NCBI RefSeq assembly: GCF_000235565.1
Contig: NC_017527.1
Location: 1,860,001-1,924,000, forward strand
Reading direction: 5' to 3'
DNA from: Methanothrix harundinacea 6Ac
Lineage (GTDB): Archaea; Halobacteriota; Methanosarcinia; Methanotrichales; Methanotrichaceae
Length of the DNA stretch: 64,000 nucleotides
The notes beneath the pieces were generated by a model, which saw nothing but the letters and a program-made list of their open reading frames with translations, was not told the origin of the DNA and did not search any database. A program made the position numbers and the translations under genes. How positions within the stretch are numbered: the first letter of the stretch is position 1; each line of letters opens with the position of its first letter. Positions 1-64,000 of the stretch are shown in pieces.

Positions 1-1
1 A

Positions 2-406
2 GGAAAGAAGTTCGTGGCGAACGTATCCCACGATCCGATCCTCTTCGTCGAGACGGCTCTTGGGGACATCTCCGACGAGAACTTCGTCGAGAGGGACGGA
101 GAGGTCACCCTCCGAGACGCCGAGGCTTGGGCCCTCTTCAGGTGTGAGCCGAACGGCCTGGACATCGCCCTCCCGGAGGTGGAGTTCGTCAAGGGCGAGG
201 TCCTGGAGAGGGAGTTTCGGGCCGTCAACCGGGGGATCAACCTCGTCGTTGAGGCTGCCGTCGCCGCGACCCGCTACGTCGCCCTCAAGAGCGATCTCTA
301 CCTGGAGGAGATCTTCAAGATCCGCCGGATCGTCAACCGCTGCGGCGGCCCCCGGGAGATCGAGGCGATGGACCGGCTGGAGGAGCTGATCGAGGGGTCA
401 GATTGA
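2..406 (+). CDS. DUF447 family flavoprotein-like protein, C-terminal part (truncated by window edge)
   Basis: The reading frame is open from the first bases of the window, so the visible 130-odd residues are the C-terminal part of a longer protein. The order (F)VANVSHDP, LFVETALGD, a conserved RAVNRG and then a helical tail with RCGGPREIEAMD matches my memory of archaeal DUF447 proteins. These are FMN-binding split-barrel-like proteins of unknown role. The GTG at 14 is probably an internal Val codon, because in-frame sequence upstream (GKKF) continues the family pattern. radB follows 53 bp downstream on the same strand. The family call is fairly secure; the function is unknown. Confidence 0.6.
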   Translation, partial: GKKFVANVSHDPILFVETALGDISDENFVERDGEVTLRDAEAWALFRCEPNGLDIALPEVEFVKGEVLEREFRAVNRGINLVVEAAVAATRYVALKSDLYLEEIFKIRRIVNRCGGPREIEAMDRLEELIEGSD

Positions 407-459
407 GCCGGCGAGATCGAAGAAGGAACGGCGGATGGAGATAGGGTGATTGGTGAATC

Positions 460-1125
460 ATGCAGGAGAGGCTCTCTTCAGGTTGCGAGGGGCTGGACCG
501 GCTCCTCGGCGGGGGCTATGAGCCGGGGATCATAACCCAGATCTACGGCGAGGCGGGGACGGGGAAGACGACGATAGTCCTCCAGGCCGCCGTCGGAGCC
601 GTCGGCCGGGGGCTGAAGGTGATCTTCATCGACACCGAAGGGTTCTCCGTCGAGAGGTTCAGACAGATCGCCGGAGAGGGGGCGAAGGAGATAGGCGCAA
701 AGATCGTCGTCTTCGAGCCCCTGAACCTGGAGCAGCAGCACTCCTCGATTAAAGACGCCACCAAAATCGCTGGAAAGGAGTTCGGCCTCCTCATCCTCGA
801 CTCCGCCACCTCCCTCTACAGGGCCGCCTTCGAGGGGGACGACAACAGGCCCGTCCGGAGGGCCCTCGCCGCCCAGCTCGGGGAGCTGCAGGAGATGGCG
901 AGGAGGCACCGGATCCCGGTGGTGGTGACAAACCAGGTCTACATGGAGATCGAGACGGGAAACCTCAGGCCCCTCGGCGGGATGGCGATGGACCACGCCA
1001 CCAAGACTGCGATCTTCATCGAGAAGAGGGGCGAAGGAAAGAGGCTCGCCCGGCTGATGAAGCACCGCTCGATGCCGGAGGGGGGCACAGCAGAGCTCCA
1101 ACTCACTGGAAAGGGCGTCGAGTGA
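460..1125 (+). CDS. radB: DNA repair and recombination protein RadB
   Basis: The 221-residue protein is a RecA/RadA-type ATPase without the N-terminal HhH domain of RadA, which is the usual RadB architecture. Walker A is GEAGTGKTT near residues 30-38 and Walker B is LLILD near residue 110. A conserved VVVTNQVY strand and the L2-like stretch GGMAMDHATKT follow. In the family, RadB binds DNA and modulates RadA-mediated strand exchange in the cytoplasm. The ATG at 460 begins with the typical short N-terminus (SSGCEGLDRLLGGG). Length is normal for RadB. The downstream gene is convergent, so radB probably ends its transcription unit. Confidence 0.93.
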   Translation: MQERLSSGCEGLDRLLGGGYEPGIITQIYGEAGTGKTTIVLQAAVGAVGRGLKVIFIDTEGFSVERFRQIAGEGAKEIGAKIVVFEPLNLEQQHSSIKDATKIAGKEFGLLILDSATSLYRAAFEGDDNRPVRRALAAQLGELQEMARRHRIPVVVTNQVYMEIETGNLRPLGGMAMDHATKTAIFIEKRGEGKRLARLMKHRSMPEGGTAELQLTGKGVE

Positions 1126-1169
1126 AGCGGCGGATAGCAAAAAAGTTCGCCTGGAGGGGGTCTCCAGGG

Positions 1170-2195
1170 TCAGGGGACGTACCTGAAGACGTAGCCCGCC
1201 TCCGAGAGGGCGTAGAGCTCTCCGCCGGCGGCGTAGATCCCCTTCAGGGGATTTCTCCATGCCGAAGTATCGATCTTGGTCCAAGATCCTACAGTGTCGT
1301 CCCGCATCCATAGATCTCCATCTTCTTCAAGCTGGTAGAGGAGGTTATGGACCGAAGAGCCGTCGATGTACTGGTCGGCGACGACTATCTTTGCTGGATC
1401 GATCGCCCGCTCCCAACTTTCGGCATCCTCAGACCACCGATATAACTCTTTGGTGTGATAATCCCTTGCATAGACCGCGCCGGCGTTGAATCCGTCGCCG
1501 AAGAGGGCGTCGAAATCCAAACCTCCACCCTGTAATATCTCCCAGTTTAGGGGCGTCCCTGAATACTTCAATACGACTCCGATGGTGACGCCTTCAGAGT
1601 TGACCCTCTCGGCGAGGAGGTAGAGTTTCGACGGGATCATCTCGTAGGGGAAGCCCATCCCCGCCAGGTATCCGCCGCCTGATGCCATATAGTCCACAAT
1701 CTGGCCCATATTCGGGCGGGACGGTGACCGCTCTCCTATCTGCACCCATTCCCAGGGAGTCCCCGTATACCTGTAGACCTCCCAGCCGTCCTCGGGGTTC
1801 GTGGCATAGAGAAACCCACCTCCGCCGTAGATATCGCCGGCGGGGCCGCCAACCTGGGTCCACTCCATCGCCGTACCGCTGAACTCGTAGACGCCCATCC
1901 CCGCCGGGTCGAGGCCGTAGAGCCTGCTATCGACCCCGCCCGCCGAGACGAACTTCTTTCCGGGGTTTCCCACCTTCGTCCACTCCCCCGTCGTCTCGGC
2001 GTACCTGTAGATCTCCCCCGTCTCGCTCTGAACTGCAAAGACCCTCACCGTATAATCGGGATCTTCCTGGGAGGAGATCCTGCCGTTTAAGACGACCGAG
2101 TCGACCTTCTCGTCCCAGAGCCTCTCCCACGCTGCCGAGGCGCCGCCGGCGAGGAGGAGGACCCCCAGCAGGGTTAATGTCAGCAATTTTTTCAT
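1170..2195 (-). CDS. secreted beta-propeller-like repeat protein
   Basis: A 341-residue exported protein with a clear signal peptide (MKKLLTLTLLGVLLLAGGASA). The mature part is built from about six to seven repeats of roughly 40-45 residues. Each carries a pattern like YRYxGTxxEWxxVG or YALSEAGYVFRY, with W/Y pairs and Gly-Gly turns. Such repeats are typical of tachylectin-like or Kelch-like propellers. No enzyme motif or transmembrane anchor after the signal peptide is visible. It is convergent with radB and divergent from the CoA-binding protein gene. The specific ligand or role is unknown; an adhesion or envelope role is only a guess. Confidence 0.6.
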   Translation of the reverse strand: MKKLLTLTLLGVLLLAGGASAAWERLWDEKVDSVVLNGRISSQEDPDYTVRVFAVQSETGEIYRYAETTGEWTKVGNPGKKFVSAGGVDSRLYGLDPAGMGVYEFSGTAMEWTQVGGPAGDIYGGGGFLYATNPEDGWEVYRYTGTPWEWVQIGERSPSRPNMGQIVDYMASGGGYLAGMGFPYEMIPSKLYLLAERVNSEGVTIGVVLKYSGTPLNWEILQGGGLDFDALFGDGFNAGAVYARDYHTKELYRWSEDAESWERAIDPAKIVVADQYIDGSSVHNLLYQLEEDGDLWMRDDTVGSWTKIDTSAWRNPLKGIYAAGGELYALSEAGYVFRYVP

Positions 2196-2448
2196 GGGCC
2201 TATCTCGTATCGGATTCTATATTAGGGTATCCGTTTTCAGGCATTTACGCCATCATGGGGTTTGGGAGAAATGCTATTGTTATAAAATATCTAAATTGAG
2301 TATTGCAGCAGAGGGCCCAAAGGAAAGTAGGGGGCTTATTGGAAGCTCCAGGGCATACTCCATCGGTCGAGAGGTAGATAAGGGAGATCGATCCTCACCG
2401 GATCAACTCCATTTGACCAAAGACCCCTTAGATTCTGGAGGTGATCCT
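2196..2448. other. intergenic promoter region between divergent genes
   Basis: No gene is seen in these 253 bases. A TATA-like box (tataaaata, 2281-2289) on the + strand could drive the CoA-binding protein gene with a leader of about 135 nt. The long in-frame extension upstream of 2449 (from 2194) has no protein-like character and lies across this promoter, so it was excluded. Confidence 0.45.
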
Positions 2449-2865
2449 GTGCCGATAGTCGATGATCCCGAGATGCTGAGAGCGATCCTAAAGAGGAGCA
2501 GAACCGTCGCCGTCGTCGGCATATCCCCCGAGGAGGGGAGGCCGAGCCACTTCGTATCGGAGGTGGTGAAGAGCTACGGCTTCAAGGTATACCTGATAAA
2601 CCCGGTCCATCGGGGGGAGGAGATCCTGGGGGAGAAGGTCCTCGGCTCCCTCAGGGAAGTCCCCGAGAAGATCGACATCGTAGACGTCTTTCGAAGGCCC
2701 GAGGCGGTCGCAGGCCTCGCCGAGGAGGCGAGGGAGAAGGGGTTTGAGACCTTCTGGCTCCAGCCCGGGACCGAGAACGAGGGGGTGATCGAGGCCCTGG
2801 ACCGGGAGGGGAGGACCGTCGTCCCGGGGATCTGCATCAAGACCTGCTGCCAGCTCTTGCTCTGA
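2449..2865 (+). CDS. CoA-binding domain protein (YccU-like Rossmann fold)
   Basis: This 138-residue protein has the CoA-binding fold of succinyl-CoA ligase alpha subunits. VAVVGISPEEGRPSH holds the first nucleotide-binding loop, followed by a YGFKVYLINPVH strand. The set IDIVDVFRRPE, FWLQPG and a C-terminal VVPGICIKTCC is diagnostic of the small YccU/CoA-binding family. The start is the GTG at 2449, 6 nt after a strong GGAGGTG at 2436-2442; a longer frame from 2194 is not protein-like. Family members bind CoA, but no substrate is known. The terminal CxxxCC is the usual position of the family's conserved Cys. Confidence 0.88.
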   Translation: MPIVDDPEMLRAILKRSRTVAVVGISPEEGRPSHFVSEVVKSYGFKVYLINPVHRGEEILGEKVLGSLREVPEKIDIVDVFRRPEAVAGLAEEAREKGFETFWLQPGTENEGVIEALDREGRTVVPGICIKTCCQLLL

Positions 2866-2906
2866 GGGAACCCCAGGGAGCTTGTGAGGTCGGATGGCGA
2901 AGGCGG

Positions 2907-5069
2907 TCAGAAGTTCACCTCCACGACCCTCCCGAGGGCTACGTCCTCCTCCGCCACCTCGACCTCCCTCGATCCCTCCCCGCCGAGGTCCTCCATCGGC
3001 CCCACCAGGTAGGGTCCGATGGAACGGGCATCTTCCTCTCCATCGGTCGAGTAGGGGACGGTGATCTCGTACCTGCCGTCCTCCGGCATCGCCTCGTTGG
3101 AGTAGACGAACCTCCTCCCCTGGTTTGAGGCGATCACCAGGGCTGCGGCCATAGGCCCATCGTAAGGGGTCGTCCCCGAGATCCTCGCCCCAATGACCCG
3201 CTCGAAGACCTTCACCTCGGGGGCGGGATCCCTTTGCCCCTGGGACGGGCCCGCCTCGTAGACGAGGCGGAAGGCTCCCAGCCCCGAGCCGTCCTGGAGG
3301 TGGAGGCGGAATAGGACCGTCGAGGTGAAGCTGCTGGTATAGGGCGAGGAGATCCCCGATCCGCTGGAGATGTAGCTTCTCGGATCTCCGTCGATCCACC
3401 GGACGATCGCCGGGAGCTTCCCGGAGACCATCTTCCCGTCGGTGATGACGTATCGGACGCCCCTCCCATCGGCGATCGCCAGGGCCTCCTCCTCCTCCTT
3501 CGCGAGGAAGAACCTTGCGGAATCCGTCGCCCCCGCCTGGAAGTTGTTCGCCACCACAGGCCTCCTCGATTGGAGGAGGATCCAGTTACCGTAATCCCAC
3601 CAGCTCATGATGGAGTAGCTCGGGGATCCGAAGGCATCCTCGAACCCCTCCGTCTGCGGCGTATTCTCCGCCACCCAGTCGAGGGCCTCGATCCAGCCCC
3701 CCTTGATCTCCGGCTCCGCTCCGATAACCTCCAGGAGGCCGACGGCATTGGGGAAGAGGAGGAGGGCGAGGAGGGCGACGGAGGCGGCCTTTGGGGCCGG
3801 ACCCCTCCTCCCAACAAGCCGGTCGGATCCCCAGAAGAAGAGGAGGGCGACGGAGATCGACCCCGCCAAGGAGGAGAGGTATAGAAACCGGGCCTGGAAG
3901 GCCGTCAGGGCCAGGGTGAAGGCAGCCCAGACGATGAGGAGGAGCATATCCCCGGGGCGGCGGGAGAGGCGGCTCATGCGGATCATAGTGCCGAGGCCCA
4001 GGAGGAGGAAGAAGAGGCCGAGGGCGGGAAGGGAGACGGGATCGAGGAGCCGGTAAATCGGAACCGCCTCGAGGATCCTACCCTCCCCAACCCCTCCCAA
4101 AAAGAAGTAGCGGGCCCCCTCCGTTAAGAGGGCGGCGATGCCGCTCTCGCCCCAAAAGGGGCTGATGACGGCGAGGGCGAGGGCCCCCAGGATCGCGGCG
4201 GCGGGGAGGAGGGCGGGGGCGGCAAGCCCCTCCCTTCGAAGGAGCCGGGATAGGAGGAGGAGGGCCCCCAGGGCCGCGATCCCCCCCAGAGCCCCGAAGA
4301 AGGAGGGGGCGAGCCAGGCCTCCCCCCTGAAGGGGAGGAAGAGGAGGAGGGCGACGCCGAAGGCCGCCGCCAGGGGGAGGATGGAGGACGAGGGGTCGTT
4401 TCCATCCCGGAGGTCGAGGGCCGCCTGGAGGACGGCGTAGATGAGGATCGCGACCATGTATATCGGAGCCCCGAGCCAGGTGTAGCCGACGGCGGCGATG
4501 AGGGCTCCCGCGGCGGCCCCAAGCTTCAGCCGCCGTTTCCGGTCGGTGAGGGCGTATGCGAGGAGGAGGATCGCCCCCAGGATCAGAAGGGACTCCAGGG
4601 CGTCGTGGTCGACGAACCCGAAATGGGTTCTGGCCAGGTGCTTCGGATCGATCGCCAGGACGAAGGCGGAGAGGACCGCCACCCTCGCCCCGAAGGTCCG
4701 CCTCGCCAGGACGTAGACGACCAGGACCGCCGCCGAGCCGAGGACCGGCGGCGCCAGGGCCCCCGCCACCTCCGGGGGGACGCCGAAGAGGAGGGAGGCG
4801 CCGGCGACGACCTGATCGAAGAGGGGGGGCCAGGTGATGGGATGGCCGAGGGGGTAGTTGAGGTAGGGGTCGAACCAGAGGGTGGCGGGGAAGTTCTCGG
4901 CGGTGAAGGCGATCCTGCGGATGTGATAGAAGGAGTCGTAGCCGAAAAAGACGATCCTCCCGTCGACGATGCAGTTTCTCGCGGGATAGAGCCGGAGGAG
5001 GAGGGCGAGGAGGAAAGCTCCGAGAACTGCCAGACCCTCTTTCGGCCACCTTCTCTCCAACTGCTTCAT
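2907..5069 (-). CDS. aglB: dolichyl-phosphate oligosaccharyl transferase AglB (STT3 family)
   Basis: A 720-residue multispanning membrane protein with the architecture of archaeal STT3/AglB. The first external loop carries GYDSFYHIRR near residue 45, the acidic metal-binding motif. About a dozen transmembrane segments follow, then a soluble domain with the WWDYG signature near residue 490. The DGKMVSGKLPAI stretch further on resembles the family DK motif. AglB transfers the lipid-linked glycan to Asn-X-Ser/Thr sites of exported proteins such as S-layer subunits. No glycosyltransferase cluster surrounds it. It is somewhat shorter than many archaeal AglBs. Confidence 0.9.
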   Translation of the reverse strand: MKQLERRWPKEGLAVLGAFLLALLLRLYPARNCIVDGRIVFFGYDSFYHIRRIAFTAENFPATLWFDPYLNYPLGHPITWPPLFDQVVAGASLLFGVPPEVAGALAPPVLGSAAVLVVYVLARRTFGARVAVLSAFVLAIDPKHLARTHFGFVDHDALESLLILGAILLLAYALTDRKRRLKLGAAAGALIAAVGYTWLGAPIYMVAILIYAVLQAALDLRDGNDPSSSILPLAAAFGVALLLFLPFRGEAWLAPSFFGALGGIAALGALLLLSRLLRREGLAAPALLPAAAILGALALAVISPFWGESGIAALLTEGARYFFLGGVGEGRILEAVPIYRLLDPVSLPALGLFFLLLGLGTMIRMSRLSRRPGDMLLLIVWAAFTLALTAFQARFLYLSSLAGSISVALLFFWGSDRLVGRRGPAPKAASVALLALLLFPNAVGLLEVIGAEPEIKGGWIEALDWVAENTPQTEGFEDAFGSPSYSIMSWWDYGNWILLQSRRPVVANNFQAGATDSARFFLAKEEEEALAIADGRGVRYVITDGKMVSGKLPAIVRWIDGDPRSYISSGSGISSPYTSSFTSTVLFRLHLQDGSGLGAFRLVYEAGPSQGQRDPAPEVKVFERVIGARISGTTPYDGPMAAALVIASNQGRRFVYSNEAMPEDGRYEITVPYSTDGEEDARSIGPYLVGPMEDLGGEGSREVEVAEEDVALGRVVEVNF

Positions 5070-5291
5070 AATTGCCGCCCGCCTTTATGAGAACCCTCGA
5101 GGCTCCTCCCCTTCCATACCCAGCTTCTCTTCTCGCTCCTATTATCCCTTGTGGGGAGGAGGATAGAGATAGAAAAGATATTAGTAATTCTATTATAATA
5201 TTGCGGCCGGACGGAGCCTCGTTCCAGGGTTCGCCGCCGGAAGTTTCGCCGGATAGATGATCGGACCGGCCCTCATCCGCAGGCTGCGGGG

Positions 5292-5308
5292 CTGAAAAAG
5301 TATATAGG
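5292..5308 (+). promoter_or_regulatory. archaeal BRE/TATA promoter of serB
   Basis: The purine-rich BRE (ctgaaaaag) followed at once by a TATA box (gtatatag) gives an expected start of transcription near 5330. That is about 20 nt before the chosen serB ATG and leaves room for a short leader with GGTGA. A second AT-rich box (tattataat) lies near 5190. Confidence 0.55.
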
Positions 5309-5348
5309 CTGGGATGCCGTCCCCACCACGATCAGCTTGGGTGAAGAG

Positions 5349-6557
5349 ATGGAATCGAAGAGGGAAGGGGCCGCCAACCTCGACCTCTGGGTCATCTCGG
5401 TCCTGGGAAAGGACAGGCCGGGGATAATTCGCGACATCCTGGAGGTTCCTGCGAAGATGATGGTGAACATCGTCGATCTCGACCAGAGGATCCTCCAGGG
5501 GATCGTCGTCATGTCGATGGTGGCGGACTTCGGGAAGGCCACCGCCGCCCCGAAGGAGCTGGAGGGCAGCCTCCAGAGGCTGGCCGCCGACCTGGGGGTG
5601 GAGGTGAGCGTCCTCCCCCTCGACCAGTACAGAGGGAGGAGGCGGGGAGGAAAGAACCTCCAGGTGGTGACGATCCTGGCGAGGGACAGGGTGGGGATAA
5701 TCTACGACGTCGCAAGCCTTGCGGCCGAGAGGGGGATCAACATCGAGCGGGCCCAGGTGACGGCCCGGGGCGAGCTGATATCCATCGAGTTCGTTATGGA
5801 CTTCGGCGCCCTGGACGTCCGGAGGGAGCGGGAGGAGCTGAAGGCCGAGTGCGAGAAGCTCGGCCTCGACGTCGTCATCCAGGACCTGGACAAGTCGGCG
5901 AAGGAGAAGCGGCTTATCGTATTCGACATGGACTCGACGATAGTCGACTTCGAGACGATAAACCAGATCGCCCAGGCAGCGGGGGTCGACCGGGAGGTGG
6001 AGGAGATCACCAAGAGGGCGATGAACGGAGAGCTGGACTTCGTCGAGGCTCTCAGGAGCCGGGTCGGCCTCCTCCGGGGGACCCCCGTCGAGGCCCTGGA
6101 GGAGATAGCAGCGAACATTCAGCTCACCCCCGGCTCCGAGGAGCTGATCCACCACCTCAAGGAGGTGGGGTACAAGACAGCCCTGATAAGCGGCGGCTTC
6201 ACCTACTTCACCGACATCCTCAAGGAGAGGCTCGGCTTCGACTACACCTTCGCCAACGTCCTGGAGATCAGGGACGGCCTCCTCACCGGCGAGATCGATG
6301 GGGAGATCATCGACGCCGCCGCCAAGGGGAGGATAGTCAACGACCTCGCCCGGCTGGAGGGGATCAGCCCCGACAGCATCGTCGCCGTCGGCGACGGCGC
6401 GAACGACTGCCTCATGATCCAGAACGCCGGCCTGGGGGTCGCCTTCAACGCCAAGGAGATCCTGAAGAAGGTCTCCGACGGGAGCCTCTCCAAGGAGAAC
6501 CTCATAGGCCTCCTCAACGTCCTGGGGCTGGCGGAGAAGGGGTCGGATCTCCTCTAG
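5349..6557 (+). CDS. serB: phosphoserine phosphatase SerB with two N-terminal ACT domains
   Basis: The protein is about 402 residues. Two ACT-type regulatory modules come first: LGKDRPGIIRDI near residue 20 and ARDRVGIIYDV near residue 105. The rest is a HAD phosphatase with nucleophile motif FDMDSTIVDFE near residue 192, the SGGF motif, and GDGANDCLM near residue 348. It dephosphorylates phosphoserine in the last step of serine synthesis, and the ACT domains likely sense serine. The ATG at 5349 was chosen because GGTGA precedes it closely; a TTG at 5337 is an alternative. It is monocistronic, with about 250 bp to the S19e gene. Confidence 0.92.
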   Translation: MESKREGAANLDLWVISVLGKDRPGIIRDILEVPAKMMVNIVDLDQRILQGIVVMSMVADFGKATAAPKELEGSLQRLAADLGVEVSVLPLDQYRGRRRGGKNLQVVTILARDRVGIIYDVASLAAERGINIERAQVTARGELISIEFVMDFGALDVRREREELKAECEKLGLDVVIQDLDKSAKEKRLIVFDMDSTIVDFETINQIAQAAGVDREVEEITKRAMNGELDFVEALRSRVGLLRGTPVEALEEIAANIQLTPGSEELIHHLKEVGYKTALISGGFTYFTDILKERLGFDYTFANVLEIRDGLLTGEIDGEIIDAAAKGRIVNDLARLEGISPDSIVAVGDGANDCLMIQNAGLGVAFNAKEILKKVSDGSLSKENLIGLLNVLGLAEKGSDLL

Positions 6558-6730
6558 GGCCCTGCCCCTTGCAGGAGCCGCCCCCAGGATCGGCATCGTC
6601 GAGCCCGGATGGGGGCGGAAGGCCCGGCCCCCCCCCTTCGCCATGGGCGGGGACGGCCAGGATCCCAGGGGGCTCGGGGTAGGGGGATGTCGGTTCGTTC
6701 CAGCCGCCCGGAGGGGGTGGGCGCCAGATC

Positions 6731-6748
6731 CGGAAAAAGCATTTATAC
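6731..6748 (+). promoter_or_regulatory. BRE/TATA promoter of the S19e operon
   Basis: cggaaaaagc is a good BRE and catttatac a TATA box. Transcription should begin near 6772, giving a leader of about 35 nt that contains GGAGG (6793-6797). The preceding GC-rich 6558-6730 stretch holds nothing I can assign. Confidence 0.6.
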
Positions 6749-6807
6749 TTGACGGATTTTAAGGACTCTGGTTTGTTGATCATCCTGAAATCGGAGGATT
6801 GAATGAT

Positions 6808-7257
6808 TTGACGACTGTTTATGACGTACCTCCCAACCACCTCATAGATGCTGTGGCAGAAGAGCTGAAGAGCAGCGGGAAGATAGAGCCGCCGGAGTGG
6901 GCGGCCTTCGCGAAGACCGGAGTGAACAAGGAGATGCCGCCCGTCAACCCCGACTGGTGGTTCGTCCGGTGCGCCTCGGTCCTCCGCCGGATCTACATCG
7001 ACGGCCCCGTCGGCGTATCGAGGCTCCGGTCCTACTACGGCGGAAAGCACCGGAGAAAGACCGTCACCGGGAGCTTCGCCAAGGGGAGCGGCTCCGTCAT
7101 CCGAGAGGCTCTCCAGCAGCTGGAGAGGGCGGGGTACGTGAAGAAGATGAAGGCGGGAAGGCAGCTCACCCCCGCTGGCCAGTCCTTCATGGACAACCTA
7201 TCTCATCAGGTCAAGTTAGAGGTACAGAAGTCGATCCCGGAGCTGGAGAGGTACTGA
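6808..7257 (+). CDS. rps19e: ribosomal protein S19e
   Basis: This 149-residue small-subunit protein reads TTVYDVPPNHLI at its start, then PPEWAAFAKTG, the conserved WWFVRCASVLRRIY, and LRSYYGGKHRR. These are hallmarks of S19e, which is needed for 40S-type maturation. The TTG at 6808 is preferred to the TTG at 6799 because GGAGG at 6793-6797 lies at normal spacing from it and the protein then begins like other S19e proteins. It opens the translation operon, with only 3 nt before the PDCD5-like gene. Confidence 0.95.
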   Translation: MTTVYDVPPNHLIDAVAEELKSSGKIEPPEWAAFAKTGVNKEMPPVNPDWWFVRCASVLRRIYIDGPVGVSRLRSYYGGKHRRKTVTGSFAKGSGSVIREALQQLERAGYVKKMKAGRQLTPAGQSFMDNLSHQVKLEVQKSIPELERY

Positions 7258-7260
7258 TTC

Positions 7261-7614
7261 ATGGATATGGATGATGAGCTTGCAGAGCTGAAGCGCAAGA
7301 GGATCGAGGAGCTCCAGAGGCAGCAGGCCGACTCCCAGATGTACTCCGCCCAGAGGGCCCAGCAGGAGCAGATGCAGCAGGAGCTGGAGGCCCGGAAGCA
7401 GGCGATCCTGAGGACGATCCTCACCCCCGAGGCGAGGGAGCGGCTCAGCAGCATAAGGATGGCCCGCCCGGAGTTCGCATCCCAGATCGAATCCCAGCTG
7501 GTGGTCCTAGCCCAGAGCGGCCGGCTCCAGAGCGCCATAACAGACGAGCAGCTCAAAGCCATACTCAAACAGATACAGCCGAAGAAGAGGGAGATCAACA
7601 TCACCCGGCGATGA
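7261..7614 (+). CDS. DNA-binding protein of the PDCD5/DUF122 family
   Basis: A 117-residue charged helical protein with the archaeal PDCD5 pattern: [16 protein letters not shown] at the N-terminus, [18 protein letters not shown] in the core helical bundle, and a basic tail ending [11 protein letters not shown]. Family members bind nucleic acid through the N-terminal helix and the bundle; their role in archaea is not defined. The gene nearly always sits behind S19e in archaea, as here. Its last codons overlap the next start by 4 nt (ATGA), which implies translational coupling. Confidence 0.92.
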
Positions 7615-8207
7615 AGGTCGTAGTCCTCTTCAGCGGCGGCAAGGACAGCGCCCTGGCCTCGATTCTTCTGGAACCGTTCTTTGATGTGGAGCTGGCAACC
7701 TTCGCCTTCCGTCGCCACGGGACCGCCGAGGCGGCGAGGGAGGCGGCGGAGGCCCTCGGCCTCCCCCACAGAACGATCACCTTCGAAGACGGGGTCCTGG
7801 AGGAGGCGATCGGCCTTCTCTTGGCGACTGGATATCCGAGGGACGGCCTGAACCGCCTCCACCGGGAGGCTCTGGCGGTCCTCTCCGGGGGCTGGGAGCA
7901 TATCGCCGACGGGACGAAGAGGGAAGATCGGGTTCCGATGATGACCCCGGACGGGGTCCGGAGCCTGGAGGACAGCCGGAAGGTCCACTACATAAGGCCC
8001 CTCGCGGGATACGGATCCAAGACCATCAACGCCCTGGCGAAGAGGTACATGGAGTTTGTGACCCTGGAAAGCGGCCTTCACCCCGCCTCCGACTTCGAGG
8101 TAGGCCTGCGGCGGGAGCTGGAGGAGCGGCACGGGCAGGATGCCGTTGCGAGGATATTTCCTGCCAACCACATGCATACCAGAGTGATCAGGAGGATGCG
8201 GATTTGA
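7611..8207 (+). CDS. PP-loop ATP-pyrophosphatase (alpha-hydrolase superfamily)
   Basis: The 198-residue protein begins with [13 protein letters not shown], a textbook PP-loop (SGGxDS) used to adenylate substrates in tRNA thiolation, GMP synthetase and asparagine synthetase-type enzymes. Downstream [12 protein letters not shown] and IRPLAGYG are typical of this superfamily. No extra zinc-binding Cys cluster is visible, so it is not a TtuA/Ncs6-type thiolase. Its place between PDCD5 and L39e suggests an RNA or ribosome-related substrate, but this is inference. It overlaps the L39e start by 4 nt. Confidence 0.8.
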
Positions 8208-8353
8208 GCAAGAGAACCAAGGGGAAGAAGATCAGACATGCCAAGGCCTTCTGCCAGAACAGGCGAGTGCCCGGCTGGGTGATCATAAAGACGATGAGAA
8301 AAGTGGTGAGCCATCCCAAGAGACGTCACTGGAGACGGAGCAACATAGAGTGA
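8204..8353 (+). CDS. rpl39e: ribosomal protein L39e
   Basis: A 49-residue, very basic protein read directly from the sequence: it starts [16 protein letters not shown] and ends [10 protein letters not shown]. The [10 protein letters not shown] core and the RRHWRRSN terminus are the L39e signature; this protein lines the exit tunnel of the large subunit. The start is the TTG at 8204, overlapping the stop of the PP-loop gene, with GGAGG at 8191-8195 as ribosome-binding site. The next gene, L31e, begins 11 nt after the stop. Confidence 0.95.
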
Positions 8354-8364
8354 GGGACGAATAT

Positions 8365-8637
8365 ATGGCGGAGACAGAGAGGGTTTATACCATTCCTTTG
8401 AGGGAAGTGAAGAAGGCTCCGAGGTGGAAGAGGAGCAAGAGGGCGGTCTACGAGGTCCGAAAGTACCTGGCAAAGCACATGAAGACCTCCATCGAGGAGG
8501 TCAAGATCTCTCGCGACCTCAACGAGGCGATCTGGGCTCGGGGCTCAGAGAAACCGCCGGCGAGGGTGAGGGTGAAGGCGGCCAAGTTCGACGACGGTGG
8601 AGTTGAGGCTGAGTTTGCAGGCGAACGGGTCCGATAG
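8365..8637 (+). CDS. rpl31e: ribosomal protein L31e
   Basis: A 90-residue large-subunit protein beginning MAETERVYTIPLREVKKAP, with WKRSKRAVYEVRKY and LNEAIWARG, all conserved L31e segments. I chose ATG 8365 over the upstream GTG at 8350 because GAGGGA at 8353-8358 sits at good spacing and other L31e proteins begin close to this point. L31e lies near the tunnel exit and contacts SRP and chaperone factors, consistent with ftsY in the same operon. Its 3' end overlaps the aIF6 gene. Confidence 0.95.
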   Translation: MAETERVYTIPLREVKKAPRWKRSKRAVYEVRKYLAKHMKTSIEEVKISRDLNEAIWARGSEKPPARVRVKAAKFDDGGVEAEFAGERVR

Positions 8638-9292
8638 ACGGCTGAAGGTGGCGGGAAGCGCCCTGCTGGGGGTCTTCGCCCGCTGCACCGAGACGGCGCT
8701 TTTGGTGGCCCCTGAGACGACCCCTGGAGCGATGGCAGCCCTGGAGAAGCATCTGGGGCTCGCCCCCTTCCGGGGGACGTTGGCGGGAAGCTCGGTGGTG
8801 GGGTCCCTGGCGTGTGGGAACAGCCGGGGGTTTATCCTGACCCCCCATGCCAGCGATGAGGAGGTGGCGAGAGTCTCCGCCTTCGGGAAGGTGGCCAGGC
8901 TCTCGGGGAAGATCAGCGCCGCCGGGAACGTCATCCTAGCCAACGACACCGCCGCCCTCGTCCATCCGGGACTCTCGGACCGGGCCTGCGAGAGCATCTC
9001 GAGGACCCTGGGGGTGGAGGTCCGCCGGGGTACGATCGGAGGCCTCAAGACCGTCGGGATGACCTCCGTCGCCACCAACCGGGGGATCCTCGTCCATCCG
9101 AGGATCTCGGAGGCGGAGCTCGCCGAGGTGGAGGACCTCTTCCGCCTCCCGGTGGACGTGGGGACGGTGAACTTCGGCTCGCCCCTGGTGGGATCGGGGA
9201 TCCTGGCCAACAGCCGGGGGTATGCCGCCGGGGACGAGACGACGGGGCCGGAGCTGGGCCGTATCGAAGATGCGTTGGGTTTTATGGGGTAG
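8615..9292 (+). CDS. eif6: translation initiation factor aIF6
   Basis: The protein (about 225 residues) shows the pentein repeat of eIF6/aIF6: LLGVFARCTE, GSLACGNSRGF, NDTAALVHPGL, GLKTVGMTSVATNRG and GSGILANSRGY, each a corner of the five-fold propeller. aIF6 binds the 50S subunit and prevents premature joining to 30S. The start is uncertain. TTG 8615, with GAGG 7 nt upstream, is preferred; GTG 8597 would lengthen the overlap with L31e to 41 nt. Either way it overlaps L31e, indicating tight coupling. Confidence 0.93.
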   Translation: MQANGSDRRLKVAGSALLGVFARCTETALLVAPETTPGAMAALEKHLGLAPFRGTLAGSSVVGSLACGNSRGFILTPHASDEEVARVSAFGKVARLSGKISAAGNVILANDTAALVHPGLSDRACESISRTLGVEVRRGTIGGLKTVGMTSVATNRGILVHPRISEAELAEVEDLFRLPVDVGTVNFGSPLVGSGILANSRGYAAGDETTGPELGRIEDALGFMG

Positions 9293-9296
9293 TCTT

Positions 9297-9476
9297 ATGG
9301 TCGATTTCGAGATCAAGGGAAAGTTCAAGGTGAGGAACAGCTGGCAGTCCTTCTCCCAGGTGGTCGAGAGCAACAGCGAGAAGAACGCCGTGGAGAAGAC
9401 CTACTCCCTCTTGGGAAGCAAGCAGGGGGTCAAGAGAAACCTGGTGAGGATAGAAGAGGTGAAGGCTCTTGGCTGA
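9297..9476 (+). CDS. rplX: ribosomal protein LX (L18a/L20a family)
   Basis: A 59-residue protein (MVDFEIKGKFKVRN...) with the IKGKF strand and the ENxxEK-like helix SNSEKNAVEKTYSLLGSKQ, ending IEEVKAL. This is archaeal LX, the short counterpart of eukaryotic L18a. The ATG at 9297 starts 4 nt after aIF6 stops; a longer frame from 9222 runs inside the aIF6 gene and was rejected. The 3' end overlaps the prefoldin gene by 8 nt. Confidence 0.93.
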   Translation: MVDFEIKGKFKVRNSWQSFSQVVESNSEKNAVEKTYSLLGSKQGVKRNLVRIEEVKALG

Positions 9477-9906
9477 GTCTCCGGCTGCTCCCAGCGAGGA
9501 GGAGATCAGGAGACTCTTGATGGTATATCAGCAGCACCAGGCCGAGGCCGAGGCGATCGTCCAGCAGCTGGGGATCTTCCAGCTCTCGATGGAGGGGTGC
9601 GAGAAGGCCCTCGCCGCCGTCGAGGCTATGGATGCCGCCGGGGAAGACCAGGAGATTCTGGTGCCGATAGGCCAGGGGTCCTTCGTCCACGCCAGGCTCG
9701 CCTCCAAGGATAAGGTCGTCGTCGGGGTCGGCGCCGGGGTGAGCATCGAGAAGAGCACCCAGGAGGCTAAGGAGGCCCTCACCCAGAGGAAGGCGCAGCT
9801 ATCGGAGGCCACCGCCAAGCTGAACCAGGCCCTCTCCAGGATCGAGGCTGAGATGGGGAAGATCCAGTCGATCGCCGCCGAGTATGAGAGGCAGTTCTCG
9901 CAGTAG
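9469..9906 (+). CDS. pfdA: prefoldin subunit alpha
   Basis: The 145-residue protein has two long coiled-coil helices (residues about 8-50 and 95-143) separated by beta strands containing ILVPIGQGSFVHARL and KVVVGVGAG, the hairpin region of alpha prefoldins. Two alpha and four beta subunits form the hexamer that captures unfolded proteins and passes them to the thermosome. The start is a TTG overlapping the end of LX. It sits between LX and ftsY, the common archaeal order. Confidence 0.95.
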   Translation: MAESPAAPSEEEIRRLLMVYQQHQAEAEAIVQQLGIFQLSMEGCEKALAAVEAMDAAGEDQEILVPIGQGSFVHARLASKDKVVVGVGAGVSIEKSTQEAKEALTQRKAQLSEATAKLNQALSRIEAEMGKIQSIAAEYERQFSQ

Positions 9907-9917
9907 GGGCGAAGGAT

Positions 9918-11012
9918 TTGTTCAACAGGTTCAAGGAGAGGCTGAAGGGTTTCAAAGAGGCGGTCTCGAGCAAGATCCAGGAGAAAGGGGAGGCCCAGGC
10001 CGAGAAGGCCGAGGCGAAGGCCCAGGCCGAAGAGAGGAGGGCTCCCCCCAAGAGGGAAGAGGTCGCAGTCGAAGATAGAGTCGATGACGGACCTGCCCCC
10101 GAGAATAACGCCGCCAAGCCGAAGTGGTCCTTCGCCTCCAGGGCCAAATCCCTCATCTTCGAGCAGGAGGTCGTCCTCGACGAGAAGGATCTCAAAGATC
10201 CGCTTTGGGAGCTGGAGATGGCCCTCCTGGAGAGCGACGTCGCCCTCCCCGTCGCCGAGACGATCGTCGCCTCCGTCAAGGGGGAGCTCGTCGGAAAGAA
10301 GAAGAAGATCCGGGCCGACACCGGCGAGATCGTCGAGGAAGCCCTCAGGTCTGCCCTCCTCCAGGTCCTCTCGGAGAACCGCTTCGACGTCGACGAGTTC
10401 ATCGCGAAGGCGGAGAAGCCCGTCAAGATCGTCTTCGTCGGGGTGAACGGTACCGGCAAGACCACCTCCATCGCCAAGGTCGCAAGGTACCTCAAAGACC
10501 GGGGCTACTCCATCGTCCTCGCCGCCGGGGACACCTTCCGGGCCGGGGCGGTCGAGCAGATCGAGGTCCACGCAAATAAGCTGGAGGTGAAGCTCGTCAA
10601 GCACAGGGACGGCAAAGATCCCGCCGCCGTCATCTTCGACGCCGTCGAGTACGCGAAGGCCCACCACAGGGACATCGTCCTCGCGGACACCGCCGGAAGG
10701 CTCCACACCAACGTCAACCTGATGGACCAGATGAAGAAGATCGTCCGGGTGGTGGACCCCGACCTCCTGATATTCGTCGACGAGGCGATCGCCGGAAACG
10801 ACGCCGTCGAGAGGGCGAGGCTCTTCAACGAGGCGGTCCCGATCGACGGGACGATCCTCACCAAGACCGACGCCGACGCCAAGGGCGGGGCGGCGATATC
10901 CATATCCTCCATCACCGGAAAGCCCGTCCTATTCCTCGGGATCGGCCAGGACTACCCCGACCTCGTAAAGTTCGAGCCGGAGTGGCTCCTGGAGAGGCTC
11001 CTGGGGTCGTGA
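9918..11012 (+). CDS. ftsY: signal recognition particle receptor FtsY
   Basis: A 364-residue SRP receptor GTPase. A charged Ala/Glu/Lys-rich linker (residues about 1-65) is followed by the N domain and the G domain: G1 GVNGTGKTT near 176, DTFRAGAVEQ insertion-box motif near 202, G3 DTAGR near 258, and G4 TKTDADAKGG near 315. It docks the SRP-ribosome complex at the membrane and reciprocally activates SRP54. It ends the S19e operon, 11 nt after prefoldin. An AT-rich stretch at 11061-11075 separates it from the convergent gene and may terminate both. Confidence 0.96.
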   Translation: MFNRFKERLKGFKEAVSSKIQEKGEAQAEKAEAKAQAEERRAPPKREEVAVEDRVDDGPAPENNAAKPKWSFASRAKSLIFEQEVVLDEKDLKDPLWELEMALLESDVALPVAETIVASVKGELVGKKKKIRADTGEIVEEALRSALLQVLSENRFDVDEFIAKAEKPVKIVFVGVNGTGKTTSIAKVARYLKDRGYSIVLAAGDTFRAGAVEQIEVHANKLEVKLVKHRDGKDPAAVIFDAVEYAKAHHRDIVLADTAGRLHTNVNLMDQMKKIVRVVDPDLLIFVDEAIAGNDAVERARLFNEAVPIDGTILTKTDADAKGGAAISISSITGKPVLFLGIGQDYPDLVKFEPEWLLERLLGS

Positions 11013-11085
11013 AGAGGAGGGGGAGGATCCAGGTCCCACCTCCTCCTCACCGGTCCGATGCCAAATTTTTATTGAATAAAATCGT

Positions 11086-11832
11086 CTAGAGGGAGTCGTC
11101 CTCTCCCGAGGGCGGGACGTAGAGGGGGAGGCCGTCGCTCTTATGGATCGCCCTCGCCCGGCTGAGGTACTCCTTTATCATGACGGGGAAGGTCCTCGCC
11201 TCCAGGTACCGGAGGCCCAGCTGCTCCGCCCACCTCTGGATCCCCAGGTCCTGGGATATCACCGCGGCGTTCAGCTCCTTCGCCAGGAGGAGGATGTCGA
11301 TGTCGGGGGCGCTGTCCAGGATCCCGTAGCGGAGCGCGCTCCTGTACTTCTCCCGAAACTTCCTCACGATCCCCCCCACCGCCTCCCTCTCGATCTCGTC
11401 CTTGAATGCCGAGAGATCCCCCTCCTCGGCGCTCATGGCGATGCACCTTCCCACCGCCTCCCAGATCGCCTCCTCGGCGACGTTCATCCCCTTGTTGATC
11501 CTGCTCCTCATGTAGTAGACGTACTCGTAGAAGACCTTGGAGGGGATCTTCACCTCGTAGCGGTCCGGGGTCATCTTGACGAGCCAGGTGTCGACCTTGA
11601 TCAAAACCGCCTCGTCGCAGCCGTTGTGGTGGACGAACTCCCTGATCTCGTTGTAGACGGAGGGGTAGGGGATGTAGCAGCTTATCCCGAGGTGGAGCCT
11701 CGCCTCGGCGACGCAGTCGAGGATGGCGTTCATGCCTTCGCAAATGTTGGTGCAACCCTCCCCCTCCCAGGCGAGGGAGTCGGTCAGGGCGGTGGTATCG
11801 AGGACAAACCTCTGGCGCAACATCTTGGCCAA
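11086..11832 (-). CDS. RNA ligase partner protein / HARP-type protein-only RNase P (PIN domain)
   Basis: This 248-residue PIN-like protein starts [12 protein letters not shown], with the first catalytic Asp. Near the C-terminus it has [15 protein letters not shown] and [15 protein letters not shown], the further acidic residues of the nuclease site. The pattern matches the UPF0278/'RNA ligase partner' family, which contains the Aquifex-type protein-only RNase P (HARP). HARPs cleave the 5' leader of tRNA precursors in vitro; in archaea they coexist with RNA-based RNase P. No RNA ligase gene is next to it here. It is convergent with ftsY. Confidence 0.78.
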
Positions 11833-11962
11833 GTATGTAAGAGGTGATATAAGACGCCTTTCCCGCCCATCTCCACCGTATTTAAAGGATGAGCTACCTT
11901 GGGGTATCGGACCGCCGCAAGGCCCAGAAGGACGGGGCAGAAACCGCGGCAGGAAGGGTTCG

Positions 11963-12688
11963 GTGGTAGGTTTGAAGCCCCTGGTCTTTTCCCTGAGCAG
12001 AATCGAGAACCTGATGCATCAGGTCTCCTTCGACCCCCGGAGGATGGAGGGGGAGATCATCACCAACACCTCCCTCGTCGACCTGAAGATGCTGGACCCG
12101 ACCTTGCGGATATTCCGGGACGTGATAGAGAGCGGCCTCGCCGTCAGCCCCTACCTGAAGGTGGAGACCCTGGGGACGAAGGCCAAGATCATGTCCGCCT
12201 GCAGCATCACCATCAGCGGCGTCCTCCTGAAGGCGGGGGTTCCGATCCGCCCCCGGGGGGGAGGGGTGATCGAGGTGATAGATCGCGAGCCGGTCCGGTT
12301 CACGGACATGCTGATGTACTGGGCGACGACGATCGATCCGATCGACGTCCTCATCAGCCAGGAGCTGACATCGGTGGTGGAGATGATGGAGACCGGCAGC
12401 GGCCGGATCCTCGGAAACCTCCAGGAGGCGCCGATGATCGCGGCGGAGAGGATCGAGGAGAGGCTCGATCTGCTGGCGGAGGCGGGGTTTTCGGGGGTCC
12501 TGGACCTGGGAGATCCGAACATGAACGTCCTCGGCGTATCGGTGGAGAGGGACCACGTGGGGCTCTCCCTGGTGGGGGGGACGAACATCGTCGCCGCCGC
12601 CATGAGCCACGGGATCAGGATCGAGACCGAGTCGATAAGCAGCCTCACCAAGATCCAGGAGATGACCCACATCGAGGATCTCGTCTGA
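11963..12688 (+). CDS. single-domain NrpR (DUF128) regulator without DNA-binding domain
   Basis: About 241 residues covering one NrpR/DUF128 domain: [52 protein letters not shown], the [13 protein letters not shown] segment and [11 protein letters not shown]. NrpR is the archaeal repressor of nitrogen-fixation and ammonium-assimilation genes and responds to 2-oxoglutarate. No winged-helix precedes the domain, which resembles the NrpRII-type partner that works with an HTH-bearing NrpRI. The start is ambiguous (GTG 11963 or TTG 11972; AGGAAGGG precedes the first). The longer frame from 11723 is not protein-like. Confidence 0.8.
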
Positions 12689-12770
12689 CGACGATCCCCC
12701 CGTCGGTGCCCATGCCGCTATCCGCCGGATCGGAGGCCCGCTCCGGACATTTTTGGCGGCCTGCCAACCT

Positions 12771-12779
12771 CTTTATAAG
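12771..12779 (+). promoter_or_regulatory. TATA box of polX, implying a leaderless mRNA
   Basis: The box ctttataag ends 22 nt before the polX GTG at 12802, and no Shine-Dalgarno sequence lies between (only a C-rich stretch). The spacing places the transcription start at or next to the start codon. Confidence 0.5.
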
Positions 12780-12801
12780 ATGGTCCACCAACCCCCCTCC
12801 C

Positions 12802-14520
12802 GTGAGGAATGAAGAGGTTGCCCGCCTCCTCCGGGAGATGGGGGACCTGCTGGAGCTCCGGGGCGAGAGCAGCTTCAAGGTCGTGGCTTACCGGAGGGCG
12901 GCCAGGACTGTGGAGTCGATGAAGGAGGACCTGGAGGCGATCGCCGGGAGGGGCGAGCTCGAGGCGATCCCCGGCGTCGGCAAAGCCATCGCCGGAAAGA
13001 TCTCGGAGTTCCTGGAGACGGGGAGGATCGAGGCCCGGGACCGCCTCCTCCAGGAGACGCCGCCGGGGCTCGCCGAGCTCCTCCAGATCTCGGGGCTCGG
13101 CCCCAAGACCGTCTCGATGCTCCACCAGAAGCTGGGGGTCTCGACCGTCGCCGAGCTGGAGGTGGCGGCGAGAGAGCACCGGGTCCGGCGGCTCCCCCGG
13201 ATGGGCCCGACCTCCGAGAAGAACATCCTCCGAGGTATCGAGCGGTGGAAGAAGCGGAGCAGCAGGATACCCCTGGGGGTGGCCCTTCCCCTCGCCCAGG
13301 AGATCCTCGGCCACCTCCGGAAGGTGGAGGGGATCGGAGACCTCAACGTGGCGGGGTCCCTCCGGAGGGGGAGGGAGACGGTGGGGGACATCGACATCCT
13401 GGCGACCTCCCCGGCTCCGGAGGCGGCGATCCGGGCCTTCGTCTCGATCCCCGTGGTGGAGGAGGTCCTGATGAAGGGGCCGACGAAGGCCTCCGTCATC
13501 GTCGAGGAGACGATCCAGGTGGACCTGCGGATCGTCGACCCCAGGTCCTTCGGGACGGTGATCCAGTACTTCACCGGCTCCAAGGAACACAACGTCAAGC
13601 TCCGGCACGTCGCCCTATCGAAGGGGTACTCCCTCTCCGAGTACTCCCTGACGAGGCTCGCCGACGGGGAGGAGCTCTTCTTCGACCGGGAGGAGGATCT
13701 GTACCACCACCTCGGGATGGATTGGATCCCCCCCGAGATCCGGGAGGACGAGGGGGAGGTGGAGGCGGCCCTGGAGGGGAGGCTCCCCCGGCTGGTGGAG
13801 CCGTCGGATATAAAGGGAGATCTTCACGTCCACAGCGACTGGTCCGACGGCCGCCACTCCATCGAGGAGATGGTGAGGGCAGCCCAGGGCCTCGGCTACG
13901 AGTACATGGCGATGTGCGACCACTCCCACGGCCTGGGGATAGCAAACGGCCTCGCCGAAGACAGGCTCCGAGAGAAGATGGAGCTGATCAGAGGCCTCAA
14001 CGAGGCGGCGGAGGGGTTTGCGATCCTGGTGGGGACGGAGGTGGAGATCAGGGCCGACGGGAAGCTCGATTACCCCGACGAGATCCTCTCGGAGTGCGAT
14101 GTCGTCGTCGCCTCAGTCCATTCCGGCTACCATCAGCGGGAGAGGGAGATGACGAACCGGATCATATCGGCGATGGAGAGCGAGCACGTCGACGTCATCG
14201 GCCACCCCACCGGGAGGAAGATCGGGGAGAGGGAGGCGTACGAGGTGGACCTGGAACGGGTCCTGGAGGCGGCGGCGAGGACGGGGACGGCGATGGAGAT
14301 CAACGCCCACCCCAGCAGGCTCGACCTCAACGACCGGTGGTCCCGCCGCGCCAGGGAATTGGGGGTGAAGCTCGCCATAAACACCGACGCCCACAGCACC
14401 TGCGGCCTCTCGGCGATGGAGTACGGGATCAAGACCGCAAGGCGCGGCTGGCTGGAGAGAAAAGACGTCCTCAACGCCCTGGGGCTCGCGGATCTGATGA
14501 AGTACCTCGAGAGGGGCTGA
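12802..14520 (+). CDS. polX: DNA polymerase X family protein with C-terminal PHP domain
   Basis: The 572-residue protein has the bacterial/archaeal PolX layout. HhH motifs come first (AIPGVGKAIAGK and QISGLGPKTVSML). A nucleotidyltransferase palm follows, with VGDIDIL near residue 195 and VDLRIV near 238 supplying the catalytic acids. A PHP phosphoesterase domain from about residue 340 has HVHSDWSDG, CDHSHG, EVEI, HSGYH, HPTG and NTDAHS metal ligands. Such enzymes fill gaps in base-excision repair and have 3' phosphatase/exonuclease activity. The GTG at 12802 matches a TATA box at leaderless distance. Confidence 0.95.
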   Translation: MRNEEVARLLREMGDLLELRGESSFKVVAYRRAARTVESMKEDLEAIAGRGELEAIPGVGKAIAGKISEFLETGRIEARDRLLQETPPGLAELLQISGLGPKTVSMLHQKLGVSTVAELEVAAREHRVRRLPRMGPTSEKNILRGIERWKKRSSRIPLGVALPLAQEILGHLRKVEGIGDLNVAGSLRRGRETVGDIDILATSPAPEAAIRAFVSIPVVEEVLMKGPTKASVIVEETIQVDLRIVDPRSFGTVIQYFTGSKEHNVKLRHVALSKGYSLSEYSLTRLADGEELFFDREEDLYHHLGMDWIPPEIREDEGEVEAALEGRLPRLVEPSDIKGDLHVHSDWSDGRHSIEEMVRAAQGLGYEYMAMCDHSHGLGIANGLAEDRLREKMELIRGLNEAAEGFAILVGTEVEIRADGKLDYPDEILSECDVVVASVHSGYHQREREMTNRIISAMESEHVDVIGHPTGRKIGEREAYEVDLERVLEAAARTGTAMEINAHPSRLDLNDRWSRRARELGVKLAINTDAHSTCGLSAMEYGIKTARRGWLERKDVLNALGLADLMKYLERG

Positions 14521-14539
14521 GGTGGAGGGAGGGGAGGAG

Positions 14540-14992
14540 ATGGTCTCTAGGCGGAGGGCGGACGGCGATCCGGGCGGAGGAGAAGGGGACGAGGGGCAGA
14601 TCGGAGGCTACTGGAAGAGGTTTCTCTTCGGGATCGCCGTCATGGCCGTCATCTTCACCGGCCTCCTCCTCGCCATCGACCACCTGGGGCTCGTCGCCCC
14701 GGCGGGGGATGGGGCCGATCTCCCCCCGAGGATCGAGCTCTTCGAGGCGGTCCCCGATTCGGTCCGGCCGGGGGAGGGCACCGTCCTCCGCTGGAGGGTC
14801 TCCGGCGTCAGCCTCGCCGACGAGGTCAGGATCGAGCCCGGGATCGGCGCAGTCGCCCGGGAGGGGAGGCTCGCCGTCCAGCCGGAGGAGACGACGGTCT
14901 ACACCCTCACGGCCATAAACGCCGCCGGGGAGGACGAGGCGAGGGCGACGGTCGAGGTGGCTGGGGCGGAGCAGCCGGCCCTCTCACCCTGA
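14540..14992 (+). CDS. membrane-anchored protein with external Ig-like domain, unknown function
   Basis: A 150-residue protein with a charged Gly-rich cytoplasmic N-terminus, one transmembrane helix (FLFGIAVMAVIFTGLLLAI, about residues 27-46) and an outside domain of about 90 residues. The external pattern PRIELFEAVPDSVRPGEGT, LRWRVSG and VQPEETTVYTLTAINAAGE is typical of Ig-like beta sandwiches found repeated in S-layer and cell-surface proteins. The ATG at 14540 is preferred because GGAGGG lies 9 nt upstream; a GTG at 14522 would also work. It follows polX by 19 nt. No specific function can be given. Confidence 0.6.
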   Translation: MVSRRRADGDPGGGEGDEGQIGGYWKRFLFGIAVMAVIFTGLLLAIDHLGLVAPAGDGADLPPRIELFEAVPDSVRPGEGTVLRWRVSGVSLADEVRIEPGIGAVAREGRLAVQPEETTVYTLTAINAAGEDEARATVEVAGAEQPALSP

Positions 14993-15060
14993 AGGACGGA
15001 GGGGAAATAGGCAGAGGGCCATCCCTCAGCAGAAGTGTCGTCAGATCCCGGCATGGGCCT

Positions 15061-16857
15061 TCAGTAGTAGTACCAGATGGACCTGTACTTCTCCGGGTCC
15101 TCCCCCCTTTCCTCCAGCCTCCTGAGGTAGCCGCCGATGGAGACGTCGTCGTAGATGTAGGGGCTCACCTGGACGATGTTCTTCTCCCAGGGGAGGAAGC
15201 GGTAGGTCCGTCGGCCGTCGGGCTGGATCCCTATGATCTCGTGGTTCTGCCAGGCCCGGAGGTGGTCTTTTCCGAGGAAGGGGACGTTGAAGACCGGCTC
15301 GTCGGTCCTGAAGATCCCCGGGAGGAGCCGGGCCTCCTCTTTCCGCTCCTGGAGGATCCGGGCGATGGGGACGCTGTACTCCTCCATCTCGCTCTTCCCC
15401 TTCATGTTGAAGGTGTAGTAGGGATCGACCCCGATCTTCTTCAGGACTATCCGGAGGGCCGCCGTCTCAAACCTCCGGCTATTGGCGAAGGTGAAGACCT
15501 GCTGGTTGTAGACGTCCATCCCCAGGACCCGGATCCTCCTGATCGCCTCCACCGTCTCCGCCGTCACCTCGCGGGGGTGCATGAAGTGGGTGACGACGGA
15601 GAGGCTCCTTCTACCGAGGTCGTGGTAAGAGGCGAAGATCTCGCAGAGCTCCTCGGTGATCCTCTGGGGGACGGTGACGGGGGTTCTGGTGGCGATCCTG
15701 ATGCTCAGGATGTGGTCCATCTCCGCGAGGCGGCCGAGGATTTTATCGATGAGGCCGTCGGCCATCACCAGGGGGTCGCCCCCGGTGACGAGGACGTCCA
15801 TCATCGCCTCGTGCTCCGCATACCAGTCGAGGGCTCCGTCGATCTCCGCCTCGGAGGCCATAGCCGAGGGCATGAAGGGGGAGGTGATCTCCCAGTTCCG
15901 CTGGCAGTAGACGCAGATCTGGGGGCAGGAGTCGTAGGGCTTGATGATCGCCACCCTCGGGTAGCGGCGGGTGACCAGCTCCTCTGGGGAGGTGTCCCGC
16001 TCCCTCATGAAGTCCAGGGCCACCTTTCGATCCCCCCGGTGGGCGATCATCTTCTCGACGTACTTCAGGGGAGGGAAGACCTGCTGCCGGAGGGCGAAGT
16101 CCTGGTCGGTCGGATCTTCGTCCATCAGGTGGAGGTAGTGGGGGGTGACGCCGAAGGGGACCCCCTTCTCCAGGGCGAGGCCGATCGACCTATCGTGATC
16201 GGGGCTCAGATTTATTATATCTTTTATTTGGCTCAGACCAAGCTCGTCCTTGAAGACGTGTCGGAACTGCCAATGCCAGTCGAGCCAGTCGTTCTCGTCT
16301 CCCCCGAGGAGGCCGAGGATCCTCTCCCTATTCTCCGCCCTCTTTCTGGCGACCTCGGGGTCGAGGCCGCTTCTGTACCTCGAGAGGTGCTCGTCCATCC
16401 GGCGGGCCATCTCGTCGAGGTAGTCGGACCTCCTCTTCCCCGCCTCCCTCCCCTCGTACTTCGTGAAGTCGGGGACGGCCATCCCCTCCATCAGCATCGA
16501 GGGGTAGACGTCCGTCTGGACCTTCACCGCCTTGAAGAGGTGGAAGAACTCGTCGACGAAGTCGTCGGAGACCTCGGCGTCGCCGGTGGTGGCGGCCCTC
16601 CAGAGCTGCTCCAGGGAGGAGGTCTTCGCCGCCCGCTCGTTCCGGGGGGAGAAGAGGTTCTTGAGGCACTCGAGCCCCTCGTTGAAGAGGACGTAATCCC
16701 AGGGGTCCATCTCGGCCGCCTCCCGCCGGTGGGTCCAGTCCAGGGACTGGAGGTAGCCGACGACGACGTCCCTCGCCGCCTCCAGGCTATCGCTCCCTTT
16801 GAGGAGGAGGTGTATCTCCGGGGCGACATCCCAGCATCTCTGCCATCTATTTGTCAT
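15061..16857 (-). CDS. long KamA-family radical SAM protein (lysine 2,3-aminomutase-like)
   Basis: The 598-residue protein contains DWLDWHWQFRHVFKDE and the radical SAM cluster CPQICVYC at residues 311-318 (CxxxCxxC). It also has VTGGDPLVM, IRIATRTPVTVPQRIT and NVPFLGKDHLRAW, where the Lys is a plausible PLP-binding residue. These are KamA features, but an N-terminal region of about 180 residues is added to the usual roughly 420-residue enzyme. Classical members move an amino group from C2 to C3 of lysine or glutamate; beta-lysine derivatives are osmolytes in methanogens. No acetyltransferase partner (AblB) is adjacent, so the substrate remains open. Confidence 0.8.
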   Translation of the reverse strand: MTNRWQRCWDVAPEIHLLLKGSDSLEAARDVVVGYLQSLDWTHRREAAEMDPWDYVLFNEGLECLKNLFSPRNERAAKTSSLEQLWRAATTGDAEVSDDFVDEFFHLFKAVKVQTDVYPSMLMEGMAVPDFTKYEGREAGKRRSDYLDEMARRMDEHLSRYRSGLDPEVARKRAENRERILGLLGGDENDWLDWHWQFRHVFKDELGLSQIKDIINLSPDHDRSIGLALEKGVPFGVTPHYLHLMDEDPTDQDFALRQQVFPPLKYVEKMIAHRGDRKVALDFMRERDTSPEELVTRRYPRVAIIKPYDSCPQICVYCQRNWEITSPFMPSAMASEAEIDGALDWYAEHEAMMDVLVTGGDPLVMADGLIDKILGRLAEMDHILSIRIATRTPVTVPQRITEELCEIFASYHDLGRRSLSVVTHFMHPREVTAETVEAIRRIRVLGMDVYNQQVFTFANSRRFETAALRIVLKKIGVDPYYTFNMKGKSEMEEYSVPIARILQERKEEARLLPGIFRTDEPVFNVPFLGKDHLRAWQNHEIIGIQPDGRRTYRFLPWEKNIVQVSPYIYDDVSIGGYLRRLEERGEDPEKYRSIWYYY

Positions 16858-17274
16858 CTTTATTTTCTGTTTCCCTCTGATCTTATTTAAGAATCACTTC
16901 TGAGGGCGGGGCGCCTTTTGGAGATCTGGGCTGATATTCTCCGTCCCGAGAGCTGCCGGATAGATCGATGGGCTCGATCCATATCCTCCGAGCGCCTCAA
17001 ACAAAGCCCATAATATCAGGTTGAATGGATCGCCTCCGAGGTATCTTCCTGCCTGCGGCATTGATACATATTCATCAGATTTAATAATCCGATTAATCAC
17101 TTAATGTATGATTTAAAAAAGAAAGATATGCCAATTAGATTTTTATTCTTTCCATTTGTCCAATTAATAAATAACTTCTGATTACTAGATCCTATTTTAC
17201 ATATAGTCTAAACAAAAAGATTCATAAATAAGAAGAATTATCAAGTATATCGTAAGATTAATCCGAGAAATGGA
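16858..17274. other. gene-poor AT-rich intergenic region with two divergent promoters
   Basis: No convincing gene lies in these 417 bases. On the minus strand an AT-rich cttaaataag box near 16882-16891 lies about 25-30 nt before the KamA-like start. On the plus strand, aaaaagatt plus cataaata (17223-17230) is a BRE/TATA pair for the downstream binding protein. The 17100-17270 segment is much richer in A+T than the surroundings. A 68-codon minus-strand frame at 16894-17100 lacks support. Confidence 0.5.
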
Positions 17275-18831
17275 ATGGAGGAACCTAGATTGAGAGATTT
17301 CATTAGACTGGGAGTTGCTGCAGCTCTGATGGTCCTGCTTTTTGCCTGGGGAGCCGCCGCCTCCGAGGATGGCGGGTCAGTTCCCGTATATACGGTGGCG
17401 GACACCACCGGAGACTGGGGATTTCCCTCCCCTTACGCCCACTACTCCCGGGGGCCGGGGTATACGCGGATGAGCTTCCTCTTCGACACCCTCGTCTGGA
17501 AGGATGACGCCGGCTACGTTCCGGCCCTCGCCGAGAGGTGGGAGATGGAGGGAGATGACGTCTACATCTTCCACCTGAGGGACGGCGTCACCTGGCACGA
17601 CGGCGAACCGTTCAACGCCGACGACGTCGTCTTCACCGTCGAGTACACCAAAGACCACCCCTACCAGTGGGTCGACTCGGCGATCATCGAGAGGGCGGAG
17701 GCCCTCGACGACCTCACCGTCAAGCTCACCCTCTCGGCACCCTACGCCCCCTTCCTCGACCAGGTGGGAGGGACCCTCCCGATCCTTCCCGAGCACATCT
17801 GGTCGGAGGTGGACGACCCCGTCAACTACCGGGAGCAGGACGCCCTGGTGGGGACCGGCCCCTACACCCTGAAGGTTGAGGACTACAAAATGGCCCAGGG
17901 GACGTATCGGTACGTCGCCTACGACGGCTACTACCTCGGCTCGCCCAAGGTCGAAGAGCTGCTATTCGTGAAGATCTCGGCCCCCAACGCCGCCGCCGAG
18001 CTCCTCCAGGGGAGGGTCAACATGGCCTCCATCGAGCCGGAGATGATCGGCCAGCTGGAGGGGAGCTTTGAGATCCTCTCGGTCCCTGCCCACTGGTGGA
18101 ACTATAAGCTGATGATAAACCACCAGAAGGAGCCCCTCTCGGACAAGAGGTTCAGGCAGGCCCTCGCCTATGCCATCGACCGGGAGAAGCTGGTGGAGAT
18201 TGCGGGCCGCGGCTACGGCCTCGCCGGAAGCCCCGGGTTCATACCCTCGGACAACGACTGGTACAACCCCGAGATGGACGACTACTACCCCCATGACCCC
18301 GCGGAGGCCGAGGAGCTCCTGGCGGATATGGGCTACGACGGCCGGAAGATCGAGGTTCTGATCAAGGGCGGCGACACCACCGCCGAGAGGATCGGCGAGC
18401 TGATCGAGGCGGACCTTTTGGCCGTCGGGATCAACGTCGACCTCAGGACGATGGAATCGAAGGCCGTCGACTCCAAGGTCGGCGAGTGGGACTTCGACCT
18501 CGCCGTCAGCGGCCACGGCGGAGTCATCGGCGACCCCAACTTCCTCGCCGGCAACACCCTCGACGACGACTTCAACAGCGCCCGGTACCGCGACAACCCC
18601 GAGCTGACGGCGCTCCTCGAGGAGCAGGTGAAGGAGACCGACGAGGACTCCCGGAGGGAGATGATCGACGAGGCTCAGGTCCTCTACGCCGAGGATGTGC
18701 CGGCCCTGACCCTATTCTACACCGAGTCCTTCGTCGCCCACGATGGCCAGGTCGCCCTCTACTACACCCACAACGGGATGGCCCTGGGGATACCCATCGC
18801 CCTGAACAAGCTCTCCTTCGTCGGGGTGTAG
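17275..18831 (+). CDS. peptide/nickel-type ABC transporter substrate-binding protein (SBP family 5), orphan
   Basis: The exported 518-residue protein has a signal segment (LGVAAALMVLLFAWGAAASE). It then shows SBP family 5 motifs: YVPALAERWEMEGDDVYIFHLRDGVTWHDGEPFNADDVVF (the family signature, read across), GTGPYTLK, and RFRQALAYAIDREKLVEIA. Such proteins deliver peptides, nickel or other small ligands to Dpp/Opp/Nik permeases. No permease or ATPase gene flanks it, so the partner transporter must be elsewhere. A TTG at 17290 with GGAGG 8 nt upstream is an alternative start that gives a tidier signal peptide. No lipobox Cys is seen. Confidence 0.9.
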   Translation: MEEPRLRDFIRLGVAAALMVLLFAWGAAASEDGGSVPVYTVADTTGDWGFPSPYAHYSRGPGYTRMSFLFDTLVWKDDAGYVPALAERWEMEGDDVYIFHLRDGVTWHDGEPFNADDVVFTVEYTKDHPYQWVDSAIIERAEALDDLTVKLTLSAPYAPFLDQVGGTLPILPEHIWSEVDDPVNYREQDALVGTGPYTLKVEDYKMAQGTYRYVAYDGYYLGSPKVEELLFVKISAPNAAAELLQGRVNMASIEPEMIGQLEGSFEILSVPAHWWNYKLMINHQKEPLSDKRFRQALAYAIDREKLVEIAGRGYGLAGSPGFIPSDNDWYNPEMDDYYPHDPAEAEELLADMGYDGRKIEVLIKGGDTTAERIGELIEADLLAVGINVDLRTMESKAVDSKVGEWDFDLAVSGHGGVIGDPNFLAGNTLDDDFNSARYRDNPELTALLEEQVKETDEDSRREMIDEAQVLYAEDVPALTLFYTESFVAHDGQVALYYTHNGMALGIPIALNKLSFVGV

Positions 18832-18859
18832 GATCGAGGCTGGTCCGAATTGAGGGTCT

Positions 18860-18890
18860 CCGCGGCCCGCGGCCGCGGATATTCTTTTTT
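18860..18890 (+). terminator. hairpin plus T-run after the binding-protein gene
   Basis: CCGCGG at 18860-18865 pairs with CCGCGG at 18873-18878 across a GC-rich loop, and a run of six T follows at 18885-18890. It lies 28 nt after the stop codon of the substrate-binding protein gene. Confidence 0.6.
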
Positions 18891-18921
18891 ATCTACTAAG
18901 AGATATTCATGGTGATACCAT

Positions 18922-19464
18922 ATGATTCTGAAGCCTAGCATGAGAGGTCAGGTCCTGCCGATGCCGGTGGTCCTGATATCGACGGTCTCGAAGGAAGGGG
19001 TCCGAAACGCCGCCCCCTGGGGGTGCATCATGCCGATCCTGAGGCCCCTGGACGAGATCGCCATCGCCTCCTGGCTGAAGAGGGATACCCTCGACAACAT
19101 CCGGGAGACGGGGGAGTTCGTCGTCAACGTCCCCACCCTCGAAATGGCAGAAGAGGTGGAGATCTGCGCCAGGAGCTTCCCGCCGGAGGTCGACGAGTTC
19201 GAGGAGGCGGGTCTGTCCCCCCATCCCTCGACGAAGGTCGCGCCCCCGGGGATCGCAGGTTGCGTCGCCTGGATGGAGTGCGAGCTCGTCGAGGAGATCC
19301 TCCGGGAGAGGTTCTCCCTGATCATCGGGAGGGTCGTTTTCCTGGAGGGGAACGACGAATTCTTCGGCGCCGAAGGCGGGATGGACTTTGAGAGGGCGAG
19401 GCCGATGTCGATGATCCTGGGGGCCGACGGCGCCTGCTACACCCGCCCCACCTCCACGAGGTAG
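18922..19464 (+). CDS. flavin reductase-like FMN-binding split-barrel protein
   Basis: The 180-residue protein has the flavoredoxin/flavin-reductase pattern: PMPVVLISTVSKEGVRNAAPWG, DTLDNIRETGEFVVNVP, CARSFPPEVDEFEEAGL and a final segment with IIGRVVFLEG. Relatives bind FMN and reduce flavins or take part in electron transfer under anoxic conditions. The ATG at 18922 is preceded by GGTGAT at 18911-18916. It stands alone between a terminator and a convergent trmO, so context does not identify its electron partner. Confidence 0.85.
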   Translation: MILKPSMRGQVLPMPVVLISTVSKEGVRNAAPWGCIMPILRPLDEIAIASWLKRDTLDNIRETGEFVVNVPTLEMAEEVEICARSFPPEVDEFEEAGLSPHPSTKVAPPGIAGCVAWMECELVEEILRERFSLIIGRVVFLEGNDEFFGAEGGMDFERARPMSMILGADGACYTRPTSTR

Positions 19465-19585
19465 CCCATCGGGGGGCTGGGTCAGAATCGAAGGGGTGGT
19501 GGTGGGGGTGGGGGGGAGGTGCCCTTAAACCATCGCCAGAGTGCCCTCCGCCCCTCGCTCGCCCCCTTCCGCCCGCCCCATCCCA

Positions 19586-20008
19586 TCACCTCCGCCAGCC
19601 GACGGTGGCGTCGGGGATGTTGTCGACCTCTGAGAAGCGGGGCTTGATGTCCAGGAGCGGCGTCCCCTCCAGGGCGTCGAGCTCCCGGACCCGAAGCCTC
19701 CCCCCGGAGACGTCGAGGAGCTCGACGACCCCGAGGCCGATGGGGTTTGGCCGGTTCGGCGACCTCGTCGCGAAGACGCCGTGCTCTTTGCCGTCGTGGG
19801 GTGGGAAGGCCTTGAGCATCTTTCTATCGGCCCGGTCGAGCCAGCGGAGGAGGAAGAGGTGGGTGCACCCCTCCACGTCGGCAAGGCCCGGCAGGAACTC
19901 CTCGAAGACCTCCACCTCGCAGACCTCCACCGAGTGCCTCCCCTGGAAGGGGGCCTCGGCTCTGGTCTTGAAGGGGGAGTGGATTACGCCGATCTGTTTG
20001 AGGTTCAT
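19586..20008 (-). CDS. trmO: TrmO-family tRNA m6t6A37 methyltransferase (TsaA/YaeB fold)
   Basis: A 140-residue protein with the TsaA beta-barrel signature. IGVIHSPFKTRAEAPFQ opens the protein, LFLLRWLDRAD follows, and then comes the diagnostic GVFATRSPNRPNPIGL and a terminal LDALEGTPLLDIKPR. TrmO uses SAM to N6-methylate t6A37 in tRNAs reading ACY codons. The bacterial enzyme has an added C-terminal domain that is missing here, as in many archaeal versions. A second paralogue is present at 56.1-56.6 kb. It is convergent with the flavin reductase; an AT-rich accessory patch starts behind its 5' end. Confidence 0.85.
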   Translation of the reverse strand: MNLKQIGVIHSPFKTRAEAPFQGRHSVEVCEVEVFEEFLPGLADVEGCTHLFLLRWLDRADRKMLKAFPPHDGKEHGVFATRSPNRPNPIGLGVVELLDVSGGRLRVRELDALEGTPLLDIKPRFSEVDNIPDATVGWRR

Positions 20009-20142
20009 GGCGAAAAGAATGTCATCAAGTGAAAAAAGGGTTTCGAAGATCGATAAAAAAAATAAAAGATGCGGGACATGAATTTTATGGGGACCATGAT
20101 ATTCGTATATTTTTGCATACTACGATATGACTAAACATATCT

Positions 20143-20604
20143 TTATTCTCGGATCACAGTGACGTAGTCGTATATCTCTGCCCCATCAGGAAGTTGTTCT
20201 AGTCCAGGCCAAGATTCGTTTACAATACACCCATCCAGATATTCTAGGATCTCCGCATTCGCAGTTTCATCTGCCAGTATGGCATATAGCTTGAACTCCA
20301 TATCATGATCTGGTGGACTACCTATAACCGCTTCAGCTGTCCAATCACCATTGGCCATCATGATTATTGGCAAGTTTCGTTTATCTTGAGGAAAGTGACG
20401 GTTTACACCATCTGGATAAACCGTGATCCAGAGCTCGTATCCCTCTGGTATACCTTTGGAGGTTCCCTCGATATCCTCTCCGATCATGGATACTGTATCT
20501 TCATCTACTGGTGAGGTTATCTCCACTTCTGTAGCCCCAGCACAGCAGACCGTTCCCAAGCCTAGCACTAAGAAGCATAGACTTATTTGCCAATATTTCT
20601 TCAT
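20143..20604 (-). CDS. secreted protein with EITSP-type beta-sandwich domain, unknown function
   Basis: A 153-residue protein with signal peptide (MKKYWQISLCFLVLGLGTVCCAGA) and one external domain. The domain starts VEITSPVDEDTV and contains IEGTSKGIPEGYELWITVYP and an ending WPGLEQLPDGAEIYDYVTV. It resembles Ig-like surface domains, but no specific family is recognised. It is clearly homologous to the outer domain of the IS-interrupted gene just upstream (IEITSPEDNAI, IEGNAKRIPKEDHIW, WPGLEKIPPGARVLDRITV), so the two are a tandem duplication. Base composition is lower in GC than the neighbouring kilobases. Confidence 0.65.
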   Translation of the reverse strand: MKKYWQISLCFLVLGLGTVCCAGATEVEITSPVDEDTVSMIGEDIEGTSKGIPEGYELWITVYPDGVNRHFPQDKRNLPIIMMANGDWTAEAVIGSPPDHDMEFKLYAILADETANAEILEYLDGCIVNESWPGLEQLPDGAEIYDYVTVIRE

Positions 20605-20954
20605 AAGTTTCCCTCCTAATCTCCATATCTGGTCATGAGCTTTTAGGCTATTGTGACTGTTATCCTATCAAGCACCCTGGCACCAGGCGGGATCTTTTCC
20701 AGCCCCGGCCAAGCGCCTGATTTACTTGATTCGTTCATGTAGTCGCTAAGAGATCTGTGAGCTTTGTCGTCCGCCAACAATATAATTATATCGAATTTTC
20801 TTCCTTGATCAGCATCTTTACCCACATTGATATTTCTTATTGACCATTGGCCATTGGGATCAGGATAAATCAGCTGAGATTGCGGATAATATTTATATGT
20901 TGAATACACGTACACAACTGAGGATTCCTAAAAACCTAGCATGTCTATGGAAAA

Positions 20955-20964
20955 CATTATATAC
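20955..20964 (+). promoter_or_regulatory. TATA-like box of the transposase gene
   Basis: attatatact lies about 25 nt before the transposase ATG at 20986, with no Shine-Dalgarno sequence between. This suggests leaderless transcription from within the IS left end. Confidence 0.4.
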
Positions 20965-20985
20965 TAATATATACATGAATAGTGC

Positions 20986-21930
20986 ATGAGTTCTTTTACT
21001 GCATGGGGCCTTCGAGAAGCTTACAAGAACGTAGAGAAGCTGGGCGATAGGCTTTCAAAGATAACGAACTTGATCGAGTGGGAACCATTTCGACCAATTC
21101 TTGAAGAGATGTATCATAATAAAACCGAACGAGGTGGAAGGCCGAACTTTGATGTTATCCTGATGCTCAAGGTGCTTTTGCTCCAGCAGTGGTACGGGTT
21201 GAGCGACCTCGAGACTGAAAAGCAGATTTCGGATCGAATATCTTTTATGAAATTCTTAGGATTTCCTGATTCTATACCCGATTCCAGGACGATATGGCTT
21301 TTTCGCGAGCGGATGGCCCAGACGGGAAAGGATGAGTCCGTTTGGGAAGAGCTCCAGAGACAGCTCGATTTTAAAGGGCTTCAGGTAAAAAGAGGAACCA
21401 TTCAGGATGCAACGTTTATAGAGGCCGACCCAGGAGGTTCAAAGAAACCAAGAAGAGAGACCGCTAGGACTCGTCGGAGCAGGGATGGAACTTGGGCTAA
21501 GAAGGGTGAGGAACTCCATTTTGGTTATAAACTTCATTCTAAAGTCGATATCGATTACGGCCTGATAAGGAGCATCGAATCGACAACTGCTTCGGTGCAC
21601 GATAGTCGGGTTGATCTATCGGTTGAAGGAGAGGTGGTCCTCAGGGACAAAGGATATTTCGGTGTGAAGGCTAAGGGAAACGACTTCACAATGAAACGTG
21701 CAGCAGCGGGTCATCCTCTAAGCGATCTCGATAAGCTGCGAAACCGCTTGATTAGCAAACTGAGATTTCCGGGCGAACGTCAGTTTGCTGTTATTAAAAG
21801 AGTGTTCCGAAGCGCGCATGTAATGGTAACGACGATCCCGAGAGTTCACGTTAAAATGGTATTCACTGCCTTTGCTTTCGACTTATACCAGCTATGTACA
21901 CTTAAAAATGCTGAAATCGTCTCAAAATAG
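20986..21930 (+). CDS. IS5-family DDE transposase
   Basis: A 314-residue transposase. The N-terminal DUF772-like part reads RGGRPNFDVILMLKVLLLQQWYGLSD, then ISDRISFMKFLGF and PDSRTIWLFRERM. The catalytic triad is visible as D141 (IQDATFIEADP), D221 (LRDKGYFG) and E264 in RFPGERQF. No internal stop or frameshift is seen, so it may be active. The gene runs opposite to the gene it interrupts. Confidence 0.93.
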   Translation: MSSFTAWGLREAYKNVEKLGDRLSKITNLIEWEPFRPILEEMYHNKTERGGRPNFDVILMLKVLLLQQWYGLSDLETEKQISDRISFMKFLGFPDSIPDSRTIWLFRERMAQTGKDESVWEELQRQLDFKGLQVKRGTIQDATFIEADPGGSKKPRRETARTRRSRDGTWAKKGEELHFGYKLHSKVDIDYGLIRSIESTTASVHDSRVDLSVEGEVVLRDKGYFGVKAKGNDFTMKRAAAGHPLSDLDKLRNRLISKLRFPGERQFAVIKRVFRSAHVMVTTIPRVHVKMVFTAFAFDLYQLCTLKNAEIVSK

Positions 21931-22594
21931 CGGTAGCTATCGACGAAAAACGAGGAAAAGGATCGAGAATCGACTAAGAGCGGAGAACGAGCTAAAATAA
22001 GAGACGGATCCGAGATAATTAAAGAATGGGCAATGGTAAATAGGAATACTCAACTGGCCAAATATGATCCTCTTTTGGTATTCTTTTTGCGTTGCCTTCA
22101 ATATCGATTTTATTATTTATTATGGCGTTATCTTCTGGTGAAGTTATCTCTATTGTTGGTTGCATATAATCATAAACTCCGGCTAAAACTATTAACATAA
22201 ATATTAAAAATAGTATATAAGATTTCTTCAAATCTCCAGTTTTATAATAATATTTAAATATATAAAACAATATTAAACATGCGCAGATTATCAGTAGTGT
22301 TTGTAACAAACGATAAACATATAGATTTATTTCAGGGATGATAACTAAATTTTTACTTATTAAAGATAAAAATGATAATAAAAAAGCTCCAATAAAAGCT
22401 CCAATAAAAGACATATTAATCATAATACTCTTTAATCTCGTTAAAAATTCATCTAATTTTATTAAAAAATTATATATTGTTTGGTATATCTTTCCCATCT
22501 TGGTTCTCCTCGAATAATCCCAAAATAAAACATAATAGCATCTCAAAGGATAATAAACCTTTTCATCCGTTAATCTTTGACGAGGCAAAAATTG

Positions 22595-22819
22595 GCGGAA
22601 AACTTTCTCCGAAGCCGGACTTAGGAATTTTAAATCATATTAAAACGACCCAAAAACTTTTTTACATCAGTTAGCCTCCGCCTTCACACTTTGAATATCG
22701 TCCCAACCTGTCTCCATTTTTTCTCTGGCGGTCATCGTCCAATGGCGGTTTGGCCAATCTTATCGCAGGTCATCTACTTCAGCCTTGTGAAGTGAACCTC
22801 ACCAGGTGCTATAGTCCCG
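22595..22819. other. non-coding spacer between accessory genes
   Basis: The spacer runs from AT-rich to GC-rich sequence. It holds no gene I can support; it separates the disrupted membrane gene from the esterase remnant. A short palindrome-like stretch (gtgaagtgaacctcacc, near 22789-22805) is the only structure noted. Confidence 0.3.
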
Positions 22820-23194
22820 CTAAGGTAGCTCCGGCCCGCCCCGGCTGTACCCCACCTCGCCCAAGAAGGCCAGCGCGTCGAAGTCGGCGAGGCTCTGAGG
22901 TGTCAGCGGGAAGTAGGTCGGATTTTTTCTGCTCCCCGACCGGATCGGGAGAGCCTCGATCTCTGAGGCCGAAAGCCCCTGGCTCCGGTGGGTAGGGATG
23001 AAGAGCCCCGGCCCCGACGCCGCGGCGAGCCTCGCCTCCAGGGTCCTGAATTCTGGCTCGCCGAAGCCGAGGAGCTCCACCGACGGATCGAGGCTGGCGA
23101 CGATCCGGTCGATGGCGTCGTTGAGGCTGGACGGATCGAGGGAGAACGGGGTCGCCTTATTCAGGATCCATTCGTCGAGGGCATTTTGAATCAT
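22820..23194 (-). pseudogene. erythromycin-esterase-family remnant with large internal deletion
   Basis: The 124-codon frame is a fusion of two ends of a much larger protein. Residues about 1-45 (AIDRIVASLDPSVELLGFGEP) resemble the N-terminus of erythromycin esterase/succinoglycan-type proteins, which normally continue with THG and the catalytic region. From about residue 60 it matches the C-terminus (GLFIPTHRSQGL, ALPIRSGSRKNPTYFPLTPQ, FDALAFLGEVGYSRGGPELP). By my memory of the family (about 400 residues), roughly 270 residues are missing. The active-site His/Glu motifs are therefore absent, so I call it a pseudogene rather than a new small protein. Confidence 0.6.
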
Positions 23195-23201
23195 GGCAGG
23201 T

Positions 23202-23212
23202 GGGGGGGGGGG
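23202..23212 (+). repeat. eleven-G homopolymer
   Basis: A run of 11 G lies immediately upstream (in gene orientation) of the esterase remnant. Such runs are prone to length change and sequencing error. Confidence 0.9.
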
Positions 23213-23228
23213 TCAACTCCCCAATTTA

Positions 23229-23855
23229 TTATAATAGATCATCAGAGCTTATCACCGATATTCCTTTATCTTTCATCTCTGAAACGACGGCACCGATGCT
23301 TCCCTTCGGCAGATCCACCCCCCGCGTGGCGTCGATTATCACATTGCATCTGAATCCATATCGAAGAGAATCCATGGCTGAGTAATAGACGCAGTAATCT
23401 GTGGCGAGCCCGCAGATGAATATCTCTCGTACCTTCAGGGCCTTCAGGTAGCCAGCAAGACCGGTTTCAGTATTTCTGTCGTTTTCAATAAATGCAGAAT
23501 ATGAATCGACCAGGGGATTCATCCCTTTTCTCAATATCAGAGAGAACTTACTTAAATCTAGGTCGTCATGAAATTCAGCCCCCTTCGTCCCCTGTATGCA
23601 ATGATCGGGCCAGAGGGTCTGAGCAATTCCGCTAATATTGATCTGATCGTATATATTTTTTCCTGGATTGTTTGAAGCAAAGGATACCTGATTTTTAGGA
23701 TGCCAGTCCTGAGTGGCGACCACGAGGTCGAATCTCTCCATAATCCCGTTTATGAGAGGGATTATCGAGTCGCCATCTTTGATCTGGAGGGCTCCTCCTG
23801 GACAGAAGTCGTTCTGTACATCCACGACGATGAGAACCCTTCTACCGCCTTTCAT
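23229..23855 (-). CDS. pncA: nicotinamidase (isochorismatase-like hydrolase)
   Basis: The 208-residue protein has the full cysteine-hydrolase triad of PncA: Asp12 in VVDVQNDF, Lys in ILRKGMNP, and Cys in CGLATDYCVYYS. The metal-binding ATQDWHP and the WPDHCIQGT segment that distinguishes nicotinamidases from other isochorismatases are also present. It converts nicotinamide to nicotinate for NAD salvage in the cytoplasm. It is apparently monocistronic, preceded by a spacer of about 160 bp to leuS on the same strand, and may be at the end of the dapL-leuS transcript. Confidence 0.92.
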   Translation of the reverse strand: MKGGRRVLIVVDVQNDFCPGGALQIKDGDSIIPLINGIMERFDLVVATQDWHPKNQVSFASNNPGKNIYDQINISGIAQTLWPDHCIQGTKGAEFHDDLDLSKFSLILRKGMNPLVDSYSAFIENDRNTETGLAGYLKALKVREIFICGLATDYCVYYSAMDSLRYGFRCNVIIDATRGVDLPKGSIGAVVSEMKDKGISVISSDDLL

Positions 23856-24015
23856 GGCATAACCTCCAGGAGATCAGAAATTCGTTCCGCCGCATAGTCA
23901 AAGGTACTGCCCCACCTGGAAGATTTGCAGAATATCCTATAAAAATTCCCTTGGGCTCCGGATTCCCAGCCGGCCCGGAGCCTCTCGCCTTCCCTTCCTT
24001 CTCTCTCCTCGATCT

Positions 24016-26898
24016 TCACTCGATGAAGATCGCGGGCCGCCCCGGCTCCGCGTTCCTGCTCTTATTCATCGGGTCCTCGCCCGGCTCGTCCGCCGAGAGG
24101 ACATCGACCGGGCAGCCGAAGGTCCGCTCCAGGTACCTCCGCTCCCGGGAGAGGGTCTCAAACTCGTCGATCTGGAGGGGGTCGGAGTTCAATGCGTGGG
24201 CCCCCTTCATCAGCCTCTGGGCGTACTTGGGCGCCTCCTTCTTGTGGCTTGCGACCTCCGGAAGGGCCATCGCCTTCTTCATGATCGATCCGACGTCCAG
24301 GCTTCCCGCCTCCTTCTCTTCCAGGGCCGCCTTCAGCATCGCCCTCTTCCAGGCCGGCGTGGTGAAGAGGGTGATCCGCTCGGGCTTTCTGCTCGTCACC
24401 CGGAGGATCTCCTCGACGTCGGATAGGGTCCGCCCGAGGAGATCCTCGGCCATCTCCGCCCCGGCATCGATCTTCTCGGGGGCCGCCTCAGGCCACCGGG
24501 CCCGGGAGATGTACGCGTCCTTCCCGAAGGCCTTCGCCTCTACGCCGGCCATCTCCTCCCAGATCTCCTCGCAGACGTGGGGCGTGAAGGGCGCCATCAG
24601 CCTCACCCAGACGTCCAGGACCGAACGGAGGCGGTTTTTGCCTCCCCGCCTCTGGTACCAGCGGAGGTCGTTGATCATGTGGTAAAAGGCGCTCTGGACC
24701 GCCCGCCGGGTCTGGACCGCCTCCAGCGCCTCCGTCGTCTCGATGATCCTCTTCTGAAGCTGGCTCTCCATCCACCGGTCGATCAGCTCAGGGTCTGCAA
24801 GCTCGTCTATCTCCTGATCATTGATTATCTCCCTCGCCAGGTTGTAGAACCGGACCACCTGCTGCCTCGTCGCCTCGACGCCGTCGTTTCGCCAGTCGGC
24901 GTCCTGGGTATGCTCGGCGTTGGAGAGGATGTAGAGCCTGGTGACGTCGGCGCCGTTGGCCTCGACGGCCCGCCGGAGGGTGAGGAGGGGCCCCTTGGAC
25001 TTGGACATCTTCTTCCCCTCCAGGGAGACGAAGCCGTTGACGGCCATCGCCCTCGGCCAGAGGGAGGGCGGGTATATGGCGACGTGGTGGTAGAGGAAGA
25101 AGAGGAGGTGGTTTGCGACGAGGTCTTTTCCGGAGGAGCGGAGGTCGACGGGGTACCAGTAGACGAAGTCCTCTCTGATCCTTTTGACCGTCTCCTCGGG
25201 CATCCCGGTGAGGTCGGCGACGGCGGCGGCGTCTCCCTTCCCGAGGAATATGAAGTCGAAGAACTCGGGGACGAGGTTGTCGATCGCAAGGCCGGCGTTT
25301 ACGTACTTCGCCAGGATGTAGTAGGACATGTAGATGGTGGAGTCGCCCAAAGATTCGATCAGCCACTCCTGGTCCCAGGGGAGGTTAGTCCCCAGCCCCT
25401 TCCTCCGGGCGCAGGCCTTGTCCTTCAGCCAGTCGACCTTGTTCTCAAACTCCGTCCTGATCTCCTCGGGGATGAGCCGCATCTGGGCGAGACACTGGCT
25501 TACCCGCCCCTTCCACTGGGGGTCGGAGTAGTTGAGGAACCACTGGTCTCTCACCATCTTTACGACGCACCGGGTCCCGCACCGGCAGATCACGGGGGTC
25601 TCGCTGAACTCGTAGAAGACCTCGGCGACGTTTCCAGCGATGAGGTCGGCGAGGAGGACGTCCTTGATCTTGGAGACGGCGGTCCCGGCGTACTTGCCGG
25701 TCCTCTCCTTGAGGACGCCGTGGTGAAACTCCCGCCGGTAGACGAGCTTCGTCGCCTCCTCGGCCCGGGGGTCGTTCTGGTCTACGACGCCGAGCTCTTC
25801 GGCGACCTCGACGGCCGGAAACTCTCCGTAGTCTGGGACCTCGATGAGGGAGATGAACTCGATTTTGCGGAGGTCTTCGGTGATCCCGTAGCCGCTGAGG
25901 TCCCGGCCGTAGAGGTCTTTGAGGGCGAGGTAGTCGTAGGGGGCGTGGGCGGGGACGGACATGACGATCCCGCTCCCGTTGTCAGGATCGACGAAGGAGG
26001 CGGGGAGGATCAGGACCTCGGCCCCCGTGAGGGGATTTTTAACTTTTTTGCCGATGAGGTCGCCGCCCACAACCTCGCCGATCCGCTCCACCGTCCTATC
26101 GGTGAAGGTCAGCTTCTCGAACGCCTCCTGGCTGACGATCCAGGTCTCGTCGCCGACCCTCGCCACGGCGTGGACGACCTCGGGGTTGACCCAGAGGTTC
26201 GTCACCCCGAAGACCGTCTCGGGGCGCAAGGTGGCGCAGGGGAGGATCTTGCCATCGAACCTGAACTTGATCAGGGCGAAGTCTATGATCGTCGCCTCCT
26301 CCCCCTTGAGGATGTCGTGGTCCTCTACGGGGTTCTCGTCGTTGGGACACCACCTGACGGGGTGGCTCCCCTTGGAGACATAGCCGAGGCCCCGGAGGAT
26401 GAAGTACTGCCACTCGATGAACTTCTTGTAGGCGGGGTCGGTCGTGGTGAACTCCCGCCTCCAGTCGATGGAGTAGCCGATCGACTCCATCGCCGCCTTC
26501 GACTCCCTCCTGAAGTAGTCGACGATCGCCTGGGGGGTCGTGAGGGTTGCGAAGACCTCCAGCGGTATGTCGTGGTGCTGGGTGTAGACCTTCTCTATCT
26601 CCGGGTCGCGGTTCTTTACAAGCTCGCTGAGGCCGACGATGGGAGTTCCGGTGACGTGAAAGCCCATGGGGAAGAGGACGTTCTCACCCCTCATCCTTCG
26701 ATACCTAGCGACGACGTCGCCGATGGTGAAGGTCCTGGTGTGGCCGGCGTGGAGGTTTCCGTTCAGATAGGGGTAGGGTATCGTTATGAAGAACTTCTCC
26801 TTCTCCGATGGCTCCGCCGAGAAGACCCCCGCCTCGGACCACTTCTGCTGCCACTTCGCTTCAATCGATGCAGCCCTGTAATCTTCGAGCAAATTCAT
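24016..26898 (-). CDS. leuS: leucyl-tRNA synthetase, archaeal type
   Basis: The 960-residue class I synthetase has the HIGH-type motif HAGH near residue 52 and KMSKS as KKMSKSKG near residue 630. A CP1 editing insertion lies between (LRPETVFGVTNLWV, the Thr-rich editing region). The long C-terminal anticodon-binding and LeuRS-specific tail is of archaeal/eukaryotic type. It charges tRNA-Leu. The gene lies 11 nt behind dapL on the same strand, indicating co-transcription. A long antisense frame across it (24577-27003) is a GC-codon shadow. Confidence 0.97.
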   Translation of the reverse strand: MNLLEDYRAASIEAKWQQKWSEAGVFSAEPSEKEKFFITIPYPYLNGNLHAGHTRTFTIGDVVARYRRMRGENVLFPMGFHVTGTPIVGLSELVKNRDPEIEKVYTQHHDIPLEVFATLTTPQAIVDYFRRESKAAMESIGYSIDWRREFTTTDPAYKKFIEWQYFILRGLGYVSKGSHPVRWCPNDENPVEDHDILKGEEATIIDFALIKFRFDGKILPCATLRPETVFGVTNLWVNPEVVHAVARVGDETWIVSQEAFEKLTFTDRTVERIGEVVGGDLIGKKVKNPLTGAEVLILPASFVDPDNGSGIVMSVPAHAPYDYLALKDLYGRDLSGYGITEDLRKIEFISLIEVPDYGEFPAVEVAEELGVVDQNDPRAEEATKLVYRREFHHGVLKERTGKYAGTAVSKIKDVLLADLIAGNVAEVFYEFSETPVICRCGTRCVVKMVRDQWFLNYSDPQWKGRVSQCLAQMRLIPEEIRTEFENKVDWLKDKACARRKGLGTNLPWDQEWLIESLGDSTIYMSYYILAKYVNAGLAIDNLVPEFFDFIFLGKGDAAAVADLTGMPEETVKRIREDFVYWYPVDLRSSGKDLVANHLLFFLYHHVAIYPPSLWPRAMAVNGFVSLEGKKMSKSKGPLLTLRRAVEANGADVTRLYILSNAEHTQDADWRNDGVEATRQQVVRFYNLAREIINDQEIDELADPELIDRWMESQLQKRIIETTEALEAVQTRRAVQSAFYHMINDLRWYQRRGGKNRLRSVLDVWVRLMAPFTPHVCEEIWEEMAGVEAKAFGKDAYISRARWPEAAPEKIDAGAEMAEDLLGRTLSDVEEILRVTSRKPERITLFTTPAWKRAMLKAALEEKEAGSLDVGSIMKKAMALPEVASHKKEAPKYAQRLMKGAHALNSDPLQIDEFETLSRERRYLERTFGCPVDVLSADEPGEDPMNKSRNAEPGRPAIFIE

Positions 26899-26909
26899 CT
26901 CCTCCAGGG

Positions 26910-28076
26910 TCAGAGGCTCTTCTCCTCCGCCACCATCCTCTCCATCCTCTCGACCGCCTCGGCGATCCTATCCGTCGGCTGGGTGACCGAGAACCGAACG
27001 TAACCCTCGCCGTAGTCGCCGAAGCCGACGCCCGGGGTCGCGACTATGCCGAGCTGATCGATCAGCTTCCTCGTATAGTCCTTCGACCGGCCCCCGGTCC
27101 AGGCCCAGAGGTAGAAGGTCGCCTCCGGCTTCTCGACCTCCAGGCCGATCTTCTTGAGGCCAGCGTAAAGGAGCTCCACCCGCTCCTGGTAGGTCTTTCT
27201 CATATCGGCGGCGATCTTTTGGGCGTTCTTCAGGGCGACTATCCCCGCGTCCTGGACCGCCCCGAAGTTGCCGGAGTCTATGTTGCTCTTGACGTTCCCG
27301 ATCCCGGCGACGATCTCCCGGTCTCCGACGACGAAGCCGACCCTCCAGCCGGTCATGTTGCAGGTCTTGGAGAGGGAGTGAAACTCGACCGCCACCTCCC
27401 GGGCCCCCTCCACCTCCAGGATCGATGGAGGCCTCTCATCGCCGAAGTAGACCTCGGAGTAGGGGTTGTCGTGGAGGACGATCAGGTTATTATCGGCGGC
27501 GAAGTCGACGAGCCTCTTGAAGAATTTGAGGTCGGCGCAGGCCCCCGTCGGGTTGTTGGGGTAGTTGAGAAAGATCAGCCTCGCCTTTCGGGCGACGTCG
27601 GAGGGGATGGAGTCCAGGTCCGGGAGAAACCCGTTCTCCCTCTTGAGGGGGAGGATGACGGGGACCCCTCCCGCAAACTCGACGGCGGTCTTGTAGACCG
27701 GGTAAGCCGGATCGGGGACGAGGGCGAGGTTTCCGGGGTTCAAGAAGGCTAGGGGGGCGTGGGCTATCCCCTCCTTCGATCCGATGAGGGCGAGGACCTC
27801 CGACTCCGGGTCGAGGTCGACTTTGAAGGTCTCCTTATACCACTCGGCAACGGCCGTCCGGAACTCGATCTTCCCCTCATAGGAGGGGTACTGGTGGTTT
27901 CTGGGGTCGGCGGCCGCCCGGCAAAGGCTATCGATGATTATTTGGGGGGTGGGCAGGTCAGGGTCTCCGACCCCCAGGTTGATGACGTCCACCCCCCTCT
28001 TCTGGGCCGCAATCTTCGCCCTGTCGATGGCGGCGAAGGGATACGGTGGGAGGGATTTTATCCGATCAGAGTACAT
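26910..28076 (-). CDS. dapL: LL-diaminopimelate aminotransferase-like class I/II aminotransferase
   Basis: The 388-residue PLP enzyme begins YSDRIKSLPPYPFAAID and has INLGVGDPDLPTP, LNYPNNPTGA, and HSLSKTCNMTGWRVGF containing the PLP-binding Lys near residue 235. The N-terminal pattern fits the DapL2-type LL-diaminopimelate aminotransferases, which make LL-DAP directly for lysine synthesis in methanogens. A related aspartate or alanine aminotransferase cannot be excluded from sequence alone. The ATG at 28074-28076 has GGAG upstream; a longer frame to 28175 adds 33 residues over the promoter region shared with divergent hel308. Confidence 0.85.
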   Translation of the reverse strand: MYSDRIKSLPPYPFAAIDRAKIAAQKRGVDVINLGVGDPDLPTPQIIIDSLCRAAADPRNHQYPSYEGKIEFRTAVAEWYKETFKVDLDPESEVLALIGSKEGIAHAPLAFLNPGNLALVPDPAYPVYKTAVEFAGGVPVILPLKRENGFLPDLDSIPSDVARKARLIFLNYPNNPTGACADLKFFKRLVDFAADNNLIVLHDNPYSEVYFGDERPPSILEVEGAREVAVEFHSLSKTCNMTGWRVGFVVGDREIVAGIGNVKSNIDSGNFGAVQDAGIVALKNAQKIAADMRKTYQERVELLYAGLKKIGLEVEKPEATFYLWAWTGGRSKDYTRKLIDQLGIVATPGVGFGDYGEGYVRFSVTQPTDRIAEAVERMERMVAEEKSL

Positions 28077-28173
28077 GAGATGATCTCCAATGGTGGTATA
28101 GATCCACGATGCCGCCCTCGCCGGGTTCGGACCGGGATCGCTGGGCAGCGTCGGTTCGCTGATAGTAACAGTC

Positions 28174-28184
28174 ACGTTGTATAT
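28174..28184 (+). promoter_or_regulatory. TATA box of hel308
   Basis: ttgtatataag lies about 17-27 nt before the ATG at 28201, so the transcript is leaderless or nearly so. It sits in the 124-bp divergent spacer shared with dapL. Confidence 0.5.
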
Positions 28185-28200
28185 AAGATTAGAGGAGTCG

Positions 28201-30330
28201 ATGCTCGAGATGGAAGATCTGACCTCCTGGCTCCCCCGGGAGGTGGCGGAACTTTATCAGAATGAGGGGATAAGGGAGCTCTATCCCCCCCAGGCCGAGG
28301 CGGTGGAGAAGGGGCTTTTGGAGGGGAAGAGCATCCTCGTCTCTGTCCCGACGGCCGCGGGAAAGACGATGATGGCGGAGCTGGCGATGCTGAGGGCCGC
28401 CCTCTCCGGGGGCCGGTCCCTCTACATCGTCCCCCTCCGGGCCCTCGCCTCGGAGAAGCACGCCGCCTTCTCGCGGTTCTCCCCCCTGGGGGTGAAGGTG
28501 GGGGTCTCCAGCGGCGATATGGAGCGGCGGGACGAGTACCTGGGAAGAAACCATATCATCGTCGCCACCTCGGAGAAGGCCGACTCCCTCATCAGGAACG
28601 GAGCCCGGTGGATCCGGGACCTATCGGTCCTGGTCGTCGACGAGATCCACCTCCTCGACTCCCCGAACCGGGGCCCGACCCTGGAGATGACGATAACCAA
28701 GCTTTTGAGGCTCAACCCTCAGATGCAGATCCTGGGGCTCTCCGCGACGGTCGCCAACGCCCGGGAGGTGGCGGCCTGGCTCAAAGCCGAGCTGGTGGAG
28801 AGCCGCTGGAGGCCGGTGGAGCTGAAGGAGGGGGTGATCTGCGACGGCGTCCTCCACTTTCCTGGGGAGGAGGTCCCCCTCTCTCGCCGGCGCGACGACC
28901 TCATAGACCTCGTCAAGGATACGATCGGCGAGGGGGGTCAGATCCTGATCTTCGATAGCAGCAGGCGGAACGCCGAGGCGACGGCGACGAAGCTCGCAAA
29001 GGTGGTCGCTGAAGCGATCGAAGGGAAGGCCGCATCCCGCCTCTCTGAGAAGATCCTCGCCACCGGCGATACTGAAACAGGAAGGCGGCTCGCCGACTGC
29101 GTCAGGTCCGGCGTCGCCTTCCACCACGCCGGCCTCCTCGCCGAGCAGAGGGCGGTCGTCGAGGGGGGCTTCAGGTCCGGATCGATCAAGGCGATAGCCT
29201 CCACCCCGACCCTCGCCGCGGGGCTGAACCTCCCCGCGAGGAGGGTCCTGATAAAGAGCTACCGGCGGTACGAGGGCTCCCGGGGCATGGTCCCGATACC
29301 GGTGATGGAGTACCGGCAGATGGCGGGCAGAGCCGGCAGGCCCGGCCTCGACCCTCGGGGGGAGGCCCTCCTGATGGCGAAGAACGAGGCAGAGGTGAGG
29401 GACCTTCTGGACCATTACGTCCTGGGGGAGCCGGAGGAGATCTTCTCGAAGCTCGCCATGGAGCCGGCGCTCCGGACCCACCTACTCTCGACGGTGGCGA
29501 CGGGCTTTGCAAAGGATGAGGAGGAGCTGAAGAGGTTCGTCGACTCCACCTTCTACGCCAGCCAGCAGGAGGCCTGGCACCTGGAGGCGACGATGGAGCG
29601 GGTCCTGGAGTTTCTGATCGAGGGCGGCATGTTGGAGGCGGACCTGCGGCCCACCCCCCTGGGGGAGCTCGTCTCGCGGCTGTACATCGACCCCCTCTCC
29701 GCCAGGATCGTCGTCGAGAACCTCCGGGCGAAGGAGAAGACGAAGATCACCGACCTAACCCTCCTCCACATGATCACCATGACCCCCGACATGGACACCC
29801 TCTACGTCCAATCCTCCGACGGCTGGGTCGAGGATTTCATCGACGAGCACGCATGCGAGCTCTGCCGCGAGGAGAACTACGACTGGATGATGAGGGAGGC
29901 GAAGACCGCCGCCCTCCTCCTGGAGTGGATCTCCGAATCGGAGGAGGAGAGGATCGCCGACCGGTTCCGGGTCGGCCCCGGCGATATAAGGCGCGTCGCA
30001 GAGACGGCGGAGTGGCTGATCCACTCGGCGGGGAGGCTCTCCGAGCACCTGGACCTGGGCGCGACCTTCAGGATATACCAGCTCGAGAAGAGGGTCCACT
30101 ACGGCGCCGGCCCCGACCTTCTCGGCCTTCTCGACCTGAAGGGGGTCGGGCGGGTGAGGGCGAGAAAGCTCCACCGGGCCGGCTATACCAGCATCGAGAG
30201 GCTGAAGGAGGCGAAGGCCGCGGACCTCGCAGAGATCCTCGGGCCGAAGATCGCCGGGAAGGTGATCGCCCAGATCCGGGCCGATGGAGGAGGAGAAGGA
30301 GAAGAAAGAGAAGGAGGAGGGAGATGGTAG
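28201..30330 (+). CDS. hel308: Hel308 DNA helicase (Ski2-like superfamily 2)
   Basis: The protein of about 709 residues has all SF2 motifs: Q motif near YPPQAEAV, Walker A VPTAAGKTMMAE, DEIH box VVDEIHLL, motif III LGLSATV, motif IV-VI with TPTLAAGLNLPARRV and QMAGRAGRPG. The winged-helix/ratchet region follows, and the C-terminal HhH (LLDLKGVGRVRARKLH) ends the protein. Hel308 unwinds lagging strands at stalled replication forks 3'-5'. The start at ATG 28201 agrees with the TATA box; an ATG at 28210 is equally possible. Its 3' end overlaps a 33-aa ORF. Confidence 0.96.
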   Translation: MLEMEDLTSWLPREVAELYQNEGIRELYPPQAEAVEKGLLEGKSILVSVPTAAGKTMMAELAMLRAALSGGRSLYIVPLRALASEKHAAFSRFSPLGVKVGVSSGDMERRDEYLGRNHIIVATSEKADSLIRNGARWIRDLSVLVVDEIHLLDSPNRGPTLEMTITKLLRLNPQMQILGLSATVANAREVAAWLKAELVESRWRPVELKEGVICDGVLHFPGEEVPLSRRRDDLIDLVKDTIGEGGQILIFDSSRRNAEATATKLAKVVAEAIEGKAASRLSEKILATGDTETGRRLADCVRSGVAFHHAGLLAEQRAVVEGGFRSGSIKAIASTPTLAAGLNLPARRVLIKSYRRYEGSRGMVPIPVMEYRQMAGRAGRPGLDPRGEALLMAKNEAEVRDLLDHYVLGEPEEIFSKLAMEPALRTHLLSTVATGFAKDEEELKRFVDSTFYASQQEAWHLEATMERVLEFLIEGGMLEADLRPTPLGELVSRLYIDPLSARIVVENLRAKEKTKITDLTLLHMITMTPDMDTLYVQSSDGWVEDFIDEHACELCREENYDWMMREAKTAALLLEWISESEEERIADRFRVGPGDIRRVAETAEWLIHSAGRLSEHLDLGATFRIYQLEKRVHYGAGPDLLGLLDLKGVGRVRARKLHRAGYTSIERLKEAKAADLAEILGPKIAGKVIAQIRADGGGEGEEREGGGRW

Positions 30331-30425
30331 ATTTCCGGAAGACGACCTTTGTGGCGGCCCGCCTCGCCCTCTACCCTCAGAGGAAGATCGAGCTCGATAT
30401 CGCCCCCCTGAAGGATTACCGATGA
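30324..30425 (+). CDS. 33-residue small protein, candidate, unknown function
   Basis: The frame runs ATG GTA GAT ... CGA TGA and encodes a basic peptide beginning MVDFRKTTFVAARLALY and ending APLKDYR. It has a strong ribosome-binding site (AAGGAGGAGGG at 30311-30321). It overlaps the end of hel308 by 7 nt and its TGA overlaps the ATG of the NrdG-like gene (ATGA, 30422-30425). Such coupling favours real translation, either as a functional peptide or as a leader for the next gene. I recognise no family. Confidence 0.5.
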   Translation: MVDFRKTTFVAARLALYPQRKIELDIAPLKDYR

Positions 30426-31288
30426 AAGTGAACCTCGGGGGGATCGTCCCCCTCTCGACCCTCGACTGGACCGGCGCAGCCGCCGCCGTCATCTTCATGA
30501 GGGGCTGCCCCCTCCGCTGCCCCCACTGCCACAACGCGCTCCTGCAGACCGGGGAGAGCTTCGAGGAGCTGGCGGATATAAAAAGCAGGATCGACGAGGC
30601 GGGGCCCTTCATCAGCGCTGTGATCCTATCCGGCGGCGAGCCCCTCGTCCAGCTGAAGGCATCGCGGGAGATCGCCATTCACTCAAAAAATATGGGACTG
30701 AAAGTGGGCGTAGAGACCAGCGGCCGCTTCCCGGACCGGCTCGCCTCGCTTATCGAGGACGGGCTGGTGGATATGGTCTTCCTGGACGTCAAGGAGGCGC
30801 TGCGAGACCCCGAGTATGCGGCGGCCACCGGCCAAAGGGACGTAGCCCCCCGGGTGGCCGAGAGCCTCCGGCTCTGCCTGGAGGCGGGGGTCCCCCTGGA
30901 GGTGAGGACGACGGTCTTTCCCAACATGCCCTCTCTGGACCGGCTCCTGGAGATCGGGGGGTTCCTCAGGGACCTTGGGATCAGTTCGTACACCCTCCAG
31001 CAGGGGCTCCCGAGCGACTGCGAGAAGCCCTTCGACCCCGTTCCTATAAAATTGCTCACATATATCTCCACGACGATGAAGGAGCGGTTCGGCCTCGACA
31101 CCACCATAAAGAAGGGGCCCCTATCTTACAGGTCCCGGCCGTACCAGACGGAGCTCTTCCAGATCTGCCAGCTCCGAAAGCTCCACCCCCGGCCCGCCTC
31201 CCCCGGCGGCTCAGAAAGGTTGAAATCGAGCGATCCCTTGAGGAAGGACGAGGACGCTGAAGATCGAGACGGAGACGGAAGAGGATGA
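30422..31288 (+). CDS. radical SAM activase, anaerobic ribonucleotide reductase activating protein type
   Basis: The 288-residue protein opens VNLGGIVPLSTLDWTG and has the radical SAM triplet CPLRCPHC (CxxxCxxC) near residue 30. VILSGGEPLVQ is the SAM-binding GGE motif. The sequence resembles archaeal NrdG-like enzymes that install a glycyl radical on NrdD. The first 240 or so residues match; the last 45 (RPASPGGSERLKSSDP...) are a charged, low-complexity extension. No NrdD gene is in the window. A longer frame from 30284 overlaps hel308 and is rejected because the ATG at 30422 couples with the small ORF. Confidence 0.82.
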   Translation: MKVNLGGIVPLSTLDWTGAAAAVIFMRGCPLRCPHCHNALLQTGESFEELADIKSRIDEAGPFISAVILSGGEPLVQLKASREIAIHSKNMGLKVGVETSGRFPDRLASLIEDGLVDMVFLDVKEALRDPEYAAATGQRDVAPRVAESLRLCLEAGVPLEVRTTVFPNMPSLDRLLEIGGFLRDLGISSYTLQQGLPSDCEKPFDPVPIKLLTYISTTMKERFGLDTTIKKGPLSYRSRPYQTELFQICQLRKLHPRPASPGGSERLKSSDPLRKDEDAEDRDGDGRG

Positions 31289-31869
31289 AGATCGTGGGAT
31301 TTGTGGGGATGCCCGGCTCCGGGAAGTCGGCGGCCGCAGAGGTGGCGCGGGAGATGAAGATACCCGTCGTCGTCATGGGCGACGTCATCCGGGAGGAGGC
31401 GGCGGCCTGCGGCCTTCCCCCCACCGACAGAAACCTCGGGGCCGTAGGAAACGATCTCCGGGAGAGGGAGGGCCCCGACGCCATCGCGGCCAGGTGCCTC
31501 GCGAAGATCCGGGCCACCGGCGCCCCCGTCGTCGTCGTCGAGGGGATCAGGAGCAGATCCGAGGTGGACCTCTTTCGGAGAAGCTCGAACGGCTTTTCGC
31601 TCATCGAGGTGTACGTACCCGACGAGATCCGCCTCGCCCGGATCGCCTCCCGGGGGAGGTCCGACGACGCAAATGACTGCGACCTCGCGAAGGCGGTGGC
31701 GGACCGGGACGCCCGGGAGCTCTCCTGGGGGATGGGGGAGGCGATCCGGGCGGCGGATTTGAGGATCGAGAACTCGGGGAGCGTCGCGGAGTTTCGGGGG
31801 AGGGTGAGGGAGGTGTTAGAAGGCCACGAAATTTCGAAACAATCGCGTGGAAAATTTAATAAAGAATAA
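31285..31869 (+). CDS. UPF0200-family P-loop nucleotide kinase-like protein
   Basis: A 194-residue protein starting IVGFVGMPGSGKSAAAEVA, a clear Walker A. It continues VVVMGDVIREEA and VVVEGIRSRSEVDLF, with EVYVPDEIRLARI in the lid region. The pattern belongs to UPF0200, a methanogen-rich family related to dephospho-CoA and adenylate kinases; its substrate is unknown to me. The start overlaps the NrdG-like stop by 4 nt. The last 15 codons become AT-rich, at the border of the low-GC island that follows. Confidence 0.85.
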   Translation: MKIVGFVGMPGSGKSAAAEVAREMKIPVVVMGDVIREEAAACGLPPTDRNLGAVGNDLREREGPDAIAARCLAKIRATGAPVVVVEGIRSRSEVDLFRRSSNGFSLIEVYVPDEIRLARIASRGRSDDANDCDLAKAVADRDARELSWGMGEAIRAADLRIENSGSVAEFRGRVREVLEGHEISKQSRGKFNKE

Positions 31870-31897
31870 TGCAGCAAAATAGGAGCTTGTGGAGAGC

Positions 31898-33109
31898 ATG
31901 AAAGCAAAATCCCTATCAGAGATTTATGACATATTCGACCCTCAAGAGGCGCTGTCTGGGGAGACGCTCAAAGAATATTACGTGAGGAGAGAGAGTCCAA
32001 TAGATAGGCATGCAAATGCACTCCGATCGAGCGGAAGGCCGCTGAAGTACCTTTTTGTAGGAAGCAGGGGAAACGGCAAGAGCACAGAACTTAACAGGTT
32101 ATCCGAGATTTTGGAGGATGATCTCCTCATAGTCCCCTTCTCAATAAGGGACAAGCTGAATTTATATGATATAGAATATTCAGATATTTTGCTCATCATC
32201 GCTGCAGAGATTTATGAAAGAGTCTCTGAAAATGTCGAATTGAGCAGCAAGTTGAGCGATTACCTCGATTCGTGGTCTGAAAAAGTGATAGAAAATGAGA
32301 AGAGTTATGGATTGAGCGCCGAAGCGAAGGCCGGCTTCGCTGCGTTCGTATTTAATATCACAGGGAAGATGAAGACCGAAGCTTCCACAAGAGAAGTTAC
32401 AAGGAAGGTCATACAGCCACAGCTCAGCGACCTGATATATGCTGTGAATAAGATAATAATTGAGGCTGAAGAGAAACTCGATAAGAACATCCTCGTCATA
32501 ATCGACGACCTCGATAAGGTGAATCTGGAGAAGGGAGAAGAGCTGTTCTACAAGCATGGTGCTGAGCTGACGTCGCCGATCTGCAGGATTATCTACACGA
32601 TTCCCCAACCTCTTCTATTCTCCAATAAGATAAGGCAGATCGTCCTTCAGTATTTTGACGGTCGTATAGACCTTGGCAATATAAATATCTATAATAGGAA
32701 CGGTGAGCTGGATCCTGAAGGATGCGATCTTATGAAGCAGGTCGCTCTAAAGAGGATGGACGAGTCTCTGATATCAAAAGATGCTCTGAACCTGGCCGTC
32801 AAGTACTCCGCAGGAGTTATGACGGAGTTTATAAGGATAATAAGATCTGCGGGGAATATCGCAGATACCGATGGCAGGCGCAGCATAGAGTTATCAGATG
32901 TAGAGCAGGCCATCGCAGATACCAAGAACGATTATATCAGGATTCTCAATCCTCAGGACATAGAGATTTTAAAAGAAGTGATGAAAACGAAAGGCAAAGT
33001 TGGCGGAGAAAAATTCCAGGATCTGCTCTTCAGCCTTGCGATACTCGAATACTCGAACGGTGAGGCCTGGTATGACATCCACCCTGCCATCAAGAGAATT
33101 ATTAAATGA
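31898..33109 (+). CDS. P-loop ATPase (AAA/STAND-like) of a two-gene accessory unit
   Basis: The 403-residue ATPase has Walker A GSRGNGKST near residues 55-63 and Walker B ILVIIDDLDKV near residues 197-207. A helical C-terminal part follows with ISKDALNLAVKYSAGVMTEFIRIIRSAG, resembling the lid and winged region of ORC/STAND-type ATPases. An N-terminal segment (residues 1-40) has FDPQEALSGETLKEYYVRRE. No transmembrane helix is seen. The GC content is far below the flanking genes and codon use is different. It overlaps the TPR gene by 38 nt, so the two act together. The start could also be GTG 31889. A regulatory or defence role is inference. Confidence 0.75.
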   Translation: MKAKSLSEIYDIFDPQEALSGETLKEYYVRRESPIDRHANALRSSGRPLKYLFVGSRGNGKSTELNRLSEILEDDLLIVPFSIRDKLNLYDIEYSDILLIIAAEIYERVSENVELSSKLSDYLDSWSEKVIENEKSYGLSAEAKAGFAAFVFNITGKMKTEASTREVTRKVIQPQLSDLIYAVNKIIIEAEEKLDKNILVIIDDLDKVNLEKGEELFYKHGAELTSPICRIIYTIPQPLLFSNKIRQIVLQYFDGRIDLGNINIYNRNGELDPEGCDLMKQVALKRMDESLISKDALNLAVKYSAGVMTEFIRIIRSAGNIADTDGRRSIELSDVEQAIADTKNDYIRILNPQDIEILKEVMKTKGKVGGEKFQDLLFSLAILEYSNGEAWYDIHPAIKRIIK

Positions 33110-34763
33110 GCTGAAGCTGGCTAAGGGTAAGAACAGCTTGATCTTTGGCATCACAGAAGATCGAGACGGGTTAAGTCAGCTTCTAAAATCGAATAATTTT
33201 GACGTACGTTTGATTGACCTCAGAGACAACGGCAACCTGCTCCAAATGCTGGTTGATTGGAAAGACACACCCGGTAACGCGGTTTATCTGATTTATGGGC
33301 TCTCAAGTCAATTTCCCGCAGTGCTAGGATACTTGAATTTACATCGAGACCTTTTGTATCAAATCAAGAGACCCGTTTTAATGGCTGTAAGCGAATACGA
33401 GATAAGAGAGATACAGAAACATGCTCCTGACTTATATCGATACAGAAGTAGGACGTATAACCTCAAATCGAAAGGAAAGATTGAGACGAAACCGATTTTC
33501 TCAGAGTCAAAGCCTGTTTATTATAAATTACCAATCTTTGAAGAGAAGATCGATGCGGATGCCATAAGAGATAGGATAAAGCTAGATGAATATATGCTAG
33601 GAACTATAACAGATGACTATAATAAATCTGAAATATTTATGGACATTGCTGTTTCTTATTATAAGTTGGACGATTTAGATAAGGGTGATGACTACTCAAG
33701 AAAATCAATGCATATAAAAGAGCTATTAAATGATGAAAAGGGTATTATATTAAATTATGATAGACTAATTCAGGTTTTTCTGTTTAAAACGCAATACCGA
33801 AAGGTTATCCAGCTATCCAGCAAACTATTGAAGTTAAATCCAACTACAGCTTCGACTTATGAAAATCTCGCCGAAGCTTATCGTATGTTGGGACAAATAG
33901 ATAAATCTTTAGAATGCTTAGACAAGGCGATAGAACTTGATCCACAAGCCGCAAGATCGTGGTTCAATATGGGCTTAGCACTCGACGACCTAGGCCGGAA
34001 GGATGAGGCTCTTAAAGCCTTCGAAAAGGCAATCGAAACTGATCCAGAAGATGCTGCAGCATGGGCAAACAATGGATATGCACTCTACTACCTGGGCCGG
34101 ATTGAAGAGTCGCTTAAGGCCAGCGAAAAGGCAATAGAATTTGATCCTCAAGCTGCTGAAGCATGGACAAACAAGTCCTCGGCTCTAGCCCAAATGGGAC
34201 GGATAAAAGAGTCACTTGAAGCCAGCGAAAAAGCGGTTAATCTTAATCCAAAATTAGCCATGGCATGGAACAACAAGGGCTCAGTTCTCTATGATCTTGA
34301 CCGGGCTGAAGAGGCGATCGAGGCTTTAGACAGGGCAATCGAACTCGATCCAAAATTAGCCATGGCATGGTCCAACAAGGGCGTAGCTCTCGGTAGTCTT
34401 GGCCGGATGGAAGACGCTCTTGATGCCTACGAAAAAGCGATTGAACATGATCCAAAAGACGCAATCACATATATAGCTCTCGTCCGCCTCTACCGCAAGC
34501 TCGGCCGAGAAGCCGATAGCATCGAAGCCTGCAAAGCCGCCCGCGATCTCATCGAGACGGAGAGCGAATACAACCGCGCCTGCTTCGAGGCGGTCTGCGG
34601 CAGCCCCGATGCCGCCCTTGCGCTGCTCAGGACCGCCCTGGAGAATAAGGAGGAAACTGCGGATTGGGCGCGCCGGGACCCCGACTTCGAGTTCATCCGG
34701 GACGACCCCCGCTTCGCCGCCCTGCTCGACGAGTTCTCGCCCGACGGGGAGATGGGGGCGTAG
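33072..34763 (+). CDS. TPR protein with N-terminal STAND-associated-like domain, partner of the ATPase
   Basis: The 563-residue protein has three parts. Residues 1-130 hold a Rossmann-like domain with VYLIYGLSSQF, NLHRDLLYQIKRPVLMAV and HAPDLYRYRSRTYNL. This recalls the LNLRRD...APDFWxWRS region of bacterial STAND/TPR regulators. Residues 130-250 are helical. From about residue 257 come six to seven TPR units (AWNNKGSVLYDLDRAEEAIEALDRAIELDP type). The last roughly 90 residues (ACFEAVCGSPDAALALL...) have GC-rich codons unlike the rest. The start overlaps the ATPase gene. Likely a protein-interaction sensor; no enzyme motif is visible. Confidence 0.75.
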   Translation: MTSTLPSRELLNELKLAKGKNSLIFGITEDRDGLSQLLKSNNFDVRLIDLRDNGNLLQMLVDWKDTPGNAVYLIYGLSSQFPAVLGYLNLHRDLLYQIKRPVLMAVSEYEIREIQKHAPDLYRYRSRTYNLKSKGKIETKPIFSESKPVYYKLPIFEEKIDADAIRDRIKLDEYMLGTITDDYNKSEIFMDIAVSYYKLDDLDKGDDYSRKSMHIKELLNDEKGIILNYDRLIQVFLFKTQYRKVIQLSSKLLKLNPTTASTYENLAEAYRMLGQIDKSLECLDKAIELDPQAARSWFNMGLALDDLGRKDEALKAFEKAIETDPEDAAAWANNGYALYYLGRIEESLKASEKAIEFDPQAAEAWTNKSSALAQMGRIKESLEASEKAVNLNPKLAMAWNNKGSVLYDLDRAEEAIEALDRAIELDPKLAMAWSNKGVALGSLGRMEDALDAYEKAIEHDPKDAITYIALVRLYRKLGREADSIEACKAARDLIETESEYNRACFEAVCGSPDAALALLRTALENKEETADWARRDPDFEFIRDDPRFAALLDEFSPDGEMGA

Positions 34764-34828
34764 TGGGGGCCGCGCCGCCCGCCCGGCGCCGCCGGGGCGA
34801 AGCTGCGCGATCTCTTTTACTCAGACCC

Positions 34829-35605
34829 TCATTCTATGATCTTCTTGAAGCTGACCGACGCCACCGCGAATATCAAGACATCGAAGACGAGGATGGCGGC
34901 GACGTCGACGGCGAGGTTTGAGAGATCGCCGCTGATCAAAAGGCCCCGGACGGCGTCGACGGCGTAGGTGAGGGGGTTGACCAGGGCGACGTACTGGAGG
35001 GCGGGCGGCATCAGCTCGATGGGGTAGAGGGCGTTGCTGGCGAAGAAGAGGGGCATGATCAGGGCCTGGCCGAGGCCCATGAACCGCTCCCGGGTCTTCA
35101 TCAGGGAGGCGACGAAGATCGAGATCGCCGCAAACCCCCCCGAGACGAGGAAGAGGACGATGAAGGCGGCGACGATGTAGACGGGATTGGGGACGAACTT
35201 CACCCCCAGAAGGATCGCCACCGGGAAGATGATGAGGGCCTGGACGACGGCCCGGACGCCGGAGGCGATCGATCTGCCTATGACGGTCGCCGACCTGGAG
35301 GCCGGGGCGACGAGGAGGCGCTTGAGGATTCCCGTCTCCCTCTCCCAGACGATGGTGAGGCCGTAGAAGACCGAGACGAAGATCGTCGACTGGAGGAGGA
35401 CGCCGGGGGTGATGTAGTCGATGTAGGGGATGCCGCCGGTGGGAATCCCCCTCACCTCGCTCATCACCGACCCGAAGACCGCAAGCCAGAGGATCGGCTG
35501 GATCGCTCTCGTGTAGATCTCGGTCCGATCGTGCCGCAGCCTCCGCATCTCCAGCTCGATCATGGCGAACATCTCCCGGAGGGAGTCCTCGGCGGTGGAG
35601 GTCAT
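34829..35605 (-). CDS. ABC-2 type transporter permease
   Basis: The 258-residue membrane protein has six predicted transmembrane segments and the ABC-2 signature region NPLTYAVDAVRGLLISG near the C-terminus. The N-terminal cytoplasmic helix contains RRLRHDRTEIYTRAIQPILWL. With the ATPase encoded 45 nt upstream it forms a DrrAB/NodIJ-like exporter for a lipophilic or polymeric substrate. The substrate cannot be told. The gene pair is on the minus strand, convergent with the low-GC TPR gene. Confidence 0.92.
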   Translation of the reverse strand: MTSTAEDSLREMFAMIELEMRRLRHDRTEIYTRAIQPILWLAVFGSVMSEVRGIPTGGIPYIDYITPGVLLQSTIFVSVFYGLTIVWERETGILKRLLVAPASRSATVIGRSIASGVRAVVQALIIFPVAILLGVKFVPNPVYIVAAFIVLFLVSGGFAAISIFVASLMKTRERFMGLGQALIMPLFFASNALYPIELMPPALQYVALVNPLTYAVDAVRGLLISGDLSNLAVDVAAILVFDVLIFAVASVSFKKIIE

Positions 35606-35650
35606 CGACGGAACACCTCGGCGGGCGCGAATGCGGCTACGAATCCGGCT

Positions 35651-36640
35651 CTATCGCCCATCTCCACCCCTCCCGGAGCTGAGGGGGCCGGCGTACCTCA
35701 GGAAGACGTCGTCGAGGGTCGGCCTCGCCGTCGATATCCTCTCGAAAGTGACCCCCTCCGACCTCAGAGCCTCGATGACCAGGGGAAGCGCCCTCTCCCC
35801 GTCCTCGACGAAGACGTCCAGCCGCGAGCCGCAGAGGGCAGCGTCCCGGACGAGATCCAGATCCCTGATCCTCCCGAGGGCCCGTTCATCGAAGCCGTTG
35901 TGGTTCTGGTTCTGGTGGTGGTTTGAGCTGAATCGGAGCTGTAGGATCTCGCCGTGGAGGGAGCGCTTCAGCTCCCCCGGAGTCCCGGACTTCACGATCC
36001 TCCCGCGGCTGATGATCGCGATCTCGTCGGAGTAATGGTCCGCCTCGTCCATGTAGTGGGTATTGAAGAAGACTGTCGTCCCGCACTCCCGCTTGAAGGC
36101 GGTGAGGCTCTCCCAGACCGCCTTCCTCGCCGAGGGGTCCAGGCCGATCGTCGGCTCGTCGAGGAAGAGGATCCTCGGCTTGACCAGGAGGGCGGCGGCG
36201 ATCTCGAGCCTTCTCGTCATCCCCCCGGAGTAGGTCTTGACCATCCGTTCTGCCACCTCCTCCAGCCCCATCGCGCAGATGGCGTCCTCGATGCTCTTCT
36301 TCCTCCGGTCCTTGGGGACGCCGTAGATCTTGGAGTAGACGAGGAGGTTCTCGCGGCCGGTGATGTCGAGCCAGACGGAGGTCTCCTGGGGGACGTAGCC
36401 GATCATCCTCCGAACCTCCGCGCCGCGGCGGACGACGTCGAGGCCGAAGGCCCGCGCCTCGCCGGAGGTCGGCCGAAACTGGGTCGTCAGAATCCTCATC
36501 AGGGTCGTCTTCCCCGAGCCGTTGGGGCCGAGGAAGGCGAAGACCTCCGCCTGATCGACCGAAAGGTCGACCCCGTCCAGGGCCTTCGTCCCGCCGTTGT
36601 AGGTCTTGGTCAGCCCTGAGGTCTCGATCGCCAGGGTCAT
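35651..36640 (-). CDS. ABC transporter ATP-binding protein (DrrA-like)
   Basis: About 329 residues with Walker A GPNGSGKTT, Q-loop VPQETSVW, signature YSGGMTRRLE, Walker B LFLDEPTIGLD and switch His in NTHYMDEA, followed by a C-terminal DrrA-type extension. That tail contains an odd Asn/His/Gln-rich patch, SSNHHQNQNHNG, near residue 240. It energises the downstream permease. The ATG at 36638-36640 is preferred; a GTG at 36667 would add nine residues. The 5' side is a 490-bp spacer that also carries the tandem-hairpin element. Confidence 0.94.
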   Translation of the reverse strand: MTLAIETSGLTKTYNGGTKALDGVDLSVDQAEVFAFLGPNGSGKTTLMRILTTQFRPTSGEARAFGLDVVRRGAEVRRMIGYVPQETSVWLDITGRENLLVYSKIYGVPKDRRKKSIEDAICAMGLEEVAERMVKTYSGGMTRRLEIAAALLVKPRILFLDEPTIGLDPSARKAVWESLTAFKRECGTTVFFNTHYMDEADHYSDEIAIISRGRIVKSGTPGELKRSLHGEILQLRFSSNHHQNQNHNGFDERALGRIRDLDLVRDAALCGSRLDVFVEDGERALPLVIEALRSEGVTFERISTARPTLDDVFLRYAGPLSSGRGGDGR

Positions 36641-36800
36641 CCCCGGCCGCTCCGGGAAGGATAACACGCCGCTTCGTTTAATTCCGTCATTGTATTACGG
36701 TTGATCCGATTTCGTATAAGAAATCAGCGACCTGAAGGGGTGAGGTTGCAGATGACGGTCCATTTTGGAGGAGTCTTGCCCCGTCTTTGTATGATTTTAA

Positions 36801-36815
36801 CCGAAATACTTATTA
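36801..36815 (+). promoter_or_regulatory. BRE/TATA promoter just upstream of the tandem-hairpin element
   Basis: ccgaaat (BRE) followed by acttatta (TATA-like) predicts a + strand start near 36838, almost exactly at the first stem of the hairpin pair. Confidence 0.5.
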
Positions 36816-36836
36816 CTAATTAAGATGTTCATGCCG

Positions 36837-36960
36837 ATGGGGTGCACTGACTCCGACAGGACGTGACCTCCTCAGACACGGCATCCCTCCATAGGCCAAT
36901 GCCCTCCATCCAGTTGGGGCGCTGTCTCCGAGGGCAGAGCCTCCTCGTAACCAGCGCCCC
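36837..36960 (+). ncRNA. candidate structured RNA: two tandem hairpins sharing a loop motif
   Basis: Hairpin A: GGGGTGC (36839-36845) pairs with GCATCCC (36881-36887), with an inner CTGA/TCAG stem. Hairpin B: GGGGCGCTG (36916-36924) pairs perfectly with CAGCGCCCC (36952-36960), with inner GAGG/CCTC. Both interiors share CTCCGA followed by CCTCCTC. A G-U pair in stem A on the + strand becomes an A-C mismatch on the other strand, favouring + transcription. An archaeal promoter lies at the right distance upstream. It may be a free small RNA or part of the fmdE-like leader. No known family was recognised. Confidence 0.5.
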
Positions 36961-37044
36961 TCTTCTGCCATTATTCAGTTGAAAAAGATCGCCGATGGCG
37001 TCATCTGATCTAAAACTGATATCTATTTAGTATGAATTTCAACC

Positions 37045-37060
37045 AAAATTGTTATAAATA
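37045..37060 (+). promoter_or_regulatory. TATA region of the FmdE-like gene
   Basis: ccaaaattgttataaa contains BRE-like ccaaaat and TATA gttataaa, predicting transcription from about 37083. The same AT-rich block reads as a TATA box (ttatttataa) on the minus strand, so it may be bidirectional. Confidence 0.5.
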
Positions 37061-37133
37061 ATTTCGTACTACTCTTCGCGTCTTGCGTATTACAGATTCG
37101 AAGATGAAAATGCAAGACAGACGAGTTGATAAT

Positions 37134-38171
37134 ATGAAGATGGATCGAATTATAGCGACGACCCTCCTCCTTCTGGCCCTGGTCCCGGGGATGGCCATGG
37201 CCGAAGGGGTGGATATGTACCAGCTCGGCGCAGACGCCGCAGAGTACGCCATGGCGGAGCTGGGGTTTGTGAAGGGGGACTCCAACGTCCTCACCCTCAC
37301 CAACGCCGGATACCCGGTGATCGACGGCCAGACGACCGATCTCTGCCTCGACGCTGTGATGGAGACGACCGGCTCTAGTCCGGGAAAGGAGAACCTGATC
37401 AACATCCTCTCCCCCCCCTGGAAGCCCCTCTGGTTCGGCTTCTATAACAGCAATACGGGGGAGGCGGTCTACATGAAGGTGAACGCCGACGGATCCGGCT
37501 TCGAGATCCAGGATAAGGAGAAGATCGACGCCGAGACGGTCCTCGCCAACGTCTCCGCCTGGGAGCCGGGCAACTTCAGCCACATGATGCCCATCGCCAA
37601 CGTCTGGGCCCACGAGAATACGCCTTACGTCTTCATGAAGGCGGTTGAGCTCCACGACCACATCTGCCCCGGGGTCTCCAGCGGCTTCTTGCTCGCGAAG
37701 TACATGGAGGAGACCCTTCCCATCGAGGACCCCGCCAACCAGAGCTACAAGGTCATAGCCTGCCCCAACTGGTGCAAGGACGACTACTTCCAGGTGGCCT
37801 GGGACTGCACCCCCGGAAAGAGCGGCCTCTTCGTCAAGTACCTCACCGCCGACGAGACGGCTGCCCTGACGGAGAAGTACGGGACCAGGGTCGCCGGCAT
37901 CTTCATCCGATGGGATGCGGCCTCCAAATCCGGTGACGGCCTCGTCCTCGGCTTCGACTTCGACAAGGCCGGGAACATGAGCAACATCGAGACCTGGCCG
38001 AGCTGGGCCTACCGGCTGAAGGAGGACATCGTCCTGATGGACGCCGCCGACTCCCCCGAGGATTTCGTCTCGACGATCAAGGAGTTCAGCCTCGCAAACA
38101 ACGACGAGCTCCTCGCCCTCCAGGGCGCCGGGGTCCATCCCCTGAAGGTCCTCGGGGTCATATCCGGCTGA
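37134..38171 (+). CDS. secreted FmdE-family protein
   Basis: The 345-residue exported protein has the signal peptide MDRIIATTLLLLALVPGMAMA and a FmdE-like domain. VELHDHICPGVSSGFLLAKYM near residue 180 is the FmdE metal/heme-associated motif. The downstream NWCKDDYFQVAWDCTPGKSG follows the family pattern with two further Cys residues. FmdE domains were named from a tungsten/molybdenum formylmethanofuran dehydrogenase operon but are not catalytic subunits; secreted versions may handle metals. ATG 37134 gives the best signal peptide; ATG 37104 is possible. A terminator-like hairpin follows. Confidence 0.85.
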   Translation: MKMDRIIATTLLLLALVPGMAMAEGVDMYQLGADAAEYAMAELGFVKGDSNVLTLTNAGYPVIDGQTTDLCLDAVMETTGSSPGKENLINILSPPWKPLWFGFYNSNTGEAVYMKVNADGSGFEIQDKEKIDAETVLANVSAWEPGNFSHMMPIANVWAHENTPYVFMKAVELHDHICPGVSSGFLLAKYMEETLPIEDPANQSYKVIACPNWCKDDYFQVAWDCTPGKSGLFVKYLTADETAALTEKYGTRVAGIFIRWDAASKSGDGLVLGFDFDKAGNMSNIETWPSWAYRLKEDIVLMDAADSPEDFVSTIKEFSLANNDELLALQGAGVHPLKVLGVISG

Positions 38172-38186
38172 TCTGTTGATATAGAT

Positions 38187-38216
38187 GGGGTGGCCGGATC
38201 ACCCCGACCCTTTTTT
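38187..38216 (+). terminator. hairpin and T-run after the FmdE-like gene
   Basis: GGGGTG (38187-38192) pairs with CACCCC (38200-38205) over a 7-nt loop, and six T follow at 38211-38216. Confidence 0.7.
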
Positions 38217-38266
38217 CCTGCGAATTACCGAGGAGATCATTGGTCCGTTTTCTGGCTCATGGGACC

Positions 38267-39079
38267 TCAACGCCCTTTCATCGCCACCAGGGCGCTGGCG
38301 AGGGCTATCGGCCCGACGAAGCTTTTCCTCGCCCGGCTGGAGTCGACGAAGACCGGGTCCATGATGACGGGGGCGCCGAAGCCTTTCGCCCCGGAGACTA
38401 GCATCAGGGTCCGGAATACGAGGTTTCCGGAGATCCCGTCGGGGGCGACGATCAGGTCGTCGCCGCGGCAGGTCTCGATGAGGATGCCCCGGTGGACCGC
38501 CCGGACCCCGGCGTCCCGGGCGAGCCTCGCCACCAATTCCCCCTCGGCGAGGGTCCTGTCGACCCGGTCGCTCCGCCCCAGGTCCTCCAGCCTTCCTCCG
38601 GAGAGGATCGAGACCCTGGGCTCGGTCTCGAGGTCCACGGCCCTGATGTACCCGGCGCCGAGGACGGCGAGGCTGAGCCGGTCGGAGATGGAGTCCCCCT
38701 CGTCGATCCCCACCGGGGCGAGGAAGAAGGACCAGTCGGGGAGGGCGAGGAGCGAGAGGCGTCTCACCCTCACCTCGAAGGTTCTTCCGATCTTCCTCAC
38801 GACCTTGGTGGCGGATAAGTTCCCCCTCACCGCCCCGTCGACCTCCCCCTCCTCCAGGAGCCTGACCAGCTCCGAGGCCGGATCGTCGGTCCGGACCAGC
38901 TCGGAATGGCCGAGGTCGCAGTCGGGGCCGGGGTCTCCCACCAGGACGATCTCGGCGTAATCTCTCGCCTCCTCGATCCCTGCGATGAGCTCGGGTCCAC
39001 CGCCGGAGACCCCTATGGCTATCCTCGCGCGACGGCCCCGGGCGGCCCGCTCCAGCCGGTCGACGAACCCCCCGTCCAC
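38267..39079 (-). CDS. mtxX: methanogenesis marker protein 4 (MtxX, phosphotransacetylase-like)
   Basis: The 270-residue protein has the phosphate acetyl/butyryltransferase-like Rossmann features seen in MtxX: IAIGVSGGGPELIAGIEEA, GEVDGAVRGNLSATKVV, GILIETCRGDDLIVAPDGISGN and a C-terminal GPIALASALVAMKG. The marker 4 family is confined to methanogens and is thought to act on a methyltransferase-related substrate. The GTG at 39077-39079, with AGGTGAT just upstream, was chosen. The gene begins 4 nt after marker 2 stops, so the two are co-transcribed. Confidence 0.85.
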   Translation of the reverse strand: MDGGFVDRLERAARGRRARIAIGVSGGGPELIAGIEEARDYAEIVLVGDPGPDCDLGHSELVRTDDPASELVRLLEEGEVDGAVRGNLSATKVVRKIGRTFEVRVRRLSLLALPDWSFFLAPVGIDEGDSISDRLSLAVLGAGYIRAVDLETEPRVSILSGGRLEDLGRSDRVDRTLAEGELVARLARDAGVRAVHRGILIETCRGDDLIVAPDGISGNLVFRTLMLVSGAKGFGAPVIMDPVFVDSSRARKSFVGPIALASALVAMKGR

Positions 39080-39083
39080 AAGA

Positions 39084-40046
39084 TCACCTGATCCCCGTGA
39101 TCGTCTCGGCCTCAAAATTGAAGAGGACGGCCTTCTCCGAACCGGACTCTATGAGGAGGCGCCGCTCCTCCGTCACCCTCCCGATGACGGCAGAGGTGAG
39201 CCCCCGGCCCCGGAAGATCCCGGCGACCTCTTCGGCCTTCGCGGCCGGGGCGGTCACGACGAACCCCATGCCGGGGTACATCTTCTGCCAGACGACCATC
39301 TCCATCCCCTCGGGCTTGGGGATTTTTTCGAGGTCGACGACCGCCCCCGCCCGGCTCGACTCCAGGAGCATCCCCAGGGTTCCCAGCATCCCCGGGTTGC
39401 TGATGTCTTTTCCCGCCGTCACCAGCCCCCGCTCCGCCAGCTCCCGCATCGACCCGAGCTGCCGGAGGAGGATCTCCCCCGACTTGAAGCTGGTGCTGTC
39501 CCAGTTGATGGCGAAGCTCGGGTGGACCCTCCCGTCGAGGTCGATCCCCACGACGACGGAGTCGCCTGGTTTCGCCGAAGAGCTGAGGATCACCGCCCCC
39601 TTCTTCGCCTTCCCGAGGATCGCCACGTCCAGGGCGCTGTAGGGGGTGTCCGGATGGAGGTGACCCCCCACGATCGGGACCTTGAACTTCTCTATCCCCT
39701 TCCTCATCCCGGAGAGGACCGCCTCGGCGAGGTCGGAGGATCCGGCGGAGAGGACGTCCACCATGGCGACGGGCCACCCCCCCATCGCCGCGATGTCATG
39801 GACGTTGACGAGGACGGCGCAGTAGCCGGCCCACTCGGCGTCGGCCTCCAGGAGCCTCGACCAGATCCCGTCGGCGGCTAGGAGCATCACCTCCTCGCCG
39901 TCGTCGATGACCGCCGCGTCCTCCCCGAAGGAGGCTATGATCAGGTCCGACTCCACAGGAAAGTGGCCGACGAGATCGCCGATGGCCTTCTTCCGGGTTA
40001 TCCCCACAAACCCGCGAAGCTCGGCCGCGAGAGACTCTATATTCAT
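39084..40046 (-). CDS. methanogenesis marker protein 2 (AIR-synthase-related ATP-binding protein)
   Basis: The 320-residue protein belongs to the PurM/ThiL/SelD fold. SFGEDAAVID and LLAADGIWSRLL carry ATP/metal-binding acids; VNVHDIAAMGGWPVAMVDVL is the conserved AIRS motif; VGGHLHPDTP and GKDISNPGMLGTL follow. Marker 2 occurs only in methanogens and relatives; its substrate is unknown to me, though an ATP-dependent phosphorylation or activation is expected from the fold. It sits directly upstream of mtxX on the minus strand. Confidence 0.9.
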   Translation of the reverse strand: MNIESLAAELRGFVGITRKKAIGDLVGHFPVESDLIIASFGEDAAVIDDGEEVMLLAADGIWSRLLEADAEWAGYCAVLVNVHDIAAMGGWPVAMVDVLSAGSSDLAEAVLSGMRKGIEKFKVPIVGGHLHPDTPYSALDVAILGKAKKGAVILSSSAKPGDSVVVGIDLDGRVHPSFAINWDSTSFKSGEILLRQLGSMRELAERGLVTAGKDISNPGMLGTLGMLLESSRAGAVVDLEKIPKPEGMEMVVWQKMYPGMGFVVTAPAAKAEEVAGIFRGRGLTSAVIGRVTEERRLLIESGSEKAVLFNFEAETITGIR

Positions 40047-40137
40047 CAGGCTTCAGGGGACCGCAGAAGAAAAATAGGTGACGGTGGGCCGGGGATGATC
40101 AGCCGTGGAGGGGGCAGGGAGGGGCATCCACCCCATC

Positions 40138-41121
40138 TCAGGGGTCGCCTCCCCCGCCGTTCTTCCCGGCAGCCCACCCCATGCCGAAGACCTCCTCCAG
40201 GGAGTCGAGGGCCTTCTCCCTCACCTTCGGCGGACATTTCACGCACGCCTCCTGGAGGGGCTCGATCGCCCGCCTGTCGCCGATCTCCCCCAGGGACCAG
40301 GCGGCCCAGGCCCGGATCTCCTCGTCGTCCTCGCCGAAGAGGACCTCCACCAGCCGGTCGAGGGCTTCGGCGAGGCCGATCTCCCCGAGGGAGGTGACGG
40401 CGGAGAGCCTCACCCGGGGGTCGGGGTCTTCTAGGAGGGACGCCGCCATCCTGCAGGCATCTGCCCCGCCGATCTTCGCCACGGCCTTCGCCGCCTCCAT
40501 CCTGACGACGGGGCCGTCGTCTTTCAGGGCCGGGAGGAGGAGAGGAAGAGCGTCGGAGGCCCCCATCTCCCCCAGGGACCAGGCGACCCTCCTCCGGAGC
40601 TCGGGGTCGGCGTCCCCGGAGAGGGGGGCGAAGAGCTCCATCGACCCGGCGGACCGGAGCCTTCCGACCCCCACCACCGCCATCCTCCTCGCCTCCAGGT
40701 CCCCCTCCCGGAGTAGATCCTCGAAGGCCTCGACGGCGCCGAAGGCCCCGAGGGCGAGGGAGGAGCGGAGCCTCACCTCTCGGGACGGGTCCGTCGCCAG
40801 AGACTGGGAAAGGGGGGGGACGGCCCGGGGGTCCCCGATCGCCTCCAGGGCCGAGGCCGCCCACTCCCTCACCGCCGGGTCCTCGTCCTCCAGGAGGGCC
40901 CGGGCGAGGGGCTCAAGGCCCCTCTCGTCGCCTATCTTTCCGAGGGCCCAGGCGGCCTTGAACCTCACCTGGGGATCGGGGTCGCCTCCAAGCGCCGCGA
41001 GGAGGGGCGCTATGGCCTCCCCCCCCGCCTCCACCAGCCTCCAGGCGGCGCTCTGCCTCTTGAAGTAATCCTCGTCTCCGAGGGATCTCACCAGCTCTGA
41101 AAGGGGCTCCATGGCCGCCAT
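40138..41121 (-). CDS. HEAT-repeat protein (PBS lyase-like repeats)
   Basis: The 327-residue protein consists almost wholly of about ten HEAT units of 30-31 residues: DPDPQVRFKAAWALGKIGDE, DPAVREWAASALEAIGD, DPELRRRVAWSLGEMG, DPRVRLSAVTSLGEIG. It ends with a Cys-containing CVKCPPKVREKALDSLEEVF. Such solenoids serve as protein scaffolds, or as lyases in bilin systems, which is irrelevant here. The ATG at 41121 follows AAAGGAG; the longer frame to 41382 crosses the kinase promoter. It precedes the marker 2 and mtxX genes on the same strand (91-bp gap), so a scaffold for those proteins is possible but unproven. Confidence 0.85.
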   Translation of the reverse strand: MAAMEPLSELVRSLGDEDYFKRQSAAWRLVEAGGEAIAPLLAALGGDPDPQVRFKAAWALGKIGDERGLEPLARALLEDEDPAVREWAASALEAIGDPRAVPPLSQSLATDPSREVRLRSSLALGAFGAVEAFEDLLREGDLEARRMAVVGVGRLRSAGSMELFAPLSGDADPELRRRVAWSLGEMGASDALPLLLPALKDDGPVVRMEAAKAVAKIGGADACRMAASLLEDPDPRVRLSAVTSLGEIGLAEALDRLVEVLFGEDDEEIRAWAAWSLGEIGDRRAIEPLQEACVKCPPKVREKALDSLEEVFGMGWAAGKNGGGGDP

Positions 41122-41402
41122 TTTCGGCTTTTTCTCCTTTAAGCTTTCCCGAGGAGAGGCGGTGGAGGCTTTAATGGATCGATAGATCGGGGTCGGGGCG
41201 GCGGGGAGATCCGATGCTAAATCGTTATATCCATCCTGGTATAACATGGTGAGAGATCTGAGCAAGATCCCGACCCGGCGCCGATGGAGGGGGGAGCCGC
41301 CTCCTGGGATCCCTCTCCCTCGGGGCTCCATTGAAGGGGGCCGGACCCCCCGCCTCTCATCGACGGGGTGTGGCCCGAACATTCTGCGGAGTTGGAGACG
41401 GC
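41122..41402. other. divergent spacer between HEAT gene and histidine kinase
   Basis: The region carries AT-rich ctaaatcgttatatccat at 41218-41235 as the main promoter-like stretch, readable for the kinase. No gene is seen. Confidence 0.35.
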
Positions 41403-44400
41403 GTGACCCGCTATATCCTGAAAGAAGAGTTGGAGAAGGCTCGAAGGCAGGTGAGAGCCCTCCTCCAAGAGGAGTGCCCCTCGATAGAGGGGCTCAGCCG
41501 GGGGCTTGAGGAGCTATCAGCCACCCTCGAGGAGCTCGACGGATCGGCGGAGGAGGCTTGGGGAGAGGGTGAAGAGCTCGCCAAGGCTAACGAGGCTCTC
41601 AGAAGGTCCCTGGAGAGGTACCGCTGTCTGGTGGAGAACGTCGACGGGGTGATCTACGTCGTAGAGACCACCGGCAAGATCGCTTACATCAGCCCCTCCG
41701 TCGAGAGGATATTCGGGTACCCCGCCGGGGAGGTCCAGGGCCGGAACGTCTCCCAATTTCTCATCCCCGAAGACTCACGTTACCTGGAGGAGAGGCTTAA
41801 GAGCGCCCTCGACGGGATCTTTCGGGTCTCGGAGCTGAGGTTCATCGCCAAAGACGGCAGCGTCCATCACGTCAGGACCTACGGCAGGCCCATCCTGGAG
41901 GGGCATCTCCGGGGGATCCACGGGATCATGGTGGACGTGACAGAGCAGAAGAAGGCTGAGGAAGCCCTCCGGGAGAGCGAAGAGAGGCTCAAGCTCGCCG
42001 TCGAGGGGGCGGATCTCGCCATCTGGAACCGGGATCTTTCGACGGGAGAGGTCGTCGGAAACCGCCGGTACGCCGAGATCGTCGGCACCGCCCCCGCCGA
42101 AGAGAGCGACGTTCTGGCCTGGAAGAGGTCGATCCATCCCGAGGACCTCCCCTCCGTCGAGAGAGCCCTCCGGGAGATCGCAGCGGGGAGGACCGACCTA
42201 TTCGATCTGGAATACAGGACCACCTCCGCCCCTGCCGAGGCCTGGGTCCACGACCGGGGGCTCGTCGTCAAGAGGGACGAATCGGGGAGGCCGATCAAGA
42301 TGGCGGGGGTGATGCAGGACGTCACCTGGCAGAAGAAGACGGACCGGGCGATCCTGGAGGCCTCAGAGAAGCGAAAAGAGCTGGAGCGGATCGTCAACCG
42401 CAGCCCGGCCATCGCCTTCGTCCAGGCGGTTCCCTTCGGCGGCCCCGTCGAGTTCGTATCCGAAAACGTCAGCCAACTGGGGTACGCCCCCGAGGACTTC
42501 TATTCCCGAGCCGCTTCCTTTGATAGAAACCTGGTCCATCCCGAAGATCTGGAGCTGGTAGTCTCCGAACTCGGAAGGCAGATCGAGGAAGGATCCAGAA
42601 GCTTCTTCCAGGAGTTCAGGGTCCTCACCTCCTCGGGGGAGGTCCGATGGCTTGCGAGCAACGTCTGGATCAGCCGGGATGAAGCCGGTGCCGTGACCCA
42701 CGTTGAGGGGATTGCCCTGGACATAACCGAGCGGAAGAATATGGAGATGGCCCTGGCGGAGAGCGAGCGGAGGTTCCGGGAGATGGCCGACACCCTCCCC
42801 CAGCCGATCTTCGAATGCGATCTCGCAGGCAAAGTCACCTTCGCCAACCAGACCGCCTTCGAGCTCTATGGATACGACCGGCAGGATCTGGAGGTCGGCG
42901 TAAACATCTTCCAGGTCTTCGCCTACGAAGACCGGGAAGAGATGATGAAGAACTTCCAGCGAAGTCTTCACGATGATAAGGTCTTCACCTACGAGTACAC
43001 TGGCCTGCGGAAGGAGGGGACGACCTTCCACCTCATCGTCTACTCCAGGCCGATCATTCGCGACGGGAGGCCCGTCGGCCTCCGCGGGACGATCGTCGAC
43101 ATAACCGAGCGGAAGCGGGTGGAGGAGAACATAAAGCAGCTGGCGGACCTGAGCGAAAAGCTCGTCGAGATCGGAAGCCCCATGATATTCGTCATCGACC
43201 GAGATCGGAGGATCTTCCTCTGGAACCGGGCCTCCGAGAAGGCCTTGGGTTACTCCGCCGAAGAGGTTTTGGGGGACGAGGAGGTCTGGACCCTCCTCTT
43301 CCCTGACGGCGAGGAGAGGTCGGAGTTCCTCAAGACCCTGGACGAGATAGAGATGGGGTTGACGGCTGAAGGGCGCCGGACGAGGATTTTGGCGAAGTCG
43401 GGGGAGGAGAAGGTGATATCCTGGAGCGGCATAAAGCTCGAGGACGGGGAAGGGAACGGGATCGGGATCGTCATCACCGCCCAGGACACCACCGAGTACG
43501 CCAAGATGGAGGAGGAGATCCGGTCCGAGCGGGAGTTCTCCCGGGGGATCATCGAGGGCGCCGACCTCTTCATCGTCGGTCTGGATCCCCGGGGGAGGAT
43601 CACCCTCTTCAACCGGGGGGCTGAGAAGGTGACGGGGGTCTCGGCGAAGGAGGCGTTCGGAGAGAACTTCTTCATGAGGTTCGTCGCCGGAGCCGATCGG
43701 CGGGGGTTTGAGATGGCGGTCTCCTCGATCTTCGAGGGGAAGCCCGCCGAGCAGACGGAGGCGGCCGTCGTCACCAGGACGGGGGAGCCGATGGCGATCC
43801 AGTGGGGGTGGAGCGCCGTCAGGAGCAGGACGGGGGAGATCGAGCGGGTGATCGCCTTCGGCCACGACATCTCCTACGACCGGTGGCTGGAAGAGCAGAT
43901 GCTCCTATTCATGGACGCCATCGAGTCCTCCAACGACGGGATCGCCATCTTCGGCAAGAGCAACCACCTCCTCTTTGCAAACCCGGCCCTCCTTGATATG
44001 TTCGGGTTTCGGCTGGAGGAGGCCCGGGGCCGGCTCCACCAGGACTTCATCCTGGACTTCGGGGAGGATGTTTCCTCCAGCGGCGAGGGGAACGGCGGCC
44101 GGCGGCGGGTGACCTGCGTCAGGAAGGACGGCTCCACCTTCCCCGCCTCCATCAGCTTCGCCCCCGTCGCCAGCAGCGACGGAAAGCCGATGGCGACGAT
44201 TGTGGTGGCCAGGGACATATCGGAGATGATCGAGTACCAGCAGAGGCTCGAGACCCTCAACCGGGAGCTGGAGAGCTTCGCCTACACCATCTCTCACGAC
44301 CTCCGGGCCCCCCTCCGGGGGATCCGGGGGTTCGCCCTGGCCCTCCAGGAGGATTACGGGGACGACCTCGAGGAGGCGGGGAGAAAGTACCTCGAGCGGA

Positions 44401-44933
44401 TCGGGGCGATCGCCGAGAATATGGACCGGCTCATCCTGGACCTCCTCGACTACTCCCGGATAGGGAGGATAAAGTCGCCGCCGGAGATGGTGGACCTCAA
44501 GAGGCTCGTCGCCGAGGCCTACGAGGACGTCAAATCGGCGGGGAAGGGGAAGCCGGCGACCCTCTCCCTCGTGGGGGAGTTCCCCACGATCAGCTGCGAG
44601 AGGAGCCGGGCGAAGCAGGTCTTCTCCAACCTCCTGGAGAACAGCCTCAAATACTCCAAGGATGCCATCGAGATCGAGGTGGGCTCCCTCGATCGGGGCG
44701 ATGAGTACGAGTTCTGGGTGAAGGACGACGGCCTCGGCTTCGATATGAAGTACGCCGAGAAGATCTTCGACCCCTTCACCAGGCTCGAACGGTCTGGAGA
44801 GGGTTCGGGGATAGGCCTTGCCACCGTCAAGAAGATCGTCGAGACCTGCGGCGGCCGGATCTGGGCGGAGTCGGCCCCCGGCAGGGGAGCCGCCTTCAGG
44901 TTCACCATCCCCAAGCCGGCGGACCCCGCCTGA
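41403..44933 (+). CDS. sensor histidine kinase with seven PAS domains
   Basis: The 1176-residue cytoplasmic protein has a coiled N-terminus (residues 1-70). Seven PAS modules of about 120 residues follow, starting near YRCLVENVDGVIYVVE, RLKLAVEGADLAIW, IVNRSPAIAFVQ, FREMADTLPQPIFECD, VEIGSPMIFVID, IIEGADLFIVGLD and DAIESSNDGIAIF. A HisKA box (FAYTISHDLRAPLRG, phospho-His near residue 960) and an HATPase domain end the protein (NLLENSLKYS, KDDGLGFD, GSGIGLATV). No transmembrane segment is seen. The GTG at 41403 has GGAG 5 nt upstream. No response regulator gene is next to it. Confidence 0.92.
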   Translation: MTRYILKEELEKARRQVRALLQEECPSIEGLSRGLEELSATLEELDGSAEEAWGEGEELAKANEALRRSLERYRCLVENVDGVIYVVETTGKIAYISPSVERIFGYPAGEVQGRNVSQFLIPEDSRYLEERLKSALDGIFRVSELRFIAKDGSVHHVRTYGRPILEGHLRGIHGIMVDVTEQKKAEEALRESEERLKLAVEGADLAIWNRDLSTGEVVGNRRYAEIVGTAPAEESDVLAWKRSIHPEDLPSVERALREIAAGRTDLFDLEYRTTSAPAEAWVHDRGLVVKRDESGRPIKMAGVMQDVTWQKKTDRAILEASEKRKELERIVNRSPAIAFVQAVPFGGPVEFVSENVSQLGYAPEDFYSRAASFDRNLVHPEDLELVVSELGRQIEEGSRSFFQEFRVLTSSGEVRWLASNVWISRDEAGAVTHVEGIALDITERKNMEMALAESERRFREMADTLPQPIFECDLAGKVTFANQTAFELYGYDRQDLEVGVNIFQVFAYEDREEMMKNFQRSLHDDKVFTYEYTGLRKEGTTFHLIVYSRPIIRDGRPVGLRGTIVDITERKRVEENIKQLADLSEKLVEIGSPMIFVIDRDRRIFLWNRASEKALGYSAEEVLGDEEVWTLLFPDGEERSEFLKTLDEIEMGLTAEGRRTRILAKSGEEKVISWSGIKLEDGEGNGIGIVITAQDTTEYAKMEEEIRSEREFSRGIIEGADLFIVGLDPRGRITLFNRGAEKVTGVSAKEAFGENFFMRFVAGADRRGFEMAVSSIFEGKPAEQTEAAVVTRTGEPMAIQWGWSAVRSRTGEIERVIAFGHDISYDRWLEEQMLLFMDAIESSNDGIAIFGKSNHLLFANPALLDMFGFRLEEARGRLHQDFILDFGEDVSSSGEGNGGRRRVTCVRKDGSTFPASISFAPVASSDGKPMATIVVARDISEMIEYQQRLETLNRELESFAYTISHDLRAPLRGIRGFALALQEDYGDDLEEAGRKYLERIGAIAENMDRLILDLLDYSRIGRIKSPPEMVDLKRLVAEAYEDVKSAGKGKPATLSLVGEFPTISCERSRAKQVFSNLLENSLKYSKDAIEIEVGSLDRGDEYEFWVKDDGLGFDMKYAEKIFDPFTRLERSGEGSGIGLATVKKIVETCGGRIWAESAPGRGAAFRFTIPKPADPA

Positions 44934-44979
44934 GGGTCCGACCTGCCGGGACAAGACCCCCGGATCTCACATCATTTTT

Positions 44980-46158
44980 TCAGGCCTCCACCGCCGCCAG
45001 AGATCTCCAGGTCAGAAGGTAGACGGCGACGAAGGCCGCGAGCCCTGCGGCCCCTCCCAGGATGAAGACGAACCTTATGGAAGACAGGTCCATCACCAGC
45101 CCCCCCAGGAGGGGAGCCGTGATCATCCCGAAGCTCATGGCGGTGTTGTACGCCCCCATGGAGGTCCCCATCCCCATCCTCCTTCCCAGCTTCACCGTGA
45201 CCGCCATCAGGGCTGGCAAGATAAGAGCGCTCCCGAGGCCGTTGGCAGCGGCCACCATGAAGAGCTCCCAGAAGGTGTTGGTGGCGGGGATCAGGACCAG
45301 GCTTCCAGCGGAGACGACCGCCCCCGCGGCGATCATCCGGAGGGCGTGTCCCCTGTCCGCCATCCTCCCCATCGGCACCTGAAAGATCGCCATCAAGAAG
45401 ATGGAGAAGGTGAGGATCACCCCCACCTCCCCGGGGGAGATGGATATCGTGGGGGCGTAGAGGGGCATGAAGACGAGGAGGAGGCCCCGAGAGATGGAGT
45501 TATGGGTGGTGAAGGCTATGACCGCCGGGGCCCCGGGATGGCGGAAGGCCCGAGGGATGGAGAGCCGCTCCCTCCTCCTGGAGGAGGGGCCTTTAGCCTC
45601 GGGGAGGAAGAGGACGATCACCAGGAACGCCAGGGTCGATAGGGCGGCCATGGCGTAGAAAGCCGAAGAAAAGCCGAAGGCGTCGTTCAGGACCCCCCCC
45701 AGGAGGGGGCCGGAGCCGAGCCCCAGAAAGAGGGATACCTGAAACTTTCCCATCAGCGCCCCCTCCTCCCCCCTCCCGGAGAGGTCTCCGACGTAGGCCA
45801 TGGCGATGGGTACGACCATCGCCGAGGCGATTCCGTGGAGGAAACGGACGGCGGTGAGGGAATATACGCTCCCAGCGGCGACGTAGCCGAGGGAAAGGAG
45901 GGCGTAGGCGAGGAGCCCGAATACGATGAACTTCTTCCGCCCCGCCTCGTCGGATACCCTCCCAACGATCGGCATGAAGATCGCCCGGGCGACGGCGAAC
46001 CCCGAGAAGATCAGGCCAATCCAGACCCCCGAGGCGCCCAGCTCTTCGGCGTATATGGGGAGGAGGGGTACGACTATCCCAAGACCCAGCATGGCGGCGA
46101 AGACCGATATGAAGAGGACGTCGAAGACCCGGTCATCTCTGTTCATGGGGAGCGGCAC
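44980..46158 (-). CDS. MFS transporter (DHA-type drug/metabolite exporter)
   Basis: The 392-residue protein has 12 predicted transmembrane helices. MFS landmarks include PLLPIYAEELGASGVWIG after helix 1, VGRVSDEAGRKKFI (the loop 2-3 motif A, GxxxDxxGRKK-like) and FLHGIASAMVVPIAMAYVGDL. This pattern fits the drug:H+ antiporter group. The substrate is unknown. It is minus-strand, downstream of the GbsR-type regulator, and could be under its control. The start is a GTG at 46158 or an ATG at 46146. Confidence 0.9.
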   Translation of the reverse strand: MPLPMNRDDRVFDVLFISVFAAMLGLGIVVPLLPIYAEELGASGVWIGLIFSGFAVARAIFMPIVGRVSDEAGRKKFIVFGLLAYALLSLGYVAAGSVYSLTAVRFLHGIASAMVVPIAMAYVGDLSGRGEEGALMGKFQVSLFLGLGSGPLLGGVLNDAFGFSSAFYAMAALSTLAFLVIVLFLPEAKGPSSRRRERLSIPRAFRHPGAPAVIAFTTHNSISRGLLLVFMPLYAPTISISPGEVGVILTFSIFLMAIFQVPMGRMADRGHALRMIAAGAVVSAGSLVLIPATNTFWELFMVAAANGLGSALILPALMAVTVKLGRRMGMGTSMGAYNTAMSFGMITAPLLGGLVMDLSSIRFVFILGGAAGLAAFVAVYLLTWRSLAAVEA

Positions 46159-46242
46159 CAGCCCTCGATGATCCCCTGATCCGGCGCCATCTCAACTCCA
46201 CCTTCGCCCCTGGAAGTCGTATCCTGTTCACCTCGACACCTA

Positions 46243-46821
46243 TCACTTGCCGCCCTTCTTCCTCCCTTCCACCTCGAGCTTGAGGATATCGATCAGCTCG
46301 GTGATGGTGAACCGGTCCAGGAGATCGGCCAGGGTGAGGGCCTTGGAGCACTCCTCCCTCACCAACGCGAGCCGACTTCTGAGCCAGCGAGCATCATCCC
46401 CCTCTTCGCCCCCCTCCAGAATCTCCTGGGCCTTGGCAGCCCCGGCGGCGATGATCTGCATGATCTGTCTGAAGTTCTCGTTGTGAACCTTCGTACCCTC
46501 GTCGATGCTAATTATGGTGGAGTAATAGTACCTCTTGTCTCCTGGAAGTCGTACCCGCCGGACTATACCCATCCTCTCGAGATGGGCCATGTTGGTGCTG
46601 ACCGTCGACTTGCTGTACCCCGTCTGCTCCACCAGATAGTCCATCGATCGGGGTTGGTCTGCCAGCATAAGAACTCCTCGGAGGGCTCCAGCGGCGTCGC
46701 TGTACCCCAGCTTGGTGGCCACCTGGATGCTGGCGTCCACCATGCACCGTTTCGCCGCCTCTACGGGGGTGGCATCTTCCCGGATCATCGGTGAAGAGTC
46801 GGCCACAACCTTTAAGTACAT
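46243..46821 (-). CDS. GbsR/MarR-family transcriptional regulator
   Basis: The 192-residue winged-helix protein carries the HTH segment MDYLVEQTGYSKSTVSTNMAHLERMGIVRRV and the wing LPGDKRYYYS, followed by a helical dimerisation region. GbsR-like archaeal repressors control osmolyte or efflux genes in related methanogens. It is transcribed divergently from the RND transporter gene with only 63 bp between starts. That spacer has repeated TTTCG/CGAAA palindromes, the likely operator. The MFS gene follows on the same strand after an 84-bp gap. Confidence 0.85.
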   Translation of the reverse strand: MYLKVVADSSPMIREDATPVEAAKRCMVDASIQVATKLGYSDAAGALRGVLMLADQPRSMDYLVEQTGYSKSTVSTNMAHLERMGIVRRVRLPGDKRYYYSTIISIDEGTKVHNENFRQIMQIIAAGAAKAQEILEGGEEGDDARWLRSRLALVREECSKALTLADLLDRFTITELIDILKLEVEGRKKGGK

Positions 46822-46854
46822 TTCGTTTCATCCGAAAGACTCGAATTTTCGAAA
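46821..46854. promoter_or_regulatory. palindromic operator-like sequence between GbsR-type regulator and RND genes
   Basis: TTTCG at 46821-46825 and CGAAA at 46833-46837 form one inverted pair with a 7-nt gap. A second palindrome is TCGAA-tt-TTCGA (46841-46852), containing TTTCGAAA at 46847-46854. The copies overlap the regulator start codon and the region just before the RND promoter, as expected for autorepression. Confidence 0.5.
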
Positions 46855-46884
46855 TAATGCAAAATATAGAAATAGCGGTGGGAG

Positions 46885-49212
46885 GTGAAGATCACGAATA
46901 GGGCTGAGAGGCTGGGGAGATGGATCGAGGCCAATCCGATCGTCATCCTGACGGCAGCGTTGCTTTTCACCTTGGCCTCGATCCACTACGCCCAGACCAT
47001 CACCATGGAGACGGAGACGGAGACCTTCGTAGACCCGGACTCCAGGCTCTACGTCGAGTTCGCCCACCTCTACAACGATAGGTTCGGGACCCAGTCGATC
47101 GTCGTCCTGGTGGAGGGAGACTCCGTCACCTCCCCAGCCTCCCTGAAGGCGATGGAACGGTTGACCCGCCAGATGGAGACGGTGGAAGACGTCCTGGGGA
47201 CGGTCAGCATCGCCGAGCTGGTGATGGAGGTCGAGGCCTCGGAGACGGGGGTCCGGAGGGTCCCCGAATCCCAGGGGAGGATCGACGAGATCCTGGCGGG
47301 TCTGGAGGGGACGAACCCCGAGGTCATCTCCGCGATCCTCCCCGGCCGGAGCCATACCATCATCTCCATCGACCTTCCATCCTTCATCCCTCAGGAGAGG
47401 ATCGACGCCGTCCTGCCGGTGGCCAGGGCCGCCGTCAAGATGGCGGAGTTTCCCGCCGGGGCCGATACGATAGTCACCGGCGAGGTCGCCCTCGGGGACG
47501 AGATCGAGCGGGAGATGAACACCTCCATGGGAACCCTCCTCCTCATCTCCGGCCTACTGATGGTGGTCGCCCTCCTCCTCGTCTTCCGCCACGTGAACCT
47601 GCCCCTCCTGCCTCTACCGATCGTCTTTTTGGGGATAATATGGACCTTCGGGACGATGGGATTCCTCCAGGTTCCTCTGACGATGGTCTCGATGGCCGCC
47701 TTCCCGATCCTGATCGGCCTCGGCATCGATTACGCCATCCAGTTCCAGAACAGGATCGAGGAGGAGTTCAAAAAGGGAGGATCCATCTCTACGGCGGCGA
47801 TCGATACCGTCACCCACACCGCCCCCGCCGTCCTGATCGCCCTCATCATCACCGGGGCGGGGTTCTTCTCCCTCTTCTCCTCATCCGTCCCCATGGTGAG
47901 GGACTTCGGCCTCCTCTGCCTCATCGGGATCATCATGTGCTACCTCTCTTCCGTCTTCGTCGGAGTAACAATAATCCAGCAGATGGAGAGGGGGAGAAAC
48001 GATCGAGACCACCGCACCGGAGCATCCAGGAAGGAGAAGGCCTCTCCGATTGGGCCGCTGGTCGTCAAGGCGGTGGAGCTGGTCATATCGAGGTGGAGGG
48101 CGATCCTCACCGCCGCCACCGTCTTCGCCGTCGTCGGCCTCTACGCCGACACCCAGGTCCCCATAGAGACGGACATGAACGAGTTCATACCCCAGGACCT
48201 GCCGCCCCTCAGCCAGTTCCGCCACCTCCACGACATATTCGGCGGCGAGGACCAGCTGAACATCATCGTCCAGGGGGACGTCGTCGACCCGGAGAGCCTG
48301 AGATGGATGGACGAGTTCGGCGATTACGTCGTGGAGTCGAGGGAGAAGGTGTATGGGGCGAGGAGCCTCGCCACCGTCATCAAGGGCTACAACGGAGGCG
48401 TCATACCCCAGGAGCGGTCTGAGGTGGTGGCCGTCCTCGACCAGATCCCCGAGGCTGTGAAGTTCCAGTACGTCGACGGCCACGACACCGCCCAGATCAT
48501 TCTGGAGATAGGCGACGCCTTCAATAACCTCGGGCAGGTGGGGATCGAGCGGCTCGGGGAGGAGGTGGACAGGGACCTGATCTGGTTTGGGCCGCCTTCC
48601 GGGGTCTCCGTCACCCAGACGGGAGAGATGGCGGTGATGAACACCGTCATCGGTGCCCTCACCACCGGCAGGATCAGGATGACCCTCCTGGGGCTCGTCC
48701 TGATATTCATCATCCTGATGCTGATTTACCGGGACCTAGTCAAGGCGGTCCTCCCGGTCCTTCCGATGTTCATCGTCATCGGCTGGATGGGGGGGGTGAT
48801 GTACATCTCCGGCATGAAGTACAACCCCATGACCGCCACCCTGGGGGCCCTTATCTTGGGGGTGGGGTCGGAGTACGCCATCCTGACGATGGAGCGGTTC
48901 TACGAGGAGAAGGAGAAGACCGAGAACGTCATGGAGGCCCTCTTCAAGGCGACGGGGTCGATAGGAGCCGCCATCATAGCCTCGGGGCTGACCACCGTCT
49001 TCGGCTTCTCCGCCCTGATCGCCTCCCCCTTCCCCATGACCAGCAGCTTCGGAACGATCACCGTCCTATCGGTGATATTCGCCCTCTTCGCCACCTTCAC
49101 GGTCTTCCCGGTCCTCCTGATCAGGCTCGAGTACTGGAGGAGGACGCAGCGGGAGATGATGGCGAAAGCCTCAAGTTTCCTCATCATGCCCTTCAGGAGG
49201 TTGAAGGATTGA
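46885..49212 (+). CDS. RND-superfamily HAE3-type transporter (MMPL-like)
   Basis: The 775-residue protein has the duplicated RND plan. Each half contains one helix, a large external loop (residues about 40-210 and 420-590) and a bundle of five helices. Motifs include PIVFLGIIWTFGTMGFL, PILIGLGIDYAIQFQNRIEEE and, in the second half, LGALILGVGSEYAILTMERFYEE, the GxxxDYxxxxxxR/E-like motif 4. HAE3 transporters export lipids or hydrophobic compounds. The GTG at 46885 overlaps GGGAGG upstream. It overlaps the next gene by 4 nt, so they form an operon controlled by the divergent regulator. Confidence 0.92.
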   Translation: MKITNRAERLGRWIEANPIVILTAALLFTLASIHYAQTITMETETETFVDPDSRLYVEFAHLYNDRFGTQSIVVLVEGDSVTSPASLKAMERLTRQMETVEDVLGTVSIAELVMEVEASETGVRRVPESQGRIDEILAGLEGTNPEVISAILPGRSHTIISIDLPSFIPQERIDAVLPVARAAVKMAEFPAGADTIVTGEVALGDEIEREMNTSMGTLLLISGLLMVVALLLVFRHVNLPLLPLPIVFLGIIWTFGTMGFLQVPLTMVSMAAFPILIGLGIDYAIQFQNRIEEEFKKGGSISTAAIDTVTHTAPAVLIALIITGAGFFSLFSSSVPMVRDFGLLCLIGIIMCYLSSVFVGVTIIQQMERGRNDRDHRTGASRKEKASPIGPLVVKAVELVISRWRAILTAATVFAVVGLYADTQVPIETDMNEFIPQDLPPLSQFRHLHDIFGGEDQLNIIVQGDVVDPESLRWMDEFGDYVVESREKVYGARSLATVIKGYNGGVIPQERSEVVAVLDQIPEAVKFQYVDGHDTAQIILEIGDAFNNLGQVGIERLGEEVDRDLIWFGPPSGVSVTQTGEMAVMNTVIGALTTGRIRMTLLGLVLIFIILMLIYRDLVKAVLPVLPMFIVIGWMGGVMYISGMKYNPMTATLGALILGVGSEYAILTMERFYEEKEKTENVMEALFKATGSIGAAIIASGLTTVFGFSALIASPFPMTSSFGTITVLSVIFALFATFTVFPVLLIRLEYWRRTQREMMAKASSFLIMPFRRLKD

Positions 49213-50261
49213 AAAAGATAGCCCATTTGAACGGCGCATTCGTCTTCATCGCCCTGGCCCTCGCCTCGATAGGCGCGGCCTGGGCCTCTGAGAACTACAT
49301 CCCTTCGGTATCTCTCGACAACTACTGGACGACCAGCGGATCTCCCCAGCTCGACGCGAGCCTGGCGGGGACGAACGAGTTTGGCCGGGGCGAGACCGTA
49401 ACCCTCTTCGTCGACATCACCAACCGCGGTAGGATCATGGGGTTCAAGGCTGACAAGAAGGCCGAGACCAAGATGGAGCGGGCTCTGGCGGACCGGGAGC
49501 TCGACTATGAGCGGGAGAGGACGACGGCCTTGGGGATCACCGGGACCCTCAGGTCCGAGACCAACCAAGTCGAGGTCAAATCCGGCGACCAGGTGGTAGA
49601 GGCCCTCCGGTCCGGCGAGAAGTCGAGGGAGCCGTTGAGGTTCACCATCAAGATATCGAACCGGGCTCCCGCGGGGGAGTATCCCCTCCGCCTCGAGCTC
49701 GTCTACGACTATCAGTTCAACGCTGAGGTGGACGCCACCGACCTCGACCCCGACGTCGGCCTCCGAGGGTTCCAGACTTCTTACTGGTACCAGAGGGCCA
49801 ACGAGACTGTCACCATACCCGTGATCGTCAAAGAGGAGGCTTACTTCCAGATCACCGAGGCCGAAGCCGACCTCCGCGCCGGCGAGAAGGGCGGTTTGAT
49901 CGAGGTGACCTACAGGAACACCGGCGAGAAGGTGGCCGAGGACGCCATCGCCAGGCTATCCGTCTTCAAGCCCTTCTCCTCCACCGACGATCAGGCCTAC
50001 ATAGGAACCCTAGGCCCCGGCGAGGAGAGGGCCGTCAGGTTCAAGATCGACGTCGACTCCGACGCCACCCCCAAACCCTACAGCATCAACAGCGAGATCA
50101 AATACACAGACCACCGGGGAGGGACCGTCATATCCGAGAGCATGAAGATCCCCGTCGAGGTGAGGCCCGCCCGGAGGTCTTACACCCTTCCGGCGGTCGC
50201 CGTACTGATCCTCCTGGCCGGCGGGGGAGCAACCCTCTATCGGAGGAGGAAGGGGGGATGA
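49209..50261 (+). CDS. COG1361-type exported S-layer-like protein, partner of the RND transporter
   Basis: The 350-residue protein has a signal peptide (HLNGAFVFIALALASIGAAWAS), an outside region of beta-sandwich CARDB/NEW3-like domains and one C-terminal helix (SYTLPAVAVLILLAGGG) followed by RRRKGG, a membrane anchor. Domain cues are GRGETVTLFVDITNRG, APAGEYPLRLELVYDY and GLIEVTYRNTGEKVAEDAI with GPGEERAVRFKIDV. In methanogens such COG1361 proteins commonly accompany HAE3 transporters and may form the periplasm-facing adaptor. Translationally coupled to the transporter (ATGA-type overlap). Confidence 0.82.
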   Translation: MKKIAHLNGAFVFIALALASIGAAWASENYIPSVSLDNYWTTSGSPQLDASLAGTNEFGRGETVTLFVDITNRGRIMGFKADKKAETKMERALADRELDYERERTTALGITGTLRSETNQVEVKSGDQVVEALRSGEKSREPLRFTIKISNRAPAGEYPLRLELVYDYQFNAEVDATDLDPDVGLRGFQTSYWYQRANETVTIPVIVKEEAYFQITEAEADLRAGEKGGLIEVTYRNTGEKVAEDAIARLSVFKPFSSTDDQAYIGTLGPGEERAVRFKIDVDSDATPKPYSINSEIKYTDHRGGTVISESMKIPVEVRPARRSYTLPAVAVLILLAGGGATLYRRRKGG

Positions 50262-50481
50262 GGGGGCCTTCCCTCCACCGGGGCGTGGGAAATTGTTAAA
50301 TAGTTTTTCAAGAGAATAAGGATTTATAAGCGATGAAGGGGGGACCGTGCCACCGTCTGATCGCTCGAGGGGATCGGCTCTGATGAGGAACGATGGGGGA
50401 TGATAGCCCCGGATCGTCCGGAGCCGGCGAAGGTCGATGGGGGAGGCCCCATCCGCGCGGTCCTCAAGGTGAGGGAGAAGC

Positions 50482-52797
50482 ATGAAAAAGGTTCTTTCGT
50501 TGGGTTTGATCTGCCTTTTGAGCTTATCTTTGAGCTCGGCGATCTTTTCATCTGCCGTGGCCCAGGCCGATCCTGGGAGCACGGGCAGGATGACGATTCA
50601 GTACCTTCTCGAAGATCCCGCGATCCAGAGGGGCGCCGACACCCTGACGACCGCCGAAGGGTCCGTCGAGGTCTACGACTCGGTGACGATCCCCGGGCTT
50701 CACCACCGGATCGTCCCCGGGGAGCCGATCCTCCCCTTCAGGACCGCCAGGATACTGATACCCTACGGCCAGGAGGTCTCGGAGGTGAAGGTGTTCCCCG
50801 GAAACGAGAGGTATCTGGGCAGAGTCTCGATAAGGCCCGGCCAGACCTCTGTCCCCATTGGATTCACCAGGAACTGTACCAGCTGCCATCCCGAGGTCAA
50901 CTGGACAGAGACCCCGGACCTCGCCCTCAGGGACGAGGAGATCTACGAGTCCGAGAGCCCATATCCCGGGGAGCCCTCCTCAATCCTGGGGGTTCAGAAG
51001 AAGAACGGCTACCAGATCCTCTACGTAAACCTCTACCCGATCAGGTACATCCCCAAGACGGGCGAAGCTTACAGCTATGGGGCCTTCGACGTCGAGGTGA
51101 CGACCGCCCCCGCCGAGACCCTGGACCTGGGGATGTATAGAGGCCTCTCGGAGGATCGGGATCAGGTCAGAAAGATCGTCGACAACCCCGAGAAGACGGG
51201 GACCTACGCCCCAGACCTGGCGATGACGGGAAAGTCCCTTCTTCTGGAAGGAGATTACGATTACGTCATCATCACCAACCAGTACCTCAAAGACGCCCCG
51301 GGACCCTACAACTTCCAGGCCCTGGCCGACCATAAGAAAAAGAAGGGTCTGAACGCGGCGATCGTCACCGTGGAGGAGATCTACGCCGCCTACAAGTACA
51401 CCTACCACAGGGACGATCAGGAGATGATCAGAAACTTCATCAAGGACGCTTATAAGCACAACGGTATAAAATACCTCCTCCTCGGCGGTGACGGTGATGG
51501 GGCGAGGGTCGGCGGGGAGACCTGGGACGCCATCGTTCCAGCAAGGCTCCTTTATGCCTGGGCTTACGAGCCCGATCCCGACTGCTGCGCCGTCCCAAAA
51601 GAGAAGGTGGGGATAGCATCCGACGTCTACTACGCCTGTCTTGAGGGAACCTTCGACGGGAACAACAACGGGATATACGGCGAGCCGACCGACGGCGTCA
51701 ACTTCCAGGCGGACGTCTACGTCGGCCGGGCGCCGGTGGACAACTACGCTGAGCTCTCCAACTTCGTCCGGAAGACGATCGCCTACGAGTCGACTCGGGC
51801 CGACGATCCTTACCTGACCGCCATCTGGCTCGTCGGCGAGTACCTGGAGCCGATGGCCTACCTGACTACTAACCTGAGCGAGATCGAGGATCATGCCCCT
51901 GAGGAGCAGGGCTGCGGTGACGGTGGCTGTGGCGGCGGTGGCTGCGGCGGAGAGGGCGGCTGTCTCGATCGGTGGGGTGGCGACTACAAAGACCAGATTA
52001 AGGAGATCATACCCGAGGAGTTCAACATCTGGACCCTCTACGATCGGGACTATCGCGGCGGCGACTGCGAACCCGACCAGCATAACTGGCCTCGATCCCT
52101 CCTGATGGAGAAGATCGATGCCAATATGATCCACGCCATAAACCACGTCGGAACGGCGAACTTCTGCGACATCGTCGCCTACGTCATGAAGATGGGGTAC
52201 AACCACGCCGACGCCCTCAATAACAGCAAGTACTTCTTCGGATACTCCCAGGCGGGGTATGCGGCCTCCTTCGACAACAGGGACCCCGAGGCGGTTTACC
52301 TCCCCCACGACTCCGTCCTCGAGCACTTCGTCACAGCTCCGGGAGGGGCCTTCGCCTTCATAGGGAACAGCAGGTACGGCCTCATCGACCTCAACAGCAT
52401 CAACGACAGCCCATCCCAGAAGTTCGACAAGGCGTTCTGGGAGGAGATCTTCAACTCATCGTATACAAATGGGAACAGGAGCATCGGCCTTGTCCACCAG
52501 ATCTCCAGGGAGAGCTTAATCGGGGGGGTTTTGGGTGCCGACGAGATGAGGTACTGCTACTTCAGCATCAACCTCCTCGGCGATCCCGAGACCCCCTTCC
52601 TCTTCCCAGGGGCCGTTCCGGCTGCGGTCGCCGAACCTCCGGCGCCGGCAGCCGATCCCGGCGCAGCGGTTAAGAGGAGCGACTCGAGCCCCGAGATCCC
52701 CACCATCCTCAGCGGGGAGATGAGATTCGAGTTCGGAGAGCCTATGGAGTTCAAATTCGGCGAGGGGATGGGCATGCCGGGGATCAAGCCCCTCTGA
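50482..52797 (+). CDS. secreted C25-like (gingipain family) peptidase, catalytic Cys apparently replaced
   Basis: The 771-residue exported protein (signal peptide through about residue 28) has a propeptide-like region. The C25 domain starts near YDYVIITNQYL and contains YLLLGGDGD, VYVGRAPV and the catalytic-His region INHVGTANF (His555). The usual YSQGCY motif reads YSQAGY at residues 588-593, so the expected Cys is Gly592. A Cys/Gly-rich insert (GCGDGGCGGGGCGGEGGC) lies near residues 476-494. It may be a pseudo-enzyme, or Cys may be misplaced. It follows the RND/COG1361 pair after a 220-bp spacer with its own TATA (tttataag, about 50320-50328). Confidence 0.75.
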   Translation: MKKVLSLGLICLLSLSLSSAIFSSAVAQADPGSTGRMTIQYLLEDPAIQRGADTLTTAEGSVEVYDSVTIPGLHHRIVPGEPILPFRTARILIPYGQEVSEVKVFPGNERYLGRVSIRPGQTSVPIGFTRNCTSCHPEVNWTETPDLALRDEEIYESESPYPGEPSSILGVQKKNGYQILYVNLYPIRYIPKTGEAYSYGAFDVEVTTAPAETLDLGMYRGLSEDRDQVRKIVDNPEKTGTYAPDLAMTGKSLLLEGDYDYVIITNQYLKDAPGPYNFQALADHKKKKGLNAAIVTVEEIYAAYKYTYHRDDQEMIRNFIKDAYKHNGIKYLLLGGDGDGARVGGETWDAIVPARLLYAWAYEPDPDCCAVPKEKVGIASDVYYACLEGTFDGNNNGIYGEPTDGVNFQADVYVGRAPVDNYAELSNFVRKTIAYESTRADDPYLTAIWLVGEYLEPMAYLTTNLSEIEDHAPEEQGCGDGGCGGGGCGGEGGCLDRWGGDYKDQIKEIIPEEFNIWTLYDRDYRGGDCEPDQHNWPRSLLMEKIDANMIHAINHVGTANFCDIVAYVMKMGYNHADALNNSKYFFGYSQAGYAASFDNRDPEAVYLPHDSVLEHFVTAPGGAFAFIGNSRYGLIDLNSINDSPSQKFDKAFWEEIFNSSYTNGNRSIGLVHQISRESLIGGVLGADEMRYCYFSINLLGDPETPFLFPGAVPAAVAEPPAPAADPGAAVKRSDSSPEIPTILSGEMRFEFGEPMEFKFGEGMGMPGIKPL

Positions 52798-52846
52798 CCT
52801 CTTTTTTCGTCCCTGGGCTGGAGGTCTCCTCCGGCCCCCATCCACC

Positions 52847-53686
52847 TCAATCAAGCCTCAGGTCCAGGCCCACCCCCACCTCTCTCAGGTCGGCGACCCC
52901 AGCCAGGGCCAGCCTAGAGGGGAGGTCGGTGCAGTGGCAAGGGTGGATCCGCCGGGGTCGCACCCTCTCGAGGTACCTCTTCGTCTCCTCCAACCGCCTC
53001 TCCGACGGTTTCATGAGATGGAGGCCGCCGATGAGGTCAACGACCCTCCTCTCCCCGGTGATCCTCATCGCCTGCTCTAGGATGTTGCAGATGCCAGAGT
53101 GGGAGCAGCCGGTGACGATGACGATCCCCTCGTCCGAACGATAAGCCAGGGCGGAGTCGTCCATCAAAAAGTCGTCCTCCTCGCCCCCTCCGATGGTGAC
53201 CTTTCCCAGGGGGGATTCGGCCTCGAAGTCGTTCTCCCGGAGGATCTCCCCCAGGAAGACGAGCCGGTCTGTTAGCCAGACCGGCTCCTCGCTCAGGGTG
53301 AGATCGAAGTGTCGGCAGAGCTCTCCGGGACGGAGGAGAGGCCCCATCTCCCCCAGGGTTCCGATCCTCCTCGATAGGAAAACTGCGGGATGGGCCACCA
53401 GGGCAGGGGTCTTATGGTGGACCCCCTCGACCTTCGCCTCGGTGATGAGCCTGACCAGGGGGCCCAGCCCCCAGGTGTGGTCTAGGTGGCCGTGGGAGAG
53501 GACGACGTAATCGAGGTCCAAGAGGTCGATCCCCATCTTTCGGGCGTTATCGATGAAGAGGTCGGAGTACCCCAGATCGAAGAGGATCTTCTTTCCTCCC
53601 TCCTCGAGGTAGTAGGAGACCCCCGGCTCCCCCCGGAAGTAGCGGTCTATCAACGTGTTGTTGTCCACCAGAACCTTCAGCCTCAT
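52847..53686 (-). CDS. MBL-fold metallohydrolase, dihydropterin/RFAP synthase-like (MJ0301 family)
   Basis: The 279-residue protein has the metallo-beta-lactamase motif LSHGHLDHTWGL (HxHxDH-type), TGCSHSGICNILEQA and a final HPCHCTDLPSR. These features match the family that includes MJ0301, a 7,8-dihydropterin-6-methyl-4-(ribofuranosyl)aminobenzene-phosphate synthase of methanopterin synthesis, but many relatives have unknown activity. The ATG at 53684-53686 has GGTGG 7 nt upstream; an in-frame ATG at 53731 is less likely. No other methanopterin genes are nearby. Confidence 0.8.
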   Translation of the reverse strand: MRLKVLVDNNTLIDRYFRGEPGVSYYLEEGGKKILFDLGYSDLFIDNARKMGIDLLDLDYVVLSHGHLDHTWGLGPLVRLITEAKVEGVHHKTPALVAHPAVFLSRRIGTLGEMGPLLRPGELCRHFDLTLSEEPVWLTDRLVFLGEILRENDFEAESPLGKVTIGGGEEDDFLMDDSALAYRSDEGIVIVTGCSHSGICNILEQAMRITGERRVVDLIGGLHLMKPSERRLEETKRYLERVRPRRIHPCHCTDLPSRLALAGVADLREVGVGLDLRLD

Positions 53687-53958
53687 ATAATAACCACCTA
53701 CCTTCTGCTTCCTGATCCCCCGGACCTTCATCCTCTTAGCCTTGCGGATTTGTTCGGCCTAGGCCTTCTCTCATCTATTCACAGCCCCTCCATATTTCGC
53801 ATCGATCTTATCGATATTTCCCTCCGACGGTCCCCATCTTCAGGGACATATTCCAATCATCAGGGGCCGCGAGATCTTCCGTTCCGGGGAGGAAGATACA
53901 AAAATCCAAAAGGTTTATTAGATGAGAGGAGAAAATGGTAGGTCAGGAGGTGACGAGA
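53687..53958. other. divergent spacer, promoter of DUF378 gene
   Basis: gtttatta at 53913-53920 with ccaaaag upstream makes a BRE/TATA that predicts transcription near 53942, between the ATG at 53935 and the ribosome-binding site GGAGG at 53946. This supports the later TTG start of the DUF378 gene. Nothing else is recognised. Confidence 0.5.
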
Positions 53959-54159
53959 TTGGCTAAGTTAGCTCCATTGGATCTTCTGGCCATAGTGCTG
54001 GTGGTAGTCGGCGGCCTGAACTGGGGGCTTTACGCCTTCGGTTTTAACCTGGTGAGCATCCTGCTTGGATGGATGCCCATCCTCGAGAAGGTCGTCTACG
54101 TCTTGGTGGCCCTGGCGGCGATATACCTCGCGGTCCTGACCCCCAAGCTCTCCAAGTAG
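53959..54159 (+). CDS. DUF378 small membrane protein
   Basis: A 66-residue protein with two transmembrane helices (LLAIVLVVVGGLNWGLYAF and VVYVLVALAAIYLAVL) and the DUF378 GGLNWGL motif. The start is taken as TTG 53959, 5 nt after AGGAGGTGA (53945-53953); the ATG at 53935 lies upstream of the predicted transcript start. Function in the family is unknown. It is monocistronic. Confidence 0.85.
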   Translation: MAKLAPLDLLAIVLVVVGGLNWGLYAFGFNLVSILLGWMPILEKVVYVLVALAAIYLAVLTPKLSK

Positions 54160-54263
54160 GGAAGAAGAATAAAAAGTCTGGGGTGGTGACCGCGCCCCAC
54201 CCCCGGCGTTTCTCCCCCCCTTTTTTGATCGCCATCTTCGTCCCCTCTGGCTATATCTAGCCT

Positions 54264-55016
54264 TCAGAGGAGGTTTGGGGCCAGGGCCTCCCCCGCCTCG
54301 ATAACCCCCAGCAGCTCCATGGAGACGATCAGGATCGGCTGGTGGAGGAGGTAGATCGGAAGGGAGCATCTCCCCAGGGCGCAGATCCCCCTGGCTGGCG
54401 ATGGCGGGGGGGTCTTTGGGAGGGGGCATCTCCTCTCCCCCCCGGGGTAGAGGAGGCCTCCGAGGAAGATCCCCACCAGGACGACGCCGGACCAGGGGAG
54501 GATGGGAAAGTAGTCGACGGAATAAAAGCCGGAAGGTACGAGGCCGAGGGGCAAGAGCCAGGGGGAGGCGACGGCCTGCCCCCGGAGGATGAGGCCTGCG
54601 GCGATGGCCCCCACCCCCAGGGGGAGGGCGAGACGGGGCCTGTCAGCGAGGGGGATGGAGAGGATTATGGTGATTCCGATGAGGTGGAGGACGCCGAAGA
54701 CGACGAACCCCTCCCCCAGGAGGAGGAGGGTGGAGAGGGTCACGCCCATCCCCCAGGAGAAGATCCCGATCCCCCGCCGGAGGAGCCTCAAACCGCCCCC
54801 GTCCCTGGCGGTGCTGATCGCGAGGGAGACGCCGACGAGGAGGAGGAAGATCGAGGCCGTCGCCTCTGCGATCAGGGAGATCCCCCCGGATCGGAGGTCG
54901 ACGACCCGGGCCCCTGAGAAGAAGGCGAGGTCGTAGAGGGCGTGAAAGCCCACCATCATCAGGACGGCGACTCCCCGGAGGAGGTCGATCTCCCAGTACC
55001 GGATCAGGCCTGCCAT
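54264..55016 (-). CDS. DUF1624-type membrane protein (heparan-N-acetyltransferase-like)
   Basis: The 250-residue protein has about seven transmembrane helices. The opening RYWEIDLLRGVAVLMMVGFHALYDL contains the conserved RGxxxxxMxxxH-like acyltransferase motif of the YeiB/HGSNAT/DUF1624 group. FGVLHLIGITIIL and LPIYLLHQPILI are other signature segments. Members are predicted to transfer acyl groups across the membrane to sugars or lipids; the acceptor here is unknown. ATG 55016 is preferred to 55025. A local Cys pair (GICALGRCSLP) is on the loop before the last helix. Confidence 0.85.
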   Translation of the reverse strand: MAGLIRYWEIDLLRGVAVLMMVGFHALYDLAFFSGARVVDLRSGGISLIAEATASIFLLLVGVSLAISTARDGGGLRLLRRGIGIFSWGMGVTLSTLLLLGEGFVVFGVLHLIGITIILSIPLADRPRLALPLGVGAIAAGLILRGQAVASPWLLPLGLVPSGFYSVDYFPILPWSGVVLVGIFLGGLLYPGGERRCPLPKTPPPSPARGICALGRCSLPIYLLHQPILIVSMELLGVIEAGEALAPNLL

Positions 55017-55117
55017 AAAACTCACACCCTGATCATCGGCGAACTTTTATCGTAGGGTCGTCGAGAGAAGGAAGGTCCAGAAGACCGGATCCGGCGGCAA
55101 AAGAGGTGGGGGGCCCC

Positions 55118-55543
55118 TCAGGGCATCAGGCCGGGACCCGCCGCGAACCTGCCGTCCAGACCCTCCCCCTTTATGTCGCCAGGTCGATAGTCGTTGATGA
55201 AGTAGTATAGTGGCCATCCCTTGTAGGTAGTCTGGGCCAGGCCATCCTCCCGATAGATGGTCCCGAAGTCGAAGTTGCTCAGGTTCAGGGGTATCACCAC
55301 CTGGCCCGCATGAAAGGGCGGCCAGTATTGGATGCAGGTTTCGCCGCAGCTGCTCGTTCCGCTACCGGGGACGTCTCCAGAGAAGTAGTAGAGGGTGTAT
55401 CCACCCTCGTCCACCAGGTAATCCCCCAGCCCTTCCGCTGAGGCTAGGCTGATGGTGTTGGCAGGGGCTGCGGCCCCTGTGGCGACGATGGCAAAGGACG
55501 CCACCGCCAGGGCCAGCAAGGCTGGGATCTTCAATTTTATCAC
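55118..55543 (-). CDS. exported COG4315 protein with Y-x-(F/W/Y)-D repeat motif
   Basis: A 141-residue protein with signal peptide (IPALLALAVASFAIVATGAAA). The mature part carries YTLYYFSGDVPGSGTSSCGETC, then QYWPPF, and REDGLAQTTYKGWPLYYFIND. These are hallmarks of the COG4315 'secreted repeat of unknown function' family, in which two copies of an L-Y-x-F motif flank a Cys pair. The GTG at 55541-55543 was selected because residues before it lack protein character. Its neighbour at 55635-56054 is a paralogue; both are minus strand. Confidence 0.8.
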   Translation of the reverse strand: MIKLKIPALLALAVASFAIVATGAAAPANTISLASAEGLGDYLVDEGGYTLYYFSGDVPGSGTSSCGETCIQYWPPFHAGQVVIPLNLSNFDFGTIYREDGLAQTTYKGWPLYYFINDYRPGDIKGEGLDGRFAAGPGLMP

Positions 55544-55634
55544 CGACCCCTTATCCTCCCGCTCAACGTTTAAAGGTTCCGAGTGGAAGGGATGGAAAAA
55601 TGGCCCCGCAAGGCCCCCTCGTCCCGAGGAGGCT

Positions 55635-56054
55635 TCAGGGGGCGACGACGGACCAGACCCCGCCGAGGCCCTGGCCCAGGACGTCTCCGGGGGCCTTGTC
55701 CTCGAAGTACCGGTAGAGGGGCCATCCCTTATAGGTGGTCTGGAAGGTGCCATCTTCTCGGGGGATCCCGCCAAAATCGGTCACGTTCAGCTCCGGAGGG
55801 ACCTCGATCTCCGGGGCGAAGAAGGGAGGCCACCGCTCAGCGCAGTCGTCGATGCAGGCGCTGACGCCGCTTTCGGGAACGTCGTTGGCGAAGGTGTAGA
55901 GGGTCATCCCCTCTCCGTCGACGAGGAAGGGTCCCAGGCCACCATCCATCGATATCTTCACAGTGTAGGTGGGCTCAATGGCTTCATCTCCTAGGGCGGA
56001 GCCCGCGACGAAGGTCGCGAGGAACGCCAGGGCCAGAAGGGTTTTGGATATCAA
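55635..56054 (-). CDS. exported COG4315 protein, paralogue of the adjacent gene
   Basis: The 139-residue protein starts with TTG at 56052-56054, preceded by GAGGTGAGAAA, and has the signal peptide LLALAFLATFVAGSALG. The mature domain shows MTLYTFANDVPESGVSACIDDC, RWPPFF and REDGTFQTTYKGWPLYRYFED, the same pattern as the neighbour at 55118. The two Cys residues are conserved in both. The duplication is likely local, but sequence divergence suggests it is old or that the pair has specialised. Function unknown; heme or metal handling is speculation. Confidence 0.8.
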   Translation of the reverse strand: MISKTLLALAFLATFVAGSALGDEAIEPTYTVKISMDGGLGPFLVDGEGMTLYTFANDVPESGVSACIDDCAERWPPFFAPEIEVPPELNVTDFGGIPREDGTFQTTYKGWPLYRYFEDKAPGDVLGQGLGGVWSVVAP

Positions 56055-56127
56055 TTTCTCACCTCTGGACTTTATTTGCGCTGCACCGATATTAAGATTT
56101 TCCGGGATGGACGCAGGGACCGACGGC

Positions 56128-56583
56128 TCAGCCGTCCTTCGGCTTGTAGGACGGGTCCCTCTCCGCCTCGACCCCCCCGGGCGAGTCAAAGTGCTCCTCG
56201 TAGGGCTTGATGTCGAGGATGGGGCTACCATCGAGGGCGTCGAGGCCGGTGACGGTGATCTTCCTCCCCTCGACGTTCAGGACCTCCACCACCGTAAGTC
56301 CGATGGGGTTTGGCCTCCTGGGGGATCTGGTGGCAAAGAGCCCCCTCTTGGGGATCGACTCGTCGCCCATGGGATGGACGAGGAGGTCATAGCCGAGGGC
56401 ACGGTGGATGTAGTAGATGACGAAGACGTGCCTGTACCTCTCGATGCCCTGGAGGGCTTCCAGATACCTCTCGTCGATCTCGAGGGTGGAGAGGGAGTTT
56501 CTCATCGTCTTGGGGTCCTCCGGCTCGCCGAAGTCGCAGTGGACGACGCCTATCGGGGTGAAGGTGACTGGCTCCAGGTTCAT
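56128..56583 (-). CDS. second TrmO/TsaA-family protein
   Basis: The 151-residue protein has the TsaA fold pattern: FTPIGVVHCDF, HVFVIYYIHRAL, then RGLFATRSPRRPNPIGL and DALDGSPILDIKPY. It shares the tRNA-methyltransferase motif with the gene at 19586-20008 but differs in the first half, with a longer linker (LSTLEIDERYLEALQGIERY). One of the two may be the real TrmO; the other may modify another substrate or tRNA. It lies next to the COG4315 genes on the same strand. Confidence 0.82.
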   Translation of the reverse strand: MNLEPVTFTPIGVVHCDFGEPEDPKTMRNSLSTLEIDERYLEALQGIERYRHVFVIYYIHRALGYDLLVHPMGDESIPKRGLFATRSPRRPNPIGLTVVEVLNVEGRKITVTGLDALDGSPILDIKPYEEHFDSPGGVEAERDPSYKPKDG

Positions 56584-56674
56584 ATCGTATCAGGTTTAGT
56601 AGTCTTCCATTATCAGATTTTCTCTCCTTTATTGCATAGGGGTCGATCTGAACGGACAGGACCGACCCCGGCCC

Positions 56675-57106
56675 TCACGCCTGGGAGAAGACGGAGGGGG
56701 TGGCGGAGACGTCGTAGAAGGTCCGGGAGAGCTTCTCCGGGTAGACGACGACGAGCTTTGGAACCTCGCTCCCGAGGCGTCTTGCGTCGTAGAGGTAGTA
56801 GCCGCTTTTGAGCTCCCCCGCCCCCCGGGATACCAGGACCGCCCGGTGGGGCTCGGTCTTCCTCACCGAGAGGTTGCCGAAGCCTGAGAAGAGGTCCAAG
56901 AGCTCCGGCTCGATGTGCTTGGTTCCCAGGGCGAGGACGTAGAGCCTGGCGAAGGGGTCGAGGGCGAACCTGACATCGAATACTGCGTCGCCATCTTCGA
57001 GGGACATGGTCACCTCCCGGACCTGGATGTACTCCCTCCCCCGGTCGGCTAAGGCCGGGGAGGTGAAGAGGATGACCACCAGAAGAAATGCCGCCCTCGA
57101 TCTCAT
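56675..57106 (-). CDS. small exported protein, unknown function
   Basis: A 143-residue protein with a signal peptide (MRSRAAFLLVVILFTSPALA) and a mainly beta-stranded mature part: YIQVREVTMSLEDGDAVFDVRF, LDPFARLYVLALG, then RAVLVSRGAGELKSGYYLYDARRLG. It lies 6 nt downstream of the small zinc-ribbon membrane protein gene on the same strand, so the two are an operon and may act together at the membrane. I do not recognise a family. Confidence 0.6.
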   Translation of the reverse strand: MRSRAAFLLVVILFTSPALADRGREYIQVREVTMSLEDGDAVFDVRFALDPFARLYVLALGTKHIEPELLDLFSGFGNLSVRKTEPHRAVLVSRGAGELKSGYYLYDARRLGSEVPKLVVVYPEKLSRTFYDVSATPSVFSQA

Positions 57107-57112
57107 AACCTC

Positions 57113-57310
57113 TCAACCTTGGGGCGCCTTGAGGATGACGGGGACGATGAGCATCAGGATCAAAAGGCCTATGAAGACGAGGAAGAAGAGGGTCTGCCGT
57201 CGCTGGGCGGATCTGTACTTCGACTCGCAGACCTCGTCGCAGAAGGTCTCCGCATCATCGATGGTCTTGCCGCAGACGATGCAGTGCTTGTGAGATGGCG
57301 CTTTTGTCAA
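57113..57310 (-). CDS. DUF2116-type zinc-ribbon membrane protein
   Basis: The 65-residue protein has an N-terminal zinc ribbon (HCIVCGKTIDD...FCDEVC: CxxC and CxxxC pairs) and one C-terminal helix (LFFLVFIGLLILMLIVPVIL). The start is TTG 57310 after GGTGATCGGG, or GTG 57319. The long frame to 57574 runs through non-protein sequence and a divergent promoter. DUF2116 proteins are widespread in methanogens; a role in membrane protein quality control is often suggested but unproven. It is co-transcribed with the exported protein gene at 56675. Confidence 0.78.
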   Translation of the reverse strand: MTKAPSHKHCIVCGKTIDDAETFCDEVCESKYRSAQRRQTLFFLVFIGLLILMLIVPVILKAPQG

Positions 57311-57437
57311 CCCGATCACCAACGTCGACCCTATTGGCTGGAGCGTAGATAAGATTTTTGGACGACGGAGGGGCTCGGCGACAGAATTGATGGAAAGACG
57401 TATTATGGATTGGAGGGATCTCGCCTCTGGTGGACGT

Positions 57438-59153
57438 ATGCTGAGATTGACCTTAGCGATCTTGATAGCCCTCTCTTCCGGCCTCCTCATCGGGGCCGAA
57501 GCCAGGATGTACATCGTCGACGACGACGGCTTTGCCCAGTACCGCACCATTGGCGAGGCCATCGCCGTAGCCAAGGATGGCGATACGATATATGTGAAGG
57601 CCGGAACTTACCGGGAGCACATCACCTTGAACAACAGGATCATATTGATGCCCCCCCGGGGGGAGGATGGGGCCGTCAACCTCGTCGGCGATGGAAACGA
57701 CATCGGGATCGAGGTCCTCGCCGACGGCTGCAGGATTGAGGGGCTCACCATATCGGACTTCACGGGGCCGGGGATCTACGTCAATTCCCAAGGAAACGAG
57801 ATCGTAAAGAACGTCCTCGTGGATAACGTCCACGGCATCTTCCTCAACGGCACCTCCGAGAACCTCCTCGAGAAAAACCGGCAGGAGGGAGGGTACAGCG
57901 GCATCGTCCTCCTCTCATCCTCCCAGAACACCGTTACGGGGAACGTCGCCAAGGACTGTAGGGGCTCAAAGGAGGTCCCGGGGGCGGGGATCCGCCTAGT
58001 CCTGGGGAGCTCAGAGAACGAGATCATAGGAGGATGGATCAATAGCTGCAATTATGGGGTCCTCGTCGAGGGCGGCTCCTCCGCCAACGCGGTCCGGGAG
58101 GTGCTCTTCGATAACGTCACCACCGCCATCGCCCTCAACTCCGTCGCGAAGAACCTGATCGAGAAGAACAACGTCTCGAACTCTACGAACGGAATCGTCG
58201 TCGCCACATCTTCGGAGAACGTGGTGGCGGAAAACCGCCTCTCAGACCTCGACCTCGCGATTATGATCTCGTTTGGGTCTACGGCCAACGTCCTCACCAC
58301 TAATCACGTCGAAAGGGCCAACTCGGGGATCGTGATCACCGAATCTACGGCGAACAACTTCGACGAAAATCGCCTCGTAGGGGTCCGGCTCGGCCTCTCC
58401 GTCGATGGATCGGGGGCTGAGAGCTTCGATAACGCGATCCCTGAATCGAACACCATCGACGGCGATCCTATCCTCTACCTCTACGGCCGATCCGACGAGG
58501 TGGTGGCGGATCGGAAGTTAGGCCACATCACCCTCGCCTCCTGCGATAACTGTACTGTAGATGGGTGCATCGTCACCAACGACGCCCTATTCACCCACTC
58601 ATCGAAGGGGTGCAGGATAGTGGAGAACGTCGTCTCCAAAGCCTATGGGATGCTGATCCGGAGATCCGACGGCAACGAGTTCAGGGGCAACCAGGTCTCT
58701 GAGAGCAGGGTCGGCGGGATCATGCTGGTGGAGTCGGGGGGGAACGTCATCAAGGAGAACAACCTCTCCAGGAACGGCTGGGACGGCCTCCTCCTCCGAA
58801 GATCGGAGAAGAACCGGGTCCTATCCAACACCGCCGAGGCTAACCAGCAGGCTGGGATCAGGCTCGACGGATCCAACGACGCGGAGATCGCCGAAAACTC
58901 CGTCATCGGAAACGGCGTCGGCATCTCCATCAGCGGGTCGGCGGGCTGCATAGTCTACAGGAACAACCTGATCGAAAACTCCGTCCAGGCGGAGGACGAC
59001 GGGGAGAACCTCTGGGACTGGGGAGCCCTGAAGGGCGGAAACTACTGGTCTGATCACCCCTGCGACGGCAGCCCCTGCCTTGCCCAGCCGAGGCCCGTTG
59101 GGGTCAATGCCTCCGACTTCTACCCCTTCGGAGAGAGGGATGGATGGGCATGA
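57438..59153 (+). CDS. exported NosD-type right-handed parallel beta-helix protein
   Basis: The 571-residue protein starts at ATG 57438 (GGTGG just upstream) with a signal peptide (LRLTLAILIALSSGLLIGAEA). A pectate-lyase/NosD beta helix then spans residues about 20-545. Repeated units of about 22-24 residues contain the pattern GIxLxxSxxNxIxxN, for example GIFLNGTSENLLEKN, GIVVATSSENVVAEN and GIVITESTANNFDEN. It ends NLWDWGALKGGNYWSDHPCDG. NosD domains bind sugars or copper-associated proteins; methanogens carry many as surface proteins. Earlier in-frame ATGs (57387, 57405) are possible. Confidence 0.85.
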   Translation: MLRLTLAILIALSSGLLIGAEARMYIVDDDGFAQYRTIGEAIAVAKDGDTIYVKAGTYREHITLNNRIILMPPRGEDGAVNLVGDGNDIGIEVLADGCRIEGLTISDFTGPGIYVNSQGNEIVKNVLVDNVHGIFLNGTSENLLEKNRQEGGYSGIVLLSSSQNTVTGNVAKDCRGSKEVPGAGIRLVLGSSENEIIGGWINSCNYGVLVEGGSSANAVREVLFDNVTTAIALNSVAKNLIEKNNVSNSTNGIVVATSSENVVAENRLSDLDLAIMISFGSTANVLTTNHVERANSGIVITESTANNFDENRLVGVRLGLSVDGSGAESFDNAIPESNTIDGDPILYLYGRSDEVVADRKLGHITLASCDNCTVDGCIVTNDALFTHSSKGCRIVENVVSKAYGMLIRRSDGNEFRGNQVSESRVGGIMLVESGGNVIKENNLSRNGWDGLLLRRSEKNRVLSNTAEANQQAGIRLDGSNDAEIAENSVIGNGVGISISGSAGCIVYRNNLIENSVQAEDDGENLWDWGALKGGNYWSDHPCDGSPCLAQPRPVGVNASDFYPFGERDGWA

Positions 59154-59197
59154 GAGCCGAAATGTACTTGAAGGGGTCGGTGGAATAGGAGGACCTC

Positions 59198-59371
59198 ATG
59201 GCTAAGAAGAAGTCTGAGGGCAGCGGACTGATGTCCTCTGCCGGTCTCATGAGGTATTTCGACGCGGACGATACGGCGATCAAGCTCAACCCCAAGACGG
59301 TGATCGCCATCAGCACGGGGGTGGGGGCCGCGGTTATGGCTCTGAACTTCTCCTTCGGGCTGTGGCCCTGA
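59198..59371 (+). CDS. preprotein translocase Sec61-beta (SecG, archaeal)
   Basis: A 57-residue protein read directly: it opens MAKKKSEGSGLMSSAGLMRY and then has FDADDTAIKLNPKTVIAIS. One transmembrane helix ends the protein, with FSFGLWP at the C-terminus. This is the standard archaeal Sec61-beta pattern. It is the small non-essential subunit of the SecYE-beta channel. AGGAGG at 59188-59193 precedes the ATG by 4 nt. It begins 44 nt after the beta-helix gene. Confidence 0.95.
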   Translation: MAKKKSEGSGLMSSAGLMRYFDADDTAIKLNPKTVIAISTGVGAAVMALNFSFGLWP

Positions 59372-59514
59372 AGGGGCCCTGGCCATCCCCCCTGACGACC
59401 ATTTATAGGCCCGCCGTATAAGGCCGGTTTTGAGCCCTCCCGCCTCAATCCCGGCCATGGCCCAAAGGCCGTTCTCCTCCTTTTATGCCTCTTCGGTGAG
59501 ATCGCCGGTTTTGA

Positions 59515-60390
59515 TCAGACCGCCCTCTTCTCCTCACCGATCTGGCCGAGGATCCCGTCGACGACCCTCTCAAAGCTCTCCTTTGCGGCGGTATCCCGGT
59601 CGACGAAGGCCACCCCCTCATCCCCCAGGGGGGTGATCTCCGGGTCCAGGGGTATCGCCCCCAGGAAGGGGACGGCGAGCTCCTCCGCCGCCCTCTCTCC
59701 GCCGCCGGTCTTGAAGATATCGATCACCTCTCCACAGTGAGGACAGCGGAGGCCGCTCATGTTCTCGACGATCCCGAGGAGGGGAACTCCCATCGCCTTG
59801 ACCATGTTCACCGCCTTCCTGGAGTCGAGGAGGGCGACCTCCTGGGGGGTGGTGACGATGACGGCGCCGGTGAGGTCCGGCAGGAGCTGGACGACGCTGA
59901 GGGGCTCGTCGCTCGTCCCGGGGGGGAGGTCGATGATGAGGAAGTCGAGGTCGCCCCAGGAGACGTCGGCGAGGAACTGCTTTATCGCCGCCATCTTCAT
60001 CGGCCCCCTCCAGACGACGGCGGAGCTTGGGTCCGAGAGGGCGAAGGCCATCGAGATCACCTTCAGGCCCTTCGAGTCGACGGGCTCGATCCCCCCGGGC
60101 CCGGCGAGGAGCCTCTCCCTCTCGACGCCCAGGAGCTTCGCCGTGCTGGGGCCGGTGATGTCGGCGTCGAGGACCCCGACCCGGAACCCCCGGGCCTGGA
60201 GGACCCGGGCGAGGTTGACGGCGACGGTGCTCTTCCCGACCCCGCCCTTGCCGCTCGCGATCATGATCTTGTGCTTCACCCTCCCCATCCTCGCAGAGAC
60301 GGCCCGGAGCTCTACATCCATCTCCTTCCTCGGGTCTGTGCAGGTTCCTCTGGTGGCGCAGGCCTCGCATTTGCTGTCGCATTCTTCCAT
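59515..60390 (-). CDS. mrp: Mrp/NBP35-family Fe-S cluster carrier ATPase
   Basis: The 291-residue P-loop ATPase has deviant Walker A GKGGVGKST near residue 47, switch I/II segments VLDADITGPS and IIDLPPGTSDE, and the Mrp CPHCGEVIDIF motif near residue 220 (CxxC that bridges the cluster). An N-terminal Cys-rich stretch (CDSKCEACATRGTC, residues 4-17) resembles the NBP35 ferredoxin-like motif. The dimer holds a labile 4Fe-4S cluster and donates it to apoproteins. It is monocistronic, convergent with Sec61-beta. Confidence 0.93.
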   Translation of the reverse strand: MEECDSKCEACATRGTCTDPRKEMDVELRAVSARMGRVKHKIMIASGKGGVGKSTVAVNLARVLQARGFRVGVLDADITGPSTAKLLGVERERLLAGPGGIEPVDSKGLKVISMAFALSDPSSAVVWRGPMKMAAIKQFLADVSWGDLDFLIIDLPPGTSDEPLSVVQLLPDLTGAVIVTTPQEVALLDSRKAVNMVKAMGVPLLGIVENMSGLRCPHCGEVIDIFKTGGGERAAEELAVPFLGAIPLDPEITPLGDEGVAFVDRDTAAKESFERVVDGILGQIGEEKRAV

Positions 60391-60587
60391 AGTAACACCA
60401 TCATGAATTTATCTTGAGGTTCATCGGCATAGTTTCGGCATCCTCTTATTCTTCAAATCGGAGGCGCTATCATCGTATCAGGGGTCGAAGCGAGCGGGTC
60501 GGGGTGAGCTGGACCTTCGTATCCCTCGAAGCCGTGATCGGGGTCGGACCTGATGGCGATGGCCCCGGCGGCGGATCAGATCTCCCC

Positions 60588-61538
60588 TCACCCCTCCCTA
60601 GCCCGGAAGTAGAGGCGGCCTTCGTGCCGGAGCCGTCTGATCTCATCGGCCGCCTCCAGCACCTCCAGGTACTTCAATATCTCGTTTCGGTGGAGCCCCG
60701 AGAGGGACGAGAGCTCCTCGAGGGTGCAGGGCCTCCGGGTGAGGAGATCGCGGATCAGAACCTCCGTCGTCTTCGAGAGGTCTCTCCCCCAGTCGGCGAT
60801 CACCTCGGCGCCAGAGAAGAACTCCAGCATCTCCTCCATCTCCTCGGGGGAGAGGGGCTGGACCGGATCCGCCGGAGGCCTCACCACCGTATTGAGCTGG
60901 ACCCTCTCGGCGCCGATCCTCTCGGCCGCCTCGGCGATGAGGGGCGCCTCGCCGTCGTTGATCCCCTTGACGAGCATCACCTCCAGCCATATCTCGCCAG
61001 AGAACTCCTCCCGGAGGCGGACGAGCCCCTCGAGGAGATCGTCGATCGATAGGTCCGGGTGGGGTCGGTTTATCCTCTTGAAGGTCGGGGCCGTCGCGGC
61101 GTCCAGGGAGGGGATGATCAGGTCCGCCTCCAGCACCTCCCGGCGGACCTCCTCGCGGAAGAAGAGGGTCCCGTTCGTCAGCAGGGCGACGGGTTTATCG
61201 ACCGCCTCCTTCGCTCCCCGGATGATCTCGTCGAGGCCCCGGTGGAGGAGGGGCTCCCCGGAGCCGGCGAGGGTAAGGTAGTCGAACTCCACCGCCCCCG
61301 CCGCGCCCGCCCCCCCATCTCCATGCCCAACCCGATCCGACCCCTTCTCGGATAGGGACCGGATCTCCTCCAGGACCTCGGCGGTGGAGACGCGCTCCTC
61401 CCGGGCGAGGGTGAGGCAGGTAGTCGGTCCCAGCTGGCAGTAGACGCAGTCGAGGGTGCAGGTCTTGAACGGCAGAAGGTCGACCCCCAGGGAGAGGCCG
61501 AGCCGCCGGGAGGGGACGGGGCCGAAGAGGTGCTTCAT
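60588..61538 (-). CDS. COG0731-type radical SAM Fe-S oxidoreductase with C-terminal HTH
   Basis: The 316-residue protein starts KHLFGPVPSRRLGLSLGVDL and has CTLDCVYCQLG (CxxxCxxC) near residue 27, then LTLAGSGEPLLHRG and VMLVKGINDG, all typical of the COG0731 wyosine/TYW1-like or uncharacterised radical SAM group. The last 70 residues (LLTRRPCTLEELSSLSGLHRNEILKYLEVL) look like a winged helix. A short Gly/Ala-rich insertion (GHGDGGAGAAG) separates the cluster and the GEP motif. Substrate unknown. The upstream 400 bp hold no gene. Confidence 0.82.
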   Translation of the reverse strand: MKHLFGPVPSRRLGLSLGVDLLPFKTCTLDCVYCQLGPTTCLTLAREERVSTAEVLEEIRSLSEKGSDRVGHGDGGAGAAGAVEFDYLTLAGSGEPLLHRGLDEIIRGAKEAVDKPVALLTNGTLFFREEVRREVLEADLIIPSLDAATAPTFKRINRPHPDLSIDDLLEGLVRLREEFSGEIWLEVMLVKGINDGEAPLIAEAAERIGAERVQLNTVVRPPADPVQPLSPEEMEEMLEFFSGAEVIADWGRDLSKTTEVLIRDLLTRRPCTLEELSSLSGLHRNEILKYLEVLEAADEIRRLRHEGRLYFRAREG

Positions 61539-61941
61539 GGTTCACGTCCTGAGGAATCGGTCCTCGATTCAAAGGTTGAAGAGATGATGTACTAATAGGT
61601 TGCGTCAAAGGACCTCAAGCCTGGGTTCCTGGAAAGGCGATGGATAAGTTTTTTCTGTTCTGCCCAGGGGCCTATTTCAAGATGGCATCGCCTTGGGGGG
61701 GACGAGCCTCCTCGACGGCACCTTCGGTCCAGAACGGATCTATAGGATGCCCTCGATGTCGCGCCGATCAGGTCTCGGCGATCGACTGAAAGGACGGGTG
61801 GGGCGGGCGGCGGGATGCCGGAGGGACAGGATGGGGAGATATCCCGAGGCCCAAGCTCCTCCCGCTCCCAAACCCCCGGCCCCCTCCATGAGCCGCCGGA
61901 CCGGGCCTCGGCCCTTCCCTCCTCTTCAAGCGAGCCGTTCT
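61539..61941. other. GC-rich spacer without recognised gene
   Basis: Overlapping frames on both strands (61592-61945 minus, 61693-62085 plus) are Pro/Ser/Arg-rich shadows without family features or ribosome-binding sites. The AT-rich end near 61580-61660 (tactaataggttg, gataagttttttct) may carry the promoter of the radical SAM gene and an outgoing signal of the TauE gene. Confidence 0.45.
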
Positions 61942-62682
61942 TCACCAGGCTGCGGTCAGAAGCAGCAGAACCCCCGCCGCCAGGGTGATCCCCAGGGTCA
62001 GCCGCCGGAAGGAGGCCTCGTCCACCCTCCCGAAGGCGCGGCCCCCGGCGATGAACCCCAGGACCATCGCCGGGAGGAAGAATAGGCTATTATTGATCAT
62101 CTCTTTGTCGATGAGGCCTGCCCAGAGGAAGTAGCCGAAGGCGAAGAGGTCGACGGCCGTCAGGAATAGGACGATGAGCCTCCTGAACTCCCCCTTCTCA
62201 AAGCCCTGGCCCCGGAGGAGGAGGGCCATCGGCGGCCCCGGAAGGCCGGTGGAGCCGCATAGAAACCCCGCCAGGAGGCCCGAGGCCGCCGAGGCGATCC
62301 CGCCCCTCCGGAGCTTCGCCCCCAGATCCCGGAGGAGGAGGATCGAGAAGACGATGAGGGCGATCCCCATCCCTCCCTTGAGGAGCCGGTCGCTCGCCGC
62401 CATCAGGACCTCGGCGCCGATGGGAACGCCTGCGAGCCCCGCCACCAGGAGGGGCCACGCCGCCACCAGGTCGCCCCCCAGCCTCCGCCCCTCCCTTCCG
62501 AGGATCATGAGGTAGATCAGGACCTCGTAGACCATGATGAAGGGGACGGCGTACTTCGCCCCCAGGAGGATCGAACGGAGGGGTACGGCCAGGAGGGCGG
62601 AGCCGAAGCCGGTCAGGGTCCTGACGAGCATGGCGGCGAAGATGATGAGAAAGATCGGGATCCCTGGGAACGGGTCGATCAT
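61942..62682 (-). CDS. TauE/SafE-family sulfite/anion exporter
   Basis: The 246-residue protein has about eight transmembrane helices. The TauE duplicated motif appears as LVRTLTGFGSALLAVPL in the first half and GLLAGFLCGSTGLPGPPMALLLRGQ in the second. In this family such permeases export sulfite, sulfoacetate or other organosulfur anions; the actual substrate is unknown here. The ATG at 62680-62682 begins IDPFPGIPIFLIIFAAM; the longer frame to 62805 crosses the divergent promoter region. It is alone on the minus strand. Confidence 0.85.
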   Translation of the reverse strand: MIDPFPGIPIFLIIFAAMLVRTLTGFGSALLAVPLRSILLGAKYAVPFIMVYEVLIYLMILGREGRRLGGDLVAAWPLLVAGLAGVPIGAEVLMAASDRLLKGGMGIALIVFSILLLRDLGAKLRRGGIASAASGLLAGFLCGSTGLPGPPMALLLRGQGFEKGEFRRLIVLFLTAVDLFAFGYFLWAGLIDKEMINNSLFFLPAMVLGFIAGGRAFGRVDEASFRRLTLGITLAAGVLLLLTAAW

Positions 62683-62969
62683 GGTCCAGTGGATAATTGT
62701 ATTGGCCCATTTAATCCTATCAGCACAAGGAGGATAAACGCTGAGATCACAGAAGACCTTCCTCTGAACATCTTCGGATTCATCAGCCATAACCTCTGGC
62801 CACATTCCAAGACCCTACCATCTCAGGCCCTATTCATTGATGCTGACTCAGGTCTCAGCTATCTTTCTATCATGGCAGGGATTTCTGGAGTACCGAACCT
62901 GTGTAGTTCCGAACCGACAAAGCCTAAATAGGACGTTATCAATGCCCTACCCGTTGTTGGAGGACTAGG
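62683..62969. other. divergent spacer between TauE gene and ileS
   Basis: ccgacaaag followed by cctaaata (62914-62930) is a good BRE/TATA for ileS, predicting transcription near 62955. No gene is supported in the rest. Confidence 0.5.
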
Positions 62970-64000
62970 ATGATCTCTGAGGTGGCAGGACAATACGACG
63001 CAAAAGAGGTAGAGGGAAGGGTCCGGAAGTTCTGGGAAGATCGCGGCATCTACGCCCTGGCCAGAACCACGAGGGCCGGCGGCAGAAAGTTCTTCTTCGT
63101 CGACGGGCCGCCCTACACCACCGGGAGGATCCACCTCGGGACCGCCTGGAACAAGATCATCAAGGACTCCATCCTCCGCTACAAGTCGATGAACGGCTTC
63201 GAGATCAAGGACCGGGCGGGCTGGGACATGCACGGCCTCCCCATCGAGGTGAAGGTGGAGGAGCACCTCGGCTTCAAGAGCAAGAAGGAGATCGAGATCT
63301 ACGGCGTCGACCGTTTCATCGACAAGTGCAAGGAGTTCGCCCTCAGCCAGAAGGACCAGATGACAGAGCAGTTCAGGACCCTGGGGGCCTGGCTCGACTG
63401 GGAGGACCCCTACATGACCCTCAAGGACGAGTACCTGGAGGCAGCGTGGTGGACCCTCAAGAGGGCGAACGAACGGGGGCTTCTGGAGCGGGGGTTCCGG
63501 GTAGTCAACTGGTGCCCCCGCTGCGAGACCGCCATCGCCGACGCCGAGGTGGAGTACTGGGAGGAGACCGACCCCTCCATCTACGTCAAGTTTCCTGTCG
63601 TCGGGGAAGAGAAGACCTTCATGATGATCTGGACGACGACGCCGTGGACGATACCCGCCAACGTCGGCGTCGCCGTCCACCCCGACTTCGAGTACTCCCG
63701 GGTCCGGGCCTGGAAGGACGACCCCGACGGGGCCGAGGTCCTGATCATAGCTTCGCCCCTCGTCGAGGGCGTCCTCCGGGAGGGGCGGTATAAGGGGTAC
63801 GAGATCCTGGACCGGTTAGGAGGGGCGGAGCTTGAGGGGCTCGAATACGAGCACCCCCTCGCCGACCTGATCCCCGCCCAGGGGGATATCGTCCACAAGA
63901 TACACCTCGCCGACTTCGTCACCGCCGAGAACACCGGGTCGGTTCACATAGCTCCCGGCCACGGCCTCGAGGACTTCGAGCTGGGGGTCGCCGAGGGTAT
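62970..64000 (+). CDS. ileS: isoleucyl-tRNA synthetase, N-terminal part (runs past the window end)
   Basis: The open frame has no stop before the window ends and covers about 343 residues. It has [21 protein letters not shown], containing the HIGH-type motif (HLGT), then [18 protein letters not shown] and [17 protein letters not shown]. The start of the CP1 editing domain follows with [21 protein letters not shown]. This is archaeal/eukaryotic-type IleRS. ATG 62970 is preceded by GGAGG at 62959-62963. The KMSKS motif and anticodon domain lie outside. Confidence 0.95.

Follow-up and report, generated by a model that had tools for sequence, protein, structure and literature searches.

The window considered here is a stretch of 64,000 nucleotides from the genome of Methanothrix harundinacea 6Ac (2.57 Mb, two contigs), which counts Candidatus Methanocrinis natronophilus among its close relatives. 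It contains two overlapping genes whose base composition departs from that of the surrounding chromosome. The locus raises the question of whether these genes form a unit of their own and, if so, what such a unit might do.

Both genes, and all of the protein features described below, lie on the forward (+) strand. The first gene encodes an ATPase and extends from GTG 31889 (406 aa) or ATG 31898 (403 aa) to a stop at 33109. The ATG is probably the real start, since homologues start M(K/P)(A/R)(K/R) and a GGAG is located just 5′ of this codon. The second gene encodes a TPR protein of 563 aa, termed the partner here, and extends from ATG 33072 to a stop at 34763. A first-pass annotation of this DNA had described two open reading frames overlapping by 38 nt and had quoted the ATPase motifs GSRGNGKST and IIDDLDK. 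Both frames are present, the overlap spans 33072–33109, and the motifs occur exactly as stated. The pair forms a low-GC insert within a high-GC chromosome, with 44% and 39% GC in the 32–34 kb interval compared to 61–65% in the flanks. The contrast in composition claimed for the whole unit does not extend to the last ~290 bp of the partner gene (34473–34763), which are high in GC like the host and correspond to TPR genes resident in sister species. The genes around the pair are housekeeping genes, and there is no effector gene within the unit. A further low-GC patch (38–46% GC) with small unnamed ORFs occurs elsewhere in the window at 20001–23500, and it includes a transposase-like ORF at 20986–21930.

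The product of the first gene (31898–33109) is predicted from a structure model (pLDDT 90), Foldseek and NCBIfam to be an AAA+ ATPase with an Orc1/Cdc6-like core, a lid and a C-terminal winged helix. The Walker A motif, or P-loop, GSRGNGKST (32060–32086, residues 58–66) features G58, G61, K64 and T66, which are invariant across 26 aligned homologues and present in 46–47 of 47 sequences in a wider set. D206 of the Walker B motif NILVIIDDLDK (32486–32518, residues 200–210) is found in all 47 sequences of that set. The best Foldseek matches of the model are archaeal Cdc6/Orc1 structures (1fnn, 3.8e-10; 2qby, 9.1e-10), and these are followed in the PDB by RuvB, TnsC and others, including RdrA. The helical lid (32714–32944, residues 276–352) is placed by the secondary structure of the model and by Orc1/Cdc6 lid matches, with TIGR02928 matched in NCBIfam at 2.6e-7. 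The C-terminal region (32951–33103, residues 355–405) adopts an HH-EE-H pattern in the model and contains Y388 and W394, which are invariant in the homologue alignment; from this pattern and from Orc/Cdc6 architecture we infer a winged helix. Sequence and model together show both Walker motifs as well as the core and lid fold of AAA+ proteins, which places the product of the first gene in the AAA+ superfamily. Scans of Pfam, NCBIfam and PADLOC yield only weak families for this protein. Its nearest NCBIfam match over the NTPase core is the P-loop ATPase Sll1717 family (NF047389), which several members match at 25–40 bits, all far under the 75-bit cut-off of that family. Against PADLOC-DB 2.0.0 there is no confident system-specific match, the best having an E-value of 0.0056.

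The N-terminal domain of the partner (33072–33470, residues 1–133) lacks a P-loop and contains the motif LNLHRD...HAPDLYRYRS, which corresponds to the LN..R..APDFWxWRS motif of its homologues. The first-pass annotation had likened this region to a STAND-associated domain; the family proved to be real, and its predicted fold is that of an AAA+-like module without a P-loop. The model consists of blocks mostly at pLDDT 70–89, and all of its listed PDB matches are AAA+ proteins (clamp loaders, archaeal Orc2, HolA, Hda, Sir3 and others), with a best E-value of 4.9e-4 and TM-scores of about 0.3–0.47 over a model that includes a disordered tail. Sequence profiles reveal no link between the domain and AAA+ proteins, so this kinship rests on the predicted fold. 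The domain matches no Pfam or NCBIfam family, the PADLOC-DB 2.0.0 matches of the partner fall in its TPR region only, and a sequence profile of the partner finds only weak matches in the PDB, largely to designed proteins. It is with moderate confidence, then, that the domain is described as AAA+-like and catalytically dead. An origin as a simple duplicate of the ATPase was also considered, and is unsupported because there is no sequence-level homology between the two.

Four residues of this domain are highly conserved among 47 paired sequences: N89, R92 and D120 are present in all of them, and R125 in 45. In the model, R125 sits between the last helix (119–124) and the last strand (127–130), the position before strand 5 at which AAA+ proteins carry their arginine finger, and an arginine finger acting in trans is proposed on the basis of this position. 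R125 is absent from several cyanobacterial domains and one Thiomargarita partner domain, so such a finger would not be universal and is offered tentatively.

The collected homologues show that the two genes are conserved as a unit. The partner gene adjoins the ATPase gene, ATPase first and mostly with an overlap, in 63 of the 65 distinct loci with enough downstream sequence; these loci span archaea, Thiomargarita, Acidobacteria and plasmids of cyanobacteria. Only two loci deviate, Nostoc L063 with its SAV_2336 fusion and the partial match L156. The distribution of the ATPase is patchy: it occurs in 21 of 100 genomes of relatives, in 17 of 321 good-quality genomes of a phylum sample and, beyond archaea, in Thiomargarita, cyanobacterial plasmids, an Acidisarcina plasmid and 10 of 398 Pseudomonadota. 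In the same 100 archaeal genomes there are 27 partner domains, distributed over 23 genomes, and 22 of these adjoin an ATPase. Upstream of three of the five lone domains is a remnant that starts like the ATPase (e.g. MPRAKNLKEAYNN) and has an internal deletion, and the remaining two are disrupted, with a stop inside the domain. In Pseudomonadota, every one of the eight genomes that carry a partner domain belongs to the 10 that carry the ATPase, an overlap that has a chance probability of ~3e-15 by simple counting that ignores relatedness. Moreover, ATPase and partner distances correlate across 47 pairs with r = 0.94, compared to a permuted maximum of 0.12. Comparison of gene order and divergence shows that ATPase and partner travel and diverge together, the correlation alone being no proof of contact, and the case that the partner is obligately paired with the ATPase is strong. 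The idea that the two genes usually occur apart clearly fails on the counts from the 65 loci, the archaeal genomes and the Pseudomonadota alike.

The pair has no name in Pfam, NCBIfam or PADLOC, and no published description of it was found in the open-access literature; this agrees with the earlier view of an undescribed, non-housekeeping two-chain unit. The observation does not reflect chance, for the two genes occur with the same order and motifs at 63 distinct loci, and a sister genome has an empty site. A second, distant pair is found in the same genome (G000:C2:50100-53400; L003:6119-9381), with an ATPase that is 35% identical.

The history of the site indicates how the pair came to be there. 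The window ATPase is 64–66% identical to copies in family f10 of the genome set, to which genomes named Methanophagales and Syntrophoarchaeum belong, compared to only 35% for the paralogue in its own genome, and in a tree it is nested among the f10 sequences with 100/99 support. In the sister genome G006, the segment 31814–34766 is missing, about 116 nt are found instead, and the flanking genes are joined. Nesting within a foreign family, low GC and an empty site together argue that the two-chain unit is horizontally acquired. In other sister genomes the same site is occupied by different genes: other low-GC TPR genes in G003, G007 and G008, a DUF4238 gene in G001 and a remnant in G002. All of these end in the high-GC tail of the window TPR gene (34473–34763), which encodes a TPR end-of-group domain common to unrelated resident genes at this site in sister species; partner residues 500–552 match NCBIfam TPR_END_plus, and the tail is 91% identical to that of G007 by blastn. 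Incoming genes would appear to recombine onto this resident 3′ tail. The site, located 3′ of a P-loop kinase gene, has the character of a hotspot (window 34473-34763; L059, L177, L179, L180, L181) in which the N-terminal modules differ (membrane-TPR, DUF4238, the present pair) and the C-terminal tail is common.

It could be argued from these observations that the pair is a mobile-element accessory, with a TnsC/Orc-like ATPase and a target-selection partner that serve DNA movement only. Such an accessory would fit the likeness of the ATPase model to TnsC and Orc1/Cdc6 and the presence of the unit as a discrete insert at one site. However, no transposase or recombinase gene accompanies the pair among the archaeal neighbours listed, and the 3′ tail, being shared with other resident genes, suggests homologous recombination at the TPR tail and not the ends of an element, so that we consider this explanation very improbable. 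In Methanocrinis natronophilus (G007, L059:8871-10494), an insertion of ~1.6 kb, with an opposite-strand ORF inside and the 11-base repeat CCTTTTCGTGG on both sides, splits the ATPase just before its P-loop. This genome is a natural ATPase knock-out with an intact partner gene.

The TPRs expected after the N-terminal domain of the partner are readily recognized (Pfam TPR_1, 2.8e-52) and form an arm at 33846–34571 (about residues 259–500) that is variable both in sequence and in the number of repeats. Among nine close pairs, the ATPases are 88–98% identical and the partner N-terminal domains 81–95%, while the TPR remainder is 56–78% identical in eight of them and differs in length by 320 residues in the ninth. 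An arm that diversifies for recognition would vary in this way, but TPR arrays, being rich in repeats, are liable to change even without selection, which tempers that interpretation.

The genes fused or adjacent to relatives of the pair offer some indication of its output. On the Calothrix plasmid AP018277.1 (L067:6848-14352), two tandem ATPases, the second with a fused TIR domain, are followed by one protein in which two partner domains in tandem are combined with an nSTAND1 NTPase, a layout that suggests 1:1 pairing. Tandem ATPase genes are also found at L144:2-3633, followed by a partner gene running off the contig end, and these are possibly duplicated pairs again. On plasmids of Acaryochloris and Nostoc, the partner domain is N-terminal in long proteins with nSTAND1 and/or WD40 regions. 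In Thiomargarita, one partner domain is fused to a NACHT-like NTPase, and another stands alone with a NACHT protein next. In the Methanotrichaceae genome G017, two genes come after the pair, one for a phosphoesterase-TIR protein and one for a TIR-NB-ARC-TPR protein, and in G026 a caspase-domain gene comes after a partner whose ATPase has decayed. With TIR, caspase, NACHT, nSTAND1 and NB-ARC domains fused to or located beside some relatives, it is reasonable to assume a signalling role; the ties to TIR, caspase, NACHT and nSTAND1 were picked by eye and are suggestive. Most archaeal pairs, including that of the window, have ordinary neighbours only, and no constant third gene was seen in archaeal loci, in both cases among the neighbours listed. 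In a Methanophagales genome, a 968-aa nSTAND3-TPR-like protein is located directly upstream of the pair (L009:3043-5946).

One possible purpose of such signalling is defence or abortive infection, in which the TPR arm would sense an invader and the ATPase complex would trigger cell arrest or death. The patchy, horizontally moving unit, its diversifying sensor arm and the TIR fusion and TIR/NB-ARC, caspase and NACHT links of relatives are all in keeping with this role, as is the presence of the pair on conjugative plasmids of cyanobacteria, with HicA/HicB, TIR and NB-ARC genes nearby. An enrichment in defence islands, which had been named as a check on such a role, was not seen: 110 neighbours of archaeal copies match 61 PADLOC families, whereas 110 genes drawn at random from related genomes match 182, in a crude scan with greedy ORF choice, possible spurious ORFs, imperfectly matched control genomes and 25 families listed. 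Together with the ordinary neighbours, these counts give no defence-island signal in archaea, and for this reason a defence role is kept conditional. In addition, the archaeal unit is without an effector, the ATPase has only the weak PADLOC match given above, and no homologue of it was found in phage records or confirmed in IMG/VR viral contigs, the latter by a scan with short peptide patterns that distant copies may escape. A defence role is thus a possibility that falls well short of being probable.

Alternatively, the pair may be a stress or developmental regulator unrelated to defence, which assembles or remodels protein complexes as a chaperone or scaffold upon a host signal. The housekeeping neighbours at most archaeal loci (among those listed), the second chain with TPRs only and no effector, and the coexistence of a second, distant pair in the genome are consistent with such a regulator. 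So is the chaperone-type context of a plasmid of Nostoc sp. C057 (L063:4391-8260), where the ATPase carries a fused SAV_2336 N-terminal domain and lies beside a MoxR ATPase. A core regulator would not be expected to occur so very patchily in the phylum sample, nor to be decayed, disrupted by an IS or missing from its site in close relatives, and this alternative is rather unlikely. The partner domain was not found with the Nostoc C057 fusion, and the ATPase might therefore work without its partner. The fusion also ties the ATPase family to MoxR-type ternary systems.

The interpretation that we favour, and hold to be reasonably probable, is a horizontally acquired, two-subunit signalling switch of AAA+/STAND type with a dead AAA+-like partner module. 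Its nearest published logic, compared by published description only, may be that of nSTAND2. nSTAND2 is described as a bacterial, mobile two-gene operon of two STAND modules, one active and one with an eroded NTP site (Kaur et al. 2021, eLife 10:e70394, PMC8195603). Both are reported to have a conserved arginine finger, and to the eroded one are attached C-terminal modules that vary, GT4 or HEPN effectors being the most common. As far as that account goes, both systems comprise adjacent genes for an ATPase with Walker A and B motifs and a partner that is NTPase-like, here by predicted fold and without a P-loop. Here, however, the dead module is ~135 aa long, has no recognisable NTPase sequence similarity and carries TPRs, and most of the pairs found are archaeal. 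GT4 or HEPN was not seen on the partner; the scanned examples carry TPR, nSTAND1/WD40 or NACHT modules.

Single-chain STAND NTPases with C-terminal TPRs (MalT/AfsR-type, NB-ARC-TPR) share the logic of an NTPase, a lid and winged helix, and a TPR sensor. In contrast to these proteins, and as the first-pass annotation had noted, the NTPase and the sensor are split, with the repeats on the second chain in the window and in other archaeal pairs; the sensor chain also has its own degenerate AAA+-like domain. Orc1/Cdc6 and the sliding-clamp loaders (delta, delta-prime and RFC subunits) resemble the ATPase and the partner domain in their predicted fold, and likewise involve AAA+ assemblies that combine active and dead subunits, but the present distribution is patchy and accessory and a replication role is not indicated. 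The iSTAND/iSTAND2 MoxR-vWA ternary systems (Kaur et al. 2020, 2021) also use an inactive NTPase module as a sensor component, and the Nostoc relative with its SAV_2336-N fusion beside MoxR recalls them. The window pair has neither a MoxR nor a vWA gene alongside it, and among the archaeal neighbours listed no such gene was picked out by eye.

In the proposed switch, the first gene would supply the working ATPase, with its AAA+ core, Orc1/Cdc6-like lid and winged helix, and the second an adaptor-sensor composed of the catalytically dead module and the TPR arm. The dead module would dock on the ATPase, where R125 could complete the ATP site in trans, and a ligand bound by the TPR arm would control ATP-dependent assembly and output. 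In some relatives this output may be a TIR, caspase, NACHT or nSTAND1 module, either fused or adjacent; for the archaeal two-gene form, a scaffold or an effector encoded elsewhere are candidates. The physical complex, the trans arginine finger, the switching and any defence or cell-death purpose are all points that we infer. It is doubtful, if conceivable, that the pairs represent a family of split AAA+ switches for immunity or cell death, so far undescribed and common to archaea and bacteria, in which a separate ATPase would depend on the dead AAA+ domain as its obligate and portable activator and would be connected by it to interchangeable sensors (TPR, WD40) and effectors (TIR, NACHT, nSTAND1, caspase).

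As judged from sequences and models, the pair is best read as a split AAA+/STAND-type switch, for which the pairing is strong, the fold moderate and the mechanism conjectural. Natural broken copies of the pair already exist for comparison, and the stoichiometry and the arginine finger are directly testable. If this reading is true, the uncharacterised LN..R..APDFWxWR domain family would become a dead-AAA+ activator working in trans, and NLR/STAND-like logic could be split into two portable chains in archaea.
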